Assembly: GCF_010993745.1 (NCBI RefSeq)
Contig: NZ_WOTN01000002.1
Coordinates: 1,922,001-1,986,000 of the forward strand
DNA: 64,000 nt
Origin: Fodinicola acaciae
Lineage (GTDB): Bacteria; Actinomycetota; Actinomycetes; Mycobacteriales; HKI-0501
Direction: 5' to 3'
This document shows positions 1 through 64,000 of the stretch, one piece after another. The translations under genes were made by a program, and so were the position numbers. The stretch's first letter is position 1. Every line of letters begins with the position of its first letter. The notes beneath the pieces were generated by a model that saw nothing but the letters and a program-made list of their open reading frames with translations, searched no databases and was not told where the DNA came from.

Positions 1-483
1 CCCAACGTCGGAGGACCGGTTTTCGCCGGAAAACCGAAACAGCAGGATCAGTCCACAGTGGAGAGTCGGCCGGACGTACTCACCTTCACCGGACGACCAC
101 TGGCAAAGCCGCTCGACCTGGTCGGCACGGCCGTGGCCGAGGTTTACCTCGACACCGACACCGGTTTCGGTGACCTGGTCGTACGGCTCTGCGATGTCGA
201 TCCGGCCGGTCGGTCGCGCAACGTGTGCGACCGGATCGTACGGCTGCCGGCCGGTCTGGACGGGGCGATGCGGCTGGAGCTCTGGCCGACGGCATACCGT
301 TTTCGGCCTGGCCACCGCGTACGCGTGCAGGTCACCGCCGGCGCCTTTCCCAGATATCCCCGAAACCATGGTTTCGGCGAGCCGGCGGCGACCGCGACGG
401 CGATGCGGCCGACGACGTTTCGCGTACACCACGACGCCGACCATCCGTCACGCGTCGTCCTGCCGGTGCTGGCCGGCACGTGA
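1..483 (+). CDS. CocE/NonD family hydrolase, C-terminal part (5' end outside window)
   Basis: The frame is open from base 1 and ends at TGA 481-483, so only the C-terminal domain is present. The residues (PNVGGPVF near the edge, then RPDVLTFTGRPL, DLVVRLCDVDP, NVCDRIVRL and a closing beta-rich stretch) match the jelly-roll C-terminal domain of X-Pro dipeptidyl-peptidase/CocE-type serine hydrolases, which act on acyl or peptide esters. The catalytic alpha/beta-hydrolase domain would lie upstream, so the substrate cannot be judged. The stop overlaps the GTG start of the following acetyltransferase, suggesting one operon. Family assignment is fairly sure; function is not. Confidence 0.8.
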   Translation, partial: PNVGGPVFAGKPKQQDQSTVESRPDVLTFTGRPLAKPLDLVGTAVAEVYLDTDTGFGDLVVRLCDVDPAGRSRNVCDRIVRLPAGLDGAMRLELWPTAYRFRPGHRVRVQVTAGAFPRYPRNHGFGEPAATATAMRPTTFRVHHDADHPSRVVLPVLAGT

Positions 484-989
484 CGGCGGTCCGGCTGCGC
501 CGGTTTCAGGAGGCCGACGCTCACGCGCTGCTGCGGTGGATCAGATCCGAGGAAGAGATGGTGATGTGGTCGGGTCCGTCCTTCCGCTGGCCGCTGGATG
601 TCGAGCAGTTGATGGCTTTTCCTGACACGCTGCGGGTTTTCGCTGCCATCGACGCGGAAACCGGCCGGCTGGCCGGACATCTGCGGCTGTGGGTGGCCGA
701 ACCGTATCGTCTCGGCCGGTTTGGCGCGGTGCTGGTCGATCCGGAACTTCGCGGCAGAGGCTATGGAAGCGCGCTGATCGGGGCCGCGCTGGAGGTCGCT
801 TTCGGCGAGTTGCGGCTGCACCGAGTCGGGCTCGGCGTCTACACCCAAAACGAAGGTGCACGACGGGTCTATGAAAAGGCCGGCTTCGTCCGTGAAGGCC
901 TGATCCGGGACGCTGTCTTCGTCAACGGCGCGTACTGGTCGGACATCGAGATGGGAATCCTGGAGTCGGAAAGACGTGCGAAGCTGTGA
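480..989 (+). CDS. GNAT family N-acetyltransferase
   Basis: This 169-residue protein has the GNAT fold used to move acetyl from acetyl-CoA to an amine. The start chosen is GTG 480, which overlaps the stop of the hydrolase (GTGA). An in-frame opening further upstream would run inside that gene. The acetyl-CoA loop reads FGAVLVDPELRGRGYGSALI (RGRGYG type). It is followed by the typical LHRVGLGVYTQNEGARRVYEKAGF and REGLIRDA segments, as in RimJ/RimL-like and antibiotic-modifying members. The lipoprotein that follows overlaps it by 4 nt, so the three genes are probably co-translated. The substrate is unknown. Confidence 0.85.
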   Translation: MTAVRLRRFQEADAHALLRWIRSEEEMVMWSGPSFRWPLDVEQLMAFPDTLRVFAAIDAETGRLAGHLRLWVAEPYRLGRFGAVLVDPELRGRGYGSALIGAALEVAFGELRLHRVGLGVYTQNEGARRVYEKAGFVREGLIRDAVFVNGAYWSDIEMGILESERRAKL

Positions 990-1825
990 GCATGCGGAGA
1001 AGGCGGCTCGCGGCGGCGTTGGTGCTGGTGCTGGCCGTTGCCGGCTGTGCGACACCTTCGTCGCAGGCGAGGCCGCTGCCGCCGGCGCACGGCGTTTTCG
1101 ACTACCAGATCGGCGGTCCGTACGCGCCGGATCCGTCGGTGCAAATCATCAGCCGTGACCGGCGGGCCGCGCCAGTGGCCGGAAAATACAACATATGTTA
1201 CCTAAACGCGCTGCAAACCCAGCCTGACCCGGTGCAGCCCAACGGCGCGGAAGGCACGCTGACCTGGTGGGTCAGGAACCATCCGGATCTGGTGCTCAAG
1301 GACTCCGACGGCGATCCGGTGATCGACGACGACTGGGCCGAGGCCGTCCTCGACGTGTCCACATCGGACAAACGGAGGCGCCTTCTGGAGATCGAAAAAC
1401 CGTGGATCGACGGCTGCCGCGCCGCCGGCTTCCAGGCGATAGAGCCGGACAACCTCGACTCGTACGATCGCTCGGACGGCAATTTCCTGTTTGACGCCGA
1501 CCGTGACTTCGCGGTCTCCTTCGTGGCGTACGCGCACTCGCGTAACCTTGCCGTGGCGCAGAAAAACGCCGGCGACGACTTCGGCGCGGCCGGCCGCACC
1601 GAGGTCGGTTTCGACTTCGCGATCGCCGAGGAATGCGCGGACTATGACGAGTGTGCCGACTACACGGCGGCGTACGGCGATCACTACATCGACATCGAAT
1701 ACGACGACCAGGACGGCTTTCGCAAGGCCTGCCGCGATTATGGCCGCGCGATCTCGGTCATCCTGCGCGACCGCAAGGTCGTGCCGAAGGGGACAGCCGG
1801 CTATCGCTACGAAACCTGCGCCTGA
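986..1825 (+). CDS. GH114-type polysaccharide hydrolase lipoprotein (endo-alpha-1,4-polygalactosaminidase family)
   Basis: This 279-residue protein begins with a basic, hydrophobic signal peptide and a lipobox (LAVAGC, Cys about 21), so it should be anchored outside the membrane. The mature part has GH114 TIM-barrel landmarks: ICYLNA, the acidic FQAIEPDNLDSY, LAVAQKNAGDDF, and FAIAEECADYDECADYTAAYGDHYIDIEYD. Family members cleave alpha-1,4-linked galactosamine polymers. The GTG start 986 overlaps the upstream stop; ATG 992 is an alternative. It lies directly before vanH, but the 80-nt gap carries the candidate van promoter, so it is probably not part of the van operon. Confidence 0.8.
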   Translation: MSMRRRRLAAALVLVLAVAGCATPSSQARPLPPAHGVFDYQIGGPYAPDPSVQIISRDRRAAPVAGKYNICYLNALQTQPDPVQPNGAEGTLTWWVRNHPDLVLKDSDGDPVIDDDWAEAVLDVSTSDKRRRLLEIEKPWIDGCRAAGFQAIEPDNLDSYDRSDGNFLFDADRDFAVSFVAYAHSRNLAVAQKNAGDDFGAAGRTEVGFDFAIAEECADYDECADYTAAYGDHYIDIEYDDQDGFRKACRDYGRAISVILRDRKVVPKGTAGYRYETCA

Positions 1826-1841
1826 AGTTACCTGTCGGTAA

Positions 1842-1886
1842 CATATCGTCCTCGTATGGAAAAGCCGATACGCGCTGACAACATCG
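1842..1886 (+). promoter_or_regulatory. Candidate VanR-regulated promoter block upstream of vanH
   Basis: This block aligns without gaps to 6801-6845 upstream of the VanY-like gene. Both start CATATCG and both contain ATACG(C/T)GCTG(A/G)CAACATCG (17 of 19 identical). In both, the distance from the end of that core to the ATG is the same (20 nt from the core's last G to the A of ATG). Over the full 67 nt to the ATG, 46 positions agree. Just upstream, 1827-1842 is a dyad, GTTACC-4 nt-GGTAAC. Binding by VanR is inference from gene content; no transcription start is known. Confidence 0.55.
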
Positions 1887-1905
1887 TGCCCCGTTCACTG
1901 GGCGC

Positions 1906-2928
1906 ATGTGCTACAACGAAGCAGCACGCGCAGCGGCGAGCACGCTGACGTCCTCGGCCGTCGCTGGGACCGGGATCACGATCTACGGATGCGGACCGGA
2001 CGAGGCCGAGCTGTTTCGGGAGATAACACCGCGCTTTGGTGTGACGCCGGTCATCACCGACGCGGCCGCGTCCGAGGCCAATGTCGAGCTGGCGTCCGGA
2101 AATCGTTGCGTCAGCGTCGGCCACAAAACGCACATCACCAATCCGACGCTCCTCGCACTCAGCCAGATCGGTGTGCGTTACATCTCCACGCGAAGCATCG
2201 GATTCAACCACATCGACCTGCCGTACGCGCGGAGCGTTGGCCTGACGGTGGGAAATGTCGCGTACTCGCCGGACAGCGTGGCCGACTACACGCTGATGTC
2301 GATGCTGATGGTGCTGCGACATGCGAAACACACCGTTCGTCGTACGGATGTCCATGACTACCGGCTTCACGCCATACGCGGAAAAGAGCTGCGCGACCTG
2401 ACGGTCGGAGTGGTCGGCACGGGTCGTATCGGTGCGGCCGTCATGGACCGGCTGCTCGGCTTCGGGTGCCGGATCCTGGCATACGACACCAATCCGACGA
2501 CCTCGGCGGACTACGTCCCTCTCGACGAGTTGGTGCGGCAGAGCGACATCGTCACGTTGCACACTCCGCTCACCGCGGAAACACACCACCTTCTCGACCG
2601 CCGGCGTATCGAACAGATGCGGCACGGCGCCTTCGTCGTCAACACCGGTCGCGGCGGACTCCTGGACACGATGGCTCTGGTTTCCGCATTGGAAAACGGA
2701 AATCTCGGTGGTGCGGCCCTGGACGTCCTCGAAGGAGAGGAAGGGATCTTCTACGCCGACTGCCGGGACAAGGCCATCGACAGCGAGCTTCTGGTGCGGC
2801 TGCAGGAAATGCCGAACGTGCTGATCAGTCCGCACACCGCCTATTACACGGACCACGCTCTGCGCGACACCGTCGAGAACAGCATCATCAACTGCCTGAC
2901 ATTCGAAAGCGGGAAGCAGTATGGATAG
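1906..2928 (+). CDS. vanH: D-lactate dehydrogenase VanH (glycopeptide resistance)
   Basis: This 340-residue D-2-hydroxyacid dehydrogenase reduces pyruvate to D-lactate for the D-Ala-D-Lac depsipeptide used in place of D-Ala-D-Ala. Visible features are TRSIGFNHIDLPYA near residue 95, the NAD-binding GTGRIG at 171-176, NTGRGG at 246-251 carrying the catalytic Arg (249), ALDVLEGEEG with the Glu near 277, and the catalytic His 310 in ISPHTAYYT. The N-terminus is about 20 residues longer than usual. It overlaps vanA by 8 nt, and the H-A-X order is the classic resistance cassette. The upstream block resembles that of vanY, suggesting VanR control. Confidence 0.96.
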   Translation: MCYNEAARAAASTLTSSAVAGTGITIYGCGPDEAELFREITPRFGVTPVITDAAASEANVELASGNRCVSVGHKTHITNPTLLALSQIGVRYISTRSIGFNHIDLPYARSVGLTVGNVAYSPDSVADYTLMSMLMVLRHAKHTVRRTDVHDYRLHAIRGKELRDLTVGVVGTGRIGAAVMDRLLGFGCRILAYDTNPTTSADYVPLDELVRQSDIVTLHTPLTAETHHLLDRRRIEQMRHGAFVVNTGRGGLLDTMALVSALENGNLGGAALDVLEGEEGIFYADCRDKAIDSELLVRLQEMPNVLISPHTAYYTDHALRDTVENSIINCLTFESGKQYG

Positions 2929-3955
2929 GTTGAAGGTCGGGATCCTGTTCGGAGGCACCTCCGAGGAGCATCCGGTCTCGGTGAAGTCCGCGCAACACAC
3001 CGCGAAGCACCTGAACACCGACAAATACCAGCCGTACTGGATCGGCATCACCAAGAGCGGCGCCTGGAAACTGTGCGACGGCCCCGACTCCGACTGGGAG
3101 AACGGCCGCACCGCCGTGCTGTCACCGGACCGCACCATGCGGGGATTGTTGGTGCTGGACGAGGGACACTACGACCCGATCAGCCTCGACGTGGTGTTTT
3201 CGGTCCTGCACGGCAAGTTTGGCGAGGACGGTGCGATCCAGGGCCTGCTGGAGTTCTCCGGCATTCCGTATGTCGGCTGCGACATCCAAAGCTCGGCTCT
3301 GTGCCTGGACAAGTCGCTCGCGTACGTCGTCACCGGCAGCGCGGGGATCGCGACACCGACATACTGGATCGTCGAGGCCGGTGACAAGATCGACCCCGAC
3401 CAGCTCACCTATCCGGTCTTCGTGAAGCCGGCGCGCTCGGGTTCGTCTTTCGGTGTCACCAAGGTGTCCGAGAAAGAGGAACTGCCGAGCGCGATGGATG
3501 TCGCGCGAGAGTTCGACTCGAAAATCCTCATCGAGGAAGGCGTTGTCGGCAGTGAGGTCGGCTGCGCGGTGATGGGGTCCGGCGCGGACCTGTTCGTCGG
3601 CGAGGTGGACCAGATCACCCTGTCGCACGGATTCTTCAAGATCCACCAGGAGGCCAACCCGGAGAGTGGCTCGGAAAACTCGACGATCACCGTGCCGGCC
3701 GGGATCTCGCCCGAGACGCGTGCGCTCGTACAGGAGACGGCGAAGGCCATCTATCGCGCGCTGGGGTGTGGGGGATTGGCACGTGTCGACATGTTCCTTA
3801 CCGAGGACGGATCCGTCGTTTTCAATGAGGTCAACACGTTGCCCGGCTTGACGTCTTACAGCCGTTATCCGCGGATGATGGAGGCCGCCGGACTGCCCTA
3901 CGCCGAGGTGATCGATCGGGTCGTGGCGCTGGCACTGGCGGGCGACCGGCGATGA
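2921..3955 (+). CDS. vanA: D-alanine--D-lactate ligase (VanA-type)
   Basis: This 344-residue ATP-grasp ligase joins D-Ala to D-lactate, giving precursors with low affinity for vancomycin-type antibiotics. The signature GGTSEEHPVSVKSAQ is at residues 11-25. The omega loop reads HGFFKIHQEANPESGSENS, and its His 242 corresponds to VanA His244, which favours D-lactate over D-Ala; D-Ala-D-Ala ligases have Tyr/Lys-type loops there. LARVDMF and FNEVNTLPGLTSYSRYPRMM supply the metal/ATP site. The start overlaps vanH and the stop overlaps vanX (ATGA), so the three are co-translated. The exact Van subtype is not assigned. Confidence 0.96.
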   Translation: MDRLKVGILFGGTSEEHPVSVKSAQHTAKHLNTDKYQPYWIGITKSGAWKLCDGPDSDWENGRTAVLSPDRTMRGLLVLDEGHYDPISLDVVFSVLHGKFGEDGAIQGLLEFSGIPYVGCDIQSSALCLDKSLAYVVTGSAGIATPTYWIVEAGDKIDPDQLTYPVFVKPARSGSSFGVTKVSEKEELPSAMDVAREFDSKILIEEGVVGSEVGCAVMGSGADLFVGEVDQITLSHGFFKIHQEANPESGSENSTITVPAGISPETRALVQETAKAIYRALGCGGLARVDMFLTEDGSVVFNEVNTLPGLTSYSRYPRMMEAAGLPYAEVIDRVVALALAGDRR

Positions 3956-4560
3956 ATGCCGACTTTGCCTTCGTCGACGAGCTGGTCACCGGAATACGCT
4001 GGGACGCCAAATACGCCACCTGGGACAACTTCACCGGCAAGCCGGTCGACGGGTATCAGGTGAACCGGATCGTCGGCACCAAAACACTGTGCGCGGCGCT
4101 GGAAAGAGCGCGGAAAGAGGCCGCGTCCGCCGGCTTCGGCCTGTTGCTGTGGGACGGCTATCGCCCGCAGCGTGCCGTGGACTGCTTTCTGCGCTGGTCG
4201 AGGCAGCCGGAGGACGGCCGCACCAAGCGGCGGCACTATCCAAACATCGACCGGCCGCAGATGTTCGAAAAGGGTTACGTCGCGGCGAAATCCGGTCACA
4301 GCAGAGGCAGCACGGTCGACCTGACGCTTTACCACCTGGAGACCGGCGAGCTCGCCGCGATGGGCGGCGACCACGACCTGATGGACTCGGTCTCCCATCA
4401 TGGTGCGCCGCGAATTTCGCCGGCGGAGGCGGAAAACCGTGAGCATCTTCGCGCGATCATGGAGGCCAGCGGCTTCAGTGCGTACGACTGCGAATGGTGG
4501 CATTACACGCTGAAGGACGAGCCTTATCCGGACACCTACTTCGATTTCCCCATCACCTGA
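3952..4560 (+). CDS. vanX: D-Ala-D-Ala dipeptidase VanX
   Basis: This 202-residue cytoplasmic zinc dipeptidase destroys D-Ala-D-Ala so that only D-Ala-D-Lac enters peptidoglycan precursors. The zinc motif SGHSRGSTVD places the ligands at His116 and Asp123, and EWWHY gives Glu181 (base) and His184 (third ligand). Arg71 (DGYRPQ) is the transition-state residue. These numbers equal those of the enterococcal enzyme, so the start at ATG 3952, overlapping the vanA stop by 4 nt, is convincing. Function should be intact. Confidence 0.96.
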   Translation: MNADFAFVDELVTGIRWDAKYATWDNFTGKPVDGYQVNRIVGTKTLCAALERARKEAASAGFGLLLWDGYRPQRAVDCFLRWSRQPEDGRTKRRHYPNIDRPQMFEKGYVAAKSGHSRGSTVDLTLYHLETGELAAMGGDHDLMDSVSHHGAPRISPAEAENREHLRAIMEASGFSAYDCEWWHYTLKDEPYPDTYFDFPIT

Positions 4561-4577
4561 AGCCGGAGCGTCCGAGC

Positions 4578-5024
4578 ATGCAGATACGACTGGCGCGCGG
4601 CTCTGACGCCCAAGCCGTCAACGAGTTGCTTGAGCAGCTCGGATATCCGCAGGATGGCGAGGCGGAGACCGCGGCCCGGATCCGGGCCTGGGGTGACGAG
4701 GCGTCCAGCGCGGCCTACGTCGCCGAGGCTGACGGCGAGCTTCTCGGTGTCATCGCCGTGCATGTCAGTCCGTTTTTCGAGCACGATGGCAAATGGGGCC
4801 GGATCGTGGCACTGGTTGTCTCCGATCGCATACGCGGGCAAGGTGTCGGCTCGCAGCTCGTCGCGGCTGCGGAGGCTTTCGCCACCGGCCACGGATGCGG
4901 CCGGATGGAGGTCACCAGCAACGACCGGCGTACGGCGGCACACAAGTTCTATCGCGTCCGCGGATATGCCGAGCAGACCGGAATATCATCCCGGTTTCTG
5001 AAGGACGTGCCGGCCGTTGGTTGA
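4578..5024 (+). CDS. GNAT acetyltransferase distal to vanX
   Basis: This 148-residue GNAT starts at ATG 4578, 17 nt after vanX, so it is probably the fourth gene of the vanHAX transcript. The acetyl-CoA loop is seen in IVALVVSDRIRGQGVGSQLVAAAEAFA, then MEVTSNDRRTAAHKFYRVRGY, the layout of small aminoglycoside- or protein-modifying GNATs. An acetyltransferase in this position is not part of the canonical van cassette; its substrate is unknown. The stop abuts the convergent vanS stop with no gap. The family is sure; a role in resistance is inference from position only. Confidence 0.85.
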   Translation: MQIRLARGSDAQAVNELLEQLGYPQDGEAETAARIRAWGDEASSAAYVAEADGELLGVIAVHVSPFFEHDGKWGRIVALVVSDRIRGQGVGSQLVAAAEAFATGHGCGRMEVTSNDRRTAAHKFYRVRGYAEQTGISSRFLKDVPAVG

Positions 5025-6104
5025 CTATCTCGCGGCCGGCAGCTCCACCGTGACGCACAGGCCTCCGGTGGTGAGTGGTGTGAGAGTGAGTGTGCCGTCG
5101 TGCGCCTTGGTGATGCTCTTGACGATGGCCAGCCCCAGGCCGACACCGGCATGACCGCCGCGGATGCGTTCCATGCCGCGCTGAAACGGCTCGGCGAGTG
5201 TCGACGCCATCTCAGGAGTGAGCCGCGCACCGGTGTTTTCCACGGTGAGCACGACACTTCTGGGATGAACGCTGGTGATGACCCACACCGAGCCGTGCTC
5301 GGGCAGGTTGTGAACGATCGCGTTGTGCACGAGATTCGTGGTCATCTGCAACAAAAGCGCGCGCGAGCCCTTGGTCGGGGTGATGTCACCGATGGCCTGC
5401 AGCGTGACGCCGTGTTTTTCGGCGAGCGGAAGAAGAGTCTCGACGGCTTCCTCGGCCATCAGCGAAAGGTCGAGATGTTCACGCGTGAAGGACCGCCGAT
5501 CGGCGCGGCTGAGCAACAACAACGCCTCGGTCAGGTCGATCGCGCGGGAGTTGACGACGTGCAGCCGGTCGACGAGCTCACCGGGATAGCGGTTGGGATC
5601 GTTGCGTGCGACATCGAGAAGCGTCTGCGTGATCGCCAGCGGAGTGCGCAGCTCGTGAGAGGCGTTGGCGGCGAATCTCTGTTGCTCGGACACCTGCGCT
5701 TCCAGCCGCGCCAACATGGTGTCGAACGCGTCGGCGAGCTCGCGAAACTCGTCCTTGCGGCCTCTCAGCCCGATCCGGTGCGACAGCGATCCGTCGGCGG
5801 CCAGCCGCGTCGCGTCGGTGATGCGGGTCAGCGGAGCGAGCATCCGGCCGGCCAGAATCCATCCGCCGAGCAGGCCGAACACCAGCAGAAACGCAAACAG
5901 GCCGATCGCCGCCGGCACGAAGGCGCCGAGCAGGACGGACCGGTTGACCAGGAACTGGCCGCGGATCAGGAACGCGCCATCGGGGAGAAACCAGATAAAG
6001 TAGGCCCACACCGCGCCGATCCCCAGCGCGCCGGCGAAAAGCAGGAATCCGGCGTAGCTGAGGGTGAGTTTGAGCCGTACGCTCAAACCGGGTTCTCTAT
6101 CCAC
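5025..6104 (-). CDS. vanS: VanS-like sensor histidine kinase
   Basis: This 359-residue membrane kinase probably senses glycopeptide or cell-wall stress and controls VanR. Two membrane spans (about 12-38 and 58-85) flank a short extracytoplasmic loop of about 20 residues. A HAMP region follows (MLAPLTRITDATRLAADG), then HELRTPL with phospho-acceptor His150, the N box NLVHNAIVHN and the G box VGLGLAIV. GTG 6104 was chosen over an upstream ATG at 6143 because a strong GGGAGGAGG-type ribosome site precedes it and it overlaps the vanR stop by only 8 nt. The van role is inferred from linkage and the short sensor loop. Confidence 0.85.
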   Translation of the reverse strand: MDREPGLSVRLKLTLSYAGFLLFAGALGIGAVWAYFIWFLPDGAFLIRGQFLVNRSVLLGAFVPAAIGLFAFLLVFGLLGGWILAGRMLAPLTRITDATRLAADGSLSHRIGLRGRKDEFRELADAFDTMLARLEAQVSEQQRFAANASHELRTPLAITQTLLDVARNDPNRYPGELVDRLHVVNSRAIDLTEALLLLSRADRRSFTREHLDLSLMAEEAVETLLPLAEKHGVTLQAIGDITPTKGSRALLLQMTTNLVHNAIVHNLPEHGSVWVITSVHPRSVVLTVENTGARLTPEMASTLAEPFQRGMERIRGGHAGVGLGLAIVKSITKAHDGTLTLTPLTTGGLCVTVELPAAR

Positions 6105-6777
6105 CGCCTCCTCCCTCGCCTGTGTCGATACGATAACCGACACCAGGCACGGTGGCGATCAGCCACGGCTCGCCGAGACGTTTGCGCAGCGCCGAGATCG
6201 TGATGCGCACGGCGTTCGTGAACGGGTCGGCGTTTTCGTCCCACGCTCGCTCCAGCAGCTCCTCGGCGCTGACCACACCGCCTTCTGCGGCGACCAGGAC
6301 CTCAAGCACGGCGAACTGTTTCCTGGTCAGCGCGACGTATCGGCCGTCCCGGAAGACCTCGCGGCGAAACGGATCCAGCCGCAGACCGGCGATCTGCAGC
6401 ACCGGCGGCCTGGTGTGCGTACGCCGCCGGTTGAGCGCACGAAGCCGCAGCACCAGCTCCTGCAGCTCGAACGGTTTGGTGAGATAGTCGTCGGCGCCGA
6501 GCCCGAAACCGGATGCTTTGTCATCGAGCCGGTCGGCGGCGGTGAGCATCAGGATCGGCAGCCCGCTGCCGGAGGCGACGATGCGTTTGGCGATCTCGTC
6601 GCCGGACGGACCGGGAATGTCACGGTCGAGCACGGCGACGTCGTATGTGTTGATGCTCAACAGTTCCAGCGCGCTGTCGCCGTCTCCGGCGATGTCGGCC
6701 GCGATCGCTTCCAGTCGCAGTCCATCGCGGATGGCCTCGGCCATATAGGGCTCGTCCTCGACGACCAACACACGCAC
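6097..6777 (-). CDS. vanR: VanR-like OmpR-family response regulator
   Basis: This 226-residue regulator has a receiver domain (VRVLVVEDEPYMAEAI, phospho-acceptor Asp51 in VAVLDRDIPG, Lys101 in LTKPF) and a C-terminal winged helix (LTRKQFAVLEVLVA, AVRITISALRKRLG, TVPGVGYRI). The GTG at 6777 fits the family start. A reading frame back to 6873 would add about 32 residues without similarity and run into the vanY leader. No clear ribosome site is seen, so the message may be leaderless. It is expected to act on the matching blocks at 1842-1886 and 6801-6845; the latter lies in its own divergent promoter region. Confidence 0.85.
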   Translation of the reverse strand: MRVLVVEDEPYMAEAIRDGLRLEAIAADIAGDGDSALELLSINTYDVAVLDRDIPGPSGDEIAKRIVASGSGLPILMLTAADRLDDKASGFGLGADDYLTKPFELQELVLRLRALNRRRTHTRPPVLQIAGLRLDPFRREVFRDGRYVALTRKQFAVLEVLVAAEGGVVSAEELLERAWDENADPFTNAVRITISALRKRLGEPWLIATVPGVGYRIDTGEGGGGG

Positions 6778-6800
6778 GGTGTCAATATTACGAGCTGTTG

Positions 6801-6845
6801 CATATCGCCGGTATAACGACAAGCACATACGTGCTGGCAACATCG
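6801..6845 (+). promoter_or_regulatory. Candidate VanR-regulated promoter block upstream of vanY, divergent from vanR
   Basis: This block matches 1842-1886 upstream of vanH at equal distance to the ATG. CATATCG opens it and ATACGTGCTGGCAACATCG closes it. The conserved spacing over 67 nt argues for promoter and leader elements rather than chance. It lies in the short vanR/vanY intergenic region, so it could also affect vanR. No direct binding evidence is available. Confidence 0.55.
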
Positions 6846-6864
6846 GTTTGCCTTGACTGGCAGC

Positions 6865-7440
6865 ATGAGTCAAACCGCGGCCGTACGCATCAGGATCCGC
6901 AGGATCCTCCGGCCCGTCGCCGTCGGCCTGGTAGCCGGCATCACCAACCTGGTCCGTCGTCCGGCATCGTCCGTCGAGCTCGTCAGCACCAAGGCCGACG
7001 GCGTCCTTCCCGACGGTGTGACGGTGTTCGACGACAGCTATCCCGGCGTGGCCAATCTCGACCCGGATCTGTTACGCGCCCTGCGTGAGGCGGCGACCGA
7101 CGCCGCCGCCGATGGAATTACGTTCTACGTCAACAGCGGCTGGCGTTCACCGGAATACCAGAACGAGCTTCTGCGCGAGGCGATCGCAAAGTATGGCTCG
7201 GCGGCGAAGGCCGCCCGGTGGGTCGCCACCGCGGACACGTCTCCGCACGTGTCCGGGCAGGCGGCCGACATTGGTTCTTTCGACGCGACCGCGTGGCTGT
7301 CGAAGAACGGCGCCAAATATGGATTGTGTCAGATCTATCGCAATGAACCGTGGCACTATGAGCTGCGCCGCGAGGCGATCGACGGTCGTTGTCCGGCCAT
7401 GTACGCAAATCCTTCACGCGACCCGCGAATGCGCCGGTAA
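6865..7440 (+). CDS. vanY: VanY-like M15 D,D-carboxypeptidase
   Basis: This 191-residue M15B metallopeptidase should remove the terminal D-Ala from peptidoglycan pentapeptides, complementing VanX. Zinc ligands are visible as His128 and Asp135 in SPHVSGQAADIG and His164 in EPWHY, with Glu161 as base; YVNSGWRSPEYQ supplies the substrate Arg. A weak hydrophobic stretch at 14-29 after several Arg may anchor it at the membrane. ATG 6865 was preferred to TTG 6853 because its distance to the shared upstream block equals that of vanH. It is divergent from vanR. The symbol rests on family and linkage. Confidence 0.85.
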   Translation: MSQTAAVRIRIRRILRPVAVGLVAGITNLVRRPASSVELVSTKADGVLPDGVTVFDDSYPGVANLDPDLLRALREAATDAAADGITFYVNSGWRSPEYQNELLREAIAKYGSAAKAARWVATADTSPHVSGQAADIGSFDATAWLSKNGAKYGLCQIYRNEPWHYELRREAIDGRCPAMYANPSRDPRMRR

Positions 7441-7534
7441 CTGCTGCTCCCGGCCATAAATCGTGTTCCACGCCACCTCAGCATGACAGAAAACAAAGTC
7501 TACAGGTGGTAGGTATTTCGGAGCGGCTTTTTGC

Positions 7535-7766
7535 TCGTAGGCAGCCTGACTGCGAAATACTCGTTAAACAAGACGTCAAAACGGACATTTGTTGCCGGGG
7601 CGGCGGTCACACCAGCCCGACATTTAGCGCCCCACCTGGCTTCCGATCCCACATACTGGACCTTCGCGTCTCCCACCGGGACGCCACCGCAGCTCCGGCG
7701 TCCCAGCCACACTCCTGGTCCGGTTTGTCCGTTCTCTCCTGTCGACATGTGCCCATCCTCCGGACC
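7535..7766 (-). repeat. Dispersed composite repeat, copy C (short form)
   Basis: The reverse complement matches 57447-57900 in order: GTCCGGAGGATG, ACATGTCGAC, GAACGGACAAACCGGACCAG, GTCCAGTATGTGGGAT, GCGCTAAATGT, ACAAATGTCCGTTTTGA, CTTGTTNAAC and GCAGTCAG. The central part present in copies A and B (around GAATGTCGAGTTAC) is missing. The right end, GTCCGG at 7761-7766, coincides with the point where HNH-endonuclease similarity stops. No transposase or terminal inverted repeats were seen. No gene is evident between 7441 and 7535. Confidence 0.7.
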
Positions 7767-8074
7767 GCCCGCGTGTAACCGGGCCGGGTGCAGCCTTTGT
7801 CGCGTGCGATCAACGCTTTCCGCAACTCTGGACCGGCCAGCCGTTCCTTGCGGCCAACGTCCAGCGGCACGCCTTCAGAGTTCAGGATGGCCGGAATAAT
7901 CTCCGCGTGGCAGGCGAGCCGCCGGGCGGTTTCCAGGCTGACAGTGAGGCCTTCGTACGCGCGCGCCACACCCAGACAATCGCGGAGCGTCTCCCAGGAA
8001 ATTGTCAACGTCAGGTGCGGCCGCTCCGTGCGCTGGATCGGCAACTTCCGGGTATCAGCGCGCATTCGATCTGA
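7767..8074 (-). pseudogene. DUF222/13E12-type HNH endonuclease remnant
   Basis: About 100 residues on the minus strand resemble the middle of actinobacterial DUF222-HNH proteins: RPHLTLTISWETL, VSLETARRLACHAEIIPAIL, EGVPLDVGRKERLAGPELRKALIARDKGCTRPG. The frame then passes into the dispersed repeat just where the HNH motif should continue (expected C-x-x-P-x-C followed by HH), and the second Cys is Tyr. The DUF222 N-terminus is also absent. The gene is broken at both ends and cannot encode a working nuclease. The open frame extending to 7607 is accidental read-through into repeat DNA. Confidence 0.75.
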
Positions 8075-8096
8075 AGCTGCCTGAGCAACAGGCGTC

Positions 8097-8897
8097 CTAA
8101 AGCAAGGTGGCGGCGTGATCCGGGACGTATGTTTGGAGGTCGTGTGGCGGTCGCTCATAGCCGGTCGACGGCGGACGCGGTGGCAGCTTGAGTTTTGGCT
8201 GCGGCACGTCGGTGTACGGGATGGTCGACAGAAGGTGTGCGATCATGTTGATCCGCGCGCGCCGTTTTTCCTCGCTGTCCACGACATACCAGGGCGCTTC
8301 CTGGATGTCGGTGTGCACCATCATCTCGTCCTTGGCGCGCGAGTACGCCTCCCAGCGCGTCACCGACTCCAGGTCCATCGGCGAGAGTTTCCACTGGCGC
8401 ATCGGATCGTCCAGCCTCGACCGCAGCCGGCGCTCCTGCTCTTGCTCGCTCACCGAGAACCAGTATTTCCGCAACAACACACCATCCTCGACCAGCAGCC
8501 GCTCGAAGACCGGTGCCTGGTGGAGAAACCGCTGGTATTCGCGCATCGTGCAGAAGCCCATGACGTGCTCGACGCCGGCGCGGTTGTACCAACTGCGGTC
8601 GAACAGCACGATCTCGCCGCCAGCCGGCAACTGCTCGACGTATCGCTGGAAATACCACTGCGTCTTCTGTCGCTCGGTCGGCGCTGGCAGGGCCACGATC
8701 CGCGCGACGCGGGGGTTGAGATATTCGGTGAAACGCTTGATGACACCGCCTTTGCCGGCCGCGTCGCGCCCTTCGAAGACGATGACCACGCGCGCATTCT
8801 CGGCGCGCACCCACTCCTGCAGCTTGACCAGCTCAAGCTGCAGGCGCTGCAGTTCCTTCTCGTAGACCGCGCGCGGAATCCTGTTCGCCATGGTCAC
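8097..8897 (-). CDS. ppk2: Polyphosphate kinase 2 (PPK2 family)
   Basis: This protein of about 266 residues uses polyphosphate to phosphorylate nucleotides. Walker A is FEGRDAAGKGGVIKRF, the lid region has RSWYNRAGVEHVMGFC with Walker B LFDRSWYNR, and KYWFSVSEQEQERRL and KLSPMDLESVTRWEAYSRAKDEM are typical of class I PPK2. GTG 8897 overlaps the paaE stop (GTGA); ATG 8891, two codons later, is also possible. The overlap makes it the last cistron of the paa operon, an unusual partner. Whether it makes ADP/ATP or GDP/GTP cannot be read from the sequence. Confidence 0.93.
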   Translation of the reverse strand: MTMANRIPRAVYEKELQRLQLELVKLQEWVRAENARVVIVFEGRDAAGKGGVIKRFTEYLNPRVARIVALPAPTERQKTQWYFQRYVEQLPAGGEIVLFDRSWYNRAGVEHVMGFCTMREYQRFLHQAPVFERLLVEDGVLLRKYWFSVSEQEQERRLRSRLDDPMRQWKLSPMDLESVTRWEAYSRAKDEMMVHTDIQEAPWYVVDSEEKRRARINMIAHLLSTIPYTDVPQPKLKLPPRPPSTGYERPPHDLQTYVPDHAATLL

Positions 8898-9949
8898 GCA
8901 TCATAATCGACGGTGACCGAGTCCGAAACCGGAAACGACTGGCAGGTCACGACGAAGCCGGCGTCCACTTCGGACTTCTCCAGCGCGAAGTTGCGCCGCA
9001 TGTCCACCTTTCCGGACAGCACCTTCGCGCGGCAGGTGCCGCACACGCCACCTTTGCAGGCAAACGGAAGGTCCGGTCGTACGCGTTGGAGGCCGTCGAG
9101 AATACGCTCGTCGCGCGGCACTGGCACCACCGTGGAGCGACCGTCCAGCAAGACGGTCACTTCGCTCACCGGTCCGTCGATGATCGGATCGTCGTGATGA
9201 GCTGGTTCCGGCGGTGCCTCCTCGACGAAGAACAGTTCCTGGTGGACGCGGGTTTCCGGCACGCCGAGCTCACCGAGCACGGCCTGCACGTCGGTCACCA
9301 TCCCGTACGGTCCGCACAGCCACCAGTGATCGACCGCATCGACATCCATCAGCAGCGGCAACAACGTACGCACCTTCTCGGCGTCCAAGCGACCGGTGAA
9401 CAGCTCAGCTTCTCTTGGCTCGCGCGAAAGTACGTGCGCCAGCTCAAGTCTGGTCGGATAGCGGTCCTTGAGATCGGCCAGCTCGTCGGCGAACATCACG
9501 GTGTCGGTCCGCCGGTTGCCATAGAGCAACGTGACCGTGGTGTCCACATTGGACAGCAGCGAGGCGGCCATCGACAGCATCGGGGTGATGCCCGAGCCGG
9601 CGGCGATCAGCACGTGCTGGCCGGCGGCCCCCAGCTCAGGGGTGAAGGATCCGGATGGCGGCAGCACCTCGATCTCGTCGCCAGGCCGGACATCTCTGAC
9701 CAACCAACGAGAAAACAGGCCGTCCGGCACCTCACGCACACCGATCCGCGGTGCGCTGCCGGCCGGCGAGCAGATCGAGTACGAGCGCCGTTCCTCACGT
9801 CCGCCGACCATTCGTCGCAGTGTCAACGACTGGCCGGGGCGGAAGGCGTACGCCTGCGCCAGCTCTTCGGGGACGGCGAACGTCACAGCGGCCGCATCAT
9901 CGCAGAGCGGCTGCACCATCGACACCGTCAAGGGATGAAAAGTGCGCAT
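8894..9949 (-). CDS. paaE: Phenylacetyl-CoA epoxidase reductase subunit PaaE
   Basis: This 351-residue flavin/iron-sulfur reductase passes electrons from NAD(P)H to the PaaABC epoxidase. The N-terminal ferredoxin-reductase part carries RRSYSIC (FAD) and IAAGSGITPMLSMAASLL (pyridine nucleotide). The C-terminal plant-type ferredoxin domain has CKGGVCGTCRAK and a distal Cys in VVTCQS, giving the four ligands of a 2Fe-2S cluster. ATG 9949 is preceded by AAGGAG and shares one base with the paaD stop. The frame open further upstream (to 10204) lies inside paaD and was not used. It sits in the operon paaZABCDE-ppk2. Confidence 0.95.
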   Translation of the reverse strand: MRTFHPLTVSMVQPLCDDAAAVTFAVPEELAQAYAFRPGQSLTLRRMVGGREERRSYSICSPAGSAPRIGVREVPDGLFSRWLVRDVRPGDEIEVLPPSGSFTPELGAAGQHVLIAAGSGITPMLSMAASLLSNVDTTVTLLYGNRRTDTVMFADELADLKDRYPTRLELAHVLSREPREAELFTGRLDAEKVRTLLPLLMDVDAVDHWWLCGPYGMVTDVQAVLGELGVPETRVHQELFFVEEAPPEPAHHDDPIIDGPVSEVTVLLDGRSTVVPVPRDERILDGLQRVRPDLPFACKGGVCGTCRAKVLSGKVDMRRNFALEKSEVDAGFVVTCQSFPVSDSVTVDYDA

Positions 9950-10452
9950 CAGATCTCCTTGACGTGCTCGAAAGGCTCCGCGCACGACCGGCAGCGGTGC
10001 AGCGACTTGCACGACGTGGAGCCAAAAGCCGAGATCAGTGCGGTGTCGGCCGAGCCACACAGCGGACACCGGACGGCACGTACGGTCGGGCCGAGCGTCA
10101 GCGGCACCGGACCTTTCTTGCGTGGCCCGGAAACTCCTGGCGGCGCGATGCCGGCATCGACGAGTTTGCGGCGACCGCCAGCGCTGATCCAGTCGCTGCT
10201 CCACGCCGGCGACAGCGCGACCTTGACCTCGACATCGGCATAGCCGGCGTTGTGCAGCGCGAAAACCAGGTCGTCGCGCATCGCGTCCATCGCCGGACAG
10301 CCGGAGTAGGTCGGCGTGATCGTGACGACGACCACGTCGCCGTCGACCGAGACGTCACGCAGGACGCCGAGATCGGCGAGCGTGAGCATCGGCAGCTCGG
10401 GATCGGTGACGGTTTCCGCGACATCTCGCGGATCCGCGAGGGTCGTCACCAT
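9949..10452 (-). CDS. paaD: PaaD, phenylacetyl-CoA epoxidase maturation subunit
   Basis: This 167-residue protein has an N-terminal MIP18/DUF59 domain (VTDPELPMLTLADLGVLRDV, TPTYSGCPAMDAMRDDL) and a C-terminal four-Cys zinc-ribbon (CPLCGSAD, CKSLHRCRSCAEPF). This architecture is typical of PaaD, which supports iron-sulfur assembly of the epoxidase system. The ATG at 10452 overlaps the end of paaC by 7 nt and the stop touches paaE, so expression is coupled. Confidence 0.95.
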   Translation of the reverse strand: MVTTLADPRDVAETVTDPELPMLTLADLGVLRDVSVDGDVVVVTITPTYSGCPAMDAMRDDLVFALHNAGYADVEVKVALSPAWSSDWISAGGRRKLVDAGIAPPGVSGPRKKGPVPLTLGPTVRAVRCPLCGSADTALISAFGSTSCKSLHRCRSCAEPFEHVKEI

Positions 10453-11333
10453 GTTGCCTCCGGATGTGCGCGCGCGACGCTCTGCAACTCGGCGAGGAGG
10501 TAACCCATCCCCTCGGTGTGGATGCCGTCGCGGCCGGCCATGCCGGCCACCTGAGCCAGCGGCGGCACGTCCGGCAAAGTGAGGGTCGCGGCCGACAACA
10601 CCTGCTCGATGACGGCGTCGAACTCCGCGCGCAGCGTCGATGGATCGACCGCCACACCGGCCTCGGTGAGCCTGCGCTCGACCGGATGTGCCTGGAACAG
10701 CTCGGAAACCAGCGGCCACACGGCATCGAGGCCGGCCTGCATGCGCTCATGCGACAGCTCGGTGCCGTCGCCGAGTCGGATGACCCAGCCGGCCGCATAA
10801 TCGCGGTGATACCTCACTTCCTTGACGCCCTTGGCGGCCACCGCGGCGAGCACCGGATCGCGTGACTCCGACAGCCGGTCGAGCAATGCCAGCCGGTACG
10901 CCGAAAACACCAGCAACCGGGCCATCGAGAAGGCGAAGTCGCCGTTGCGGGCCTCGACCAGTCGTACGTTACGGAAGTCGCGTTCCTCCCGGAAGTACGC
11001 GAAAGCGTCCTCGTCACGGTCGCTGCCGTCCGCTTTTCCGGCCCGTGCCAACAGAAGCCGCGCCTGACCGAGCAGGTCGAGGCCGATGTTGGCGAGCGCG
11101 ACCTCGTCCTCCAGCTCCGGAGCGTGCGAGCACCACTCCTGCAGCCGGTGCGAGGCGATCAGCGCGTCGTCGCCGAGCATCAGGCAGTATGCGGCCAGGT
11201 CGGCGCCGTCCACATCGGACGGTATGGTCGTGTCGAGGCCGGCCAACGGGTCGACGAAACCCGTGCCATAGGCCCAGCGGGCCTCGTCGTTGTCCTCGGA
11301 GATCGCCTCGTAGGCGTTGTCGAACCCCATCAC
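10446..11333 (-). CDS. paaC: Phenylacetyl-CoA epoxidase structural subunit PaaC
   Basis: This 295-residue ferritin-like protein is the non-catalytic partner of PaaA in the 1,2-epoxidase. CLMLGDDALIASHRLQEWCSHAPELEDEVALANIGLDLLGQARLLL is the family signature, followed by KGVKEVRYHRDYAAGWVIRLGDGTELSHERMQ. It starts at ATG 11333 (a second ATG is the next codon) and overlaps paaB by 4 nt. Confidence 0.95.
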   Translation of the reverse strand: MMGFDNAYEAISEDNDEARWAYGTGFVDPLAGLDTTIPSDVDGADLAAYCLMLGDDALIASHRLQEWCSHAPELEDEVALANIGLDLLGQARLLLARAGKADGSDRDEDAFAYFREERDFRNVRLVEARNGDFAFSMARLLVFSAYRLALLDRLSESRDPVLAAVAAKGVKEVRYHRDYAAGWVIRLGDGTELSHERMQAGLDAVWPLVSELFQAHPVERRLTEAGVAVDPSTLRAEFDAVIEQVLSAATLTLPDVPPLAQVAGMAGRDGIHTEGMGYLLAELQSVARAHPEATW

Positions 11334-11614
11334 ATGTGTGGCACGTTGTCGGGGATGTCGTAAAAAGTGGGATGGCGATAGACCTTGTCCGCCGCCGGAG
11401 CGAAAAACGGATCCTTCTCGTCCGGACTGGATGCGACGATGTCGCTGGCGGGTACGACCCAGATGCTCACGCCTTCGTTGCGCCGCGTGTAAAGATCGCG
11501 CGCGTTTCGCACCGCCATCTCACCGTCGGCGGCGCGCAGCGAGCCGACGTGCACGTGGTTGAGACCACGCTTGCCACGGACGAAAACCTCCCACAATGGC
11601 CAGTCGCTTTTCAC
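11330..11614 (-). CDS. paaB: Phenylacetyl-CoA epoxidase subunit PaaB
   Basis: This 94-residue subunit links PaaAC heterodimers into the working complex. The sequence [44 protein letters not shown] and the closing [16 protein letters not shown] are characteristic. GTG 11614 was chosen because it overlaps the paaA stop (GTGA) and matches family length; a longer frame to 11722 would lie inside paaA. Confidence 0.95.
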
Positions 11615-12543
11615 GCCGCGACTCCCTCCGCGTGTTTGGCCGCATAGGCGGCCGCGGCCTCGCGGACCCACTCGCCGTTGTCGTGCGCGCTCTTGCGATG
11701 CGCGATCCGCTCGGCGTTGCACGGCCCGTTACCGGAGACGACCTGCTTGAACTCGACCCAGTCGATGTCGCCGAAATCGTAATGATTCCGATCGGCATTC
11801 CAGCGCAGCTCCGGGTCCGGCAGCGTGACGCCGAGCGCCTCGGCCTGGGGCACCGACATGTCCACGAACCGCTGCCGCAGCTCGTCATTGGTGTGTCGCT
11901 TGATCTTCCAGGCCATCGACTGCGCGGTGTTGGTCGAGTCCGCGTCCGGTGGACCAAACATCATCAGCGATGGCCACCACCACCGATTAGTGGCGTCCTG
12001 CACCATTTTCCTCTGCGCGTCGGTGCCGCGCATCATCGTCATCAGCAGCTCGAAACCCTGCCGCTGGTGAAAGGACTCTTCCTTGCAGATCCGGATCATC
12101 GCGCGTGCGTATGGACCGTACGAGCTGCGGCACAGCGGCACCTGGTTGCAGATCGCGGCGCCGTCGACGAGCCAGCCGATGACACCGACATCGGCGTATG
12201 TCAGCGTCGGGTAGTTGAAGATCGAGGAGTATTTCTGCCGGCCGGTGATCAGCCGCTCGGTCAGGTCCTGCCGGTCGGCGCCGAGCGTCTCCGCCGCGGA
12301 GTAGAGATAAAGGCCGTGCCCGGCCTCGTCCTGCACCTTGGCCAGCAGGATCGCCTTGCGCCGCAACGAAGGCGCGCGGGTGATCCAGTTGCCTTCCGGC
12401 TGCATGCCGATGATCTCAGAATGCGCGTGTTGCGCGATCTGCCGGATCATCGTCTTGCGATAGCCGTCCGGCATCCAGTCACGCGGCTCGATCCGCTGCT
12501 CCGCCGCGATCGTGGCGTCGAAGTGTTCTTCCAGAGAAGTCAT
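11611..12543 (-). CDS. paaA: Phenylacetyl-CoA epoxidase catalytic subunit PaaA
   Basis: This 310-residue di-iron oxygenase forms the 1,2-epoxide of phenylacetyl-CoA. Iron ligands are carried by [24 protein letters not shown] (E-x-x-H) and [16 protein letters not shown] (E-x-x-H). [24 protein letters not shown] is typical of the C-terminal part. It starts at ATG 12543, overlapping the paaZ stop by 4 nt. Confidence 0.96.
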
Positions 12544-14567
12544 GATTTGGCAACCAAGGTCAGTACGTCGTATTTCGCCACCGACGAGCCGTCCTGCTTG
12601 GTCACGTCGGCATCCCAGCGCACCTCGCCATAGTCGGCGTTTTCCCGCGGGGTGATCTGCTTGGCGGTCAGCGTCACGGTCAGCTCGTCGCCCGGATAGA
12701 CCGGGGTGAGGAACCGCAGGTTTTCCAGGCCGTAGTTGGCAAGGACAGGCCCTGGCCGCGGCTCGACGAACAGGCCGGCGGCCAGTGAGACCACCAGATA
12801 TCCGTGCGCGACAATGCCGCCGAACAACGGATTGGCCGTGGCGGCTTCCTCATCGGTGTGAGCGTAGAAAGTGTCACCGGTGAACTCGGCGAAATGGTCG
12901 ATGTCGGCCAACGTGACCGTGCGTGGACCGGCGACAACCGCGTCGCCGACGCGAAGCTCGGCGAGGCTTTTGCGGAACGGATGTACGTCGTCGGTCCTGC
13001 GCTCCGCGCCTGCTATCCACTGGCCGGTGACTTTCCCGAGCACCGCTGGACTTCCTTGCACCGCCGTACGCTGCATGTAATGCAGCACACCGCGCATGCC
13101 GGCCATTTCCTCGCCGCCGCCGGCACGACCAGGACCACCGTGCACGAGAGCCGGCAGCGGTGAGCCGTGACCGGTCGACTCGGCGGCGTCGGTGGAGTCG
13201 AGCACCAGCAGGCGGCCGTGCCACGGTGCCGTGCCGGTGACGACCTGGCGAGCGAAGTCGGCGTCGGCGGTGACGATCGAGCCGGCGAGACTTCCCTTGC
13301 CGCGCGCGGCAAGACCGATCACCTGGTCGGCGGACGCGTACGGCAGCACCGTGCTCACCGGACCGAAAGCCTCGACCTCGTGTGGTGCGGCCGAATCCGG
13401 GTCGTCGCAGCGGATCAGGATGGGGGAGATGAACGCGCCGCGCTCCGGGTCCGCGTCGACCAGCTCGACGTGCTCGGGGTCGCCGAACGCCAGCTTTCCG
13501 GCCTCCAACAGGGATTTCAGCGACCGGCGGACTTCCTCTCGCTGCTCCAGACCAGCCAGCGCACCCATGCGTACGTCCTTGTTGGCCGGGTTGCCGACGG
13601 TGACTTTGGCCAGCCGCTCGGAAACCGCGGCGACCACGTCGTCGACCAGCTCTGCTGGCACGAAAGCACGGCGGATCGCGGTGCACTTCTGTCCGGCCTT
13701 GACCGTCATTTCGGTCACGAGTTGTTTGACGTACAAGTCAAACTCGGCGGTGCCCGGGGTGGCGTCCGGTCCGAGGACCGACATGTTGAGCGAGTCGGCC
13801 TCTGCGTTGAACCTGACCGCGTTGCGTACGACCACCGGATGCGCGCGAAGCCGAGCGGCGGTGGACGCGGAGCCGGTGAAACCGACGAGATCCTGCTCGG
13901 TCAGGTGGTCGAACAGGTCGCCGACGCCGCCGCAGACGAACTGCAGTGAGCCCTCCGGCAGGATGCCGGAGTCGACGATCAGCTCGACGAGTTTCGCGGT
14001 GAGATAGGCGGTCAGGCTGGCCGGCTTGACCAGACTCGGCACACCGGCGAGGAAGGCCGGCGCGAACTTCTCCAGCGGTCCCCAGACCGGAAAGTTGAAC
14101 GCGTTGATCTGCACCGAAACTCCGTGCAACGGCGTGCAGATGTGCTGGCCGAGGAAGGTGCCGCCGCGGCCGAGCGGCTCGACCGCTCCGTCGACGTAGA
14201 CGGTGTCGTTTGGCAACTCGCGCTTGGCTTTGCTGGCATATCCCAGCAAAACGCCGAAACCGCCGTCGATGTCGAACTTCGAGTCGAAGAGCGTGGCACC
14301 GGTCTGCGTGGAGACGGCGTACAACTCTTCGCGGTGCTCGCGCAAATGCGAGCCAAGTGCCTTGAGCAGCGCCGCGCGTTGGTGGAACGTCAGCTCGCGC
14401 AACGCCGGACCACCGACCCGCCGGCCGTAGTCGAGCGCGCCGGCCAGGTCGACGCCGGCGGAGGAGATCCGTGCGACTTCGGCGCCGGTGACCGCATCGT
14501 GCAGCGGTGTCCCGGCGTCGGTCGGTTCATACCAGTTTCCGGCCACATAGCTGCGCAACGGTGCCAT
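12540..14567 (-). CDS. paaZ: PaaZ, bifunctional oxepin-CoA hydrolase / 3-oxo-5,6-dehydrosuberyl-CoA semialdehyde dehydrogenase
   Basis: This 675-residue fusion opens the oxepin ring and oxidises the resulting aldehyde. The aldehyde dehydrogenase part (about 1-510) shows [31 protein letters not shown] with the general base, and [15 protein letters not shown] with the catalytic Cys. The C-terminal MaoC-type hydratase (about 535-660) shows [18 protein letters not shown] and [18 protein letters not shown]. It is the first gene of the operon, and its ATG lies 27 bp from the PaaR operator at 14594-14615. Beta-oxidation partners paaF/G/H/J are not in this window. Confidence 0.95.
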
Positions 14568-14593
14568 CCGACCCGGCCTCCCGATTCCGAATT

Positions 14594-14615
14594 ACTGACC
14601 GTCCGTTCGTTCAGT
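14594..14615. promoter_or_regulatory. Candidate PaaR operator
   Basis: The 22 bp read ACTGACCGTCC then GTTCGTTCAGT. They fit the ACTNACCG-NNCGNN-CGGTNAGT pattern I recall for corynebacterial TetR-type PaaR sites, with one difference in the right arm (CGTTCAGT for CGGTNAGT). It sits between the divergent starts of paaZ (14567) and paaI (14634), so one repressor dimer could control both units. PaaR itself is encoded at 16339. Binding and its release by phenylacetyl-CoA are inference from the family. Confidence 0.7.
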
Positions 14616-14633
14616 AGATGCTACCCTGAGCCG

Positions 14634-15071
14634 GTGCTGGAGGGAACCGGAGACGCATCTGGACTGGTCGGCGCGGCGGCCGTGCGGCGGATGATGGCCG
14701 AGGACCGGGCGTCCGCCGGCCTCGGCATCGAGCTGGTGGAGCTGTCCGCCGGCCGTGCGGTCGCGCGAATGACGGTCAGACCGGACATGGTCAACGGTCA
14801 CGCGATCGCACATGGCGGCCTGGTCTTCACGCTGGCCGACACGGCTTTCGCCTGCGCGTGCAACTCGTACGGACCCGTCACGGTTGCCGCCGGTGCCGAC
14901 ATCACCTTCGTCGCATCGGCAAAGCAGGGCGACGTGCTCACCGCAACCGCACAGGAACGCGTTTCGTACGGCCGAAGTGGCGTCTACGACGTCACGGTCG
15001 TGCGGGCCAGCGGGGACGTCATTGCGGAGTTTCGCGGCCGCAGCAGGCAACTCAGGGAGAGTGCGGGATGA
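14634..15071 (+). CDS. paaI: PaaI hydroxyphenylacetyl-CoA thioesterase
   Basis: This 145-residue hotdog thioesterase is thought to rescue CoA from stalled phenylacetate intermediates. The hallmark is MVNGHAIAHGGLVFTLADTAFACACNSYG, with the Asp of LADTA, and GADITFVASAKQGDVLTATA follows. GTG 14634 lies shortly after the divergent operator; longer upstream frames would cross the operator and run antisense into paaZ. It overlaps paaK by 4 nt (ATGA). Confidence 0.92.
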   Translation: MLEGTGDASGLVGAAAVRRMMAEDRASAGLGIELVELSAGRAVARMTVRPDMVNGHAIAHGGLVFTLADTAFACACNSYGPVTVAAGADITFVASAKQGDVLTATAQERVSYGRSGVYDVTVVRASGDVIAEFRGRSRQLRESAG

Positions 15072-16342
15072 GCACGAGGTGGGACGACGCCGAGCGGATG
15101 TCGATCGACGAGCTGCGTGCCACGCAGCTCGAGCGTCTACAGTGGACACTGCGACACGCGTACGACAACGTGCCGGCCTATCGGCGCAAGTTCGACGCGG
15201 CCGGCGTGCATCCGGACGACTGCCGGTCGTTGGACGACCTCGCCCGTTTTCCGTTCACCAGCAAGCAGGATCTGCGCGACAACTATCCGTTTGACATGTT
15301 CGCGGTGCCGATGGAGCAGGTGCGCCGCATCCACGCGTCCAGCGGCACGACCGGCCGGCCGACCGTTGTCGGTTACACCGAGCAGGACATCGACACCTGG
15401 GCCACGGTGATGGCCAGGTCGATCCGCGCCGCCGGCGGCCGGCCAGGCGACCGCGTGCACGTGGCGTACGGCTATGGTCTTTTCACTGGCGGCCTCGGCG
15501 CGCACTATGGTGCGGAAAAGCTTGGCTGCACGGTGATTCCCATGTCCGGCGGCATGACCGCGCGGCAGGTGCAGCTGATCAACGATTTCAAGCCGACGGT
15601 CATCATGCTGACGCCGACGTACATGCTGACGATGATCGACGAGTTTGCGAAGGCCGGCCTCGACCCGCGAGAAAGCTCGCTGCGGCTCGGCATTTTCGGC
15701 GCCGAGCCGTGGACCGACGAGATGCGCAAGGAGATCGAGGAGCGCGCCGGCATCGACGCGACCGACATTTACGGCCTGTCCGAGGTGATCGGGCCCGGCG
15801 TCGCGCAGGAATGCCTGGAAACCAAGGACGGTCCGCACATCTGGGAGGATCATTTCTATCCGGAGGTCATCGACCCGGTCACCGGCGAGATCGCCGAGGA
15901 AGGCGAGCTGGTCTTCACCTCGTTGACAAAGCAGGCGATGCCGGTGATCCGCTATCGCACCCGCGATCTCACCCGGCTCCTGCCGGGCACCGCGCGGCCG
16001 AGTTTTCGCCGGATGGAGCGGATAACCGGCCGCACCGACGACATGATCATCCTGCGTGGCGTCAACCTCTTCCCGACCCAGATCGAGGAGCTGCTGGTGC
16101 CGATGGCGGGCCTCGCGCCACATTTCCAGCTGGTGCTCACCCGGCCGGACCGGATGGACGAGCTGACCGTACGTGTCGAGGCGCGTCCGGAGGCGTCGAG
16201 CGAGGCTCGCGAGCTGGCCGGCAAGGAGTTGGCGCAACAGGTGAAGGATCGAGTCGGCGTGAGCGTACGCGTGGCGGTCGTCGACCCCGACACTTTGGAA
16301 CGCTCGATGGGAAAACTGCGGCGCATCATCGACCAGCGATGA
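15068..16342 (+). CDS. paaK: Phenylacetate--CoA ligase PaaK
   Basis: This 424-residue AMP-forming ligase activates phenylacetate to its CoA thioester, the entry step of the pathway. The P-loop-like SSGTTGRPTVVGYT, the A-motif YGLSEVIGPGVAQEC, YRTRDLTRLLPG and the C-terminal RTDDMIILRGVNLFPTQIEELL are all present, with Lys near the C-terminus in MGKLRRI. ATG 15068 overlaps the paaI stop, and its own stop overlaps the regulator gene. Confidence 0.95.
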   Translation: MSTRWDDAERMSIDELRATQLERLQWTLRHAYDNVPAYRRKFDAAGVHPDDCRSLDDLARFPFTSKQDLRDNYPFDMFAVPMEQVRRIHASSGTTGRPTVVGYTEQDIDTWATVMARSIRAAGGRPGDRVHVAYGYGLFTGGLGAHYGAEKLGCTVIPMSGGMTARQVQLINDFKPTVIMLTPTYMLTMIDEFAKAGLDPRESSLRLGIFGAEPWTDEMRKEIEERAGIDATDIYGLSEVIGPGVAQECLETKDGPHIWEDHFYPEVIDPVTGEIAEEGELVFTSLTKQAMPVIRYRTRDLTRLLPGTARPSFRRMERITGRTDDMIILRGVNLFPTQIEELLVPMAGLAPHFQLVLTRPDRMDELTVRVEARPEASSEARELAGKELAQQVKDRVGVSVRVAVVDPDTLERSMGKLRRIIDQR

Positions 16343-16932
16343 CGGCCGCGACCCGCCGGGGACGGCCCGGCTATGACCAGGAGTCACTGCTGCGCGTGGC
16401 AGTGAAGGTTTTCAACGAGCGCGGCTATGACGGCACCAGCATGGAGGACCTGTCCCGCAAGCTCGGCATCACCAAGTCGGCGATCTATCATCACGTCGCC
16501 AGCAAGGAGGAGTTGCTGCGGCTCGCGCTGGACCGCGCGCTCGACGGATTGTTCGCCGTGGCGGCCGAAGTCGAGGCCGCGGACGGGCCGGCGATCAACC
16601 GGCTGGAGCGACTCGTACGCGGCAGCGTCGGTGTCCTCGTCGAGCAGCTGCCGTTTGTCACCTTGCTCTTGCGCGTACGCGGCAACACCAAAGTCGAGCG
16701 CGCCGCACTCGCACGACGCCGCGAATTTGACCATCTCGTCACGGATTTGGTCAAGCAGGCCGCGGCGGAAGGCGACGTGCGTCCGGACGTCGACCCGGCG
16801 GTCACCGCGAGGTTGCTTTTCGGCCTCGTCAACTCGCTGATCGAGTGGTACAGGCCACGGGGCGGCCTGTCTGGCGACGAGTTGGCCGACGTCTTGTCCA
16901 AAGTCGCCTTCGACGGCCTTCGATCGCGGTAG
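16339..16932 (+). CDS. paaR: TetR-family repressor PaaR of the phenylacetate genes
   Basis: This 197-residue regulator has an N-terminal helix-turn-helix (VAVKVFNERGYDGTSMEDLSRKLGITKSAIYHHVASKEELL) and a ligand domain ending in LLFGLVNSLIEWYRPRGGLS, as in actinobacterial PaaR. ATG 16339 overlaps the paaK stop (ATGA). It should bind the operator at 14594-14615 and release it with phenylacetyl-CoA. Confidence 0.88.
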   Translation: MTAATRRGRPGYDQESLLRVAVKVFNERGYDGTSMEDLSRKLGITKSAIYHHVASKEELLRLALDRALDGLFAVAAEVEAADGPAINRLERLVRGSVGVLVEQLPFVTLLLRVRGNTKVERAALARRREFDHLVTDLVKQAAAEGDVRPDVDPAVTARLLFGLVNSLIEWYRPRGGLSGDELADVLSKVAFDGLRSR

Positions 16933-16936
16933 TTCT

Positions 16937-16957
16937 TACGCGCGCGTGCGCGCGCGA
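16937..16957. other. Alternating pyrimidine-purine run (possible Z-DNA/hairpin)
   Basis: A run of 21 alternating pyrimidine-purine bases (TACGCGCGCGTGCGCGCGCG and one more) lies 5 bp after the paaR stop. It could form left-handed DNA or a GC hairpin and may help termination, though no T-run follows. The remaining 120 bp to the next gene hold no clear feature. Confidence 0.4.
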
Positions 16958-17080
16958 ACGCCGTTCCGGGCCGGCGCGCTCGGCGGAAACCGGCGGTGGG
17001 GGCGGAAAAGTCAGGGCTGACGGATATGGTTATGCTCTGCGGCGATGGGGATCGACTTCAGTCCGTAACGAGGAGACGGA

Positions 17081-17899
17081 ATGTCGGTCTTGGGGACAAG
17101 CGCGGATCCGATGCGTGACGTGTTCAACCGCGGTCGCGTGCTGGGTCGAATGGAAGGCCGTTTCGAGGGTCGGTCGCAAGGGGTCGTCGAGCTGCTGACG
17201 GCGTTGGTGCTGTTGCGTTTTCACGAGGAGACGGACATCGAGGCGAGCGCTCGCCGCATCGCATACCGGTTCCGGGACGCCGATCCCGGTCATGTCGCGC
17301 GGAGTTTCCTGGCCGCCGGCAGCTCGGAGAATCTCGCCGACGATCCGTTCGAGAAGGCCGCCGGGACGCGACGGCGGCCGACGCTGCTGGAGCAGACATA
17401 CGACGACGGCAATTTCGACGGCTGGGTCGAGGCGTCCGAGGACCTGTTGGAGGCCCTGCTGCAGTCGCGTTTTGGTGACGACGCGCAGATCCCGCGCGCC
17501 GCGCGCCGGCTCGCCTGCCTCACGCCGGCCAATGCCGTCGCGGCGGTGGAAAGCTCCAGCAATGTCGGCGAGCTGTTGGCCATCCCGATTCCGGAGCCGC
17601 CGCCGGAGGCGGTTTCCGGGGTGGAGAGGCTGATGTCCGAGCGTCGCAAGGTGATGATCGTCGAGGAGCTGACCGAGCGTTTCGGTGCGCAGGCGGTGCT
17701 CGCGCGGATTGACGACATCGGCCTGATCACGCATCGGCTGGCCCGGCTGGATTCGCGGTCGGCACTGGATGTGATCGCGAAGGCAACAGATCTGGATGTC
17801 ATCCTGAGCGCGTTGCCTGGCCGCAATGTGGCCACCGAAGGCGAAGGAGCCGACATCGTCGAATGGATCCGCCGGACGACCAAAACACAGAAAACCTGA
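17081..17899 (+). CDS. Hypothetical protein with three internal helical repeats
   Basis: This 272-residue protein is not recognised as a named family. It starts at ATG 17081 after GAGGAGACGGA. Three segments of about 50 residues look related: VELLTALVLLRF..IEASARRIA..NL (about 36-86), EDLLEALLQSRFGDDAQIPRAARRLA..ELL (about 120-167) and MIVEELTERFGAQAVLARIDDI..VIL (about 192-243). All share a hydrophobic helix ending in RF, then a second helix. The N-terminal GRVLGRMEGRFEGRSQG recalls the charged linkers of Rpn/DUF4351-type proteins, but no nuclease motif is seen. No signal peptide or membrane span. It stands alone. Confidence 0.75.
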   Translation: MSVLGTSADPMRDVFNRGRVLGRMEGRFEGRSQGVVELLTALVLLRFHEETDIEASARRIAYRFRDADPGHVARSFLAAGSSENLADDPFEKAAGTRRRPTLLEQTYDDGNFDGWVEASEDLLEALLQSRFGDDAQIPRAARRLACLTPANAVAAVESSSNVGELLAIPIPEPPPEAVSGVERLMSERRKVMIVEELTERFGAQAVLARIDDIGLITHRLARLDSRSALDVIAKATDLDVILSALPGRNVATEGEGADIVEWIRRTTKTQKT

Positions 17900-17950
17900 G
17901 CGTGGCCGTCTGCGGATGACGACTGCGGCGGTCGTCGTGGATCCGGAATC

Positions 17951-17970
17951 ATGGATGGATGGATGGATGG
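17951..17970 (+). repeat. Tetranucleotide repeat (ATGG)5
   Basis: Five perfect ATGG units lie in the 95-bp gap between the convergent hypothetical and CPBP genes. It lies outside both coding regions, so it is a simple low-complexity tract without an evident role. Confidence 0.8.
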
Positions 17971-17994
17971 AGAGGTGCGATTCGCGCTGGCCGG

Positions 17995-18927
17995 TCAAGC
18001 GCGGCTGTGGGCGTCCGCCTGAGTGGGGGAGAGCGAGGCGAGATCGCGGCGGAAGCGGCGGTTGAGGACGGTCAGCACGGCGGCCAGGGCGAGTGCGGCG
18101 GTGGTGATGAGCATGACGGTGATGACATCGAGTTTGCCGCTCTCCTCCAGCAATATGCCTGTGAGGAGTGAGAAAACCATGTTGTTGCCGGCGTGCGCGA
18201 TGCTCGTCGGCCAGATGCTGCCGCTCCGTACGCGGATCCAGGCCAGCAGGATTTCCTGAAACTGGAACGAAACCGTCCAGACGAGCAGGCCGAGCGTGAC
18301 GTTGGTGAACTCGATGTAGCCGAGGAAAGCCAGCGGATAATGCCAGATCGCCCAGATCAGGCCGGTCGCGATGACCGACAGCGCCGGCCGGTCGGTCCAC
18401 AGGCGCAGCCGCAGATAGCTCGTCCAGCCAAACTCCTCACCCCAGTAGATCGGCGCGAGTAGTGGCGTCACCACCATCAGGATCGCGAGGCAGGCCCAGC
18501 CGGGCAGGCCAGGCACGAGGTGGTCCAGAATGCTGAGATCGAAACGCCACAGGCCAACGACCGCGGCGATGACGACCGCGACGACGGCCAGCGCGAGCGG
18601 ACCGAGCCAGCTGATCAGATACCACCGTAGGTTGCCACGCCAGCGAAAACGCAGGCCGGCGTCGGCGAAGCCTTCCTTGGTCACCCATTTTCGCACGACC
18701 ACCGCGGCGATCGCCGGCGAGAAGGCCCACGGCAGCTGGACGAGCGGATTGACCAGCGACAGTCCGAGCCACAGATGCGTACCGAACATGCCGGCCCACG
18801 CGAACCCGAACGAGATGGCCAGAAATGCGAGGATCCCCTTGGTATTTTTCGACACGCCACCAGCCAAGCCGAGCGCGGCGGCGCGCACATCGTTGCCAGG
18901 CAGCAGATCACCGGTAGAGCCAGCCAT
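17995..18927 (-). CDS. CPBP family intramembrane glutamic endopeptidase
   Basis: This 310-residue polytopic membrane protein has about eight hydrophobic segments. Motif 1 is EEFGWTSYLRLRL (E-E-x7-R in its local form), motif 2 is LIWAIWHYPLAF with the catalytic His, and motif 3 is SIAHAGNN. These define CPBP (Abi/CAAX-like) proteases, which handle prenyl-like processing or self-immunity to peptides. No bacteriocin gene is visible nearby. ATG 18927 was used, the first start in frame. Confidence 0.85.
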   Translation of the reverse strand: MAGSTGDLLPGNDVRAAALGLAGGVSKNTKGILAFLAISFGFAWAGMFGTHLWLGLSLVNPLVQLPWAFSPAIAAVVVRKWVTKEGFADAGLRFRWRGNLRWYLISWLGPLALAVVAVVIAAVVGLWRFDLSILDHLVPGLPGWACLAILMVVTPLLAPIYWGEEFGWTSYLRLRLWTDRPALSVIATGLIWAIWHYPLAFLGYIEFTNVTLGLLVWTVSFQFQEILLAWIRVRSGSIWPTSIAHAGNNMVFSLLTGILLEESGKLDVITVMLITTAALALAAVLTVLNRRFRRDLASLSPTQADAHSRA

Positions 18928-18946
18928 ACCTGACAGTTGTCACAAC

Positions 18947-18980
18947 GAAAAGCCCCGCGCCGAAGACCGGAGCGGGGCCG
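18947..18980 (-). terminator. Rho-independent terminator of the DUF397 gene
   Basis: On the minus strand GGCCCCGCTCCG pairs with CGGCGCGGGGC across a small loop, followed by TTTTCG. It lies 13 bp beyond the DUF397 stop and upstream of the CPBP gene start. Confidence 0.75.
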
Positions 18981-18992
18981 TTCGTCGTACGG

Positions 18993-19175
18993 TCAGCGCG
19001 TTTTGGCGAGAGCTAGGAACGCGCTCCACTGCGAGGTGGTGAACTGGAGGACGGCTGACGACTCGCCGAGCTTGGAGTCGCGTACGAGAATACGATCGGT
19101 CGCGTCGGCAACCTCAACGCAGTTGTCACCGCTGCCACTGCGGCTTGACTTACGCCACATGTGCGAATTGAGCAT
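18993..19175 (-). CDS. DUF397 domain protein
   Basis: This 60-residue protein matches DUF397: WRKSSRSGSGDNCVEVADATDRILVRDSKLGESSAVLQFTTSQWSAFLALAK. Such proteins accompany XRE/DUF5753 regulators in actinobacteria, where the pair is thought to act like a toxin-antitoxin or developmental switch. It lies 18 bp after the XRE gene on the same strand. Confidence 0.92.
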   Translation of the reverse strand: MLNSHMWRKSSRSGSGDNCVEVADATDRILVRDSKLGESSAVLQFTTSQWSAFLALAKTR

Positions 19176-19193
19176 CCGTCCTCCCTAGGCCGG

Positions 19194-20099
19194 TCAGAGT
19201 CTGCGTGCTGCAGTCTTTAGACGCTCCAACGATTCATCCGGAGCAAGCGCTGCTGCACGGACGTGATCGAAGACCGTTGAGTACGCCTCGATTTCATCCG
19301 CTTCCTCGAGATAGAGAGCGCTGCCACCCATGGCCTCGATGTAGACCAACGGAGCGTCCTTTGGATCGGCGAAATCGAGAATCGTGAACGGTCCGTCGAG
19401 ACCGGCATGTGCCTGCGCGTCGAAAGCAAGGACCTGGATGTCGACGTTCGGAAGCTGAGCCACCTCGGTCAGGCGTATGAGCTGTGCGCGCATGACGTCT
19501 GGACCGCCAACTGCTCGATGCAATATGGATTCGTCGAGGATTACCCAGTATTTCGGCGGTGCTGACTGCGTCAGCAGCTCCTGGCGCCGCAGTCGTACCT
19601 CGATCCGCCGCTCGATCTCCTCGTCCGTGGCGATTGGCTTGATCGCGCGAGTCATCGCGCGCACGTATGCCTCGGTTTGCAGGAGTCCAGGCACGAGCTG
19701 GACCTCGTACGTCCGAATCTTCGACGCTTCGCTCTCGAGTCCCACGTACGATCCGGCGAGTACGTCCTGGTAGCCCTGCCACCAGCCTTTCTTCTTGGCC
19801 TGCTTGGCGAGATCGACCAGCGCCTCCAGCTCGGCGCCCTCGACACCGCAAAACTCCAGGTAGTCGCGTACGTCCCGGGAAGTCACGTTGACCGATCCGG
19901 CCTCGATGCGGCTGATCCGCGACGGATGGCACTCCAGCTTCTCGGCGACCGCCTCGGCGGTGATGCCGGCGGCCTCGCGGTGTTGGCGCATCTCGGCGGC
20001 AAGCCGGCGGCGCTTGACGGTCTTCGCCTTAGCTACGGGCACAGCTGTCAGTCTGCCGCACTCGTGGTCTTGCGCGCCAGTCGGTTCCGGGTTGTTCAT
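19194..20099 (-). CDS. XRE-family regulator with DUF5753 domain
   Basis: This 301-residue protein has a Cro/C1 helix-turn-helix (LAAEMRQHREAAGITAEAVAEKLECHPSRISRIEAG) and a C-terminal DUF5753 domain beginning with IRTYEVQLVPGLLQTEAYVRAM and including the YWVILDESILHRAVGG segment. It partners the DUF397 gene downstream. ATG 20099 and ATG 20111 are both possible starts; neither has a well-spaced ribosome site, and longer openings to 20174 lack similarity. Confidence 0.88.
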   Translation of the reverse strand: MNNPEPTGAQDHECGRLTAVPVAKAKTVKRRRLAAEMRQHREAAGITAEAVAEKLECHPSRISRIEAGSVNVTSRDVRDYLEFCGVEGAELEALVDLAKQAKKKGWWQGYQDVLAGSYVGLESEASKIRTYEVQLVPGLLQTEAYVRAMTRAIKPIATDEEIERRIEVRLRRQELLTQSAPPKYWVILDESILHRAVGGPDVMRAQLIRLTEVAQLPNVDIQVLAFDAQAHAGLDGPFTILDFADPKDAPLVYIEAMGGSALYLEEADEIEAYSTVFDHVRAAALAPDESLERLKTAARRL

Positions 20100-20272
20100 C
20101 CTCTTACGCATCCTCTCGTAAACGACACGTGGAGCGCAACTTGCGCAACACGCTCTGTGGTGGCATGCTGCCACTGGTCACGGAAAGCAGCAAACCGACT
20201 GTGAGGAGTGAGCGACCTCGATCTCCGGTGGCCCGCAGATGCAATGGCGCTGTGCGGGTTGCCGGCCTGACG

Positions 20273-20331
20273 ACCAACCCGGCCGGCGGGGAATCCTCGA
20301 TCCCCATCGTCACCCCGCCGGCCGGGTTGGT
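20273..20331 (+). terminator. Perfect 19-bp stem-loop before the 20358 gene
   Basis: ACCAACCCGGCCGGCGGGG (20273-20291) is the exact complement of 20313-20331, with a 21-nt loop, followed by CCTTTT. The stem ends 26 nt before the next ATG. It may insulate that gene from upstream transcripts or act as an attenuator. A 20-codon frame (GTG 20208 to TGA 20268-20270) ends 2 nt before it. The rest of the 250-bp region holds only the divergent XRE promoter area. Confidence 0.65.
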
Positions 20332-20357
20332 CCTTTTACTGGTACGCAAGGAGCTCG

Positions 20358-21200
20358 ATGGTGCGGAACGACCCGCCGCAGCGGGTTTTCCGGGATTCCG
20401 CGAAAAGCTTGGCTAGCTACACCGCGGTGGTCGGGATTGTCTGGCTGGTGGCCACCTTTTTCTCGCGCTGGATCCCGCCGTGCAGGGTGGTCGTCACGAT
20501 CGCCAGCTGGATTTTCCCCGGAATGCTCACCATCACTTTGGGCATGATCGGGGCGGCCATAGGAGCCTGGATCGGCGCCGGAAAGCCGCGCCGGCAGGAC
20601 GTACGCAGGCAGTGCGCGCGTGACCTGTTTTTCCTGACGTACGATCTGACCGGAGCGCAGATCCTGGCCGGATATGCGCTGTCGGTGTACGCGTTCCGGC
20701 AGCGGTGGCTGGCCACTCATCTGACCTACACGGCCTATCTGCACGTACAGCTCGCAGCCGTGGATCTCAGCGACGCAAGGAAAGCTCCGCCGCCGTGTCC
20801 GCCAGAACGGCGAATCGTGCAGGCGGCATCGCGGCTGCACCATCTCACCAGGACTGATCGGCCCACGGATGCGCGGCGCGCGGAGCTCATCGAGCTGGCG
20901 CACTCGATCGCGGCCGACGGTCCGCCTACGCGCGCATCCGACGCGGAGTTGTTGCGGATCGGCGTGTCATTGCTGGAAATCGCACAGGCGACCATCGACG
21001 GCATCCGCGTGACGCCGGAGCTCACCGCGCGGGTTTCGGCTTATCTGGCAACGGCTTCCGAATGCCTCACCGACGCGCGGGCGCTGTGGTCGTTGCTCGG
21101 CACCGAAATCGGCGAGGACCGGCTGGCGTACGACGAGTTCGCCGCTCGCCGACAGTTTCCGGAGCTGCCCGGTTGGACCCCCGGGATGACCGTGCCCTGA
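20358..21200 (+). CDS. Hypothetical membrane protein
   Basis: This 280-residue protein is not recognised. Two hydrophobic segments near the N-terminus (about 20-38 and 46-70, the latter IASWIFPGMLTITLGMIGAAIGAWIGAG) probably span the membrane. The remainder is soluble and helical, with a Pro-rich patch (KAPPPCPPE) and no catalytic motif. The start is ATG 20358 after AAGGAG. It is preceded by the strong stem-loop at 20273-20331. Confidence 0.7.
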   Translation: MVRNDPPQRVFRDSAKSLASYTAVVGIVWLVATFFSRWIPPCRVVVTIASWIFPGMLTITLGMIGAAIGAWIGAGKPRRQDVRRQCARDLFFLTYDLTGAQILAGYALSVYAFRQRWLATHLTYTAYLHVQLAAVDLSDARKAPPPCPPERRIVQAASRLHHLTRTDRPTDARRAELIELAHSIAADGPPTRASDAELLRIGVSLLEIAQATIDGIRVTPELTARVSAYLATASECLTDARALWSLLGTEIGEDRLAYDEFAARRQFPELPGWTPGMTVP

Positions 21201-21252
21201 TCCCTATACTGATGCGGAGCGTGAACGCGCCCCGACGGCAGGTTTACTTCTG

Positions 21253-21670
21253 ATGCCGAGCATCATCGTGCCGGTCGGCTTCGACAACGGTCCGCGCTAC
21301 CCCGCGGACTCGTCCGAGACGTTCTACTACGAGTTACTGAGCGGTGAGGATGCTGTAGAGGTTCCAGAAGAGGCTTACCGGGTGGGCTTTGACTTTTCCA
21401 GACCTGGAGTCGCACCAACAGCTGACGTTCACCCGGGACAAGCTCGCATCGTTGGCGGCGAATGACCGGTCTGAGGTCTCGACAAAACACGACGTGGTCG
21501 ATCAGCTCGTACGATCGGGCCTGCTCGCGGAGTACGAGCCAGACACAGCCTCGGCGATCAAGTTTCTTGAGCAGCGCCGCATCGCACCGCTTGCGCCTAC
21601 CTCCAGCCGGCATGACCACGCTGCCGGTTTTCAACCGACGACTGCCAACTGGTGCTCATCGGCGGAGTAG
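21253..21670 (+). pseudogene. Frameshifted hypothetical gene
   Basis: ATG 21253 opens a frame reading MPSIIVPVGFDNGPRYPADSSETFYYELLSGEDAVEVPEEAYRVGF. The natural continuation, DLESHQQLTFTRDKLASLAANDRSEVSTKHDVVDQLVRSGLLAEYEP, lies in the next frame, joined near the run CTTTGACTTTTCC at about 21388-21400. The second frame closes at TAG 21668. Together they would give about 130 residues of an unrecognised soluble protein. Either a one-base indel inactivated the gene or the assembly carries an error. The alternative is two short overlapping genes, which seems less likely. Confidence 0.5.
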
Positions 21671-22770
21671 ACCGAAACGGCAAGGGCTGGACCTCAAGAA
21701 CGCCGAGGTCCAGGCGAAGTACGACAAAGGATTGCCGCAACGCTCGCAAGGACAGTTGGCGTGACACGCGCTTGCGTACGCTGCTGACCGCAGGCGTCGG
21801 CATCGGCGCAGGTCTCGTCGCCTCGGCGGTGGCGCGGCTTTCCGGAGCTTTGCCGGCCGGTTTTGTTGGCTATGTTTCGTCCTCCTACCAAGCCGTCATC
21901 GCCGGGTTGTCGACGAATCCGATTGGCCAGTTCGTCGTCGACAACGCGCCGACGATGGGACCGGTCGTCACGGCTAGTGCGATCGCCGGCTGGGTTTCCT
22001 ACCGTGCTGCTGGCCGTAAGGCGAAGCGGGAAGCGTTGGAGACGGACGCCAAGGCGACCGAGGAGCGGGATGCACTGGTCAGGGACGGCATCGATCCCGA
22101 CGAACATCCGTTGCGTGCGGCGAAAAGACTCGCCGACGAGGTCGCGGCGCAGCGTACGCAACGAGGTCCGGACGCGGCCGACGTCGAGCGTCGCCATCAG
22201 GAGCTCATTGCCGAGCTGCAGCGCCAGCACGGAGAGACACTCACGGCTATGCAGCGCCAGTATGGGGCCGTCTATCAGCAGCAGCAGGCGGAAATGGCCG
22301 CGATGCAGCAGCAGACGATGGGCATGCAACAGCAACACGCCGCCGATCTCGCCGGCCTACGGCAGGAACTGTTCGACCTGAGGCAGCGGACGGATACCGG
22401 GCCGCGGCGACAACAGTCGGCCGGTTCGCAACTGCCGCCGGAGTTTCCGGTGAAGCCGGGCCTGTTCAGGCGGGTGGTTCGACCCGGCTCGATGCGCGAG
22501 TACGAGGCGAAGCAGGTGGCCTGGACGCGTTGGGAGGCTGACCGTGCTCGCCAACAGCAGGCACAACAGCAACCGGCGCAGGCAGTCCCCATGCCGCCAC
22601 AGGACACCGGTCAGGCGGCGCCGAGTTGGGGGCCTGCGCAGGGGCCAGCCAACTATCCGTCAGGCCCGCGCGGTGGAGCCGCACCGGAACACCATCCGGG
22701 CGTGCGCCAGCAAAACCAGCAAGCAATGCAATACCAGCAGAGCCGGCACGCCCGGCGGCCGCAACAGTAG
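21652..22770 (+). CDS. Hypothetical membrane protein with Gln-rich region
   Basis: The 372-codon frame has a poor N-terminus; a start near TTG 21772 (LRTLLTAGVGIGAGLVASAVARLSGALPAG) would be more natural. One or two membrane spans (about 41-66 and a weaker 85-115) precede a charged helical segment, then a repetitive coiled part rich in Gln and Met (QQQQAEMAAMQQQTMGMQQQHAADLAGLRQEL, about 205-240) and a Pro/Gln-rich tail. I do not recognise the family. The Gln-rich tail suggests protein contacts. It follows the frameshifted gene at 21253 and may belong with it. Confidence 0.6.
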   Translation: MLIGGVDRNGKGWTSRTPRSRRSTTKDCRNARKDSWRDTRLRTLLTAGVGIGAGLVASAVARLSGALPAGFVGYVSSSYQAVIAGLSTNPIGQFVVDNAPTMGPVVTASAIAGWVSYRAAGRKAKREALETDAKATEERDALVRDGIDPDEHPLRAAKRLADEVAAQRTQRGPDAADVERRHQELIAELQRQHGETLTAMQRQYGAVYQQQQAEMAAMQQQTMGMQQQHAADLAGLRQELFDLRQRTDTGPRRQQSAGSQLPPEFPVKPGLFRRVVRPGSMREYEAKQVAWTRWEADRARQQQAQQQPAQAVPMPPQDTGQAAPSWGPAQGPANYPSGPRGGAAPEHHPGVRQQNQQAMQYQQSRHARRPQQ

Positions 22771-22773
22771 TAG

Positions 22774-23538
22774 CTACCAGAAGCGGCCGGCGCTTGGCTG
22801 GATTTGGCCGCCGTCGACGCAGATGTTGGCGCCGGTGATGCCGGAAGCGCGGTCGGACAACAGAAAACACGCCACGTCGGCGACCTGCTGGATGTCGACC
22901 AGGCGGCCGGCCGGGAAGTCCTGCTCGGCGAAGGCGGCCAGCCGGTCCGGAAACCGCTCACCGAAACTTTCCCAGCCACCGCCGGGAAACAGCGTCGAGC
23001 CAGGACTGAGCGCGTTGACCCGGATGCCGCGCCGGCCGAGCTCCTGCGCCAGTGTCGCGGCCAGGTGGATCTCGGCCGCCTTGGTCGAGGCGTACGACGA
23101 GGACGGTCCCGGCTTCCAGCCGGTGATGGACGAGACGATGACGACCGAGCCGCCGCGCTTTTCCAGGTGTGGGGTGGCGCACCGTACGGCGTGCGCCGCG
23201 TGCAGCACGTTCAGCCGATAGGTGTGTTCCCAGTCCTGGTACGAAGAATCGAGCAGGCTGCCGCCGACCGAGCCGCCGGCGTTGGCGACCAACAGGTCCA
23301 ACCGTCCACTGTGGTCAGTCGCCGCCTCGACCGCGGCGGCCAGCTGTTCCGGCACCGTGACGTCGGCCACCACGCCGTGCAGGGCCTCGGCCTGGCAGAC
23401 CTGCCGTAAATTTTCCTGGTCTCGTCCGCAGACCGTCACCGAGACGCCTTCGGCCGCGAGCGAACGAGCGATGGCGAGGCCGATGCCGCGGGTGCCGCCG
23501 GTGACCAGGGCCGCCTTTCCGGTCAGTCGCAAATCCAT
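22774..23538 (-). CDS. Short-chain dehydrogenase/reductase
   Basis: This 254-residue Rossmann enzyme carries the cofactor loop VTGGTRGIGLA, the NAG motif VANAGG, and the catalytic Ser in VSSITGW with YASTK supplying Tyr and Lys. IDGGQ-type closing (CVDGGQIQPS) is typical of FabG-like members. ATG 23538 (MDLRLTGKAALVTGG) was preferred to a frame opening five codons earlier. The substrate is unknown. Confidence 0.92.
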   Translation of the reverse strand: MDLRLTGKAALVTGGTRGIGLAIARSLAAEGVSVTVCGRDQENLRQVCQAEALHGVVADVTVPEQLAAAVEAATDHSGRLDLLVANAGGSVGGSLLDSSYQDWEHTYRLNVLHAAHAVRCATPHLEKRGGSVVIVSSITGWKPGPSSSYASTKAAEIHLAATLAQELGRRGIRVNALSPGSTLFPGGGWESFGERFPDRLAAFAEQDFPAGRLVDIQQVADVACFLLSDRASGITGANICVDGGQIQPSAGRFW

Positions 23539-23609
23539 CCCCGAACCGTACACGGGTGACGTTTCGGAAGCCGGGGTTTACCCGCCGACCGACTGGGTAT
23601 GGCCTTGTC

Positions 23610-23768
23610 ATGCCTATTATTCTTCTCGTACTGGTATTGGTGGTGCTGCTCGGCGCGGGTGGCTTCGCCTGGAACGTGCTCTGGTATCTGGCCGCCGCGC
23701 TGCTGATCGTCTGGATCATCGGGTTCTTCGTCCGGATTGCCGGCGGGACACGCTGGTATCGGTGGTAG
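23610..23768 (+). CDS. Small hydrophobic membrane protein
   Basis: This 52-residue protein is almost wholly hydrophobic: PIILLVLVLVVLLGAGGFAWNVLWYLAAALLIVWIIGFFVRIAGG, ending RWYRW. The layout, with two spans and the RWYRW tail, matches small hydrophobic proteins common in Streptomyces and relatives; function unknown. ATG 23610 was chosen; a longer frame to 23556 has no support. A hairpin terminator follows. Confidence 0.75.
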   Translation: MPIILLVLVLVVLLGAGGFAWNVLWYLAAALLIVWIIGFFVRIAGGTRWYRW

Positions 23769-23807
23769 TGGCGCCAACGGCCCAGATGACCGTATTGTTA
23801 GCGCTCG

Positions 23808-23840
23808 CGTCCGGCCGCCGCTTCCCCTGACGGCCGGACG
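23808..23840 (+). terminator. Hairpin terminator after the small hydrophobic protein
   Basis: CGTCCGGCCG (23808-23817) pairs exactly with CGGCCGGACG (23831-23840) around a 13-nt loop. There is no strong T-run, as is common in GC-rich genomes. Confidence 0.55.
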
Positions 23841-24006
23841 AAATCCTCTCTCCGCCCCGCACGGTCCACAATGGACAGTGTGGCTACGTCGTGGTGACGT
23901 AACCGAAATGGCATAGCGGCGCGGCACGATCGTACGCAAACTGGACCTTTTGCCCGCAGCGCGATGCCGATACGATCGCAAGCTCGGGGGGCTGGGAGGG
24001 CCGATC

Positions 24007-25200
24007 GTGACCGCGAGTTATCTCGACCTGGTGCTGCTTGCCGTCATGGTGCTCTTCGGCCTGAACGGCTACCTGCGCGGTTTCGTGGTCGGCGTGCTGT
24101 CCTTCATCGGCTTCACCGGTGGTGCGCTGCTCGGCCTGCAACTCGCGCCACTGCTGGCAAACCGGATCACCGATGTCGTCTGGCGGCTGGTGATCGCGCT
24201 GGTCACGGTGCTTCTGGTGGCGCTTTCTGGACAGGCGCTGGCCAACATCCTCGGCTCGATCGTGCGCGAAAAGCTCAAAAGTCGGCGGATCCGGGTGGTC
24301 GACAACGTGGCCGGCGCGGTGCTCTCGGTGATCGCGGTGCTGGTGGTCGGCTGGATGATCGCCGTGCCGCTGGGCACCGCGCCGCTGCCAGGCGTCTCCG
24401 CGCAGGTCCGCGACTCGGCGATCATCCCGGTCGTCAACAAGGTGATCCCGGCGCCTGCGCAGAAGGTCTACGCGTCCTTCGCGAGAAGCCTGGCCGCACG
24501 GGACGTCCCGGAGCTTTTCGCGCCGCTGACCATGTCCAAGCTGCCGGCGGTGCCGGCACCGAACCCGGCGCTGACCAGATCGCCGGCCGTGCAGGCGGCG
24601 CGCGCCTCGGTGCTCAAGGTGGAAGGCCAGGCGCCGGCCTGCGACCTGCAGCTGGACGGCTCAAGTTTCGTTGTCTCGCCACAGCATGTGCTCACCAACG
24701 CGCACGTTGTCGCCGGCGTGACCGCGGACCTGCACGTGGTCACGCCGGACGGCGTACGGATGCCGGCGCAGGTCGTGCGTTTCGACGCGGAGCGCGACCT
24801 GGCCGTCCTCTACGTCCCCCGGCTGACCGCGCCACCGCTGGTTTTCGTGCCAAACGCGGCAAACGGCGCGGACGCGATCGTGCTCGGCTATCCGATGAAC
24901 GGACCGTACACGGCGACCGCCGCGCGCGTACGCGACCGCCGGTCGGTGCCGGAATTCAACCTGTACAAGCAAAAGACCGTCGTGCGTGAGATCTACACGT
25001 TGCGTACGTCGGTGCACACCGGCAACTCCGGTGGTCCGTTGATCGCGTCGGACGGTCGCGTCTACGGTGTCCTGTTCGCGATGTCGCAGGAGGATCCGGA
25101 GACCGGTTTCGCGTTGACCGCGGCCGAAATCAATCCCGCGCTGGTGGCCAGAGACAGCACAACGCCGGTCGGCACGGGGAAATGCGTCATGCGGTCCTGA
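24007..25200 (+). CDS. marP: MarP-type membrane serine protease (acid resistance)
   Basis: GTG 24007, after GGGAGGG, gives a 397-residue protein, equal in length to mycobacterial MarP. A CvpA-like membrane domain with four spans (about 5-120) is followed by a chymotrypsin-like periplasmic protease: His233 in TNAHVVAG, Asp264 in ERDLAVLY and Ser341 in TGNSGGPL. Cys212 and Cys393 are placed like the redox-sensitive disulfide of the mycobacterial enzyme. MarP cleaves peptidoglycan hydrolases and preserves pH under acid stress. The 3' end overlaps the convergent acetyltransferase by 14 nt. Confidence 0.93.
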   Translation: MTASYLDLVLLAVMVLFGLNGYLRGFVVGVLSFIGFTGGALLGLQLAPLLANRITDVVWRLVIALVTVLLVALSGQALANILGSIVREKLKSRRIRVVDNVAGAVLSVIAVLVVGWMIAVPLGTAPLPGVSAQVRDSAIIPVVNKVIPAPAQKVYASFARSLAARDVPELFAPLTMSKLPAVPAPNPALTRSPAVQAARASVLKVEGQAPACDLQLDGSSFVVSPQHVLTNAHVVAGVTADLHVVTPDGVRMPAQVVRFDAERDLAVLYVPRLTAPPLVFVPNAANGADAIVLGYPMNGPYTATAARVRDRRSVPEFNLYKQKTVVREIYTLRTSVHTGNSGGPLIASDGRVYGVLFAMSQEDPETGFALTAAEINPALVARDSTTPVGTGKCVMRS

Positions 25201-25768
25201 CGTCCGGCGACTGCCTGGCGGTGAACTCGTCGGCCAGGATCGCGTAGATGAACTGGTCCCACCACTCGCCTTTGACGTATGCGTATCGACGAAGATGACC
25301 TTCCCGGCGCATGCCGAGGCGTTCCAGCACCCGCACGGAGCCGGTGTTGCGGGGCTCGCAGCCGGCGCTGATCCGGTAAAGGTCAAGGCATTCGAAGCCG
25401 ATCCGGAGCATCTCCGTGGCCGCCTCGGTCGCATAGCCGTTGCCCTGGTGGTCGGGGTGCACCATGTAGCCGAGGTCGCCTTGCCGCGACTGCTTGCTGG
25501 CCCACTTCAGCGAGACGTCACCGACGAACTCGCCGGAGTCAGGCAGGACGACGGCCAGGCCGAACCGGTCGCCTTCGGCTTCGAAGGCTCGCCGGCCGGC
25601 GCGGCGGCGCAGCGACTCGGCGGTCTCCTCTCGGGTTTTTGGCTCCCAGTACTCAAAACGCGCGACCTCGGGTCGGCGGGTGATGTCGTACAACGCGTCG
25701 AGGTCGGCCATCTCGAACGGCCGCAGCAACAGCCTTTTGGTGCGGAGCGGATAGTCGGGTGCCAGCAT
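25187..25768 (-). CDS. GNAT N-acetyltransferase (RimJ/RimL type)
   Basis: This 193-residue protein has LRTKRLLLRPFEMADLDALYDI, then LGYMVHPDHQGNGYATEAATEMLRIGF (acetyl-CoA loop) and RISAGCEPRNTGSVRVLERLGMRREGHLRRYAYVKGEWWDQFIYAIL, the RimJ/L pattern. ATG 25768 fits the family start; the frame opens to 25855 but that part lacks similarity. Substrate unknown. Confidence 0.9.
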   Translation of the reverse strand: MLAPDYPLRTKRLLLRPFEMADLDALYDITRRPEVARFEYWEPKTREETAESLRRRAGRRAFEAEGDRFGLAVVLPDSGEFVGDVSLKWASKQSRQGDLGYMVHPDHQGNGYATEAATEMLRIGFECLDLYRISAGCEPRNTGSVRVLERLGMRREGHLRRYAYVKGEWWDQFIYAILADEFTARQSPDVRTA

Positions 25769-26015
25769 TTGGCCAGCGTACGTGTCGGTTGCCGGCACGT
25801 CTCGCGGTTTTTCACCGCCCGAAGGTTTCCGCAACCGACAAAGGAACGCGTCCATGGCCGCCGTGGCCGACGCTGACGGCCGGCATTGAGTTGTAGCGCA
25901 ACATACGCCCGCCTGGACATCGCGCGGCGTGGCCGCTGCCGGCCGGTCAGGGCCAACGATGTCTCGGTTAACCTATGGCCCGCCGTCGTCGACCGAATCA
26001 CCGGGTGGTGCCACC

Positions 26016-27110
26016 ATGCGCAGAATTGGTCTCGTCCTTGTCGTCCTCCTTGGCTTACTCATCAGTCCAACGGCCGCGCACGCCACCGGCAGCGGCACCT
26101 GGAAAACGCTGGTGACGACCGGCGTCGGACCCAGCGAGCGGTCCGTGCCGGCGGTCGCGGGAGCGAGCAACAACTGGCTCTACGTTTTCGGTGGCGTGAA
26201 GGACGATTTCACCACCGGCACCAACACTTTCTACAACGACGCGTACGTCCTCGACGTGCGTGCGAGCCAGTGGAGGCAGATCCAGCCGACCAGCGCCGGT
26301 GGGCCGGCCGGTCGGGCTTTCGCCGCGAGTGCCACCACGCCGGACGCGAGATTCTACGTTTTCGGCGGATCGACGTACAACGACCAGGGCGGGGACTTCC
26401 ACGCGTTCGACGATCTGTGGTCGCTTTCCGGTCGAGTGTGGACAAAACTCGCCAGCGGCCCGGTCGGCCGGTCCGGTGCGACGATGTGGTCGGCCGGCGG
26501 CAAGCTCTATGTCTTCGGCGGCATCGGCGCCGATTTCGCCACCCGCAACGACCTCTGGTCGTACGACATCGCGACGAACAAATGGCAGGAGGTGCTGCCA
26601 AACGGCGCCGCCGGCAACCCGCCGACGCGGCACGCGGCGCAGGCCGGTCCGGTCGCGGTGAACAACCAGCTGACTTTCTATGGTGGCGAAGGCGATCCGG
26701 CGCAGGGGTTTCCGGTGTTGGCCGACACCTGGCAGTTTGATGTGCTGCGGCAGCGATGGACCGAGGTCACGCCGGCCGTCGGCGACATCACTCCGGCGCG
26801 CAATTACGGCGCGGCCGGCGTGCTCGGTGGCGGACTTTACCTGCAAGGTGGCGATGTGCCCGGCGGCAGCGCCGGTTGTGGCGCGCCTTTCCCGCAGAAT
26901 CCGACGAACGAGCTCTGGCGCTTCGACCTGACCAGCAGGACCTGGGACCAGCTCAAGCCGGCCGGTGAGCCGATGCCGCGGATCAAGCGGCACGCCGCCG
27001 GTGTGATCAACGGTCGTCTCTATCTGGTGTCCGGCTGGGACTTCTCGTGTCCCGGCGGCACCGGTCCCGGTCAGGTGTGGAACAAGAACACCTACGTTTT
27101 CACGCCGTAG
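26016..27110 (+). CDS. Secreted Kelch-repeat beta-propeller protein
   Basis: This 364-residue protein starts with a signal peptide (MRRIGLVLVVLLGLLISPTAAHA). About six Kelch blades follow, each with YVFGG-like and W-x-x-L/I turns: WLYVFGGVKDD, RFYVFGGSTYN, KLYVFGGIGAD, LTFYGGEGD, LYLQGGDVP and LYLVSGWDF. Two Cys pairs near the end may form disulfides. No catalytic motif is seen, so it probably binds a ligand outside the cell. It stands alone and ends at a bidirectional terminator. Confidence 0.85.
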   Translation: MRRIGLVLVVLLGLLISPTAAHATGSGTWKTLVTTGVGPSERSVPAVAGASNNWLYVFGGVKDDFTTGTNTFYNDAYVLDVRASQWRQIQPTSAGGPAGRAFAASATTPDARFYVFGGSTYNDQGGDFHAFDDLWSLSGRVWTKLASGPVGRSGATMWSAGGKLYVFGGIGADFATRNDLWSYDIATNKWQEVLPNGAAGNPPTRHAAQAGPVAVNNQLTFYGGEGDPAQGFPVLADTWQFDVLRQRWTEVTPAVGDITPARNYGAAGVLGGGLYLQGGDVPGGSAGCGAPFPQNPTNELWRFDLTSRTWDQLKPAGEPMPRIKRHAAGVINGRLYLVSGWDFSCPGGTGPGQVWNKNTYVFTP

Positions 27111-27117
27111 TGGAGAA

Positions 27118-27162
27118 AAGCGGCTGGTCTCCAGGGGGATGCGTAGTGGAGACCAGCCGCTT
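27118..27162. terminator. Bidirectional terminator between convergent genes
   Basis: AAGCGGCTGGTCTCCA (27118-27133) is the exact complement of 27147-27162 around a 13-nt loop. It lies between the stop of the Kelch gene and the stop of the convergent binding-protein gene, so it can serve both. Confidence 0.85.
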
Positions 27163-27171
27163 GCCCCGTCC

Positions 27172-28851
27172 CTATGGTTGAACGCCGACGTTCAGCAGAC
27201 TGATATCGCTGTAGACAGCGTGCATTTGCGCGCCGGTCACCTTCGATCCGACGATGTATACCGCCTTTTCGTAGCGCAGCGGGATGATCGCGCTGGCCTG
27301 CTGGACCTTCTCGTCGATCGCGGCCCACATCGGCTGCGCCTTGTCGAAGTTGGTCTCGCGTTGCGCGGCGTAGATGGCCTCGTTGATGGCCGGATCGTTG
27401 AGCTGCGCGTAATTCTGGTTGCCGGTCTTGGCGATCTGCTTGCCGTCGAAGAGCGGCCCGAGCACGGCGGCACCGGAGGACCAGTCGGCACCCCAACCGG
27501 CGTAGACCAACTCGTGCTCCTCTTCGGAACGGCCGGCCGTTGCGTAGAACTGCTTGCGGGGGATCGGGTTGGGGACGACGGTGACACCGATCCGGCCGAA
27601 TGCCTCACGAATCGCGGCGGCCATCCGGTCGGTGGTCGGAGTCTGCGAATAGTCGAGTTTCACCGTACGCGGACAGGTCGCCGCGGCGGCCAGTGCCTGT
27701 TGTGCCTTCGCCACGTCACCTTCCGGTTTGCTGGCCAGGCCGTACGGGTCGATCTTCCGGTATGCCGTCAAAGTCGGTGCGACGATCGTGGTGGCGTAGT
27801 CACCGAAGCGCGGTCCGCCGAAGGCGAGCAGATACGTCCGCTTGTTCATCACGTACTGATAGGCCTGCCGGCACTTGAGATCCGGCACTTTCTTGGTGTT
27901 GATGGCCAGATACCAGACAAAGCCGGAAAGCCCGCTGACCGTGCGTTTGCGCAGCTGCGGACTGCCGAACACCTGCTCGGCCTGTTGCGCCTGCACCTGG
28001 GTGTTGCCGAAGGTGATCGCCTGCTGGTCCGGGCCGCGGTCGTTGATCAGCCGGTCGTTGATCACCGTGGCGTCCTGGCCGAACTGGATGTTGAAGGTGT
28101 CCGGCAGGTTTTTCCTGATCTGGTCCTGACTCTGGTCCCAGTACGGGTTGCGGACCAACACCAGGCTCTGGCCGATGACATGGCTCTTGATCATGTACGG
28201 GCCGTACGAGAATGGCTTCTCGTCGTATTTGGTCTTGGTGTCCATGTCTGCGCGTACGGCCGCGAAGATGCCCATCGTGACGGTGTAGTTGAAGTCGGCG
28301 ACCGGCTGTTTCAGCTGATAGGTGATCGTGTCGCCGGTGCAGGTGACCGAAGGAATGCCGGCCTTCTGCTCGTAGATCCCCTTGTAGCTGTCGCCGCCTT
28401 TGAGAAACACCTTCTGGTAGGACGGGCCGTCGGTCAGCGTCGGCGCGAAGGACCTGTTCACACCGTAGCGAAAGTCCTCGCAGGTGACTGGTTTGCCGTC
28501 CTGCCATTTGAGATTCTTCCGGATGGTGAACGACCAGACCGAGGCGTCCGCGTTGTGCGTGCCGGTGGTGGTGGCCGCGTCCGGAGCGATGACGTTTCCG
28601 GCCACACCGGTGCGGTTGACGTACGAGGTCAGCGTCGGTGCGTAAAGCAGCGCGAGATGTTGTTGCGAGGCAACGTAGTTTCGCGCCGGGTCGAGGTGCT
28701 CGAACTCCGACTGCGCGAGCAGGTTGAGCGTGCCGCCGCGTTTGCCGGCGGTCGGCGCGCTCTGGTCACCCGGCGTGCCGCAGGCGCTCGCGAGCAGCGC
28801 GACGATCACGCCAAGCGCGAGCAACCTGCGACGGTTGGGTCTTGTGGGCAT
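27172..28851 (-). CDS. ABC transporter substrate-binding lipoprotein (family 5, peptide/nickel type)
   Basis: This 559-residue lipoprotein has a signal peptide with lipobox LLASAC. The mature part shows RGGTLNLLAQSEFEHLDPARNY, WSFTIRKNLKWQDGKPVTCEDFRYGVNRSF and closing VYIVGSKVTGAQMHAVYSDISLLNVGVQ, as in DppA/OppA proteins. ATG 28851 follows GGAGGCGGAG. No permease or ATPase gene is next to it, so it is an orphan binding protein or its transporter lies elsewhere. Confidence 0.92.
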   Translation of the reverse strand: MPTRPNRRRLLALGVIVALLASACGTPGDQSAPTAGKRGGTLNLLAQSEFEHLDPARNYVASQQHLALLYAPTLTSYVNRTGVAGNVIAPDAATTTGTHNADASVWSFTIRKNLKWQDGKPVTCEDFRYGVNRSFAPTLTDGPSYQKVFLKGGDSYKGIYEQKAGIPSVTCTGDTITYQLKQPVADFNYTVTMGIFAAVRADMDTKTKYDEKPFSYGPYMIKSHVIGQSLVLVRNPYWDQSQDQIRKNLPDTFNIQFGQDATVINDRLINDRGPDQQAITFGNTQVQAQQAEQVFGSPQLRKRTVSGLSGFVWYLAINTKKVPDLKCRQAYQYVMNKRTYLLAFGGPRFGDYATTIVAPTLTAYRKIDPYGLASKPEGDVAKAQQALAAAATCPRTVKLDYSQTPTTDRMAAAIREAFGRIGVTVVPNPIPRKQFYATAGRSEEEHELVYAGWGADWSSGAAVLGPLFDGKQIAKTGNQNYAQLNDPAINEAIYAAQRETNFDKAQPMWAAIDEKVQQASAIIPLRYEKAVYIVGSKVTGAQMHAVYSDISLLNVGVQP

Positions 28852-28997
28852 GGAAAACTCCGCCTCCCGGTGAAATGCGTTGTGCCGGCCGCGGCTGTTC
28901 CCAGAGAATGCGCGAACGCACACCGGTGCTCAAGAGTCGTCACTTTTCTGCCGCCGGATCGTGACCTTGCTGAGATTTTCCGGCGGCAGAGTTTACT

Positions 28998-29056
28998 AAG
29001 AGGTCGCGCAGATAGGGGAGTCGGCTATCGCCCGCTCCCTACCTGCGCGACCTCTT
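28998..29056 (-). terminator. Hairpin overlapping the end of the methyltransferase gene
   Basis: AAGAGGTCGCGCAG at 28998-29011 pairs with CTGCGCGACCTCTT at 29043-29056, extended by AGGG/CCCT. The right arm includes the last codons of the methyltransferase. A second weaker stem (CTGCCGCCGG 28948-28957 with 28980-28989) follows on the minus strand. No gene lies between 28852 and 29039. Confidence 0.65.
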
Positions 29057-29917
29057 CGCGCCGAGATGAATGCTGCGCACGTCAAGGAGGAACAAATCGT
29101 CGCGATGACCGAGCCAGGCCGGGTCGTCCCGGTCCAGTAGCCGCTGCCAGCTCGCCAGGTCGTCGGCATCGACCGAACCGCTGTCGGCGCTGCGCTGGAC
29201 GCGGTGTTCGATGCTGTCCAACACATGCGCGCGATCGTTGGCGTCGAGCGGTGCGGGTTTCTCAATCAGTACGCTGAAAGTCGTGACCTCGCGCAGGCCG
29301 GCGCGGCGCAATGCCTCGGTCCAGCCGTACGGCATTGGCTTGCTGCCTGGCAAACCGCCGCGCATCTGGACGAACCACTCGTCGTTTGCCGCGTCCAGCC
29401 GCAGCTCCAGGCCCGGCCGGCCGACGCCGACGTCCCACGGCATGCGGCGAGGTGGCAGGCCACCTTCGGCGAGCGCGAGGCGTCCGTCGTCGGCGAGCAG
29501 ACTGGCCAGCTGGTCGATCGCGGCCTGTTGGTCGCCGACGTGATGGACCGAGGCCGAGGCCCACACCAGGTCGACCGGCTCGGTCACCGCCGCGCGCAGC
29601 TCGGTGAGGCCGCCGTGCAGGTCGCACTGCCGGAATGCCAGCCGCTCCTGCGAAAGCTGCGCGGCACGCGCGTTTTCCTTTGCGCCTTCGAGCACCTCGG
29701 CGCTGCCGTCGATCGCGATGACCGCGGCGTCGGTCGGCAGTGCGTGCGCGATTGCGATCGCCATTCCGGCGCCGCCGCAGCCGACATCGACGGCGAGGCG
29801 GTCGGTCGGACGCACCAGCCGGCTGGCGACAACCGCGTTCCAGTCGGCGTCGTTGCGCGCGTTGTCGCGCAGGTGGTCGCGCGAGGAGTCCCAGTCGATC
29901 GCGTACGGGTCGGTCAT
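29039..29917 (-). CDS. SAM-dependent class I methyltransferase
   Basis: This 292-residue protein has the SAM motif LAVDVGCGGAGMAIAIA, the acidic VIAIDGSAEVLEGAKENARAA, and PVDLVWASASVHHVGDQQAAIDQLASLL with post-motif DDGRLALAEGG. These are typical of Methyltransf_11/25 small-molecule enzymes. ATG 29917 overlaps the stop of the upstream arylamine N-acetyltransferase, so they are co-translated. The substrate is unknown. The large in-frame extension to 30829 is antisense-like read-through and was not used. Confidence 0.88.
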   Translation of the reverse strand: MTDPYAIDWDSSRDHLRDNARNDADWNAVVASRLVRPTDRLAVDVGCGGAGMAIAIAHALPTDAAVIAIDGSAEVLEGAKENARAAQLSQERLAFRQCDLHGGLTELRAAVTEPVDLVWASASVHHVGDQQAAIDQLASLLADDGRLALAEGGLPPRRMPWDVGVGRPGLELRLDAANDEWFVQMRGGLPGSKPMPYGWTEALRRAGLREVTTFSVLIEKPAPLDANDRAHVLDSIEHRVQRSADSGSVDADDLASWQRLLDRDDPAWLGHRDDLFLLDVRSIHLGAKRSRR

Positions 29918-30786
29918 GTCGACGAGCGTACCGCCAGCCATTCCTGGTGTTTGGCCAAAACGCCGGACCAGAGCCGAGTGCGATCGGTGGCGGAGAGATC
30001 TGTCAGTGGCAGATGGAAAACGTCGGCCAGCACGGCAAACCAGTCGACCGGGTCGTCGAGCGTACGCGACTCGACCGGATCCGGTGCGTGTCGCTTGTAG
30101 ACACAGCCGGTCAGCATGTCGACACCGCCGGCATCGCGCCGTTGTACGCAGAAAGTGCGGACGAAACTCGACTCCGGCGAGGTCGACATGTGGTGGTGCC
30201 GAGCGGCGAAATCGGCGACCGTGGCGGTCGCCGACATGCGCATGTCCATGCCGACGAAGCTGCCGCGCGGATCGTGATCGAGCCGCCAACCGCCGGCCTC
30301 GACCTCGGATGGCCGCAGCCGATAGGAAAACGGCCCCTGCCGGTAGGTGCCGGCGCGCAGCGGAACGGGATGGTGCAAGGCGTCGCCGAGGCCGGCATCG
30401 ACCAGCCACACACCGTCGGGACACTCGTCGGACGGCAGCCCGCTGACCGTCAATGCCAGATGGTTGGCCAAATCCGGGCCCGGTGGCTCGGAATACGCGG
30501 CGGTCTGCACGGCGGCGCGGTGCCATCGTACGGCATAACCGAGGTTTTCCAGCAAAAGCGAGAAGCCGCCGTTGAGGTGATAGCAGTATCCGCCGCGGTG
30601 CCGGCGGACGAACCGGTCGGCGGAGGCGTGCCGGTCGATCGAGGTCGGACGGTCGAGGTGGATGTCGATCACCTCGTATGCGATGCGTTCGACGTGCGCG
30701 GCGTGCAGCGTGTGCAACGCATCGACGCTCGGCGCGCCTGGATGCGGCAGGCCGAGCCGGTGCAGATATCCTTCGACAAGATCCAT
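29914..30786 (-). CDS. nat: Arylamine N-acetyltransferase
   Basis: This 290-residue enzyme acetylates aromatic amines and hydrazines with acetyl-CoA. The Cys-His-Asp triad is seen as Cys68 in RGGYCYHLN, His109 in ANHLAL and Asp130 in LVDAGLGD. The C-terminal lid contains SSFVRTFCVQRRDAGG. ATG 30786 fits the family start; the frame remains open to 32223 without similarity. It forms a two-gene unit with the methyltransferase. In some actinobacteria NATs also release amide-linked antibiotics, which is not shown here. Confidence 0.92.
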   Translation of the reverse strand: MDLVEGYLHRLGLPHPGAPSVDALHTLHAAHVERIAYEVIDIHLDRPTSIDRHASADRFVRRHRGGYCYHLNGGFSLLLENLGYAVRWHRAAVQTAAYSEPPGPDLANHLALTVSGLPSDECPDGVWLVDAGLGDALHHPVPLRAGTYRQGPFSYRLRPSEVEAGGWRLDHDPRGSFVGMDMRMSATATVADFAARHHHMSTSPESSFVRTFCVQRRDAGGVDMLTGCVYKRHAPDPVESRTLDDPVDWFAVLADVFHLPLTDLSATDRTRLWSGVLAKHQEWLAVRSST

Positions 30787-30894
30787 AACGCCGACAGTAG
30801 GCGAGCCGGCCGGCCTGGCACAGGTCCAATCCGACCCCAAAATCGTGGACAACTCGAATGTATTACGATGCGGCCGTCGCGAGGGGTTTGAACA

Positions 30895-32256
30895 TTGATT
30901 GACGACGACGGATTCGCGGTGGTCGTGGTGGGTGCGGGTGCCTCTGGCGCGCTCGCGACTATCCGTCTGCTGCGCGAAAGTGCGGCATGCCGGCGGCCGG
31001 TCCGGATCGGACTGGTCACCTCCGGAGCCGAGATCGGCCGCGGCCCGGCGTACGCGACAATGTGCGACACGCATTTGTTGAACGTACCGGCCGGGAAAAT
31101 GAGTGCGGATCCGGACGCGCCGGATGGATTCCTGGACTGGCTGCTGTCCCGTGGCCGGCAGACCGGCCGGCTGGAATTCGTGCCGAGGTGGATTTTCGGG
31201 GCCTACCTTGGCGATCAGGTGGCGACCGAGGCGAAGCTGAACACCTCGACGGCGTCGCTGGACTACATCGCCGATCGCGCGATCGGTGTTTATCCGGTGC
31301 CGGGCGGCATGATGGTCGAGCTGGCCGGCGGCGAATGCCTGCGCACGCGGAAAGTCGTCCTCGCGCTCGGCGGTTTCGGGCCGAACCGCGACTGGGTCCC
31401 GGACGCGTTGCGCGGTTCGCCTTTGCTGATCGACAATCCGTGGGACTTCGCTCGGCTGCGTGAGGTGCCGCGGCACGCGGACGTACTGCTGGTCGGCACC
31501 GGTCTCACGATGTGCGACGTCGCGGTTTCGGCCTGTCGCGGCGAACGTACCGTCTACGCGGTTTCGCGCAGCGGTTTGCTGCCGCACTCGCACACCACGC
31601 CGCTGGCTGCCGCGATGGAGATGCCGATGCCGGCCGGCACGTCGTTGCGGGACGTGCGACAGGTGATCCTGCGGCACGTGGCGCGGTCGGTCCGCGCGAC
31701 CGGCGACTGGCGGCCGGCGATGGACGGCCTGCGACCGCTGACCACGCGCATCTGGCAACGCTTCTCCGACCGTGACCGCGAGGACTTTCTGGCCAGTTAC
31801 CAACGAATCTGGGAGACGCACCGGCACCGCATCCCGCCACCGACGGCCGCCGCGCTCGCCGCCGCGGTCGATCGCGGCGAGCTGGAGGTGAACGCGGCGG
31901 AGGTCGTCGCCGCGAGCCAGGAGCGCGGCCGCGTACGCGTGTGGCTGTCCAACGGCCGCAAACTGGAGGTCGGCGCGGTGGTCAACTGCGCCGGCCCGGA
32001 ATACGACCCGCGCCGCATCGACGACCCGCTGGTCCGCCAGCTGCTCGACAGCGGTCTCGCGCGGCCGGGTCCTCAGCTGCTCGGTCTGGACACCACCGAC
32101 GACGGCCAACTCATCGGCACCGACGGCCAGCCATCGCGTCCATTGTGGACAATTGGCTCGTTGCGGCGCGGCAACCTGTGGGAAACTACGGCGATCCCGG
32201 AAATCCGCGCGCAGGCCGCACACCTCGCGCGAATGCTGGCCGTGAAAGGTGTGTGA
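30895..32256 (+). CDS. FAD/NAD(P)-binding protein (YdhS-like)
   Basis: This 453-residue flavoprotein starts at TTG 30895. It has the dinucleotide motif VVVVGAGASGALATIRLL, the family block GRGPAYATMCDTHLLNVPAGKMSADPDAPDGFLDWL, a second Rossmann motif VLLVGTGLTMCDVAVS and the closing LWTIGSLRRGNLWETTAIPEIRAQA. These mark the FAD-NAD(P)-binding family (PF13454) of unknown substrate, sometimes tied to siderophore or amino-acid hydroxylation. It is divergent from nat. Confidence 0.88.
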   Translation: MIDDDGFAVVVVGAGASGALATIRLLRESAACRRPVRIGLVTSGAEIGRGPAYATMCDTHLLNVPAGKMSADPDAPDGFLDWLLSRGRQTGRLEFVPRWIFGAYLGDQVATEAKLNTSTASLDYIADRAIGVYPVPGGMMVELAGGECLRTRKVVLALGGFGPNRDWVPDALRGSPLLIDNPWDFARLREVPRHADVLLVGTGLTMCDVAVSACRGERTVYAVSRSGLLPHSHTTPLAAAMEMPMPAGTSLRDVRQVILRHVARSVRATGDWRPAMDGLRPLTTRIWQRFSDRDREDFLASYQRIWETHRHRIPPPTAAALAAAVDRGELEVNAAEVVAASQERGRVRVWLSNGRKLEVGAVVNCAGPEYDPRRIDDPLVRQLLDSGLARPGPQLLGLDTTDDGQLIGTDGQPSRPLWTIGSLRRGNLWETTAIPEIRAQAAHLARMLAVKGV

Positions 32257-32303
32257 AAGGCCGGTTGCGCTGGGATGGGCGCGACGGTCCGCGAGGAGGA
32301 AAA

Positions 32304-32792
32304 ATGGTGCTCAGAGGCATATTCCTGGTCCTGACGGTGATCACCACCGGCCTGATCGCCGGACTATATTACGCATACAGTGTGTCCGTGATGCCAGGCT
32401 TCAAACGAGCCGACGACCACACCATCGTCGACGGCATGCAGGGGATCAACATCGCGATCATCAATCCGTGGTTTTTCCTCAGTTTCCTCGGCTCGGTGAT
32501 CCTCGGCGCCGTCAGCATCTTCCTCAACCTCGGCACGCCCGTATTGGTCTGGGTGATCGTCGGAGTGGGGCTCAATATTGTCCAGTTTGTGGTGACGATG
32601 GCGATCAACGTACCGCTGAACAACCGACTCGAGGCTGCCGGTCGTGTCGATGTCGTGAAGGACCTGGCTCGTACGCGCCGCGAGTTCGAGGCGGTCTGGA
32701 CGAGGTGGAATCTGGTCAGGACACTGTTGTGCACTGGTGGGTTTGCGATGTTGTGCTGGGGTTTGGTGGTGTTTGGTCAGACGGCTTCGTAG
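32304..32792 (+). CDS. DUF1772 membrane protein
   Basis: This 162-residue protein has four hydrophobic spans and the family pattern ITTGLIAGLYYAYSVSVMPGFKRADDHTIVDGMQGINIAIINPWFF, with TMAINVPLNNRLEAAG later. DUF1772 includes anthrone oxygenase-like proteins, but most members are uncharacterised. ATG 32304 follows GAGGAGGAA. It lies 47 bp after the FAD protein and may share its transcript. Confidence 0.88.
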   Translation: MVLRGIFLVLTVITTGLIAGLYYAYSVSVMPGFKRADDHTIVDGMQGINIAIINPWFFLSFLGSVILGAVSIFLNLGTPVLVWVIVGVGLNIVQFVVTMAINVPLNNRLEAAGRVDVVKDLARTRREFEAVWTRWNLVRTLLCTGGFAMLCWGLVVFGQTAS

Positions 32793-32840
32793 GTCGTCGC
32801 CGCCGGAGCCGGCCATAGCCTCCCAGTAAGTGGCGAGAAA

Positions 32841-33500
32841 GTCCACTATGTGGGACCCAGGCATGCGTAACGCTAAATGTCTGGATTGCGAAGTTGGCGG
32901 ATGGTGTGAATGTCGAGTTACTAACGTTGGACGCAAGAAGCGAGGCTTTCACGCCGCCCCGGTCGCTGGTGGCTGTGACGGGTGTGACTGTTGAGGCTGA
33001 TAATGCTGTTGTGACTGCTGGCCTGCGATAGATGTCCGTTTTGATGTCTTGTTAAACAAGTATTACGCAGTCAGCCGCCACAGCGCGATCGTTTGGCGTC
33101 CATCCCGACGGGTTGCTTCCCATACGTGACCCAGAAAACCCAGCCCCGCCCACAAACCGCCACCCGCACCCTTATGCACACCGATTGGCGTCCATGCGCC
33201 CCCTCCCTTGAGGTCGCTCGCCGCGTAGGTGCGCCCGCCGCGCAGGCGAAAAGCCCAACCACCCCCTGACGCAACAACCAAGAGACGCAACCAACCACCC
33301 ACCCACCCACCCACCGCAACAAACAAGAGACGCAACCACCTCCACAACGCACCAATCGGAGAACGGAACCACACCCAACGCAACAAACAGGCGCCCACCC
33401 GCCCACCCGCCCATCAACGGGCAAACCAGCCACCTTCAAATACACCCCACATAGCCGCACCCGCCCCACCGCACACACGACGCCGCACCCCACCACCCTG
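32841..33500 (+). repeat. Dispersed composite repeat, copy A
   Basis: It shares ordered blocks with copy B: GTCCACTATGTGGGAC, CGCTAAATGT, GAATGTCGAGTTAC, TTGGACGCAAGAA, GGCTGTGACGGGTGTGACT, GCTGATAATGCTGTTGTG, ATGTCCGTTTTGATGTCTTG with TTAAACAAGTATTA (33032-33064), CGACGGGTTGCTTCCCATAC, CACACCGATTGGCG, CCCCTCCCTTGAGGTCGC and GCCCGCCGCGCAGGCGAAAA. It ends in a C/A-rich tract (about 33250-33500). The stretch has no convincing gene; the reverse frame at 33071-33508 is low-complexity. The dyad CTTGTT-A-AACAAG lies at the centre. Confidence 0.8.
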
Positions 33501-33544
33501 AACAACAACTCCGTACGATGTACAGTGTTACTCCGGAGGTGGAG

Positions 33545-34498
33545 ATGGCGACACAGACAGCGGTTCTGGCCGAAGGACTACGCAAGCGCTACGGCGACAA
33601 GGTGGTGCTAGACGGGCTCGACCTGGCGGTGCTGGCGGGTACGGTGCGGGGGTTGCTGGGGCCCAACGGTGCCGGCAAGACGACGACGGTGCGGATTTTG
33701 TCCACGTTGCTGCGATTCGACGGTGGACGTGCGGAGGTTGCCGGCTTCGATGTTGTCCGGCAGGCGGCTCGGGCGCGGAGTCGGATCGGGTTGGTGGGCC
33801 AGCACGCGGCGGTCGACGAGGTGCTCAGTGGCCGGCAGAACCTGGTGATGTTTGGCCGGCTTTTCCATCTGAGCGTACGAGAGTCCAAGCGCCGCGCGGA
33901 GGCGTTGTTGGAGCAGTTTGGCCTGACGGACGCGGCGGACAAGCCGGCGGGGAAGTATTCCGGTGGCATGCGGCGGCGGCTGGATCTGGCGGCCGGCATG
34001 ATCATGACGCCGGCGGTGTTGTTTCTGGACGAGCCGACGACTGGCCTGGATCCGCGCGGCCGCAACGAAGTGTGGGAGGCCGTGAGGCAGATGGCGGCGG
34101 CCGGCACGACCGTGTTGCTGACGACTCAGTATCTGGACGAGGCCGACCAACTGGCCGACCATATCTCGGTCATCGACGCCGGCCGGATGATCGCGGAAGG
34201 CACGCCTGACCAGCTGAAAGCCAAGCTCGGCGCGGATCGTCTCGAGCTGGTGCTGCATGATGCCGCCGACCTGGACCGCGCGGCGCGTACGGTTGCGCGG
34301 ATCGTTGGAGCGGAGCCGGTCGTGGACCGTGACAGCCGGCGGATCGGTGCACCGGTCGGTGATCGAGCCGCGATGGTGAGCGCTGTGTTGACAACACTGG
34401 AAAACGACGGTGCCGGAGTCGAGGACGTGGCGTTGCGCCGGCCGACGCTGGACGAGGTTTTCCTGGTTTTGACGGAGAAAGAGCGGGTGACGGCGTGA
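33545..34498 (+). CDS. drrA: DrrA-like ABC transporter ATP-binding protein
   Basis: This 317-residue ATPase has Walker A GPNGAGKTT, signature YSGGMRRRLDLAAGM, Walker B VLFLDEPTTGLDPRGR and a C-terminal LDEVFLVLTEKE, the daunorubicin-resistance DrrA family. It should drive drug efflux with the membrane protein next to it. ATG 33545 was chosen because GGAGGTGGAG precedes it. It overlaps the permease start by 4 nt. The neighbouring UvrA-like gene strengthens the daunorubicin-type reading. Confidence 0.9.
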   Translation: MATQTAVLAEGLRKRYGDKVVLDGLDLAVLAGTVRGLLGPNGAGKTTTVRILSTLLRFDGGRAEVAGFDVVRQAARARSRIGLVGQHAAVDEVLSGRQNLVMFGRLFHLSVRESKRRAEALLEQFGLTDAADKPAGKYSGGMRRRLDLAAGMIMTPAVLFLDEPTTGLDPRGRNEVWEAVRQMAAAGTTVLLTTQYLDEADQLADHISVIDAGRMIAEGTPDQLKAKLGADRLELVLHDAADLDRAARTVARIVGAEPVVDRDSRRIGAPVGDRAAMVSAVLTTLENDGAGVEDVALRRPTLDEVFLVLTEKERVTA

Positions 34499-35285
34499 GC
34501 GCGCTGGGGTGGGCCGTTGCCGACGGCTGGGTCGTCGCGCGGCGGGCGATGTCGCACTGGGTCCGCCGTCCGGATCCGCTGATCTTCAGTTTTGCCTTCA
34601 ACATCATGATCGTGCTGATTTTCGCGTACCTTTTCGGCGGGGCGATCCAGGTGCCCGGTGGTGGCGACTACAAGCAGTTCCTCATGCCGGGCATGTTCGT
34701 CATGTCGATGGTTTTCGGCATCAGTACGATGACGATCGCGGTGACCGAGGACGCGAGCCGCGGCATCATGGACCGGTTTCGGTCGATGCCGATGGCGACC
34801 TCCGCGGTCGTGTCGGGTCGTGCCGTGGCCGACATGTTGTACGCGACGGTGACGCTCGTCGTGATGGTGGCCTGCGGCCTGGCGATCGGCTGGCGTTGGC
34901 AGCACGTACCGCTCGCGGCGCTCGGCGCCTTCGCGCTGCTTTTGTTGCTCCGCTTCGCCTTCGTCTGGATCGGCATCTTCCTCGGTCTGGTCTTCCGGTC
35001 GCAGTCGGCGGTCGTCGCGGTGCAGACCTTGGAGTTTCCGCTCGGATTCCTGTCCAGCGCGATGGTCTCGCCGGCGACCATGCCGGCGTGGCTCGGCGTC
35101 GTGGCCGAGTGGAATCCGCTGTCCTCGACCGCGACGGCCGCTCGGCTGCTGTTCGGAAATCCTGGTACGGCCGGGTTTCCTGGATCGCCGGGCATTCGGT
35201 GCTGATGGCGGTCGTCTGGCCGGCCGTGCTGATCGCGGTCTTCTTCCCGCTGTCGGTCGTCACCTACCGGAGGCTCAGCCGTTGA
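34495..35285 (+). pseudogene. drrB: DrrB-like ABC-2 permease with internal frameshift
   Basis: GTG 34495 opens a permease reading FSFAFNIMIVLIFAYLFGGAIQVPGGGDYKQFLMPGMFVMSM and LQTLEFPLGFLSSAMVSP-like segments with five spans, down to ARLLFGNPGTAG; it then stops early at TGA 35203-35205. The missing last span, WIAGHSVLMAVVWPAVLIAVFFPLSVVTYRRLSR, continues in another frame and ends at TGA 35283-35285, overlapping the next start. The shift lies near 35165-35180 (GGCCGGGTTTCCTGG). A one-base deletion or assembly error is likely. If real, the last helix is lost and efflux may fail. Confidence 0.75.
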
Positions 35286-37534
35286 CCGAGCACATCGTCG
35301 TACGCGGCGCACGGGAGAACAACCTGCGCGACATCAGCCTGGCGATCCCGAAACGCAAGCTCACCGTGTTTGTCGGCGTGTCCGGCTCGGGGAAATCGTC
35401 ACTGGTCTTCGACACCGTGGCCGCCGAGGCGCAGCGGCAGCTCAACGAGACGTTCACGCCGTTTGTCCGCACGTTCCTGCCCAAACTCGGTCAGCCGGAC
35501 GCCGACCTGATCGACAACGTGTCGACCGCGGTGATCGTCGACCAGAAACGGCTCGGCGGCAACTCGCGGTCGACGGTCGGTACGGTCACCGACATCAACC
35601 CGCTGCTGAGGCTGATGTTCTCCAGAGCCGGAAAACCGTACGCCGGACATGCGAACGCCTTCTCCTTCAACGATCCGACCGGCATGTGTCCGGACTGTCA
35701 TGGCATCGGACGGAAAGTCGAGGTGGACGAGGCGGCGTTCTTCGACCGGTCGAAGTCGCTCAACGACGGCGCGCTGCTGCATCCGTCGTACGCGGTCGGC
35801 GGCTGGTACTGGAAGACATACGCGGAGTCCGGCCTCTTCGACAACGACCGCAGGCTCGCCGACTATTCGCCCGAGGAGTGGCAGACGCTGCTGTATGGCG
35901 CCGATGCCAAGGTCAGGTTGCGTACGCCGAGCGGGGTGTCGGTCTCGTCGGCTTTCGAAGGCGTGATCACGAAATTCACCAGGCTGGCGATCAACCGCGA
36001 GGACGGTGGTGATTCCTCGGCGAAGCGGGAAAACCTGGAGAAGTTCACCGTCACCCGCACGTGCCTGTCCTGCGAAGGCCGGCGGCTCAACGAAAACGCG
36101 CTGAGCTCCAGGATCGGCGGACGTACGATCGCCGACCTGACCGCACTGGACCTGGTCGCGCTCGATGAGCGGCTGCAAAAGACCGACGCTCCGCCGCCGC
36201 TGATCGAGTCGGCTCGCGGCCGGCTTGGCCAGCTGATCTCGATGGGGCTCGGATATCTCACGCTGGACCGCGAAACCAGCTCGCTGTCCGGCGGTGAGTC
36301 GCAGCGGATCAAGATGGTGCGCCACCTGGGCAGCAGCCTCACCGATGTCATGTACGTCCTGGACGAGCCGAGCATCGGCCTGCATCCGCGCGACGTACGC
36401 CGGCTGACCGACCTGCTGCTTGCCTTGCGCGACAAGGGAAACACGGTGCTGGTCGTCGAGCACGATCCGGATGTGATCCGAATCGCCGACCATGTGGTGG
36501 AAATTGGCCCCGGTGCTGGCGCCGACGGCGGCGAGATCGTCTTCGAAGGCAGCGTCGACGCACTGCGGCGAAGTGGTTCGCTGACCGGAAAGCACCTCGA
36601 TCGCAAGCCGACACTGCGTACGCGGCCGAGAAAACCGAGCGGCCACCTGCGGATCGCCAACGCCGACGCGCACAATCTGAAGTCGATCACGGTCGACCTC
36701 CCGCTCGGAGTGCTGGCGGTGGTCAGCGGCGTGGCCGGCGCCGGCAAGAGCTCGTTGATCCGAGACGTGCTGGTGCCGCGACACCCGGGCCTGGTGTTCG
36801 TCGACCAGTCGGCGGTGACGACGTCGATCCGCTCCACACCGGCGACCTACACCGGCGTGATGGATCCGGTGCGCCGGCTTTTCGCGCGTACGAACAAAGT
36901 CAGTCCGGGACTGTTCAGCTTCAACTCGGCCGGAGCGTGCGACACCTGCCAGGGTCTTGGCGTCACCTACACGGACCTGGCGTTCATGGACGGTGTACGG
37001 TCGGTGTGCGAAACCTGCGGCGGCCGGCGCTACACCGACGAGGTGCTGGCTTACACGGTCAACGGACTGTCCATTTCGGACGTACTCGACCTGACCGCCG
37101 CGCAGGCGGTGGATGCCTTGGAAGGCAAGGACATCCGGCGCCGGCTGCGGGCCGTGGTGGATGTCGGCCTCGGCTATCTGACCCTCGGACAGCCGCTCAG
37201 CACGCTGTCCGGCGGTGAATGCCAGCGCATCAAGCTGGCGACCCAGCTGCACCGCGACGGCACGGTTTTCGTGCTGGACGAGCCCACAACCGGCTTGCAC
37301 ATGTCGGACTGCGGACATCTGCTGGCGTTGCTGGACCAGATCGTCGACGGTGGCGGGTCGGTGATCGTGATCGAGCACAACCTCGACGTGATCGCGTACG
37401 CCGACTGGGTGCTGGACCTCGGCCCGGACGGCGGCGACCAGGGCGGTGCGGTTGTCTACAGTGGACCGCCGGCCGGACTGGTCGAGCAGGTCGGCTCGCA
37501 CACAGGTGCGCACCTGCGGCGGCATCTGAGTTAA
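35282..37534 (+). CDS. drrC: UvrA-like drug-resistance ATPase (DrrC/UvrA2 type)
   Basis: This 750-residue tandem ABC protein, shorter than true UvrA, lacks much of the UvrB-binding part. Walker A sites are GVSGSGKSS and GVAGAGKSS, signatures SLSGGESQRIKM and TLSGGECQRIKL, Walker B VMYVLDEPSIGLHPRD and VFVLDEPTTGLHMSD. Zinc-type Cys pairs occur in CPDCHGIG, CLSCEGRR, CDTCQGLG and CETCGGRR. Such proteins remove intercalated drugs from DNA. TTG 35282 overlaps the reconstructed drrB stop; the stop overlaps the TetR ATG (TAATG). Confidence 0.9.
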   Translation: MTEHIVVRGARENNLRDISLAIPKRKLTVFVGVSGSGKSSLVFDTVAAEAQRQLNETFTPFVRTFLPKLGQPDADLIDNVSTAVIVDQKRLGGNSRSTVGTVTDINPLLRLMFSRAGKPYAGHANAFSFNDPTGMCPDCHGIGRKVEVDEAAFFDRSKSLNDGALLHPSYAVGGWYWKTYAESGLFDNDRRLADYSPEEWQTLLYGADAKVRLRTPSGVSVSSAFEGVITKFTRLAINREDGGDSSAKRENLEKFTVTRTCLSCEGRRLNENALSSRIGGRTIADLTALDLVALDERLQKTDAPPPLIESARGRLGQLISMGLGYLTLDRETSSLSGGESQRIKMVRHLGSSLTDVMYVLDEPSIGLHPRDVRRLTDLLLALRDKGNTVLVVEHDPDVIRIADHVVEIGPGAGADGGEIVFEGSVDALRRSGSLTGKHLDRKPTLRTRPRKPSGHLRIANADAHNLKSITVDLPLGVLAVVSGVAGAGKSSLIRDVLVPRHPGLVFVDQSAVTTSIRSTPATYTGVMDPVRRLFARTNKVSPGLFSFNSAGACDTCQGLGVTYTDLAFMDGVRSVCETCGGRRYTDEVLAYTVNGLSISDVLDLTAAQAVDALEGKDIRRRLRAVVDVGLGYLTLGQPLSTLSGGECQRIKLATQLHRDGTVFVLDEPTTGLHMSDCGHLLALLDQIVDGGGSVIVIEHNLDVIAYADWVLDLGPDGGDQGGAVVYSGPPAGLVEQVGSHTGAHLRRHLS

Positions 37535-38295
37535 TGGTCGGCATGGCGGTCGAACATGGTGGCACGGGTGACCCGCGGCGAAGTCTGGAGCTGATGTGGG
37601 GTGTGCGGAGCAAGCCGACGCGCGGCCCCAAACAGCGGTTGACGGTGCCGCAGATCACCGCGGCCGCGGTCGCGCTGGCCGACGCGGAAGGTCTCGCGGC
37701 GCTGGCGATGCGTCGGGTGGCCGAGCAGCTCGGCGTCTCGGTGATGTCGCTTTACACGTATGTGCCGGGAAAGGGCGAGATGATCGACCTGATGGTGGAC
37801 GGCGTGATGGGTGAGCTGGCCACCGCGTACGAGGCGACCGGCTGGCGTGACCGGCTGGCCGCGCTGGCGCACGACCTGTGGCAGCTGCACCGCCGGCATC
37901 CGTGGCTGCTGCAGGTAAACGCGACCAGCCGGCCGGTGATGGGACCGCACACCATCCAGGCGTACGAGCATCAGCTCAACGCGGTCGAGGGGATCGGCCT
38001 GACCGACCTGGAAATGGATTCGGTCGTGTTGCTGGTGCAGGCGTATGTGCAGGGAGCCGCTCGCGGCGCCGTTGACTCGGTGCAGGCGGAAAAACAGACC
38101 GGCCTGACCGACCAGCAGTGGTGGGCCGCGCACGAACCGGTGCTGGACAAGGTGATGGACGCGTCGCGGTTTCCGGTGGCGACTCGCGTCGGCACGACCG
38201 CCGGTGAGACGCACCAGTCCGCGTACGATCCGCAGCACGCCTTCGAATTCGGCCTCGAGCGCGTGCTCGACGGCATCGGCGCACTGATCGGCTAG
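37534..38295 (+). CDS. TetR-family regulator of the drr-like operon
   Basis: This regulator of about 253 residues has a helix-turn-helix at about 40-85 (ITAAAVALADAEGLAALAMRRVAEQLGVSVMSLYTYVPGKGEMIDLM) and a tetracycline-repressor-like C-terminal domain. ATG 37534 shares a base with the upstream stop; ATG 37543 is an alternative. Co-transcription with the drr genes suggests autoregulated control of efflux; the inducer is unknown. Confidence 0.88.
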   Translation: MVGMAVEHGGTGDPRRSLELMWGVRSKPTRGPKQRLTVPQITAAAVALADAEGLAALAMRRVAEQLGVSVMSLYTYVPGKGEMIDLMVDGVMGELATAYEATGWRDRLAALAHDLWQLHRRHPWLLQVNATSRPVMGPHTIQAYEHQLNAVEGIGLTDLEMDSVVLLVQAYVQGAARGAVDSVQAEKQTGLTDQQWWAAHEPVLDKVMDASRFPVATRVGTTAGETHQSAYDPQHAFEFGLERVLDGIGALIG

Positions 38296-38299
38296 GCCC

Positions 38300-38794
38300 C
38301 TAGTCCTTTTCCAAGCTCTGCAAGAGAAGTCCGAGCAGGTGGCTGAGTTGTTCGCGCTGCTGCTCGGTGATCCCGGCGAGCAGGTTGCGCGCGTTGGCCA
38401 GGTGTTCCGGCGCACATGCCTCGAAAGCGGCTCTGCCGCGCTTGGTGAGCTCGACCAGGCAGCCGCGGCCGTCCGCCGGATCCGGCCGGCGCACCACCAG
38501 CTGATCCTTGACCAGCCGGTCGATCCGTACGCTGACGGTGCCGGCGGTCAGGTCGAGCTCGGCCATCAGCCGCTTCTGTGACAGCGGCCGGCCGCCGAGC
38601 CGGACGATGGTGGCGAGCACCGCGAACCCCGGTCCGGTGAGGCCATGGCTGGCGAACACGCGCTCCAGTTCGGCGCCGATCTTGGTCCGCAGCCGCGCCA
38701 GCCGCGCGGTGACCGCGATCGGATCGACCTGAAGGTCGGGCCGGTTGGCACGCCAACCGGCGAGCACGCGCGCGATGGAGTCGTGCTCGGACAT
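38300..38794 (-). CDS. MarR-family regulator
   Basis: This 164-residue winged-helix protein contains FAVLATIVRLGGRPLSQKRLMAELDLTAGTVSVRIDRLVKDQLVVRRPDPADGRGCLVELTKRG, the MarR DNA-binding core with its DxRG wing. It is divergent from ubiX, and a perfect 18-bp palindrome lies between them, so it probably represses the decarboxylase genes until a phenolic acid binds. Confidence 0.9.
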   Translation of the reverse strand: MSEHDSIARVLAGWRANRPDLQVDPIAVTARLARLRTKIGAELERVFASHGLTGPGFAVLATIVRLGGRPLSQKRLMAELDLTAGTVSVRIDRLVKDQLVVRRPDPADGRGCLVELTKRGRAAFEACAPEHLANARNLLAGITEQQREQLSHLLGLLLQSLEKD

Positions 38795-38842
38795 GGCGGC
38801 AAGCCTACCGGCCGTCTGTGGACGTACGCTTGCGTGGTAAGA

Positions 38843-38860
38843 TAGTTTGAGTTCAAACTA
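38843..38860. promoter_or_regulatory. MarR-type operator overlapping the ubiX promoter
   Basis: TAGTTTGA-GT-TCAAACTA is a perfect palindrome with a 2-nt centre, ending one base before the ubiX start region. It overlaps a TAAGAT -10-like element at 38838-38843. Its place between the divergent MarR and ubiX genes supports repression of ubiXD. Confidence 0.7.
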
Positions 38861-38861
38861 G

Positions 38862-39446
38862 ATGGCCATGAGCAGTCGAATTGTCGTCGGCATTTCCGGT
38901 GCGACCGGCATCGCCTACGGCGTACGCGTGTTGGAGTTGGCGAGGAAACTGGGGGTGGAAAGCCATCTGGTGGTGACACCGGCCGGACAGCAGACCAGGT
39001 CCTACGAGACCCGGCTCTCCGCTCGCGACCTGGCCGCGATGGCCGATTTTTCCTATCGTCCGGCCGATGTCGGCGCACCGATCGCCAGCGGCTCGTTTCC
39101 GGTGGACGCCATGGTGGTGGCGCCGTGTTCGATCCGTACGCTGTCGGCGATCGCCTACTGCCACGACGACAACCTGTTGACGCGCGCCGCGGACGTGACG
39201 CTGAAGGAACGCCGGCCGCTGGTGTTGCTGGTGCGCGAAACCCCGCTGACCATGAGCCACCTGCGCGCCATGGTCGCGGTCACCGAGTCGGGCGGCGTCG
39301 TGATGCCGCCGGTGCCGGCTTTCTACCTCGATCCACAGACCGTCGGCGACATCGTCGACCACACCGCCGCGCGGGCAATGGACCTGCTCGGTTTCCCGGA
39401 CCCGGACCTGGCCAGATGGAAGGAAAAGAGTGAAACACCTGCGTAG
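38862..39446 (+). CDS. ubiX: UbiX-like flavin prenyltransferase
   Basis: This 194-residue enzyme makes prenylated FMN for the partner decarboxylase. GISGATGIAYGVRVLE (phosphate/FMN loop), VVAPCSIRTLSAIAYCHDDNLLTRAADVTLKERRPLVLLVRETPL and MPPVPAFYLDPQTVGDIVDHTAARAMDLL are diagnostic. ATG 38862 lies right at the MarR operator; ATG 38868 is an alternative. It overlaps ubiD by 17 nt. The pair resembles vdcB/vdcC of phenolic-acid decarboxylation. Confidence 0.93.
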   Translation: MAMSSRIVVGISGATGIAYGVRVLELARKLGVESHLVVTPAGQQTRSYETRLSARDLAAMADFSYRPADVGAPIASGSFPVDAMVVAPCSIRTLSAIAYCHDDNLLTRAADVTLKERRPLVLLVRETPLTMSHLRAMVAVTESGGVVMPPVPAFYLDPQTVGDIVDHTAARAMDLLGFPDPDLARWKEKSETPA

Positions 39447-40908
39447 TTTGCGTGAGTTCATCGACGAACTCGCGTCGATCGGCGAGGTCCAGCCGATCGA
39501 CGCCGAGGTCGACTGGCGGCTGGAGATCGGTGCGATCATCCGGCGGTCGTACGACCTGACCGCGCCGGCGCCGCTTTTCGGCAACATCCGGGGATATCGC
39601 GGCAGCGGCTTCCGGGTGTTTGGCGCACCGGGCGGCCTGAGCGCGCCGGAGCACCGGTTGGCGCGGATCGCGTTGGCGCTGGGTTTGCCGGCGACCGCGA
39701 ACGGACAGGACATCATGGAGACGATCGTGGCCGCGCGAGAGCGGCCGGGGATCGCGCCGGTCATGGTGGAAAAGGCGCCATGCAAGGAAAACATCCGGCG
39801 CGGCGCCGACGTCGACCTGGAGATCTTTCCGACGCCACTGATCCACGGCAACGACGGCGGACGCTATATCCAGACGTACGGCATGAACATCGCCCGCACA
39901 CCGGACGGATCGTGGACCAACTGGTCGGTCAATCGGATGATGATCGCCGGGAAGGACCGGCTGGCCTGCCTCATCCCGGGGCCGCAGCACCTGGGGATCA
40001 TCCGTTCGCAGTGGTCGAAACTCGGCCGGCCGATGCCGATCGCGCTGGCGCTCGGCGTCGAGCCGGCGCTGCCGTACGCCGGCGCGATGCCGCTGCCCGA
40101 AGGCGTCGACGAGAGCCATTTCGTCGGCGCGTTGTTCGGTGAGGGGATCGAAGTGGTGCCGGCCGAGACGGTCGACCTGCTGGTGCCGGCCACCGCGGAG
40201 ATCGTCATCGAAGGCCACATCGCGTACGAGGAAACCGCGATGGAGGGGCCGATGAACGAATATCCCGGTTACAACGCCTTCGACGCCTCACCGAAACCGC
40301 TGTTCCAGGTCAGCGCCATCACCTATCGCGACGGCGCGATCCTGCCGGTGGTGGCGGCCGGTCCGCCGGTGGAGGAGGACCACACCGGCACCGGCACCAT
40401 GCACGCCGCGGAAATCCTTTATCAGCTGCGAAAAGCCGGACTGCCGGTGGCGTCGGCGTGGTTCTCGTACGAGTCGGCGATCCACTGGCTGATCGTCGCC
40501 GTCCGGCAGGACTGGCACGCCACGCTCGGCGTGCACGCCGGTGAGCTGGCGCGGATGGTCGGTGACGTGGTTTTCGCCGGCAAGGCCGGATTCGGCGTGC
40601 CGAAGGTGTTGCTGGTCGAGGACGACATCGACATCACCGATGTCAACGAGGTCGTGTGGGCCTTCGCGACGCGTACCCATCCCGAGCACGGCGAGGTGCA
40701 TTTCCCGGACAAGCCGACCGCCGCGCTTTCGGTTTATCTGGACGCGACAGAGCAGCACACCTATCGCGCCGGCAAGGTCGTCTACAGCTGCCTGCTCGCC
40801 GACCGGTTCGACGGCGACAGGCGACCGGTCAAAGGCAGCTTCGAGAACGGCTGGCCGGCGGACGTACGCGACCGAGTGCTGGCGAACTGGACGGCCTATG
40901 GCTATTGA
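39430..40908 (+). CDS. UbiD-family prenyl-FMN-dependent decarboxylase
   Basis: This 492-residue decarboxylase has LRSLREFIDELASIGEVQPIDAEVDWRLEIGAIIRRSYD, NIARTPDGSWTNWSVNRMMIAGKDRLA (cofactor-binding), GEGIEVVPAETVDLLVPATAEIVIEGHI and MEGPMNEYPGY, all typical of UbiD proteins acting on hydroxybenzoate- or vanillate-like acids. Co-location with ubiX and a MarR gene suggests an inducible phenolic-acid catabolic unit. The small D subunit found in vdcBCD operons is missing here. The substrate is not proven. Confidence 0.92.
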   Translation: MKHLRSLREFIDELASIGEVQPIDAEVDWRLEIGAIIRRSYDLTAPAPLFGNIRGYRGSGFRVFGAPGGLSAPEHRLARIALALGLPATANGQDIMETIVAARERPGIAPVMVEKAPCKENIRRGADVDLEIFPTPLIHGNDGGRYIQTYGMNIARTPDGSWTNWSVNRMMIAGKDRLACLIPGPQHLGIIRSQWSKLGRPMPIALALGVEPALPYAGAMPLPEGVDESHFVGALFGEGIEVVPAETVDLLVPATAEIVIEGHIAYEETAMEGPMNEYPGYNAFDASPKPLFQVSAITYRDGAILPVVAAGPPVEEDHTGTGTMHAAEILYQLRKAGLPVASAWFSYESAIHWLIVAVRQDWHATLGVHAGELARMVGDVVFAGKAGFGVPKVLLVEDDIDITDVNEVVWAFATRTHPEHGEVHFPDKPTAALSVYLDATEQHTYRAGKVVYSCLLADRFDGDRRPVKGSFENGWPADVRDRVLANWTAYGY

Positions 40909-40913
40909 TACGG

Positions 40914-41558
40914 CTACTGATCCGGGATCTCGACGGTGATTTCGTTGCCCAGCCGGGCACCGAGGTCCAGCTCCAGGTCGTCGCCGCTCCAGAACCGGCC
41001 GGGGTCATACCAGTTGGGCCGGCGACCACGCGGCAGCAGGCCCATCTCCTCGTACGTGACGGCGACGACCTCGGCGCAGTAGGCGGTTTCCAGCGTGCCG
41101 GCCTTTTCCAGATCTTTGAGCCGGCGCCGCGGAATGCGGCCCTTGAACCAGCGACCGGCCAACCGCGCGGTGGACGGAAACGGCGTGCCGTCCAACCGCG
41201 CGATCATCCGCAGCGCGGCGTCCTCCATCTCGCGGGACGCCTCCAGGTCGAGCTGGCGCAGCCAGGCGCGCTGGCCATAGCGCCGAGCCCAGGTCAGCAC
41301 CGCGTCGCGTGCGTCATGCAGCTGTACGCCGCGGTGGTGCGTGCCGGACCACATGTCACGCAACGACTTGCCGAGCTCGGCATGCCACATCAGCGGCGGA
41401 AGGTCCTCGATCACCACCGACATGCCGACGTGGTTGACCGGACTGTTGGTCATCATCTGGATCGCGCGGTCGGCCCGCGACGTGCCGCGGAAAACCCAGA
41501 TGTCGCCGGTCCTGGTGATCTCCAGCGCCTCGGCCAGGTCGATGACATGTTCGGCCAC
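40914..41558 (-). CDS. Permuted NlpC/P60-like (papain-fold) protein
   Basis: This 214-residue protein shows GDIWVFRGTSRADRAIQMMTNSPVNHVGMSVVI with a likely catalytic His and, late in the chain, TAYCAEVVAVTYEEMGLL with a likely Cys. His before Cys is the order of circularly permuted NlpC/P60 (YaeF/G6R-type) proteins, which act on amides or esters. No signal peptide, so it is probably cytoplasmic. It converges on ubiD with a 5-bp gap. Confidence 0.7.
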   Translation of the reverse strand: MAEHVIDLAEALEITRTGDIWVFRGTSRADRAIQMMTNSPVNHVGMSVVIEDLPPLMWHAELGKSLRDMWSGTHHRGVQLHDARDAVLTWARRYGQRAWLRQLDLEASREMEDAALRMIARLDGTPFPSTARLAGRWFKGRIPRRRLKDLEKAGTLETAYCAEVVAVTYEEMGLLPRGRRPNWYDPGRFWSGDDLELDLGARLGNEITVEIPDQ

Positions 41559-41575
41559 CTCACTAACCTAGCGAT

Positions 41576-41734
41576 ATGAAGCTGTGGAAAATCATCGGAC
41601 TCGCCGGAGTCGTCGGCGTGGTCGCCACCGGAGTGGTGATCGCACGCGCCGAGCGGCGCCGACGCGCGTACACGCCGGACGAGATCCGCGACCGCCTGCA
41701 CGAGCGCTACGCCGACTCCCTCGACCAGTCCTAA
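41576..41734 (+). CDS. Small membrane-anchored protein
   Basis: ATG 41576 opens a 52-residue frame, MKLWKIIGLAGVVGVVATGVV followed by IARAERRRRAYTPDEIRDRLHERYADSLDQS. An N-terminal membrane anchor (about 5-23) is followed by a very basic and then acidic helix. This is a common small actinobacterial layout with no assigned function. It is divergent from the NlpC-like gene and ends 1 bp before the convergent MFS stop. Confidence 0.65.
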   Translation: MKLWKIIGLAGVVGVVATGVVIARAERRRRAYTPDEIRDRLHERYADSLDQS

Positions 41735-41735
41735 C

Positions 41736-42977
41736 TCACGCTCGTGCTGGTTGGGGCTCGGGGGTGGTAGGGATGCGATAGCGGACGAACGCGGGGAAGG
41801 CGAGCCGGATCAGCGCGACGCCGACGATCACCGCGATGCCGCCGCTGGCGGCGCTGATGGCGGGGGAGACCAGCGAGCCGACCGCGCCGGCGCGGAAGTT
41901 TCCCAGATGCGGACAGGCGGCACCGACCACGTAGTCGACGGCCGACGCGCGGCCACGGAGGTTGTCCGGCGTCGCGACCTGCAGGATCGTGTTACGAAAG
42001 ACCACCGTCATCGAGTCGGCGGCGCCGGCGACGGCCAGCAGCGCGAGCGTCAGCCATAGGTTGCCGACCAGACCAAATCCGAACAGGCCGGCACCCCACA
42101 CGGCGTTGCCGGCGAGGATCGCGACGCCTGGCCGGGCGATCCGGGCGATCGGTCCGGACAGGGCCGCGCCGAGTACGCCGCCGACCGCGACCGCCGTGGT
42201 GAGCAGGCCGAGCGTACGCGCGTCGCCGCCGAAGCGGTCCTGGTTGATGGCCGGGAACAGCGCGAACGGCATGCCGAGCACGGTCGCGTTGAGGTCGGCG
42301 ACCATGGCCGCGGCGAGTACGCGCGTGCGCGCCACGAAGCCGAGCCCGTCGACGACCGCGCGTACGCCTGGCCGGGTCGTCTCGCCGATCGGCGGCATCG
42401 CCGGTATGCGCGCGACCGCGTACAAGGCGGCGGCGAAGGAGACGGCGTCGATCACATAGCAGGTCCGCAGGCCCCAGCTCGCGGTGATCACGCCGGCGAG
42501 CGCCGGACCGACGGTCAGGCTGGCGTGCATCATGATCATCTTCAGCGCCGCAGCGGCCGGCAGCCGATCGGTGGGCAACAGCCGCGGCATGAAGGTGGCG
42601 ATCGCCGGACCGTTGACCGCGCCGAAGAGAGCCTGCGTCGCGACCAGCGCATAGAGCAGCCACAGTTGGTCGAGTCGCGCGTACGCCTGTGCCGCCAGCA
42701 GCACCGACACGACCGCCAGGCCGCTGGTGGTGAGCAGCACCAGCCGGCGCCGGTCCACCGCGTCGATGACCGACCCGCCGGCCAGTCCGACCAGGATCGC
42801 CGGCACCGCGATGGCCAGGCCGAGCGCGCCGACCGCCAGCGCCGAGCCGGTGAGCTGGAAGATCTGCAGACCGACCGCGTACGACGTCATCGTGCCGCCG
42901 ACCGACGACAGCGCTCCGCCGAGCCAGAGCCGGCGAAATGCGGGGGATTCGCGGAGCGGTCGGATATCGATCAGCAC
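41736..42977 (-). CDS. MFS exporter (EntS-like)
   Basis: This 413-residue transporter has about 12 spans, beginning SPAFRRLWLGGALSSVGGTMTSYAVGLQIFQLTGSALAVGALGL, with the inter-domain VIDAVDRRRLVL motif and TVVFRNTILQVATPDNLRGRASAVD. These mark the MFS_3/enterobactin-exporter group. The neighbouring TetR gene on the same strand could control it. Substrate unknown. Confidence 0.9.
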   Translation of the reverse strand: MLIDIRPLRESPAFRRLWLGGALSSVGGTMTSYAVGLQIFQLTGSALAVGALGLAIAVPAILVGLAGGSVIDAVDRRRLVLLTTSGLAVVSVLLAAQAYARLDQLWLLYALVATQALFGAVNGPAIATFMPRLLPTDRLPAAAALKMIMMHASLTVGPALAGVITASWGLRTCYVIDAVSFAAALYAVARIPAMPPIGETTRPGVRAVVDGLGFVARTRVLAAAMVADLNATVLGMPFALFPAINQDRFGGDARTLGLLTTAVAVGGVLGAALSGPIARIARPGVAILAGNAVWGAGLFGFGLVGNLWLTLALLAVAGAADSMTVVFRNTILQVATPDNLRGRASAVDYVVGAACPHLGNFRAGAVGSLVSPAISAASGGIAVIVGVALIRLAFPAFVRYRIPTTPEPQPARA

Positions 42978-42997
42978 CGGCCCACGTTACGGCCTGT

Positions 42998-43594
42998 TCA
43001 CGCCGGTTTCGAACGAATATTCGCGAGCAGTGTCTCGGCGGTGCGTACGGCCTCGGCGCCGACGCTCGGATCGCGGTCGATCGCGCTGACCAGCGTCGCG
43101 CCTTCCAACACGATGACCAGCTGGCGGGCCAGCGCGGCGGCGTCCGAGGCGCCGGCTTCTTCCAACGACCGCTGGAAAAGTCGGCGATAGAACGCGAGGT
43201 GGTCGCGCGCCAGCCGGCTCGGCGCCGCGTCGTGGCCGCGGTCCTCGGTGGCCGCGTTCATCATCGCGCAGCCGCGAAATCCGGCCTCGGCAAACCACGA
43301 CGTCACCAGCTCGAAGACCGCCAACACCCGGTCGCGACCGGTGGTCCCTTCGCTGGCCGCGCGCTCGTGCCAGCCGCGTACCCGCCGCGTACGGTCGGCC
43401 AGCACCGCCTCGACCAGGCCGTCCTTGGAGCCGAAATGCTTGTAGATCGTCAGTTTCGACGCTCCGGCCGCCGCCGCGACCTCGGCGACTCCGACCGCGT
43501 GGATGCCGCGGCGATAGAACACGTCGGCCGCCGCGGCGAGGATGCGGGCCCTGGTGGCCGCCGGGTCCAGCGGTTGGCCGGCCGCTACTGGCAT
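42998..43594 (-). CDS. TetR-family regulator
   Basis: This 198-residue protein has ATRARILAAAADVFYRRGIHAVGVAEVAAAAGASKLTIYKHFGSKDGLVEAVL, a TetR helix-turn-helix. It lies upstream of the MFS gene on its strand and divergent from another MFS gene at 43645; the dyad at 43622-43633 lies between. It may therefore control both exporters. Confidence 0.9.
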   Translation of the reverse strand: MPVAAGQPLDPAATRARILAAAADVFYRRGIHAVGVAEVAAAAGASKLTIYKHFGSKDGLVEAVLADRTRRVRGWHERAASEGTTGRDRVLAVFELVTSWFAEAGFRGCAMMNAATEDRGHDAAPSRLARDHLAFYRRLFQRSLEEAGASDAAALARQLVIVLEGATLVSAIDRDPSVGAEAVRTAETLLANIRSKPA

Positions 43595-43621
43595 GTGGTC
43601 CTCCTCTCCTTGACCAGATAA

Positions 43622-43633
43622 TACCGATCGTTA
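43622..43633. promoter_or_regulatory. Candidate TetR operator
   Basis: TACCGATCGTTA reads as TAxCGATCGxTA, a palindrome with one mismatched pair, between the divergent TetR (start 43594) and MFS (start 43645) genes. Short, and not tested. Confidence 0.35.
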
Positions 43634-43644
43634 CCATCGTACCT

Positions 43645-44787
43645 ATGGCTCCCGTCCGCCGGCTGTGGCTGGCTGTCCTGTGCGGATATCTGGCGCTCGG
43701 CGCGACACTGCAGGCGCTGCCGGCCTATGTGCCGGCGCGGTTCGGTGGCGGTGCGCTGGCGGCTGGTACGGCCGTCGGCATCGCGTTCCTGGCGACGGCC
43801 TGCTGCCGTCCGTTTGCCGGTCGTCTGGCCGACGCCGGCCGGTCGCGGCCGGTGGTGATGCTCGGTGGTGCGCTGACCGCGCTCGGCGGCATCGGTCACC
43901 TGGTCGCGCCGGACCTCGGCGCGCTGCTGCTCGCGCGGCTGGTCATGGGAGCCGGTGAGGCGGCGCTGTTTTCTGGCGCTCTGCCCTGGGTTTTGGCTGG
44001 CACGAAGGCAGAACACCGGGGCAGGGTCGCCGGCTGGTTCGGCCTGTCGATGTGGGGTGGACTGTCCGGCGGTCCGGTGATCGCGACCGTTGTCGGCGAC
44101 GCGTACGCCGTGTGGTGGGTCGTCGTCGCGTTGTCCGGGTTGTCGATGGCGTTGGTGGCGACCACGCGGCAGGCCGGCGGTGGCGCGCTGGAGCCGATCC
44201 GGCATTGGCGCGAGCTGGTGCCGGCTGGCGTGGCGATGCCGGGGCTCGCGATCGGCCTGGCCGCGTACGCGTATGGCACGGTCGCCGCTCTGCTGGTGCT
44301 GCACCTGCGGGTGGACCGGATCGGTGCCGACGGCTTCGGGCTGACCGTTTTCGCGGTGTTTTTCCTGCTGACGCGGTTTGCCGGCAGCCCGTCGGTGGAC
44401 CGCTATGGTGGCCGGCTGGTCGCGGTCTGGTCGGTCTCGCTGGAGGTCGTCGCGCTGCTGGTCGTGGCCTTCGCCGGGAGCGCGTCGGTCGCGATGGCTG
44501 GTACGGCGCTGGCCGGCGTCGGACTGGGCCTGATCTATCCGGCCTGCGCGGCGCTGACGCTGGACCGCGTACGCGGCATGCGGCCCGGGGTGGCGATGGG
44601 GGTGATGACCTCCTTCTGGGATCTCGGCGTGATGGCCGCCGGTCCGGCCGGTGGCGCGGTGGCCGCCGGTTTCGGCTATCCGGCGGCATTCTGCATCGCG
44701 GCCGGCATGGGCCTGCTGTGCGTGACGGTCGCGTTCGTCTTCCTGCGTACCAAAAACCATCTCGTATGCTCGGTGGATGCCAGCTGA
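43645..44787 (+). CDS. MFS transporter
   Basis: This 380-residue transporter has about 12 spans: VRRLWLAVLCGYLALGATLQALPAYVPARFGGG at the start, CCRPFAGRLADAGRSRPVVMLGG (loop 2-3 motif) and GMRPGVAMGVMTSFWDLGVMAAGPAGGAVAAGFGY later. The type is that of sugar/drug efflux permeases of unknown substrate. It overlaps the following Eis-like gene by 11 nt. Confidence 0.88.
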   Translation: MAPVRRLWLAVLCGYLALGATLQALPAYVPARFGGGALAAGTAVGIAFLATACCRPFAGRLADAGRSRPVVMLGGALTALGGIGHLVAPDLGALLLARLVMGAGEAALFSGALPWVLAGTKAEHRGRVAGWFGLSMWGGLSGGPVIATVVGDAYAVWWVVVALSGLSMALVATTRQAGGGALEPIRHWRELVPAGVAMPGLAIGLAAYAYGTVAALLVLHLRVDRIGADGFGLTVFAVFFLLTRFAGSPSVDRYGGRLVAVWSVSLEVVALLVVAFAGSASVAMAGTALAGVGLGLIYPACAALTLDRVRGMRPGVAMGVMTSFWDLGVMAAGPAGGAVAAGFGYPAAFCIAAGMGLLCVTVAFVFLRTKNHLVCSVDAS

Positions 44788-45967
44788 TCTTGATGTCCGC
44801 GTGCTGACCGCCGACGAACTGCCCGCTGCGTACGAGCTGGGGCGGGTCGCATTCGGATTGGCGGCCGAGCCGCCACAACGCGTGCTGGAGGAGCGGCCGG
44901 GGCTGACGCGCTGGGGTGCGTTTCTCGGCGGACGGCTGGTCGGCAAGGCCATCGACCTGCATCACGACCAGTGGTGGGCCGGCCGCAAGGTGCCGGCGGC
45001 CGACATCGGCGGAGTCGCGGTGGTGCCGGAGACCCGCGGCCGCGGAGTCGCGCGGTCGGTGTTGACGGCGTTGCTGGCCCGAGCGCGCGACCGAGGCGCC
45101 GCCGTCAGCGCGCTCTATCCGTCGGTCTCGGCGGCTTATCGGTCCTGTGGCTGGGAAATCGTCGGCGCGCTGCCGCATCGCGAGCTGCCTGTCAACGCGA
45201 TTCCGCGGCTGGCGCCTGCGGAGAAGCTGACCGTACGACCCGGTGGTGTCGAGGACCTGCCGGCGATGGCCGCGCTTTATCAGCAGGTGGCGCGAAACCG
45301 GTGTGGAATGTTGACGCGCGAAGGCATTCTTTTCGGCACCGACGCGGGTGGACTGACGGCCAAGGTCGACGGACTTTCCTTGGTGGAGGAGGAAAACCGA
45401 CTGGTCGGCTATATGTCGTGGCAGCGCGGCGAAGGATGGGGACCGGACGCGGCGCTGACCGTCACCGACCTGTTGGCGTTGACGCCCGACGCCGCTCGCG
45501 AACTGCTCGCCGTGCTGGCTAGCTGGCGGTCGGTCGTCGGTGCGATCCGGTTGCACACGCTCATTCTCGAGCCGCTGCTTTCGGTGCTGCCGTTGGAAAA
45601 TACCCGCGAGCTGAAGCCGGAGCCGTGGATGCTGCGCCCGGTGGACGTCGTTGCCGCGGTGGAAAGGCGCGGCTGGCCGGCGTACGTGCGAGGGGCGGTC
45701 GAGTTTTATCTGGAGGACCGGCTCGCGCCGTGGAACGCCGGTGCGTGGCGGCTGGAGATCGCCGACGGTCGTGGCCGGTTGGAGCGTACCGATGGCACGC
45801 CGGGCCTGCGGTTGGCGGTCGGCGGCTTTGCGCTGCTCTATGCCGGCGCGGCGCGTGCCCACGCGTTGGTCGAGGCAGGTTTGTTGCGGTGCGACGAAAA
45901 CGCCGATCCGTCCACTGTGGACATCCTCGGCAGCGGCGAGCAGGCGCAGCTCCTGGACCACTTCTAG
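44777..45967 (+). CDS. eis: Eis-like multi-acetylating GNAT
   Basis: This 396-residue protein follows the Eis layout: an N-terminal GNAT (ADIGGVAVVPETRGRGVARSVLTALLARARDRGAAVSALYPSVSAAYRSCGWEIVG), a central GNAT-like half (KLTVRPGGVEDLPAMAALYQQVARNRCGMLTR) and an SCP2-like C-terminal part (RLEIADGRGRLERTDG). The terminal residue is Phe (LLDHF), as in Eis, whose C-terminal carboxylate takes part in catalysis. Eis acetylates aminoglycosides at several positions; this protein's substrate is not known. Confidence 0.85.
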   Translation: MPADLDVRVLTADELPAAYELGRVAFGLAAEPPQRVLEERPGLTRWGAFLGGRLVGKAIDLHHDQWWAGRKVPAADIGGVAVVPETRGRGVARSVLTALLARARDRGAAVSALYPSVSAAYRSCGWEIVGALPHRELPVNAIPRLAPAEKLTVRPGGVEDLPAMAALYQQVARNRCGMLTREGILFGTDAGGLTAKVDGLSLVEEENRLVGYMSWQRGEGWGPDAALTVTDLLALTPDAARELLAVLASWRSVVGAIRLHTLILEPLLSVLPLENTRELKPEPWMLRPVDVVAAVERRGWPAYVRGAVEFYLEDRLAPWNAGAWRLEIADGRGRLERTDGTPGLRLAVGGFALLYAGAARAHALVEAGLLRCDENADPSTVDILGSGEQAQLLDHF

Positions 45968-46004
45968 GCCTGGCCACAGGTCCGGTCCGGGGTCCGGAGG
46001 TCCG

Positions 46005-46181
46005 ATGGGAACTTTGTTGACCGTATTGCGCGCCGGACTGGCCAACAAGGTCACAGTCGGGCGCCGATTCGGCTGTCCGAATGGATCGGCGGGAGGCATC
46101 GTCGCAGGTCAGGCAGGTGCCGACGACGCAATCGGATTCCGATTGCGTCGTCGGTCAAGATCGACTAGCGGAGGCGGATGA
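46005..46181 (+). CDS. Possible small ORF after the Eis-like gene
   Basis: ATG 46005 follows a good CGGAGG ribosome site and opens 58 residues (MGTLLTVLRAGLANKVTVGRRFGCPNG then AGGIVAGQAGADDAI). The frame runs through the perfect hairpin at 46120-46154 and overlaps the end of the convergent FHA gene, which argues against it. Kept at low confidence as the only candidate in this 200-bp gap. Confidence 0.2.
   Translation: MGTLLTVLRAGLANKVTVGRRFGCPNGSAGGIVAGQAGADDAIGFRLRRRSRSTSGGG
46120..46154. terminator. Perfect 16-bp stem terminator between convergent genes
   Basis: CCGACGACGCAATCGG (46120-46135) is exactly complementary to 46139-46154 with a 3-nt loop ATT. It lies between the Eis-like gene and the convergent FHA gene and can stop transcription from both sides. 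Confidence 0.85.
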
Positions 46182-47280
46182 CGGTGGTCGGGGCCTCGGA
46201 CATGACCGAGACCTCCTCGACCGGCGCCACTTCCTGCCGGTGCGTACGCATCAGCTGGACGCCGGGATGCAGCTCCACCACGTCCCACTCGCCGAGCGTG
46301 TGCCGCTCGTCGCGGTGCAGCCGGATCTGGCTCAGCTCGGTGCCCGGCCCACTGTGGATGTGCACCATCGTGCCGTTCATGCTGGTGTCGGTCACGGTCA
46401 GCAGGCCGCCGGCCACCTCCAGCCGCAGGTGGCTGCGGCTGACCCGGCCGACCACGTCGTCGTCGAGCAGGTCGGACAGGCCGATCGACTCCGGCTCCTC
46501 AGGCGCGCGCCCGACCGCTGTCGGCCGCGCCGAGGTGACGGTGAACTCCATCCGGTCGGTGCCGTCGACGCGTACGGTGATCGGCACGCTGTAGAGCCGC
46601 GGCCCGGCGTCGGTGAGCTGCTGGTTGTGCCGCGGACAGAACGGCCGTCCCTGGTGGATACGCGGCGGTGGCTGCTGGTGGTCGGGCAGGACGGCCGCGT
46701 ACGCGCCGCAGCCGAGATTCTGGCAGTGCCAGTTGCGCGCCAGGATCGCGGCGGTGGCCTGGTCGGGCGCGGGTGGATGGGCCGGCGCGCCGGCCTGCGG
46801 CGGCCGCGCCATCAGCGCCGCGCCACCCATCCCCGGCACCGGCGACAGCAGCCGGCCGGAGGTGCCGAAGATCCACGGCCGGTGCTGCGCGTACGCGCCG
46901 AAGTCGTTGCGGCTGATCACCGGCAGGCCGGTGTACTCGGCGATCTCCAGTACCCGCCCGGAGGCGTCGTCGGCGACCTCCAGCAGGCCGTCGTCGGCCC
47001 ACCGGCGCATCACCATCTTCTCGTTTGAGGTGAGCTCCAGGTCGCCGAGGATCGACCGGTCGACCACCGCGTACACCCGCGCGGCGCCGACCCGCAGGTG
47101 CGCGGCGAGCGCGTCGATGACCAGGCCGAGCCGGGTCAGGTTGAACGGTCTGCTGGTGTCACCGTCCAGTGCCGAGTATCCGACGACGGACGCCAGGTCG
47201 ACCACCGCGCGTGCCACGCTCGGGTCGAGGGTCAGCTGGCGCTCGATCGAGTCCAGCACCTTGGTCACACCAAACCGCAC
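46165..47280 (-). CDS. FHA-domain protein with PIN/NYN-like N-terminus and zinc-ribbon
   Basis: This 371-residue protein seems to have three parts. The N-terminus (about 1-145) reads LVIDALAAHLRVGAARVYAVVDRSILGDLELTS and GLPVISRNDFGAYAQHRPWI, reminiscent of PIN/NYN nuclease folds. The middle (about 180-225) holds a four-Cys ribbon, WHCQNLGCGAYA and FCPRHNQQL. The C-terminus (about 240-360) is an FHA domain, VGRVSRSHLRLEVAGGLLTVTDTSMNGTMVH, which binds phospho-threonine. No Ser/Thr kinase gene is nearby. The nuclease reading is tentative; the FHA call is firm. Confidence 0.75.
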   Translation of the reverse strand: MRFGVTKVLDSIERQLTLDPSVARAVVDLASVVGYSALDGDTSRPFNLTRLGLVIDALAAHLRVGAARVYAVVDRSILGDLELTSNEKMVMRRWADDGLLEVADDASGRVLEIAEYTGLPVISRNDFGAYAQHRPWIFGTSGRLLSPVPGMGGAALMARPPQAGAPAHPPAPDQATAAILARNWHCQNLGCGAYAAVLPDHQQPPPRIHQGRPFCPRHNQQLTDAGPRLYSVPITVRVDGTDRMEFTVTSARPTAVGRAPEEPESIGLSDLLDDDVVGRVSRSHLRLEVAGGLLTVTDTSMNGTMVHIHSGPGTELSQIRLHRDERHTLGEWDVVELHPGVQLMRTHRQEVAPVEEVSVMSEAPTTVIRLR

Positions 47281-47381
47281 CGGTCAGCCTCCTTGCTCCG
47301 GCCCCCACAAGCCGGCGTCCATCATGCCTGGTCACTGCCAGTGTCGCCTCCGGTGGCGGCCGGAAACCGCCGCCGAGGTGC

Positions 47382-47421
47382 CGTTTTGCCGGTTAATACG
47401 CGCACATCAACCGGCAAAACG
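47382..47421 (-). terminator. Terminator of the polysaccharide deacetylase gene
   Basis: CGTTTTGCCGGTT (47382-47394) is the exact complement of AACCGGCAAAACG (47409-47421). It begins 2 bp after the deacetylase stop on the minus strand and ends the stem with TTTTGC-type bases. Confidence 0.75.
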
Positions 47422-47423
47422 CC

Positions 47424-48212
47424 TCACAGGGTGGTGACCTGCCAGTGCCGCTTGTTGATGATGTCGTCAAGGATCAGCCGCAGGCCGGCAACCGTGTGCC
47501 AGTGCGTGCCGGGCGAGCCGCCGTCGTGGAACAGGATGATGCAACCCGGCTGCATCGTGCGGCCGACCCAGTTGGCCATGTTGGCCGGCTGCATCAGCGG
47601 CTTCTGCCAGTCGGACGAGGTGACCCGCCAGCCGAGCGAGGCCAGGCCCAGGCCGGCCGCGACCTGCACCTCACGCGGCGTGAAGTCACCGTGCGGAGCG
47701 CGGAAATAGTACGGCCGCACCCCACCGCTGGCCTTGGTGATGATCAGGTTGGTCTGGCTGAGGTCCTTGGTGATCGTCGCCGCCGGCTGCTTACCGAGCT
47801 CCGGCTTGTGCCACATCGTGTGGTTGCACAGCGTGTGACCTTCCTTCACGATCTGCCGGGTCAGCTCCGGATGCTGGCGGACCCGGAAGCCGATCTCGCA
47901 GAACACCGCGTGCACGTGATATTCGCGCAGGACGGCGAGCACCTTGGGCGTCCACTGTGGATCCGGGCCGTCGTCGAAGGTGAGCGTGACGCCAGGCGTG
48001 CCGTTTTCCTCGTACACGGTCGCCGCCGGCTGCAGATGCCGTACGCCGTTGGGCGCTTGCGGCGGCGGTTTCGGCGTCGAGGCGGTCGGTGCGACGGCGA
48101 CCGGATTTGTCGCCTGTGGTGTCGAAGAATTGCCGCAACCAACGAGAAGTAAAGCCAATATGGCCAGTCCGGCGACGCCTGACCGGCGGAGAAACCTCGT
48201 CTTCGGGGTCAT
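47424..48212 (-). CDS. Polysaccharide deacetylase lipoprotein (CE4/NodB)
   Basis: This 262-residue exported lipoprotein has signal RRSGVAGLAILALLLVGC with lipobox Cys. The NodB domain reads GVTLTFDDGPDPQWTPKVLAVLREYHVHAVFCEIGFRV (metal/base TFDDGPD), HTLCNHTMWHKP (zinc H-x3-H type), YYFRAPHGDFTPRE and ILFHDGG. It should remove N-acetyl groups from peptidoglycan or another glycan. ATG 48212 was preferred to an opening 13 codons earlier because it fits the signal peptide. Confidence 0.9.
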   Translation of the reverse strand: MTPKTRFLRRSGVAGLAILALLLVGCGNSSTPQATNPVAVAPTASTPKPPPQAPNGVRHLQPAATVYEENGTPGVTLTFDDGPDPQWTPKVLAVLREYHVHAVFCEIGFRVRQHPELTRQIVKEGHTLCNHTMWHKPELGKQPAATITKDLSQTNLIITKASGGVRPYYFRAPHGDFTPREVQVAAGLGLASLGWRVTSSDWQKPLMQPANMANWVGRTMQPGCIILFHDGGSPGTHWHTVAGLRLILDDIINKRHWQVTTL

Positions 48213-48275
48213 TCGGCCAACGATACGCGCGTACGCCTGTTGACTGGACACCGTCGCGCAGCCGAGACTGTTTCC

Positions 48276-48350
48276 GTGCTCCTTCTCGTGCAGCGCATCT
48301 ACGTCGACCTGGCTCGGTCGACCACCTCTGGCTGTCGTCCCTGCCGCTGA
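48276..48350 (+). CDS. Cysteine-containing leader peptide of the sulfur operon
   Basis: GTG 48276 to TGA 48348-48350 encodes MLLLVQRIYVDLARSTTSGC and then RPCR. The R-x-x-VDL-x-R-x-x-S core with two Cys near the end is the pattern of the short leader peptides found before sulfur-metabolism genes in many actinobacteria. In mycobacteria comparable Cys-rich leaders work by attenuation that senses cysteine. It lies 60 bp before the OsmC start, in an otherwise empty 200-bp leader region. The ribosome site is weak. The function is inferred from pattern and position. Confidence 0.65.
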   Translation: MLLLVQRIYVDLARSTTSGCRPCR

Positions 48351-48410
48351 TCCACGCAGCCGGCTTTTCTTTTCGTTTCAGCCAGATTTCCGCGCCCAGA
48401 GGGGACAACC

Positions 48411-48911
48411 ATGTCTTTGACCGAGGTCATCGACGGCACCCAGGCCGCCGTCACCGCCGACCCGAAGAACGCCGCCGTTTCGTTCACCACCACCAACGAT
48501 CTGGTCTCCGGCACCGCGACGCAGGTGGCGGTGGCCGTACGCGACCACAGCTTCGGCGTCGACGAGCCGGCCGTGCTCGGCGGCGGCGACACCTCCGCCA
48601 ACCCGGTCGAGTACGCGCTCGCCGCACTCGGCTCCTGCCAGGTCATCACCTACCAGTTCTGGGCCGCAAGGCTGGGAATCCGGCTCGACGACGTGTCCGT
48701 CAAGGTGGACGGCGACCTCGACCTGCACGGCTTCTTCGGCTTCGACGAGACGACCCGCGCCGGCTTCGGCGACGTACGCGTGTCGGTGACGCTGACCGGT
48801 CCAGAGTCGCCGGAGCGCTATGAGGAGCTCAAGCGCCACGTCGACCAGCACTGCCCGGTGCTCGATCTGTTTCGCAATCCGACCCCGACCAAGACAGAAT
48901 TGACCGCATGA
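48411..48911 (+). CDS. OsmC-family protein
   Basis: This 166-residue OsmC/Ohr-type protein has GGGDTSANPVEYALAALGSCQVITYQFWAARLGIRLDDVSVKVDGDLDL with one reactive Cys, and HVDQHCPVLDLFRNPTPT with the second. These proteins reduce organic peroxides or handle sulfur compounds. ATG 48411 follows AGAGGGGA. It overlaps the MetY-type gene by 4 nt, and the leader peptide upstream links it to sulfur control. Confidence 0.9.
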   Translation: MSLTEVIDGTQAAVTADPKNAAVSFTTTNDLVSGTATQVAVAVRDHSFGVDEPAVLGGGDTSANPVEYALAALGSCQVITYQFWAARLGIRLDDVSVKVDGDLDLHGFFGFDETTRAGFGDVRVSVTLTGPESPERYEELKRHVDQHCPVLDLFRNPTPTKTELTA

Positions 48912-50200
48912 CAGACCGTCAGTGGGGCTTCCGCACGCGTGCGCTGCACGCGGGCGGGACGCCCGATCCCACCACCGGTGCTCGCGCCGTCCCGATCTAC
49001 CAGACGACCAGCTTCGTCTTCGAGGACGCCGACGACGCGGCCAACCTGTTCGCGCTGCAGAAATACGGCAACATCTACAGCCGGATCGGCAACCCGACGG
49101 TGGCCGCGTTCGAGGAGCGGGTCGCCAACCTGGAAGGTGGCATCGGCGCGGTGGCCACGGCCAGTGGGCAGGCCGCCGAGTTCCTGACCTTCGCCGCGCT
49201 CGCCGAGTCCGGCGACCACATCGTGTCGGCCGCCGGCCTCTACGGCGGCACCGTGACACAGCTCGACGTGACGCTGCGCCGCTTCGGCATCGACACGACT
49301 TTCGTCGCCGGCGACGACACCGAGGCGTACGCGGCGGCCGTCACGCCGCGGACGAAGGCCATCTACACCGAGGTGATCGGCAATCCGTCGGGTGACATCG
49401 CCGATCTCGACGGGTTGTCGGCGTTGGCGCGGGCGCACGGCATTCCGCTGGTGGTCGACGCGACCGTCGCCACGCCGTATCTGTGCCGGCCGCTGGAACA
49501 CGGCGCCGACATCGTGCTGCATTCGGCGACGAAGTTTCTCGGCGGTCACGGCACGACCCTGGGTGGCGTGGTCGTCGAGAGCGGCCGTTTCGACTGGGGA
49601 AACGGAAACTTCCCGCGGATGACCGAAGTGGTGCCGAGCTACGGTGGCCTGCGTTACTGGGAAAACTTCGGCGAATACGCGTTTTGTACGCGGTTGCGCG
49701 CCGAACAGCTGCGCGACATCGGGCCGGTGCTGTCGCCGCACTCGGCTTTCCTGCTGTTGCAGGGAATCGAGACGTTGCCGCACCGGATGGACGCGCATGT
49801 CGGCAATGCCGCGGCGGTCGCCCGGTGGTTGGCCGCCGACGACCGGGTTTCCTGGGTCAAGTACGCCGGCCTGCCCGACCATCCGCATCACGACCGCGCC
49901 GCGCGCTATCTGCCGGCCGGGCCGGGTGCGGTGTTTTCCTTCGGCATCCGCGGCGGCCGTGCCGCCGGCCAGAAGTTCGTCGAGTCGGTGGAGTTGTGCA
50001 GCCATCTGGCCAACATCGGCGACGCGCGTACGCTCGTCATCCATCCGGCCTCCACGACGCACCAGCAGCTGTCGGACGCGCAGCTGGTGGCTGCCGGCGT
50101 CGGACCGGATCTGATCCGGCTGTCGGTCGGTCTGGAGGACCTGGACGACATCCTGTGGGATCTGGACCAAGCACTGGCGGAGGCGGTGAAGGAGTCGTGA
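48908..50200 (+). CDS. metY: O-acetylhomoserine sulfhydrylase (MetY-type, Cys/Met metabolism PLP enzyme)
   Basis: This 430-residue PLP enzyme makes homocysteine (or cysteine) from an O-acetylated amino acid and sulfide. RALHAGGTPDPTTGARAVPIYQTTSFVFEDADDAANLFALQKYGNIYSRIGNPTV is the family start, ATASGQAAEFL binds PLP phosphate, and DIVLHSATKFLGGHG contains the Schiff-base Lys. The C-terminal VIHPASTTHQQLSDAQLVAAGVGPDLIRLSVGLED is typical. It is coupled to osmC upstream and a CoA-binding protein downstream. Confidence 0.93.
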   Translation: MTDRQWGFRTRALHAGGTPDPTTGARAVPIYQTTSFVFEDADDAANLFALQKYGNIYSRIGNPTVAAFEERVANLEGGIGAVATASGQAAEFLTFAALAESGDHIVSAAGLYGGTVTQLDVTLRRFGIDTTFVAGDDTEAYAAAVTPRTKAIYTEVIGNPSGDIADLDGLSALARAHGIPLVVDATVATPYLCRPLEHGADIVLHSATKFLGGHGTTLGGVVVESGRFDWGNGNFPRMTEVVPSYGGLRYWENFGEYAFCTRLRAEQLRDIGPVLSPHSAFLLLQGIETLPHRMDAHVGNAAAVARWLAADDRVSWVKYAGLPDHPHHDRAARYLPAGPGAVFSFGIRGGRAAGQKFVESVELCSHLANIGDARTLVIHPASTTHQQLSDAQLVAAGVGPDLIRLSVGLEDLDDILWDLDQALAEAVKES

Positions 50201-50679
50201 GCTGGGTCGGACCATCGGCACGCGAACGCCAGCGACTGTTGGCCGCGACCAGGTCGGTGACGCTGGTCGGCGCGTCGGCGAACACGGCTCGTCCGAGCTA
50301 TTTCGTTGCCACCTATTTGCTTTCGTCCACGCCATACCAGATTTACTTTGTGAATCCACGGTTGGACAGCCTGCTCGGCCAGCCGGTCTATCCGTCGCTG
50401 ACGGACCTGCCGGAAAAGCCGGACCTGGTCTCGGTTTTCCGCAAGCACGACGACCTTCCGCAGGTCACCGAGGAGGTCATCGAGGCCGGCGGCCGGGTTC
50501 TGTGGTTTCAGCTCGGGTTGTGGCACGAGGAGGCCGCGGCGACCGGCGAGGCGGCCGGCCTGACCGTCGTGATGAACCGGTGCGTGAAGATCGAGCACGC
50601 CAGGTTTGCCGGCGGCTTGCATCTGGCCGGCTTCAACACCGGCGTCGTATCCTCCCGGCGGCGCTCACCTTTGTCTTAG
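50197..50679 (+). CDS. CoA-binding domain protein
   Basis: This 160-residue Rossmann protein has VTLVGASANTARPSYFVATYLLSSTPYQIYFVNPRLDSLLGQPVYPSLTDLPEKPDLVSVFR, the CoA_binding_2 pattern of YccU-like proteins, with WFQLGLWHEEAA and VMNRCVKIEHAR. GTG 50197 overlaps the metY stop (GTGA). Its linkage to metY and osmC is common in actinobacteria; the exact role is unknown. Confidence 0.88.
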   Translation: MSWVGPSARERQRLLAATRSVTLVGASANTARPSYFVATYLLSSTPYQIYFVNPRLDSLLGQPVYPSLTDLPEKPDLVSVFRKHDDLPQVTEEVIEAGGRVLWFQLGLWHEEAAATGEAAGLTVVMNRCVKIEHARFAGGLHLAGFNTGVVSSRRRSPLS

Positions 50680-50762
50680 CCCTTTGGGGAAAAATCCCAT
50701 ACCTTTCCGGCTGTCCGGGAAATAGTGGCTGAAACGGTGCCGGTCGACGACACTTCGTAGTC

Positions 50763-51617
50763 GTGGATTCGCTGCCTTCCGGAGAACCCGAGATAGCGAG
50801 ACGATTGCCCGGACGTGTGGTCGCCGATCTGCCGGCCGCGCCACCGGAGGTCACCGTGCTGCCGGTCGCGGGGCCGCCTGGCCTGCCGCTGGATCTCACC
50901 GTCCTGCTGGCCGACAGCCATCCGGTCGTACGCAGTGGCATGCGCGCGCTGCTGACCGCGGTCGACGGCATCCGGGTCGTCGCGGAGGCGGGTACGCCGG
51001 CCGAGGCCGTGCGCGCGGCGCTGCTGCACCGGCCCGACGTGGTGATCCTGGAGTTGGAGATGCCGGGGCCGTCAGTCGGCCGGACGATCCGCGAGCTGGT
51101 CAGGTCGGTGCCCGGCAGCGGTGTCCTGGTCTTCACGATGGTCGACGACGACACGTCGGTGGTCGCCGCGATGCGTGCCGGAGCGCGCGGCTATCTCCTC
51201 AAGCACGCCGAAAGCGACCACATCGTCCGCGCGGTCCATGGCGTGGCCGCCGGCGAGGCGATCTTCGCGCCGAGGATCGCCGAGCGGCTGCCGGCCCTGC
51301 TGGCCCACGGCGGCCGTACGTCCCGCGACGACCTGCCGAGCCTCACCGTGCGCGAACGCGAGGTGCTGGACCTGGTCGCCGAAGGACTGCCCAACACGGC
51401 GATCGCGCGCCGGCTGCGGCTGGCGCCGAAGACGATCAGCAACCACCTGTCGGCGATCTTCGGCAAGCTGCAGGTCACCAGCCGAGCCGACGCGGTCGCG
51501 CGGCTGCACCACGACACCTCGGGATCGGACTCGTCAGCAGGCGGTTGGGTGACGTACGCAGCATCCGACGCGGATGTGCCTGCAAAACGAAGTCGACGAT
51601 CGGGGAGCGGTGCCTAG
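50763..51617 (+). CDS. NarL/FixJ-type response regulator with Glu at the phospho-acceptor site
   Basis: This 284-residue protein starts at GTG 50763 with about 43 non-conserved residues. The receiver (VLLADSHPVVRSGMRALL, YLLKHAESDHI) follows, and the C-terminal LuxR helix-turn-helix reads LTVREREVLDLVAEGLPNTAIARRLRLAPKTISNHLSAIFGKLQVTSRADAV. The normal Asp of the DLxMPG box is Glu (ILELEMPG, residue 97), and the acidic pair is reduced to ADS. It may be locked in an active-like form. No kinase gene is adjacent. The C-terminus overlaps a convergent small gene by 4 nt. Confidence 0.85.
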   Translation: MDSLPSGEPEIARRLPGRVVADLPAAPPEVTVLPVAGPPGLPLDLTVLLADSHPVVRSGMRALLTAVDGIRVVAEAGTPAEAVRAALLHRPDVVILELEMPGPSVGRTIRELVRSVPGSGVLVFTMVDDDTSVVAAMRAGARGYLLKHAESDHIVRAVHGVAAGEAIFAPRIAERLPALLAHGGRTSRDDLPSLTVREREVLDLVAEGLPNTAIARRLRLAPKTISNHLSAIFGKLQVTSRADAVARLHHDTSGSDSSAGGWVTYAASDADVPAKRSRRSGSGA

Positions 51618-51904
51618 TGAATCTCCGCCGTGTTGCCGGCGAGCCCGCCGAGCAGGTCGCGTACGGCGGTCAACGCGTGATTGTCCGGATCCTTCTCGGC
51701 GAGCCAGGTCGCGTAGTCGAAGAGCGCCTTGCGCGCGGCGCGCTGCACCTGCAGCTCGTCGATGTCGACCGACTGCAGGCCGCGCAGGTCGTCGGCCTGG
51801 ATGCGGTCGAGGATGGCGGACACCGCCTCGGTCAGGCTCACCTCCTGCTCAGCCGGCGCGTCGAAGGCGTTCGTGTCGAAGGCGGTCGCGTCGAATGAAG
51901 TCAT
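51614..51904 (-). CDS. Hypothetical acidic protein
   Basis: This 96-residue protein is not recognised. The N-terminus is a small tandem run of F-D/N-A units (TSFDATAFDTNAFDAPAEQE); the rest is helical (VSAILDRIQADDLRGLQSVDIDELQVQRAARKALFDYATWLAEKDPDNHALTAVRDLLGG). It is strongly acidic with no signal peptide. It lies between the response regulator and folE. Coding is likely from its length and composition; the function is unknown. Confidence 0.6.
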   Translation of the reverse strand: MTSFDATAFDTNAFDAPAEQEVSLTEAVSAILDRIQADDLRGLQSVDIDELQVQRAARKALFDYATWLAEKDPDNHALTAVRDLLGGLAGNTAEIH

Positions 51905-51946
51905 GGACGCGTACGTACCCAGTCCACGCGGCTCCCAATCGGATGA

Positions 51947-52588
51947 TCAGCTTTGCAATCCGGCGAGTGCGAAGAACTCCTGCCGCGACCGCGCGTCCTC
52001 GCGCAACATGCCGAGCAACGTCGAGGTCACGGTGGTGGTGCCGCGCGCCTGTACGCCGCGCAGCGTCATGCAGGTGTGCTCGGCCTCGATCACCACGCCG
52101 ACCCCCTGCGGCTTGAGGTGCTTGGTCAGCCAGTCGGCCACCTGCTTGGTGAGCCGCTCCTGCACCTGCGGCCGGGCGGCGAAATACTCCAGCACCCTGG
52201 CCAGCTTGGACAGGCCGAGGATGTGCTCGCCAGGCAGATAGCCGATGTGCGCGACGCCGGTGAACGGCAGCAGGTGGTGCTCGCAGACCGACCGCACCGG
52301 CAGGCCGCGCGCCAGGACGAGCTGCTCATAGCCCTCGTCGTTGGGGAAGGTGGTGAGGTCGAACGGCCGCGCGGTGAACAGGTCCGCGTACGCCTGCGCC
52401 ATCCGCCGCGGCGTGCTGCGCAGGCTCGGCGAGTCGGTGGAGATCCCCAGCGCGTGCAGGAAGGCCTCGGCGGCACGCTCGGCCTCGACGAGGTCGACGC
52501 CTTCGGTGTGCCGGACGACGCGTAGGGCCGTACGCGCCGCTGGAACCTTGCCGTCGGTGGGTTCCCTGGGGGGTGGTTGGACGGCCAT
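51947..52588 (-). CDS. folE: GTP cyclohydrolase I
   Basis: This 213-residue enzyme converts GTP to dihydroneopterin triphosphate. Zinc ligands are in SVCEHHLLPFTGVAHIGYLP and EAEHTCMTLRGVQARGTTTVTSTLLG; TPRRMAQAYADLFTARPFD and SKLARVLEYFAARPQVQERLTKQVADWL are family blocks. ATG 52588 was chosen (MAVQPPPREP); a frame to 52624 is possible. No other folate or queuosine gene is near, so this may be a second copy with a special role. Confidence 0.93.
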   Translation of the reverse strand: MAVQPPPREPTDGKVPAARTALRVVRHTEGVDLVEAERAAEAFLHALGISTDSPSLRSTPRRMAQAYADLFTARPFDLTTFPNDEGYEQLVLARGLPVRSVCEHHLLPFTGVAHIGYLPGEHILGLSKLARVLEYFAARPQVQERLTKQVADWLTKHLKPQGVGVVIEAEHTCMTLRGVQARGTTTVTSTLLGMLREDARSRQEFFALAGLQS

Positions 52589-52699
52589 CAGCGACCGACC
52601 AGCGGCACATACATATTTGAACACCGTCCGGTTCCACAGAGTGAGGTCTCTCCACTCTGCTGTGTGCGCGCGCGTGAAGCAATGGCCACCGGACGTGAA

Positions 52700-53464
52700 T
52701 CAACCCGGGTTGCGCAACTGCGCCTGGTAAGTCCCCGGCGTGCTTCCGATCACCGCGGCGAAGGTCGCGATGAAGTCGCTGGCATTTGCCCAGCCGCAGC
52801 GGTGCGCGGTGACGATCACCGGAGTGCCGTCGGCGAGCAGCTCAAGCGCGTGGACGAGCCGCATCTGCGTACGCCACTGCTGCATCGTCATGCCGAGCTC
52901 GCGGCGGCACAGCCGCAGGATCGTACGTTCGCTCGCGCCGACCCGCTGGCCGAGAGCGGCCACCGAGCAGCGGTCGCCGGGTGCCTGCCGGAGCAGGTCG
53001 TCGATGGCGCGCAGCCGGTCGTCGCGCGGCTCCGGCAGGTGCAGTGGCGCGTCCGGCAGCCGGCGCAGCTGGTCGACGGTGACCTGCTCGAGCCGGCCCA
53101 GCTCGTCGCGGTCGGCCGGCGGGTTTTCCACCAGTGCCAGGATCAGCTGGCGCAGCAGCGGGCTGACCGCCACGATCACCGGCTTGTTGTCCGGGCTCGG
53201 ACCGGTCAGCTCGGCGGGGAACAGGAGCGTACGCATCTCGGTCGGTCCGTGCGCGCGGTGCGCGTGCTGCGTGCCCGCGGGGATCCACACCGCGCGCTGG
53301 GACGGCGCGATCCACACGCCGACCGGTGTCGTCACCGCGAGCACGCCGGCCGCCGCGTACACCAACTGGTGACGGTCGTGCCGGTGCGCGGCGATCCGCT
53401 CGCCGGCACGCAGTTCGACCGTGCTGGGCAGGAGCCAGCCCAGCGGTTGACGGTTATCCGACAT
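52700..53464 (-). CDS. AraC-family regulator with cupin domain
   Basis: This 254-residue protein has an N-terminal cupin (GERIAAHRHDRHQLVYAAAGVLAVTTPVGVWIAPSQRAVWIPAGTQHAHRAHG) and a C-terminal double helix-turn-helix (VAALGQRVGASERTILRLCRRELGMTMQQWRTQMRLVHALELLADG, FIATFAAVIGSTPGTYQAQL). ATG 53464 fits the domain start. It is divergent from a MerR gene across 49 bp. Confidence 0.9.
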   Translation of the reverse strand: MSDNRQPLGWLLPSTVELRAGERIAAHRHDRHQLVYAAAGVLAVTTPVGVWIAPSQRAVWIPAGTQHAHRAHGPTEMRTLLFPAELTGPSPDNKPVIVAVSPLLRQLILALVENPPADRDELGRLEQVTVDQLRRLPDAPLHLPEPRDDRLRAIDDLLRQAPGDRCSVAALGQRVGASERTILRLCRRELGMTMQQWRTQMRLVHALELLADGTPVIVTAHRCGWANASDFIATFAAVIGSTPGTYQAQLRNPG

Positions 53465-53513
53465 CCCCGCCGAGTTTACTGTCCTGCGCTCAGCGGGAGC
53501 GGACAATGAAGGC

Positions 53514-53897
53514 GTGACGCCTATTCGAGAGGTCGCTGACCACTTCGGCCTTCCGCTGTCCACGCTGCACTACTGGGAACGGCGCGGCCTGGTCGTGCCA
53601 GCGCGCCGCGGTGCTCGCCGCGTGTACGACACCGATCAGGTCTATCGGATCGCGCTCATCGTGCGGTGGCGCCGGCAAGGCCGGATGAGCATCGACGAGA
53701 TCGCCAGGCTGCTGCGGCCCAACGTGCGGTGGCAGGAGGCGGTGGAAGGCCAGCTCGACGGCCTCCAGCGTGAGATCGGCCGGCTCACCGAGGCGTGTGA
53801 CTACCTGCGCTATTTGCTCACCTGCCGGCAGGGCGAGGACCTGGAGCGCTGTCCGGCGTTTCGCGCCGAGGTCAGCGTGCCGCCGTCGGCCAGCTGA
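53514..53897 (+). CDS. MerR-family regulator
   Basis: This 127-residue protein starts at GTG 53514. REVADHFGLPLSTLHYWERRGLVVPARRGARRVYDTDQVYRIALIVRWRRQGRMSIDEIARLLRP is the MerR winged helix, and a coiled dimer helix (EGQLDGLQREIGRLTEACDYLRYLLTC) follows. The 3' end overlaps the convergent MFS gene by 88 nt, which may cause mutual interference. It may control that exporter. Confidence 0.88.
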   Translation: MTPIREVADHFGLPLSTLHYWERRGLVVPARRGARRVYDTDQVYRIALIVRWRRQGRMSIDEIARLLRPNVRWQEAVEGQLDGLQREIGRLTEACDYLRYLLTCRQGEDLERCPAFRAEVSVPPSAS

Positions 53898-55297
53898 CGA
53901 GTCGTACGCGCACGCGGCATCGTCACGGCAGCCCCGATCGATGCCAGCACGAGGCATCCGGCCGCCACCGCGAACGCGACGGCCTGGCCGTGTCCGATCG
54001 CGGCGGCGGGGTGACCTGGATGGCTGTGCGCCCAGTTCGTCGTGGCGGCCGAGGCGATTGTGGTCGCGGCGGCGAGACCGATGGCGCCGCTGGTCTGTCG
54101 TACGGTGTTGAGCACGCCGGCGGCCAGGCCGCTCTGTTGTGATGGTATGCCGCTGGTCGCCGCCACCGTGATCGGTGTAAACGCCGCCGCGCTGCCGAAA
54201 CCGAGCAGCAGGCCGGGGCCGAGAAGCGTGATGGCATAGTCGTCGGTCATGCCAATAAGCAGTGCCACGGCCAAAAAACCGGCGGCGCCGACCAGGCACA
54301 GCAGCACCGCCGCGGATCGCGCGCCGATCCGGTTGGTGAGTGGCCCGGCGACCTGCGCGCCGACGAACATCGCGGCGCCGACAGGCAGATAGCCGATGCC
54401 GGCCCACAGAGCCGAATAGCCAAGCACCTGCTGCTGATAAAGCGACAGCAGCACCGGGCTCGCGAAGAACCCCAACCCGAGCAGCAGCAGCACCAGATTT
54501 CCGCCGCTGACCTGGCGAAGCCGGAAGATCCCCAGCGGCAGGATCGGATGCTGTGCCAGAAACCGTTGCTGTGCCAGGAAAACAATGCCGAGCACTGCGC
54601 CAGCCAGCAACGCGCCGGCCACCCGCGGCGCCGTCCAGCCGGCTGAGGACGACTCCATCACCGCATACACGAGCAGGCTGAGCGCGGTGGTTACCAACGC
54701 GGCGCCGGTGAAGTCGACCGTACGCAGGCAGCCGGTCGCGGATTTCGGCAGTGCCACCAATGCGAGCGCCATCGCGGCGATGCCGAGCGGCACCGTGACG
54801 AAAAACACCCAGCGCCAGCCGGCCAGCTGGGTGAGCGGACCGCCGATCACCGGTCCGAGTGACGCGCCGACCGCGCCGACCGCGCTCCACGCGCCGAGCA
54901 TGCGGGCGCGGACCGGACCCTCCTCGAAGGTGGTTGTCAACAACGACAACGAAACCGGCATGAGCAGCGCGCCGCCGCAACCCTGGATCGCGCGAGCGGC
55001 GAGCAATGTCTCCGGTGAGATCGCGAGGCCGGCGACCGTACGCGCGACGGTGAACAGGCCGGCGCCGAGCACGTACATCGTGCGGCGGCCGAAAACGTCG
55101 CACAACCGGCCGCCGAGCAGCAGAAATCCGGCGAAGGTCAACGTGTATGCGTTGACGACCCACGGCAACGTGTCGGCTGAAAAGCCAAGCGTGCCACCGA
55201 TCTGCGGCAACGCGACCGAAACGATGGTCGCATCCATCACCACCATGAACGCGCCGGCGCAGGCGAGCGTCATCGCCCGCCGGCCGCTGACCGTCAC
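53810..55297 (-). CDS. DHA2-type MFS drug exporter
   Basis: This 495-residue transporter has 14 predicted spans: AGAFMVVMDATIVSVALPQIGGTLGFSADTLPWVVNAYTLTFAGFLLLGGRLCDVFGRRT (motif D and A), RAIQGCGGALLMPVSLSLL, GAVGASLGPVIGGPLTQLAGWRWVFFVTVPLGI (motif C). GTG 55297 was picked because GAGGAGG lies upstream; a longer frame to 55366 exists. The dyad at 55347-55360 precedes it. The 3' end overlaps the merR gene. Confidence 0.9.
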   Translation of the reverse strand: MTVSGRRAMTLACAGAFMVVMDATIVSVALPQIGGTLGFSADTLPWVVNAYTLTFAGFLLLGGRLCDVFGRRTMYVLGAGLFTVARTVAGLAISPETLLAARAIQGCGGALLMPVSLSLLTTTFEEGPVRARMLGAWSAVGAVGASLGPVIGGPLTQLAGWRWVFFVTVPLGIAAMALALVALPKSATGCLRTVDFTGAALVTTALSLLVYAVMESSSAGWTAPRVAGALLAGAVLGIVFLAQQRFLAQHPILPLGIFRLRQVSGGNLVLLLLGLGFFASPVLLSLYQQQVLGYSALWAGIGYLPVGAAMFVGAQVAGPLTNRIGARSAAVLLCLVGAAGFLAVALLIGMTDDYAITLLGPGLLLGFGSAAAFTPITVAATSGIPSQQSGLAAGVLNTVRQTSGAIGLAAATTIASAATTNWAHSHPGHPAAAIGHGQAVAFAVAAGCLVLASIGAAVTMPRARTTRQLADGGTLTSARNAGQRSRSSPCRQVSK

Positions 55298-55346
55298 CAA
55301 GACCACGTCCTCCTCGCCGTCGCGAAACCTCGGAAATCGTGGCAAC

Positions 55347-55360
55347 TCAACCGTGGTTGA
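55347..55360. promoter_or_regulatory. Dyad between divergent MFS and P450 genes
   Basis: TCAACC-GT-GGTTGA is a perfect palindrome with a 2-nt centre, 50 bp before the MFS start and 45 bp before the P450 start. It could be an operator for either; the binder is unknown. Confidence 0.4.
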
Positions 55361-55404
55361 ACGCAAGCGAAGGCGCGCGGACGCCGACCGTAGACTTGTC
55401 GACC

Positions 55405-56676
55405 ATGTCGAGCGTACGGTCGCGGGTGGTCAGCTGGATCGGTCGGAAATACCTGGCACGCGCGCTGCGTAACGGTTTCGATCCGGGCGCGATGCGGTTC
55501 CTGCCGAAGTCGGCGCTGATGCCGCTGCGCCGCGATGGCCTGGATCCAGTGCCGGAGATGGCGAAACTGCGCGCCGACCAGCCGATCAGCAAGATGCCGC
55601 TGCCGGTCGGCATGACCGTGTGGTTGGTCACCGGCCATGCCGAGGCCAAGGCCATACTCTCGCATCCGGACTTCAGCAACGATTTCACGCACCTGGTCGG
55701 CTCGGCCGGGGTGACCGCGGAGCAGAATCCCGGCGGCCTCGGTTTCACCGATCCGCCGGCGCACACGCGGCTGCGCAAGCTGCTGACGCCGGAGTTCACC
55801 ATGCGCCGCCTCGGCCGGCTGGAGCCGCTGATCCAGCAGATCGTCGACGACCAACTCGACACGATCGCCGCCGCGCCGGGTCCGGTCGACCTGGTGGAGA
55901 CCTTCGCGCTGCCGATCCCGTCGCTGGCGATCTGTGAGCTGCTCGGTGTGCCGTACGAGGACCGCGCCGATTTCCAGCGGCTCGGTGCGGCACGCTTCGA
56001 CCTGTTCGCCGGTGCCGGTGCGTCGCTCGGCGCAATCAACGAGTCTTTGGCGTATCTGCTGGAAATCGTGAAAGGCCAGCGGCGGACTCCCGGCGACGGC
56101 CTGCTCGGCATGCTGGTGACCGAACACGGCGACGACGTGTCCGACCGCGAGCTGGCCGAGCTGGCCGATGGCCTGCTGACCGGCGGCTTCGAGACCACCG
56201 CGAGCATGCTGGCGCTCGGCGCCATCGTGTTGCTGCGCGACCCCGCGACTTTCGAGGCGCTGCGGACCGATGACGAGGCGGTCGGCCCGATCGTCGAAGA
56301 AATGCTCCGTTATCTGACCGTCGTGCAGGTAGCCTTTCCGCGCGTCGCCACGACCGACATGGAGATCGCCGGCACCTCGATCGCCACCGGCGACGTCGTA
56401 CTCGTCTCCCTCAGCGGCGCCGACCGCGACGCGGCCTTTGGTGCGGATGCCGGGGAATTCTCCGGAAAACGACCACCGAGTCCGCATCTGGCCTTCGGCC
56501 ACGGCATCCACCGCTGCATCGGCGCCGAGCTGGCCAGGATGGAGCTGCGGATCGCCTATCCTTCGCTGGTCCGCCGTTTTCCGAAGCTACGATTGGCGAA
56601 ACCGGAGCCGGAGCTGGCCTATCGTCAACTGTCCATTGTGTACGGTGTGGATTCGCTGCCGGTTCTCGTCGACTAG
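55405..56676 (+). CDS. Cytochrome P450
   Basis: This 423-residue monooxygenase has the I-helix GLLTGGFETTASML, the K-helix EEMLRYL (E-x-x-R), and the heme loop HLAFGHGIHRCIGAELARMELRIAY with the ligand Cys. TDPPAHTRLRKLLTPEFTMRRLG is the C-helix region of bacterial P450s. ATG 55405 was selected; a longer frame to 55339 would enter the promoter region. No ferredoxin gene is nearby. Substrate unknown; the MFS exporter across the divergent promoter could handle the product. Confidence 0.93.
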   Translation: MSSVRSRVVSWIGRKYLARALRNGFDPGAMRFLPKSALMPLRRDGLDPVPEMAKLRADQPISKMPLPVGMTVWLVTGHAEAKAILSHPDFSNDFTHLVGSAGVTAEQNPGGLGFTDPPAHTRLRKLLTPEFTMRRLGRLEPLIQQIVDDQLDTIAAAPGPVDLVETFALPIPSLAICELLGVPYEDRADFQRLGAARFDLFAGAGASLGAINESLAYLLEIVKGQRRTPGDGLLGMLVTEHGDDVSDRELAELADGLLTGGFETTASMLALGAIVLLRDPATFEALRTDDEAVGPIVEEMLRYLTVVQVAFPRVATTDMEIAGTSIATGDVVLVSLSGADRDAAFGADAGEFSGKRPPSPHLAFGHGIHRCIGAELARMELRIAYPSLVRRFPKLRLAKPEPELAYRQLSIVYGVDSLPVLVD

Positions 56677-56738
56677 ATTGAACCATTCGCCGTCGGGGTC
56701 CGTGATAGTTGGCACGGTATCCTTTTGGAGGAGGCGGC

Positions 56739-57194
56739 GTGAAACCCTGGTTCGTCGCGGTCCTGACCCTCGCGTTGCTCGCGGCCTGCGGCCAAAACGC
56801 GGCGGTCAGCACGCGTACAGTCGCCGGCATCGGCACGGTTTTGACCGACAGCTCCGGCAAAACTCTCTATTTCGCCGACCAGGAAGCCGGCGGCAAGGTG
56901 GTCTGCACCGCCTCCTGCCTGGCAATCTGGCAACCTGTGATCGCCACGTCCGACCCCGTTTCCGGTAACGTGCCGGGAAAACTGGCGACCGTGAAGCGGC
57001 CTGACAACGGTAAGTCGCAGGTGACCTATGACGGAAAGCCGCTTTACACTTTCCAGGTGGACGGCGGCCCCGGCGACGCCAAAGGCAACGCCGCCAAGGA
57101 CACCTTCGGCGGCGTGAGCTTCAGCTGGCACGCGGCGACGACTGGGGGAGCTGCGCCGGATAATGGTGGTGGCTCTGGAGGGACTACTTACTGA
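56739..57194 (+). CDS. Lipoprotein with Yx(FWY)xxD repeat
   Basis: GTG 56739 after GGAGGAGG gives 151 residues. Signal KPWFVAVLTLALLAAC has a lipobox. The family repeat appears as LYFADQEAGGKVVCTASCLAIWQPV and LYTFQVDGGPGDAKGN, as in COG4315 secreted lipoproteins. The Gly/Thr-rich tail is probably disordered. Function unknown. Confidence 0.9.
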   Translation: MKPWFVAVLTLALLAACGQNAAVSTRTVAGIGTVLTDSSGKTLYFADQEAGGKVVCTASCLAIWQPVIATSDPVSGNVPGKLATVKRPDNGKSQVTYDGKPLYTFQVDGGPGDAKGNAAKDTFGGVSFSWHAATTGGAAPDNGGGSGGTTY

Positions 57195-57195
57195 C

Positions 57196-58315
57196 TGCCC
57201 GGTTTTCTGATTGTTGCGTTGGGTGGGTGGTGGGATTTCTGATGTTGCGGTTGGGTGGGTGGTTGCGTCTTCATGATTGTCGCGTTTTGGGGGTGGTTGG
57301 GTTTTCGCCTTCGCGGCGGGCGCTCCTGCGCGGAGGGCGACCTCAAGGGGAGGGGCGCGCGGGGTTTCGCTGTTGGTCCGGTTGGGTGCCGCGGGTGCGG
57401 TTGTGTTTGTGGTGTGGTCCGGTTTGTCCGTTCTCCCCCGTCGGCGTCCGGAGGATGAGCACATGTCGACCGGGCCTGCCGAGCTTGGGTGGGTGGTTGG
57501 GTTTCGTACGCGGCAGGCCCGGTCGACATGTGCTCAAGCAAAGCTCGCCGACGGGGGAGAACGGACAAACCGGACCAGGAGTGTGGCTGGGGCGCCGGCG
57601 GTGCCGTGGCGTCTCAGCGGGTGGCGTGAGGGTCCAGTATGTGGGATGCGACGGCGTGTGGAGCGCTAAATGTTCGGTTTGTACGGGTCGTGGATGGCAT
57701 GAATGTCGAGTTACTTGCGTTGGACGCAAGAAAAAAGGCTTTCAGGCCGCCGTGATCTCTGGAGGCTGTGACGGGTGTGACTACCGAGGCTGATAATGCT
57801 GTTGTGGCCGCTCAGCTGCAACAAATGTCCGTTTTGATGTCTTGTTAAACAAGTATTAGGCAGTCGGCCCGCCTCACCCGCATTATCAGTCACAGCAGTC
57901 ACACCAGCACCACTCCGGACGCTGTGATGGCGTCCATGCCGACGGGTTGCTTCCCATACGTGACCGAGCAAGCTCGGAAAACCCAGCCCCGCCCGCAAAC
58001 CGCCGCCCGCACCCCCATGCACACCGATTGGCGGCCACGCGCCCCCTCCCTTGAGGTCGCCCTCCGCGCAGGAGCGCCCGCCGCGCAGGCGAAAAACCAA
58101 CCACCCACCCACGCAACAAACAGAAAACCCAACCACCCACCAAACGCAACAAAGCAGAAAACCCAACCACCTCCACAACGCAACAACCAGAAACCCCAAC
58201 TACCCCTCCAACCCAACAACCAAAACCGCAACCACTTTCCCACCAGAACAACCAGAAAACCCAGCCAACCCAAACAAGCGGCCCGCGACCACCTTGCCAC
58301 GCTGCCAAATCCCGC
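57196..58315 (+). repeat. Dispersed composite repeat, copy B (largest)
   Basis: No convincing gene lies in these 1.1 kb. In order: a G/T-rich tract (about 57200-57300), an inverted copy of the TTGAGGTCGCCCTCCGCGCA/GGCGAAAA module (about 57310-57357), the giant hairpin 57416-57576, then the blocks shared with copies A and C (GTCCAGTATGTGGGAT at 57632, GCGCTAAATGT, GAATGTCGAGTTAC, TTGGACGCAAGAA, GTGACGGGTGTGACT, ATGTCCGTTTTGATGTCTTG with TTAAACAAGTATTA at 57824-57857, CGACGGGTTGCTTCCCATAC), the forward module at 58038-58090, and a C/A-rich tract to 58300. Its outer parts are thus inverted repeats of each other. Confidence 0.8.
57416..57576. repeat. Long hairpin with 66-nt arms
   Basis: The arms 57416-57481 and 57511-57576 are complementary at all but about nine central positions, with a 29-nt loop. 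They include GGTCCGGTTTGTCCGTTCTC, CCCCGTCGGCG and GAGCACATGTCGACCGGGCC. One arm-like copy is found at about 7726-7766. It could cruciform in DNA or fold in RNA. Confidence 0.85.
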
Positions 58316-59728
58316 CTACCAGCTCCCGCGATGATCCGGAACCAGCCGCACCAGCGGCAATATCCCCACCAGCACCGCCGCGAACACAATCAATATGTAC
58401 GCCTGAGTCACGCCGGGATCAGCGCTACGCGCCAAGATCGCGGTCACCGCGGACACCGCAACGATGGACCCGGACTGTCGAAACATTCCACGTAGTCCGG
58501 CAATAGCGGCCACCTGGTCGGGTGCGAGTTGCAGGGTGGCGTTGTTGGTCGCTGGTACGGAAAGCCCCATGCCGACGCCGGTGATGCCGGCGGCGATGGC
58601 CAGCCAGAGGTACGCGGACATGCCGGCCGGCGGCAGGAACATCATGCAGAGGCCGGCGGCGACGATGCCGAAGCCGACGGTAATCGGCAACCGGCTGCCG
58701 GTGCGGCGTAGTGCGAAAACCGCGAGCCCGGCGACGCAGATCGTGCCGACGGCGCGTGCGGTCAACAGGGTGCCGGATTCCAGTGTGCTGATGCCATAAC
58801 GCTGCTCGGCATAGACGGGTACGAGCGTGCCGAGGCCGAGGGCGGCGATGCCGAACAGCAGGTTGATCAGGTTCATCACGCCAAATCCGCGGCCTCGCAG
58901 CAACTGGATCGGGATGAATGGCGCCTTGTCGCGCTGTGTGTGTCGTACGAACAGCCAGCCGAGCACCAGCGCGGCCGCCTCGCAGACGGCGAAGACGGCA
59001 TAGCCGGAGCTGCCAAGCGAGCTGATGCCAAACATCGCCACCAGGATCAGCGCGGCGAGCAGCGCCACGCCGCGCACGTCCATCCGGCTGGTGCCGCGTG
59101 GCCGGCTGGCCGGGATGAAGCGCAGGCCGAGCACCAGCAGCGCGATGCCGATCGGCACGTTGACCAGGAAGATCTCGCGCCAACTGGCGTACGTGACGAA
59201 CAGGCCGCCGGCGATCGGACCGATGATGCCGCCGATCGGGAAGATGCTGGTGAACATGCCGAGCGCCCGGTCGCGTTGGTGGCCGAACATGTCCGACACG
59301 ATGCCGGTCGCCGACGGCATGAACGCGCCGCCGCCGAGCGCCTGGAGCGCGCGGAAGAACACCAACAGATAGATGTTGTCGACCAGGCCGCAGCACAGCG
59401 AGCTGGCGGTGAAGAGTACGGCGGCCAGCAGAAACACCTTCTTGCGGCCGTACAGGTCGCTGATCTTGCCGGCCAGCGGCATCGCCACGATCTGGCCGAG
59501 CGAGTAGATGGTGATCGTCCAGCCGGTCCAGTTGATCGGCGCGCGCAGGTCGTGCTGCAGCGTGGTGAGAGCGGTGGCGACGATCGTCTGGTCCATGGAG
59601 GCCATGAACAACGCGATCGAGACGATGGCGAAGACCAGCATCCGCTGGGGATGTGGCTCGTTCCCGATGGCGACTGACGGGTGAACCGTATGCTTGACTC
59701 TTTCGGTTTCTTCGTCCAGTCGTCCCAC
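58316..59728 (-). CDS. DHA2-type MFS drug exporter
   Basis: This exporter of about 470 residues, with 14 spans, reads IVSIALFMASMDQTIVATALTTLQHDLRAPINWTGWTITIYSLGQIVAMPLAGKISDLYGRKKVFL, FRALQALGGGAFMPSATGIV and IFPIGGIIGPIAGGLFVTYASWREIFLVNVPIGIALL (motif C). The start is unsure: GTG 59728 has CGGAG just upstream, while ATG 59641 and TTG 59761 also fit. It is divergent from a MarR gene with a dyad between. Its 3' end lies at the C/A-rich repeat. Confidence 0.88.
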   Translation of the reverse strand: MGRLDEETERVKHTVHPSVAIGNEPHPQRMLVFAIVSIALFMASMDQTIVATALTTLQHDLRAPINWTGWTITIYSLGQIVAMPLAGKISDLYGRKKVFLLAAVLFTASSLCCGLVDNIYLLVFFRALQALGGGAFMPSATGIVSDMFGHQRDRALGMFTSIFPIGGIIGPIAGGLFVTYASWREIFLVNVPIGIALLVLGLRFIPASRPRGTSRMDVRGVALLAALILVAMFGISSLGSSGYAVFAVCEAAALVLGWLFVRHTQRDKAPFIPIQLLRGRGFGVMNLINLLFGIAALGLGTLVPVYAEQRYGISTLESGTLLTARAVGTICVAGLAVFALRRTGSRLPITVGFGIVAAGLCMMFLPPAGMSAYLWLAIAAGITGVGMGLSVPATNNATLQLAPDQVAAIAGLRGMFRQSGSIVAVSAVTAILARSADPGVTQAYILIVFAAVLVGILPLVRLVPDHRGSW

Positions 59729-59743
59729 AGCTCCGACAATACA

Positions 59744-59761
59744 TTGCTTGCCGGCAGGCAA
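59744..59761. promoter_or_regulatory. Candidate MarR operator
   Basis: TTGCTTGCC/GGCAGGCAA is an 18-bp palindrome with one mismatched pair, between the divergent MFS and MarR genes. Confidence 0.5.
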
Positions 59762-59777
59762 CTAAGAGGATGATGAC

Positions 59778-60224
59778 GTGGTAGACAGCGATACGGTTAT
59801 CCGGATGCGGGTGGTCATCGGCAGGCTCGCTCGGCAGCTCAACGCGTCGGCGACCGGCGAGGGCCTGACGCCGACCCAGGCGTCGATCCTCGGCCTGGTC
59901 ACCGGCCGCGGTCCGCTCGGCCTCGCCGAGCTGGCCGAGCTGGAAGGCCTCAACCCGACGATGCTCTCGCGGGTCGTCGGCAAGCTCACCGAGCTGGAGC
60001 TGATCCGCCGGATCCCGCATCCGTCCGACGCGCGGGCCGCGCTCGTCGAGGTGACCGCCGCCGGCAAGAAGGTGCACACGCGGATCAAGACGCGGCGTAC
60101 GGCCGTCGTGTCCGAATGCCTCGACCGGCTGCCACCGGAGACCACGCAAATCCTTCTGCAGGCACTGCCGGCACTGGAAGCCCTCGCCGAGGAGCTCCGC
60201 GCCGCTGACCCCGTCACTTCCTGA
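59778..60224 (+). CDS. MarR-family regulator
   Basis: This 148-residue protein starts at GTG 59778 after AAGAGGA. LTPTQASILGLVTGRGPLGLAELAELEGLNPTMLSRVVGKLTELELIRRIPHPSDARAALVEVTAAGKK is the MarR core, with the DxR wing motif conserved. It probably represses the divergent MFS exporter through 59744-59761. Confidence 0.92.
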   Translation: MVDSDTVIRMRVVIGRLARQLNASATGEGLTPTQASILGLVTGRGPLGLAELAELEGLNPTMLSRVVGKLTELELIRRIPHPSDARAALVEVTAAGKKVHTRIKTRRTAVVSECLDRLPPETTQILLQALPALEALAEELRAADPVTS

Positions 60225-60232
60225 CCACAAAG

Positions 60233-60973
60233 CTAGGCGTGGCGGGAGCCGACGGAGAAGGTGGCGCCAAAGGGGTCGGTGAGCGTCGCCGAGCGGGCGT
60301 ACGGATCGTCCGCGGCCGGCTTGACGACGATCGCGCCAGCCGCGACCGCGCGCGCGACCGTGGTGTCGCAGTCGGCGACCTCGAACAGCGTGTTCCACGA
60401 CGAGCGCGCCGCCGACGGGTCACCCATGATGCCGCCGACCTCCTTCTCCGCGGTCAACCGCAGGAAGGTGAAGTCGACGCCGGGCAGGTCGTCGTTGCCG
60501 TCCAGGAAGAAGTCGAAAACGGCCGGATAGAAGGCGCGTGCCGGCCCCGGAGCCGGTGTGACGAGGTCGTTGCGTACGAGCGAGTCCGGCTCGTTCACCA
60601 CCTCACAGCCGACTGACCGGCGACCCTGCCACAGGCCGAACCGCGCACCGACCGGGTCCTCCGCGTACGCGATCCGCGCCGCGTCGCCGAACTCGGCCGG
60701 CGCCTCCAGCACCTTGCCGCCGGCCGCGGCGACCCGCTCGGCCGTACGGTCGCAGTCGTCGGTCGCCAGGTGCACCAGCCACTGCGCCTCTCGCGCCGGC
60801 CGCAGTCCGGCGACCGTACGACCGTTGAGCAGGCAGCGAGTCGTGCCGGCCGGTCCCGGCTCGAAGGACCAGCCGAACACCGCGCCATAGAACGCCGCGG
60901 CCTGGTCCGGATCGGAAACCTCCAGCTCCAGCCAGGTCGGCGTGCCGGTGGTCGGATTGCTGTCGATGATCAT
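60233..60973 (-). CDS. VOC-family protein with two glyoxalase domains
   Basis: This 246-residue protein repeats the VOC fold: GTPTWLELEVSDPDQAAAFYGAVFGWSFE with LVHLATDDCDRTAERVAAAGGKVL in the first half, and ARAFYPAVFDFFLDG with LFEVADCDTTVARAVAAGAIVV in the second. Each half ends in D-P-x-G-A-x-F. The first half has few His or Glu at metal positions, so it may bind rather than convert its ligand. It is divergent from the dehydratase gene. Confidence 0.88.
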   Translation of the reverse strand: MIIDSNPTTGTPTWLELEVSDPDQAAAFYGAVFGWSFEPGPAGTTRCLLNGRTVAGLRPAREAQWLVHLATDDCDRTAERVAAAGGKVLEAPAEFGDAARIAYAEDPVGARFGLWQGRRSVGCEVVNEPDSLVRNDLVTPAPGPARAFYPAVFDFFLDGNDDLPGVDFTFLRLTAEKEVGGIMGDPSAARSSWNTLFEVADCDTTVARAVAAGAIVVKPAADDPYARSATLTDPFGATFSVGSRHA

Positions 60974-61009
60974 GATCGTGTCCTTCGCGGTTGGTGGTGC
61001 TGGCCACGC

Positions 61010-61039
61010 TAGGACCGATCTAGGTCAGATCGTGTCCTA
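61010..61039. promoter_or_regulatory. Inverted repeat between VOC and dehydratase genes
   Basis: TAGGACCGATCT (61010-61021) mirrors AGATCGTGTCCTA (61027-61039), differing by one inserted base. It ends 10 bp before the dehydratase GTG, so it is a likely operator. The cognate regulator is unknown. Confidence 0.45.
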
Positions 61040-61049
61040 GAGTGAATCC

Positions 61050-61994
61050 GTGCGGAAAACTCGGCTCGACCTCTCTCGGATCCAGGCAGCGCGCGCGGTG
61101 ATCGACCCGGTTTTCCTGGATACGCCGCTGTTTCGCTGCGAGCCGCTGGAGCCGCACCTGGGCTGTGCGCTGAGCATCAAGCTGGAGACCGCCAATCCGG
61201 TACGCAGCTTCAAGGGCCGCGGCACCGAGCTGGTCACGAGTCAGCTGACCGGACCGGCCGTGTGCGCGAGCGCCGGCAACCTCGGCCAGGCGCTCGCCTG
61301 GTCCGGTCGCCGTCGCGGTCTGGACGTACGCGTCGTGGCGTCCCGTTTCGCGCCGGCCACCAAGCTCGAGCGCATCCGTGCGTTTGGTGCGGAGTTGGAG
61401 ATCGTGGATGCCGACTTCGACACGGCTCGCGCGCGGGCGGTCGCGATTGCGCAGCACGACGGCATCCGGCTGGTCGAGGACAGCCTGGACATCGAGACCT
61501 GCGAAGGCGCGGCGACGATCGGCCTGGAGCTGGCGCGTACGCCGAGCGACGTCGTGCTGATCGCGCTCGGCGGCGGCGCGATGGCCACCGGCGTCGGCTA
61601 TGTGCTGAAGACGCTGGCACCGCAGGTCGAGGTGATCTGTGTGCAGCCGCTCGGCGCGCCGGCGATGACGTACTCGTGGCGTAAGCGCGAGGTCGTCACC
61701 ACCGAGTCGACCAACACCATCGCCGACGGCGTCGCCGGCCGGCTGCCGATTGCGGAGGTGCTCGACGACCTGCTGGTGGTCGCCGACGACGCCGTACTCG
61801 TGGAGGAGGCGTCGATCATCGCCGGCATGCGCCTGTTGTACGAGCACGCCGGCCTCATCGTCGAGCCGTCGGCGGCGCTCGGCCTCGCGGCGATCCTGGA
61901 GGATCGGGAGCGCTTCGCCGGCCGCCACGTGACGACGATTCTGTGCGGTGGCAACGTCGACATGGACGCCTACCGCGGCTGGGTCAGCGGCTGA
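61050..61994 (+). CDS. Threonine/serine dehydratase-like PLP enzyme
   Basis: This 314-residue fold-type II PLP enzyme has KLETANPVRSFKGRGTELV with the Schiff-base Lys, CASAGNLGQALAWSGRRRGL (phosphate loop, Leu for the usual His), and VLIALGGGAMATGVGYVLKTLAP. EPSAALGLAAIL and LCGGNVD close it. The start is GTG 61050, next to the inverted repeat. Members deaminate Thr/Ser or related amino acids; the substrate is not certain. Its end overlaps mftD by 11 nt, convergently. Confidence 0.88.
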   Translation: MRKTRLDLSRIQAARAVIDPVFLDTPLFRCEPLEPHLGCALSIKLETANPVRSFKGRGTELVTSQLTGPAVCASAGNLGQALAWSGRRRGLDVRVVASRFAPATKLERIRAFGAELEIVDADFDTARARAVAIAQHDGIRLVEDSLDIETCEGAATIGLELARTPSDVVLIALGGGAMATGVGYVLKTLAPQVEVICVQPLGAPAMTYSWRKREVVTTESTNTIADGVAGRLPIAEVLDDLLVVADDAVLVEEASIIAGMRLLYEHAGLIVEPSAALGLAAILEDRERFAGRHVTTILCGGNVDMDAYRGWVSG

Positions 61995-63144
61995 AACCGT
62001 CCGGCACGAGCACGTCGTCGCTGCTCAGGTCATGGATGCTGCGGTGACCGAGCGCCAGCAGTGTCGAGTCGATGCCGTTGCGCAGGATGTCCAGTACGTT
62101 CTCGACGCCGGCCTGGCCGTTGGCCGCCAGACCCCACAGATACGCGCGGCCGATCATCACCGCGCGCGCTCCGAGCGCCACCGCCTTGACCACGTCGCTG
62201 CCGCGCCGGATGCCGCCGTCGAGCAGCACCTCGACCTGGTCGCCGACCGCCTCCGCGACCGCCGGCAGCGTACGGATCGTCGCCGGCGTGCCGTCGAGGT
62301 TGTTGCCGCCGTGGTTGGAAACCGAGATCGCGGTCACACCGGCGTCGACCGCGCGCCGGGCTTCGTCCGGCCGATAGACGCCTTTGAGCATGAACGGCCC
62401 GTCCCACTGCTCGCGCAGCCACCGCACGTCGTCCCAGGTCGGTGGCGGTGTCATCATCCATTGGCCGTACGCGCCGAAAAACGTCGGCGGTGGCTCGCCC
62501 GGCGCGGCCATGTTGGGGACGGTCAGGTCGGGGATGTGGCCGGTGCGCACGTACGACCAGAGCCAGCCGGGTCGCGCCAACGTCTCCGGTGCGAAGCGCA
62601 GTGCCTCGCGGACGTTCAGCCGCTCCGGAATGTGCGGGCTGCCCCAGTCGCGGCTGTGCGAAAACGACCAGTCGAGCGTCAGGATGATGCCGACCGCGCC
62701 GGCCTTTCGCGCGCGGTCGAGCCGCTGGAGGATGTCGTCGCGGCTGCCGCACCAGTAGACCTGGAAAAACGTCTGCGGATTGGCGGCGACCACCTCCTCG
62801 ATCGGTTTGCTCGCGAAGGAGCTGAGACCGAGCGCGGTGCCGCGCGCGGCGGCGGCGCGCGCGACCGCGACCTCGCTGTCTGGACAGATCGCCTGCACGC
62901 CGGTGGGGGAGATGAGCACCGGCATCGACACCGGCTGTCCCATCACGGTGGTGCCGAGGTCGCGGCTGCCAGGCAACGCGGCCGTACGCGGCTTGAAGCC
63001 CAGCTCGTCGAAGGCGGCCTGGTTGTCGCGCAGCGTGACACCGCGCTCGGAGCCGGCCACCAGCGCGCTGTAGACCGACTTCGGCAGCCGCTTGCGAGCC
63101 CGGCGACGGGCCTCGGCGACGGACTCGAACCACTCGTTGGCCAT
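61984..63144 (-). CDS. mftD: Pre-mycofactocin synthase MftD
   Basis: This 386-residue FMN enzyme of the lactate-oxidase family has PVLISPTGVQAICPDSEVAVARAAAARGTALGLSSFASKPIEEV, GAVGIILTLDWSFSHSRDW, and SVSNHGGNNLDGTPATIRTLPAVAEAVG followed by VLLDGGIRRGSDVVKAVALGARAVMIGRAYLWGLAANGQ. The NHGGNNLDG form, instead of the usual GGRQLD, is typical of MftD, which deaminates the peptide-derived precursor of mycofactocin. ATG 63144 follows AAGGGG. The other mft genes are not in the window. Confidence 0.88.
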   Translation of the reverse strand: MANEWFESVAEARRRARKRLPKSVYSALVAGSERGVTLRDNQAAFDELGFKPRTAALPGSRDLGTTVMGQPVSMPVLISPTGVQAICPDSEVAVARAAAARGTALGLSSFASKPIEEVVAANPQTFFQVYWCGSRDDILQRLDRARKAGAVGIILTLDWSFSHSRDWGSPHIPERLNVREALRFAPETLARPGWLWSYVRTGHIPDLTVPNMAAPGEPPPTFFGAYGQWMMTPPPTWDDVRWLREQWDGPFMLKGVYRPDEARRAVDAGVTAISVSNHGGNNLDGTPATIRTLPAVAEAVGDQVEVLLDGGIRRGSDVVKAVALGARAVMIGRAYLWGLAANGQAGVENVLDILRNGIDSTLLALGHRSIHDLSSDDVLVPDGFSR

Positions 63145-63198
63145 CGGAGACCCCTTTTGGCACGGTGTGACGAATAGCCGGTAGGATAATGTCACCGC

Positions 63199-63849
63199 GT
63201 GCCAGAAACAAGCCCCCGGCGCGGCCGGCCGCCGGGTACGAGCGCGCGCAGCCTCGAGGTGATCGCCTTGCGGCTGTTCACCGAGCGCGGTTTTCACGAG
63301 ACCACGGTCGACCAGATCGCGGCCGCCGCCGGTGTCAGCCGCCGCACGTTTTTCCGTTATTTCGATGCGAAATCCGAGGTGCTGTGGTCGGCGTTCGACG
63401 CCGAGGTGGAGAGCATCCGGACCACGCTGGCGCAGACACCGGCCGGCCTGCCGGTGATGGAGGCCGTACGCCGCGCCGTCATCGCCGTCAACCACTACCG
63501 CGCCGATGACGTGCCGGAGCTGCGGATGCGGATGCAGCTGATCAGCTCGGTGCCAGAGCTCGCGGCCAGCGCGACTGTGCACTACGACGCCTGGGAACGC
63601 GCGATCGCGGAGTTTGTCGGCCGCCGCAGCGCCCAGCCGGCCGACTCCCTCTATCCGCTCGCCGCCGGCCGCACGACGCTCGCCGCCTGCCGTGCCGCGT
63701 ATGAGCAGTGGTCCGTACGCGCCGACGCCGACCTCACCCACTATCTCGACGCGGCGCTGCGGGCGCTGGCCGCCGGCTTCCGCGACGACATCTTGTCGGT
63801 AACCTCCTCCGCAGTGGAAGGGACGACACATGGCCGTATCGATGACTGA
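63199..63849 (+). CDS. mftR: TetR-family regulator MftR of the mycofactocin system
   Basis: This 216-residue regulator starts at GTG 63199. RRGRPPGTSARSLEVIALRLFTERGFHETTVDQIAAAAGVSRRTFFRYFDAKSEVLWSAFDAEV is close to the MftR helix-turn-helix, and VNHYRADDVPELRMRMQLISSVPELAASATVHYDAWERAIAEFV is the family ligand domain. It is divergent from mftD across 54 bp, unlike the usual mftR-mftA arrangement, and overlaps the DinB-like gene by 10 nt. Confidence 0.85.
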   Translation: MPETSPRRGRPPGTSARSLEVIALRLFTERGFHETTVDQIAAAAGVSRRTFFRYFDAKSEVLWSAFDAEVESIRTTLAQTPAGLPVMEAVRRAVIAVNHYRADDVPELRMRMQLISSVPELAASATVHYDAWERAIAEFVGRRSAQPADSLYPLAAGRTTLAACRAAYEQWSVRADADLTHYLDAALRALAAGFRDDILSVTSSAVEGTTHGRIDD

Positions 63850-64000
63850 CCTGCTGGCCGATCTGGCCGCCGAGACCGAGGATTTGCGCGCCATCCTGGC
63901 AAAGCTGGCCGACGCCGACTGGGACCGGCCGTCCGCGGCCGCCGGCTGGCTCATCCGCGACCAGCTCAGCCACCTCGCCTTCTTCGACCAGGCGGCGACG
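63840..64000 (+). CDS. DinB-like metal-binding protein (TIGR03084 type), N-terminus
   Basis: ATG 63840, after GGAAGGGA, opens MAVSMTDLLADLAAETEDLRAILAKLADADWDRPSAAAGWLIRDQLSHLAFFDQAA, cut by the window edge. The WxxPSAAAGW-x-IRDQLSHLAFFD pattern is the first half of TIGR03084/DinB maleylpyruvate-isomerase-like proteins, with a metal-binding His in LSHL. It overlaps mftR, so it is probably in its operon. Confidence 0.8.

Follow-up and report, generated by a model that had tools for sequence, protein, structure and literature searches.

The NCBIfam family NF042934 (cis_reg_atten) is annotated as 'putative leader peptide', and those relatives of the leader described here that score above its cut-off are likewise short ORFs ahead of sulfur genes. 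In mycobacteria, polycysteine leaderless short ORFs have been described (Canestrari 2020, as cited in later papers; Shell 2015, PMC4633059), which reportedly carry Cys near the stop and precede sulfur genes. Candidate leader peptides of cys operons, presented in Seliverstov 2005 (PMC1262725), also have Cys near the stop, stand ahead of cysteine operons and lack conserved terminators. PMC8632094 proposes a further cysteine attenuator, the uORFC-8-2 motif ahead of cysS in Rhodobacterales, and the enterobacterial leu attenuator, as described in PMC1183508, uses rare control codons, CUA in that case.

We analysed a 64,000-nucleotide stretch of Fodinicola acaciae DNA (the window) and found a leader that resembles these systems and departs from each of them. 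As in the polycysteine ORFs, Cys lies near the stop and sulfur genes follow, a leaderless start may also be shared, and three mycobacterial polycysteine members (L190, L191 and L198) carry its motif; unlike them, it has no adjacent Cys run but two separated residues, Cys20 and Cys23. Set beside NF042934, it has Ile-Tyr ahead of VDL instead of the commonest pair, Arg-His. The Seliverstov candidates, as presented there, differ in their runs of Cys codons and belong to other genes and genera. The uORFC-8-2 motif is described with tandem Cys codons, mostly UGC, and an intrinsic terminator, whereas the family of the window leader combines a peptide motif with a single UGU column. Several Leu isoacceptors are described for the leu system, whereas in the window genome one tRNA serves both Cys codons.

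The leader ORF and its operon

The leader ORF, 24 codons plus TGA with a GTG start, occupies positions 48276-48350 of the + strand (as are all features below) and encodes VLLLVQRIYVDLARSTTSGCRPCR; osmC begins 60 nt beyond its stop. The GTG start, the VDL motif and the two Cys near the stop are as the original prediction had them. Of the spacing it gave, the R-x-x-V-D-L part holds, but the tail is not R-x-x-S: the peptide reads R-x-x-V-D-L-x-R-x-x-x-S, from R14 to S18.

The ORF is genuine and not a chance occurrence. A hidden Markov model (HMM) built from 12 other leaders, the window's own being left out of training, gave it 29.1 bits (E 4.8e-8); with the same model, the runner-up among 1491 six-frame segments of the window scored 11.4 bits and the top score in 20 dinucleotide-shuffled windows was 12.7 bits. 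The 19-position NF042934 model aligns in full with residues 2-20, scoring 22.4 bits (E 6.7e-5) on the peptide and 20.0 bits in a genome search, both below the curated cut-off of 27 bits. A scan of the window against Rfam returned no match at gathering score. We use VDL-type cysteine leader as a working group for ORFs with [VI]-D-[LFHMN], a Cys nine codons past the Asp, that Cys encoded by TGT, a stop soon after and a sulfur gene downstream; the window leader has all of these features.

The predicted sulfur operon behind the leader was recovered by domain matches. It encodes an OsmC-family protein of 166 aa (48411-48911; PF02566, E 1.3e-21) whose Cys76 and Cys148 are the two Cys invariant in alignment A1 (14 sequences), a MetY-type O-acetylhomoserine/O-acetylserine sulfhydrylase of 430 aa (48908-50200; TIGR01326, 613.9 bits, above cut-off) and a CoA-binding protein of 160 aa with a GTG start (50197-50679; PF13380, E 7.2e-36). 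Each adjoining pair of genes overlaps by 4 nt, and a relative of the CoA-binding gene lies behind metY in all 22 further orthologs examined and at L002, a locus from the same genus as the window. A Shine-Dalgarno-like AGAGGGG precedes osmC (48398-48404).

Upstream of the ORF, a -35-like TTGACT (48240-48245) has its first base 36 nt ahead of the GTG and is followed after 18 nt by a -10-like GAGACT (48264-48269), 6 nt before the GTG, which shares 3 of 6 positions with TATAAT. Over 320 candidate starts in 142 distinct leaders, TTGAC begins 35-36 nt ahead of a start in 17 cases, and every other single offset in the range 20-59 gave 0-3 cases; the 36-nt distance recurs in eight other leaders, L051 and L059 among these. 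A general promoter scan of 48000-48900 found none. We infer a leaderless start for the window ORF, which the -35 distance fits and for which the -10 hexamer is weak.

Association with osmC-metY loci

A leader was detected in 14/16 osmC loci with metY downstream and in 8/64 other osmC loci, as counted by eye with a profile that included the window leader and L051; Rhodococcus accounts for 10 of the 14, so that the loci are not independent, and the sequence of L112 ends 201 nt past osmC, too early to place metY. In L102 and L119, osmC-metY is present and the scan detected no leader. L091 (Allokutzneria) and L051, which nearly duplicates it, carry osmC and a metY in divergent orientation, each gene with a VDL leader of its own, and G001, the genus's other genome, has a second MetY, 55% identical, again with its own leader.

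The association is with neither gene as such. None of 22 further metY orthologs had a detected leader in the 1.2 kb upstream (E 0.05; profile without the window leader; a partial match at L189 left out) and none was detected at the metY of L002, which rules out a link to metY alone. A link to osmC in general is ruled out by Amycolatopsis loci with no metY within ~4 kb and no leader within 700 nt. The original assignment to VDL-type cysteine leaders gains support from the 14/16 osmC-metY loci, from the sub-cut-off similarity to NF042934, from the sulfur genes behind many relatives and from the motif shared with mycobacterial polycysteine leaders.

A rare codon at the conserved Cys

Codon conservation was compared, as had been suggested, across two sets of related leaders. 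Set 1 holds 56 distinct leaders out of 66, which had to show the motif, a Cys and a stop codon within 22 residues; set 2 comes from 100 of 149 profile-matched places, which do not include the window leader (E 0.009 in the genome search), and the two sets have one peptide in common. The Asp corresponding to Asp11 (GAC, 48306-48308) is present in 56/56 set 1 leaders, where the search pattern demanded it. A Cys stands nine codons past it in 56/56 leaders of set 1 and, with one anchor corrected, in 99/99 of set 2, L321 having no Asp to anchor. In this column, which in the window is Cys20 (TGT, 48333-48335), the codon is TGT in 55/56 distinct leaders of set 1 and in 82/87 distinct tails of set 2 (L285 counted from reading its codons), against a TGT share of 14-16% among Cys codons of nearby genes. 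An extra set of 32 loci, some duplicating set 1 and counted in neither set, yielded 25 anchored leaders, 24 with TGT. Since members were gathered with a protein model that probably covers motif and Cys, the constancy of these two is in part a sampling choice.

Leader Cys codons outside the column are mostly TGC. A Cys two codons past Asp shows ordinary usage (TGT in 1/15 and 3/23), as do the remaining leader Cys codons of set 2 (7/50); those of set 1 are raised to 16/37 (p 1e-4 against the baseline, test on 36). Cys20, as a member of the conserved column, is the proposed sensor codon, whereas Cys23 (TGC, 48342-48344) is an extra residue outside it, and the two codons are not equivalent. The window leader looks like a true cysteine gauge, one of a type spread through actinobacteria, and by comparison with its relatives the gauge is probably a single Cys codon, nearly always the rare TGT, that keeps a constant spacing from the conserved peptide motif ahead of it.

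The near-constant TGT at the Cys nine codons past the invariant Asp is new here; in our search of the open literature we recognised no paper that states a UGU rule or describes the VDL motif, and Canestrari 2020, which lay outside that search, may discuss both. The genome encodes one tRNA-Cys. Near-constant UGU is unexpected, because unequal charging of isoacceptors, a leading explanation of codon bias in attenuators, cannot account for a preference between two codons that share a single tRNA. How attenuators come by their control codons is thereby opened to direct test, and the analysis names the precise codon and the peptide motif to mutate.

Selection on the leader peptide

When related leaders were compared, 101 of 139 single-difference codons were synonymous, against an expectation of ~32%; the pairs are not independent, 69 of the 101 coming from two Rhodococcus groups, 14 multiple-difference codons were omitted and L013 dropped out. 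Two groups showed no synonymous excess (synonymous to nonsynonymous, 1 to 3 for L051/L091 and 3 to 6 for L105/L125). In the motif codons, third positions vary and first and second positions are nearly fixed, in a sample drawn with the protein model, a bias that the comparison of related leaders mostly avoids. Conservation of the motif at the RNA level appears unlikely from these patterns.

RNA structure and the proposed switch

Within the ORF a hairpin, GTCGACC/GGTCGAC (48303-48322), is part of the predicted minimum-energy folds. Folding also predicts a terminator-like hairpin over the leader stop, GCCGCTG/CAGCCGGC with one bulge, followed by TTTTCTTTTC (48343-48374 in all), and an alternative pairing of CTGGCTG (48328-48334) with CAGCCGG (48357-48363) that excludes it. 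Terminator and exclusive antiterminator pairings both exist, with energies no better than those of shuffles: the terminator-like hairpin has -9.4 kcal/mol (z -0.78; -8.2 in a separate hairpin search) and the whole-leader fold z -1.28, with z values for the window leader of +0.42 after the stop and -1.53 across it. A strong intrinsic terminator is ruled out by the hairpin lying within the shuffle range and by a strict terminator scan that found none at the leader.

In free nascent RNA the alternative pairing is favoured, with a probability of 0.71 vs 0.23 for the terminator-like hairpin. Masking by the ribosome footprint blocks the hairpin with the A site at any of codons 19-25 and favours it at codons 14-18 (0.70-0.99); the hairpin is masked by a ribosome at the stop codon just as by one at Cys20. 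Given this masking and the pairing preference of free RNA, the switch is not clean. Across set 1, a terminator-like hairpin reaches -8 kcal/mol or better in 8/56 leaders, where 2.3 were expected; mean z (n=56) is -0.63 after the stop, -0.85 across it and -0.29 in the upstream control, with 12, 13 and 4 leaders, respectively, below -1.645. This family-wide signal is not strong enough to define a shared fold.

From the sequence comparisons we consider cysteine-responsive attenuation the best reading of the leader, and the ORF probably serves the osmC-metY-CoA-binding operon as a leaderless regulatory leader that senses cysteine. Transcription would begin at or beside the GTG and a ribosome would begin translating the leader immediately. 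How far the sole tRNA-Cys is charged would be sensed mainly at UGU20, a slow codon nine positions past Asp11. With ample Cys-tRNA the ribosome would reach the stop and depart, and the RNA behind the stop would fold into an 'off' state, for which the simplest candidate at this locus is the hairpin at 48343-48364 and its U tract; with scarce Cys-tRNA it would stall at UGU20 and cover the 5' arm of the hairpin, and the sulfur genes would be expressed. The scheme builds on sequence, conservation, codon bias, gene context and geometry; its start site, translation, stalling and direction of response are conjectural, and the hairpin step is the most conjectural.

Instead of a hairpin, the stalled ribosome might act on translation, keeping the Shine-Dalgarno of the next gene open. 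Reports on M. smegmatis cysteine genes (PMC13236596, PMC9031893) describe such translational attenuation, relatives of the leader include mycobacterial polycysteine ORFs, and when 48276-48425 is folded, part of the osmC Shine-Dalgarno is paired; its accessibility is 0.24 when the A site holds codon 20 and 0.02 when it holds the stop codon. A stall at Cys20 or Cys23 (0.23), however, brings no change from free RNA (0.25), and accessibility peaks at codons 10-13 (0.44-0.52), away from the Cys codons; we hold this reading possible, though doubtful. Control might instead run through Rho, release at the leader stop exposing RNA to Rho and stalling preventing the exposure. PMC1262725 proposes this for terminator-less mycobacterial cys leaders, and 48/56 leaders lack a terminator-like hairpin at -8 kcal/mol, but the leader stop lies only 60 nt from osmC, and control by Rho seems unlikely.

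The peptide itself may contribute, with R-x-H-V-D-L in the exit tunnel and UGU in the A site, through an arrest of exceptional one-codon sensitivity or one sensing a sulfur metabolite. The nine-codon spacing (56/56 and 99/99), amino-acid-level selection, and a codon bias strongest at that single Cys in a genome with one tRNA-Cys all speak for it; sampling with a protein model explains part of the constancy, however, and other near-end Cys codons of set 1 are TGT-raised too (16/37), so we entertain nascent-chain-assisted arrest with some scepticism. As a broader and equally tentative conjecture, VDL leaders could be single-codon arrest peptides in which the conserved segment, at its fixed nine-codon distance, arms the ribosome and UGU, read by the sole tRNA-Cys via G-U wobble, acts as a switch for the supply of cysteinyl-tRNA or for a sulfur metabolite; in that case mycobacterial polycysteine runs would have arisen later as elaborations of this single-codon device, and copies of it would govern several sulfur operons in many actinobacterial genomes. 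Amino-acid-level selection would also suit a small protein acting in trans, for instance by binding thiol or metal, with no regulation in cis, yet copies stand ahead of a variety of sulfur genes and one position favours a rare codon, which makes such a protein very improbable. That the ORF arose by chance, as its shortness and its NF042934 score below cut-off might suggest, has almost no probability given its HMM score against shuffles and the leader in 14/16 osmC-metY loci.

Related leaders ahead of other sulfur genes

Cysteine-responsive attenuation would add the osmC-metY-CoA-binding operon to a likely cysteine-controlled set of an actinobacterium. Eight further leaders lie in the same genome, six of them ahead of sulfur or thiol genes: sulfite reductase, SsuD-like and DmoA-like monooxygenases, SsuA, a second OsmC, and DUF4395 with rhodanese; behind the other two (L014 and L034) no sulfur gene was recognised. 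The downstream ORFs of set 2 (n=87) include rhodanese (20), sulfite/nitrite reductase (16), APS kinase (5), TauE (4) and cysteine dioxygenase (3). The mycobacterial relatives are polycysteine ORFs ahead of rhodanese and sulfite reductase genes, and they tie the scattered 'putative leader peptides' to that group: VLTKRRAVDLCRVAGCCCCRCR precedes DUF4395 or rhodanese at L190 and L191, and VALVARRHVDFKRVCSCCCLP precedes sulfite reductase at L198.

A probable cysteine leader before osmC-metY

The leader ORF (positions 48276-48350, plus strand) starts with GTG, stops with TGA and encodes VLLLVQRIYVDLARSTTSGCRPCR. It is followed on the same strand, after 60 nt, by osmC (48411-48911; PF02566), metY (48908-50200; TIGR01326, above its cut-off) and a gene for a CoA-binding protein (50197-50679; PF13380). 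Both junctions among these three genes are four-base overlaps, indicating by layout a single operon. The divergent neighbour upstream encodes a polysaccharide deacetylase, and Rfam gave no matches anywhere in the window. The original prediction of a cysteine leader peptide here was right in substance; its motif spacing, which ended in R-x-x-S, is corrected to R-x-x-V-D-L-x-R-x-x-x-S, and the roles of the two Cys codons are now separated.

All six frames of the window were searched with a profile built from 12 other leaders, the window's own left out. The window leader scored 29.1 bits and the runner-up 11.4 bits (1491 segments), while the best score of this profile in 20 dinucleotide shuffles of the window was 12.7 bits. 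NCBIfam model NF042934 ('putative leader peptide') matches the leader over its full length (E 6.7e-5); since its 22.4 bits fall below the cut-off of 27, we did not file it as a member.

Related leaders in the genome, order and phylum

A search of the same genome with NF042934 at a loose threshold, in which hits were read in frame and picked by motif and nearby stop, yielded eight more such short ORFs (E 9e-6 to 0.045). They precede genes for a sulfite/nitrite reductase (locus L016), an NtaA/DmoA-type monooxygenase (L020), an SsuD-like alkanesulfonate monooxygenase (L022), an SsuA-type binding protein (L028), a second OsmC (L031), DUF4395 and rhodanese (L037), a DNA-binding protein (L034) and a protein lacking a Pfam match (L014). 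The L034 product (169 aa) carries an OmpR/PhoB-type DNA-binding domain, with a receiver domain absent at E 1e-4, and is possibly a cysteine-controlled regulator. L014 and L029, from two genomes of the genus, share a nearly identical leader before an ORF with no Pfam match (469 and 414 aa within the stretch covered by each locus), which is a candidate new sulfur gene.

A leader match (E <= 0.001) was found in 55 of 61 genomes of the order Mycobacteriales versus 0 of 14 control genomes; at E <= 10, ten of the controls give matches, none above the cut-off. A sample of the phylum gave a match at E <= 2e-5 in 6 of 119. From the 149 places of the order search we took 100 leaders as a second set; their downstream ORFs were chosen by coding bias, no more than 330 nt from the leader stop (n = 87; domain matches at E <= 1e-10). 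These encode rhodanese (20), sulfite/nitrite reductase (16), luciferase-like monooxygenases (7), DUF4395 (6), a transporter permease domain (6), APS kinase (5), TauE (4), cysteine dioxygenase (3) and TauD (2).

Scanning named genomes with an OsmC alignment gave at least 80 osmC loci. Among those listed, 16 have metY downstream in the same orientation, and a VDL-type leader was counted by eye in 14 of these 16 versus 8 of the 64 others (odds ratio 49, p 2e-8, kinship disregarded). The 14 loci, from Kutzneria, Pseudonocardia thermophila, ten Rhodococcus and two MAGs, have 46-112 nt between the end of the leader and the start of the OsmC match; in the osmC-metY loci L102 and L119 no leader was detected. 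None of 22 further metY orthologs has one, indicating that the leader is linked to osmC-first operons rather than to metY itself. The genus's other genome keeps the deacetylase on one side and metY with the CoA-binding protein gene on the other; between them (L002:620-1500) neither leader nor osmC was found, the intervening sequence being different, with a long minus-strand ORF. A second MetY there, 55% identical, has its own leader.

In an Allokutzneria (L091) and a near relative (L051), osmC points away from a metY, and each gene has a VDL leader of its own, back to back with the other. Paired divergent leader matches recur in seven genomes of the order search; in each, the two lie on opposite strands, face outwards and are 72-174 nt apart (G044:C7:63753/63980; G013:C1:6931167/6931391; G026:C25:92905/93132; G035:C1:624350/624577; G018:C1:2790303/2790528; G023:C57:40374/40500; G053:C482:2995/3206).

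A TGT codon at a fixed distance from the motif

We aligned the leaders on the motif Asp. In the first set (66 leaders, 56 distinct peptides) Cys stands nine codons after Asp in 56/56, encoded by TGT in 55, against a background of 113 TGT in 697 Cys codons of long high-GC3 ORFs at the same loci. All 99 anchored leaders of the second set, including the re-anchored L285, have Cys at this sensor column, and the 87 distinct tails hold TGT in 82 and TGC in 5 (nearby background, TGT 65/460). By genome (n = 48 in the second set), 42 have mostly TGT, five mostly TGC, and one has both equally often. Cys two codons after Asp is TGT in only 1/15 and 3/23 in the first and second sets, while the remaining leader Cys codons are raised in the first (16/37) and not in the second (7/50). 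In the window leader Cys20 is TGT and Cys23 TGC; the window's long ORFs use TGT for 45 of 205 Cys codons. The constancy of Cys and motif is partly a sampling effect; the TGT bias, counted without regard to relatedness, is not, because a protein model cannot select a synonymous codon.

Sensor TGC in the second set is confined to the G027/G036/G045 lineage, polycysteine forms in G021 and G059, and one of two leaders in G032. The lineage's leaders (L230, L232, L234, L309, L310, L312) form a natural contrast to the TGT rule. Other non-TGT exceptions, L157 of the first set and L194 outside both, each lie upstream of sulfite reductase.

Biased control codons have been attributed, in one account, to selective charging of isoacceptors (available text of PMC1183508). 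The genome has 48 tRNA genes (RF00005), with a single tRNA-Cys, anticodon GCA; because one tRNA reads both Cys codons, selective charging cannot explain the TGT bias. Slow wobble decoding and codon-specific arrest remain, the former being more likely on general knowledge. In the Rhodobacterales cysS attenuator UGC dominates, as far as the accessible part of PMC8632094 goes, whereas VDL leaders have UGU at the sensor column. The sensor codon is the only place with a nearly fixed third position: in the R-R-H-V-D-L codons third positions vary (Asp GAC 36, GAT 20) and first and second positions vary less. Where a codon differs once between related leaders, the difference is synonymous in 101 of 139 cases versus about 32% expected, the pairs not being independent; two groups of related leaders lack this excess. 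The conserved peptide may help arrest at the Cys codon, which we keep as the boldest reading because a simple codon counter needs no conserved peptide upstream of Cys. The window leader alone is one more of an already noticed kind; the new part, as far as literature searches tell, is that one UGU keeps a constant distance from a peptide motif under selection.

Probable attenuation and the transcript start

The window leader probably works by cysteine-responsive attenuation. Two pairings exclude each other. One is a hairpin that spans the leader stop and has TTTTCTTTTC behind it; the other joins CTGGCTG to CAGCCGG and is predicted for free nascent RNA at 0.71 versus 0.23 for the hairpin; a ribosome with its A site at codons 14-18 is predicted to favour the hairpin, and at codons 19-25 to permit neither pairing. 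Fold energies of the region lie within the shuffle range. T-tract hairpins near the leader stop (-8 kcal/mol or better) are somewhat enriched, occurring in 8 of 56 leaders versus 2.3 expected, and the stem beside the stop shows a paired change by eye (CTGACC/GGTCAG in L051, CTGACG/CGTCAG in L091). The hairpin is only weakly favoured as the switch. A translational switch at the osmC SD is also possible, because the SD is predicted to be more accessible when a ribosome stalls than when one sits on the stop codon: predicted accessibility is 0.02 with the stop codon in the A site and greatest (0.44-0.52) at codons 10-13. Stalling at Cys20 (0.24) or Cys23 (0.23) has no effect on the prediction relative to free RNA (0.25).

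Judged by its motif and by the genes behind it, the window leader belongs with a type tested elsewhere. In mycobacteria, cysA2 and nirA are preceded by small Cys-rich ORFs on leaderless mRNAs, with ribosome occupancy shown for cysA2 in M. smegmatis (accessible sections of Shell 2015, PMC4633059), and passages of citing papers credit Canestrari 2020 with cysteine-responsive attenuation by such ORFs (PMC13236596, PMC9094748, PMC9031893). The genomes of L109 (Mycobacterium sp.) and L111 (Mycolicibacillus trivialis) hold the leader members VLTKRRAVDLCRVAGCCCCRCR and VALVARRHVDFKRVCSCCCLP, which sit before DUF4395 or rhodanese, and sulfite reductase genes (L190, L191, L198). In another polycysteine leader, L321 (G042), Gly replaces the motif Asp.

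We scanned 320 candidate in-frame starts of 142 distinct leaders. In 31 of them a TANNNT ends 7 nt upstream of the start, against 6 and 8 cases at the neighbouring gaps and 0-4 at the other gaps up to 24; in 17, TTGAC has its first base 35 or 36 nt upstream. The window leader, which likely starts leaderless, has a weak -10 (GAGACT, differing from the TANNNT form) and TTGACT exactly 36 nt before its start.
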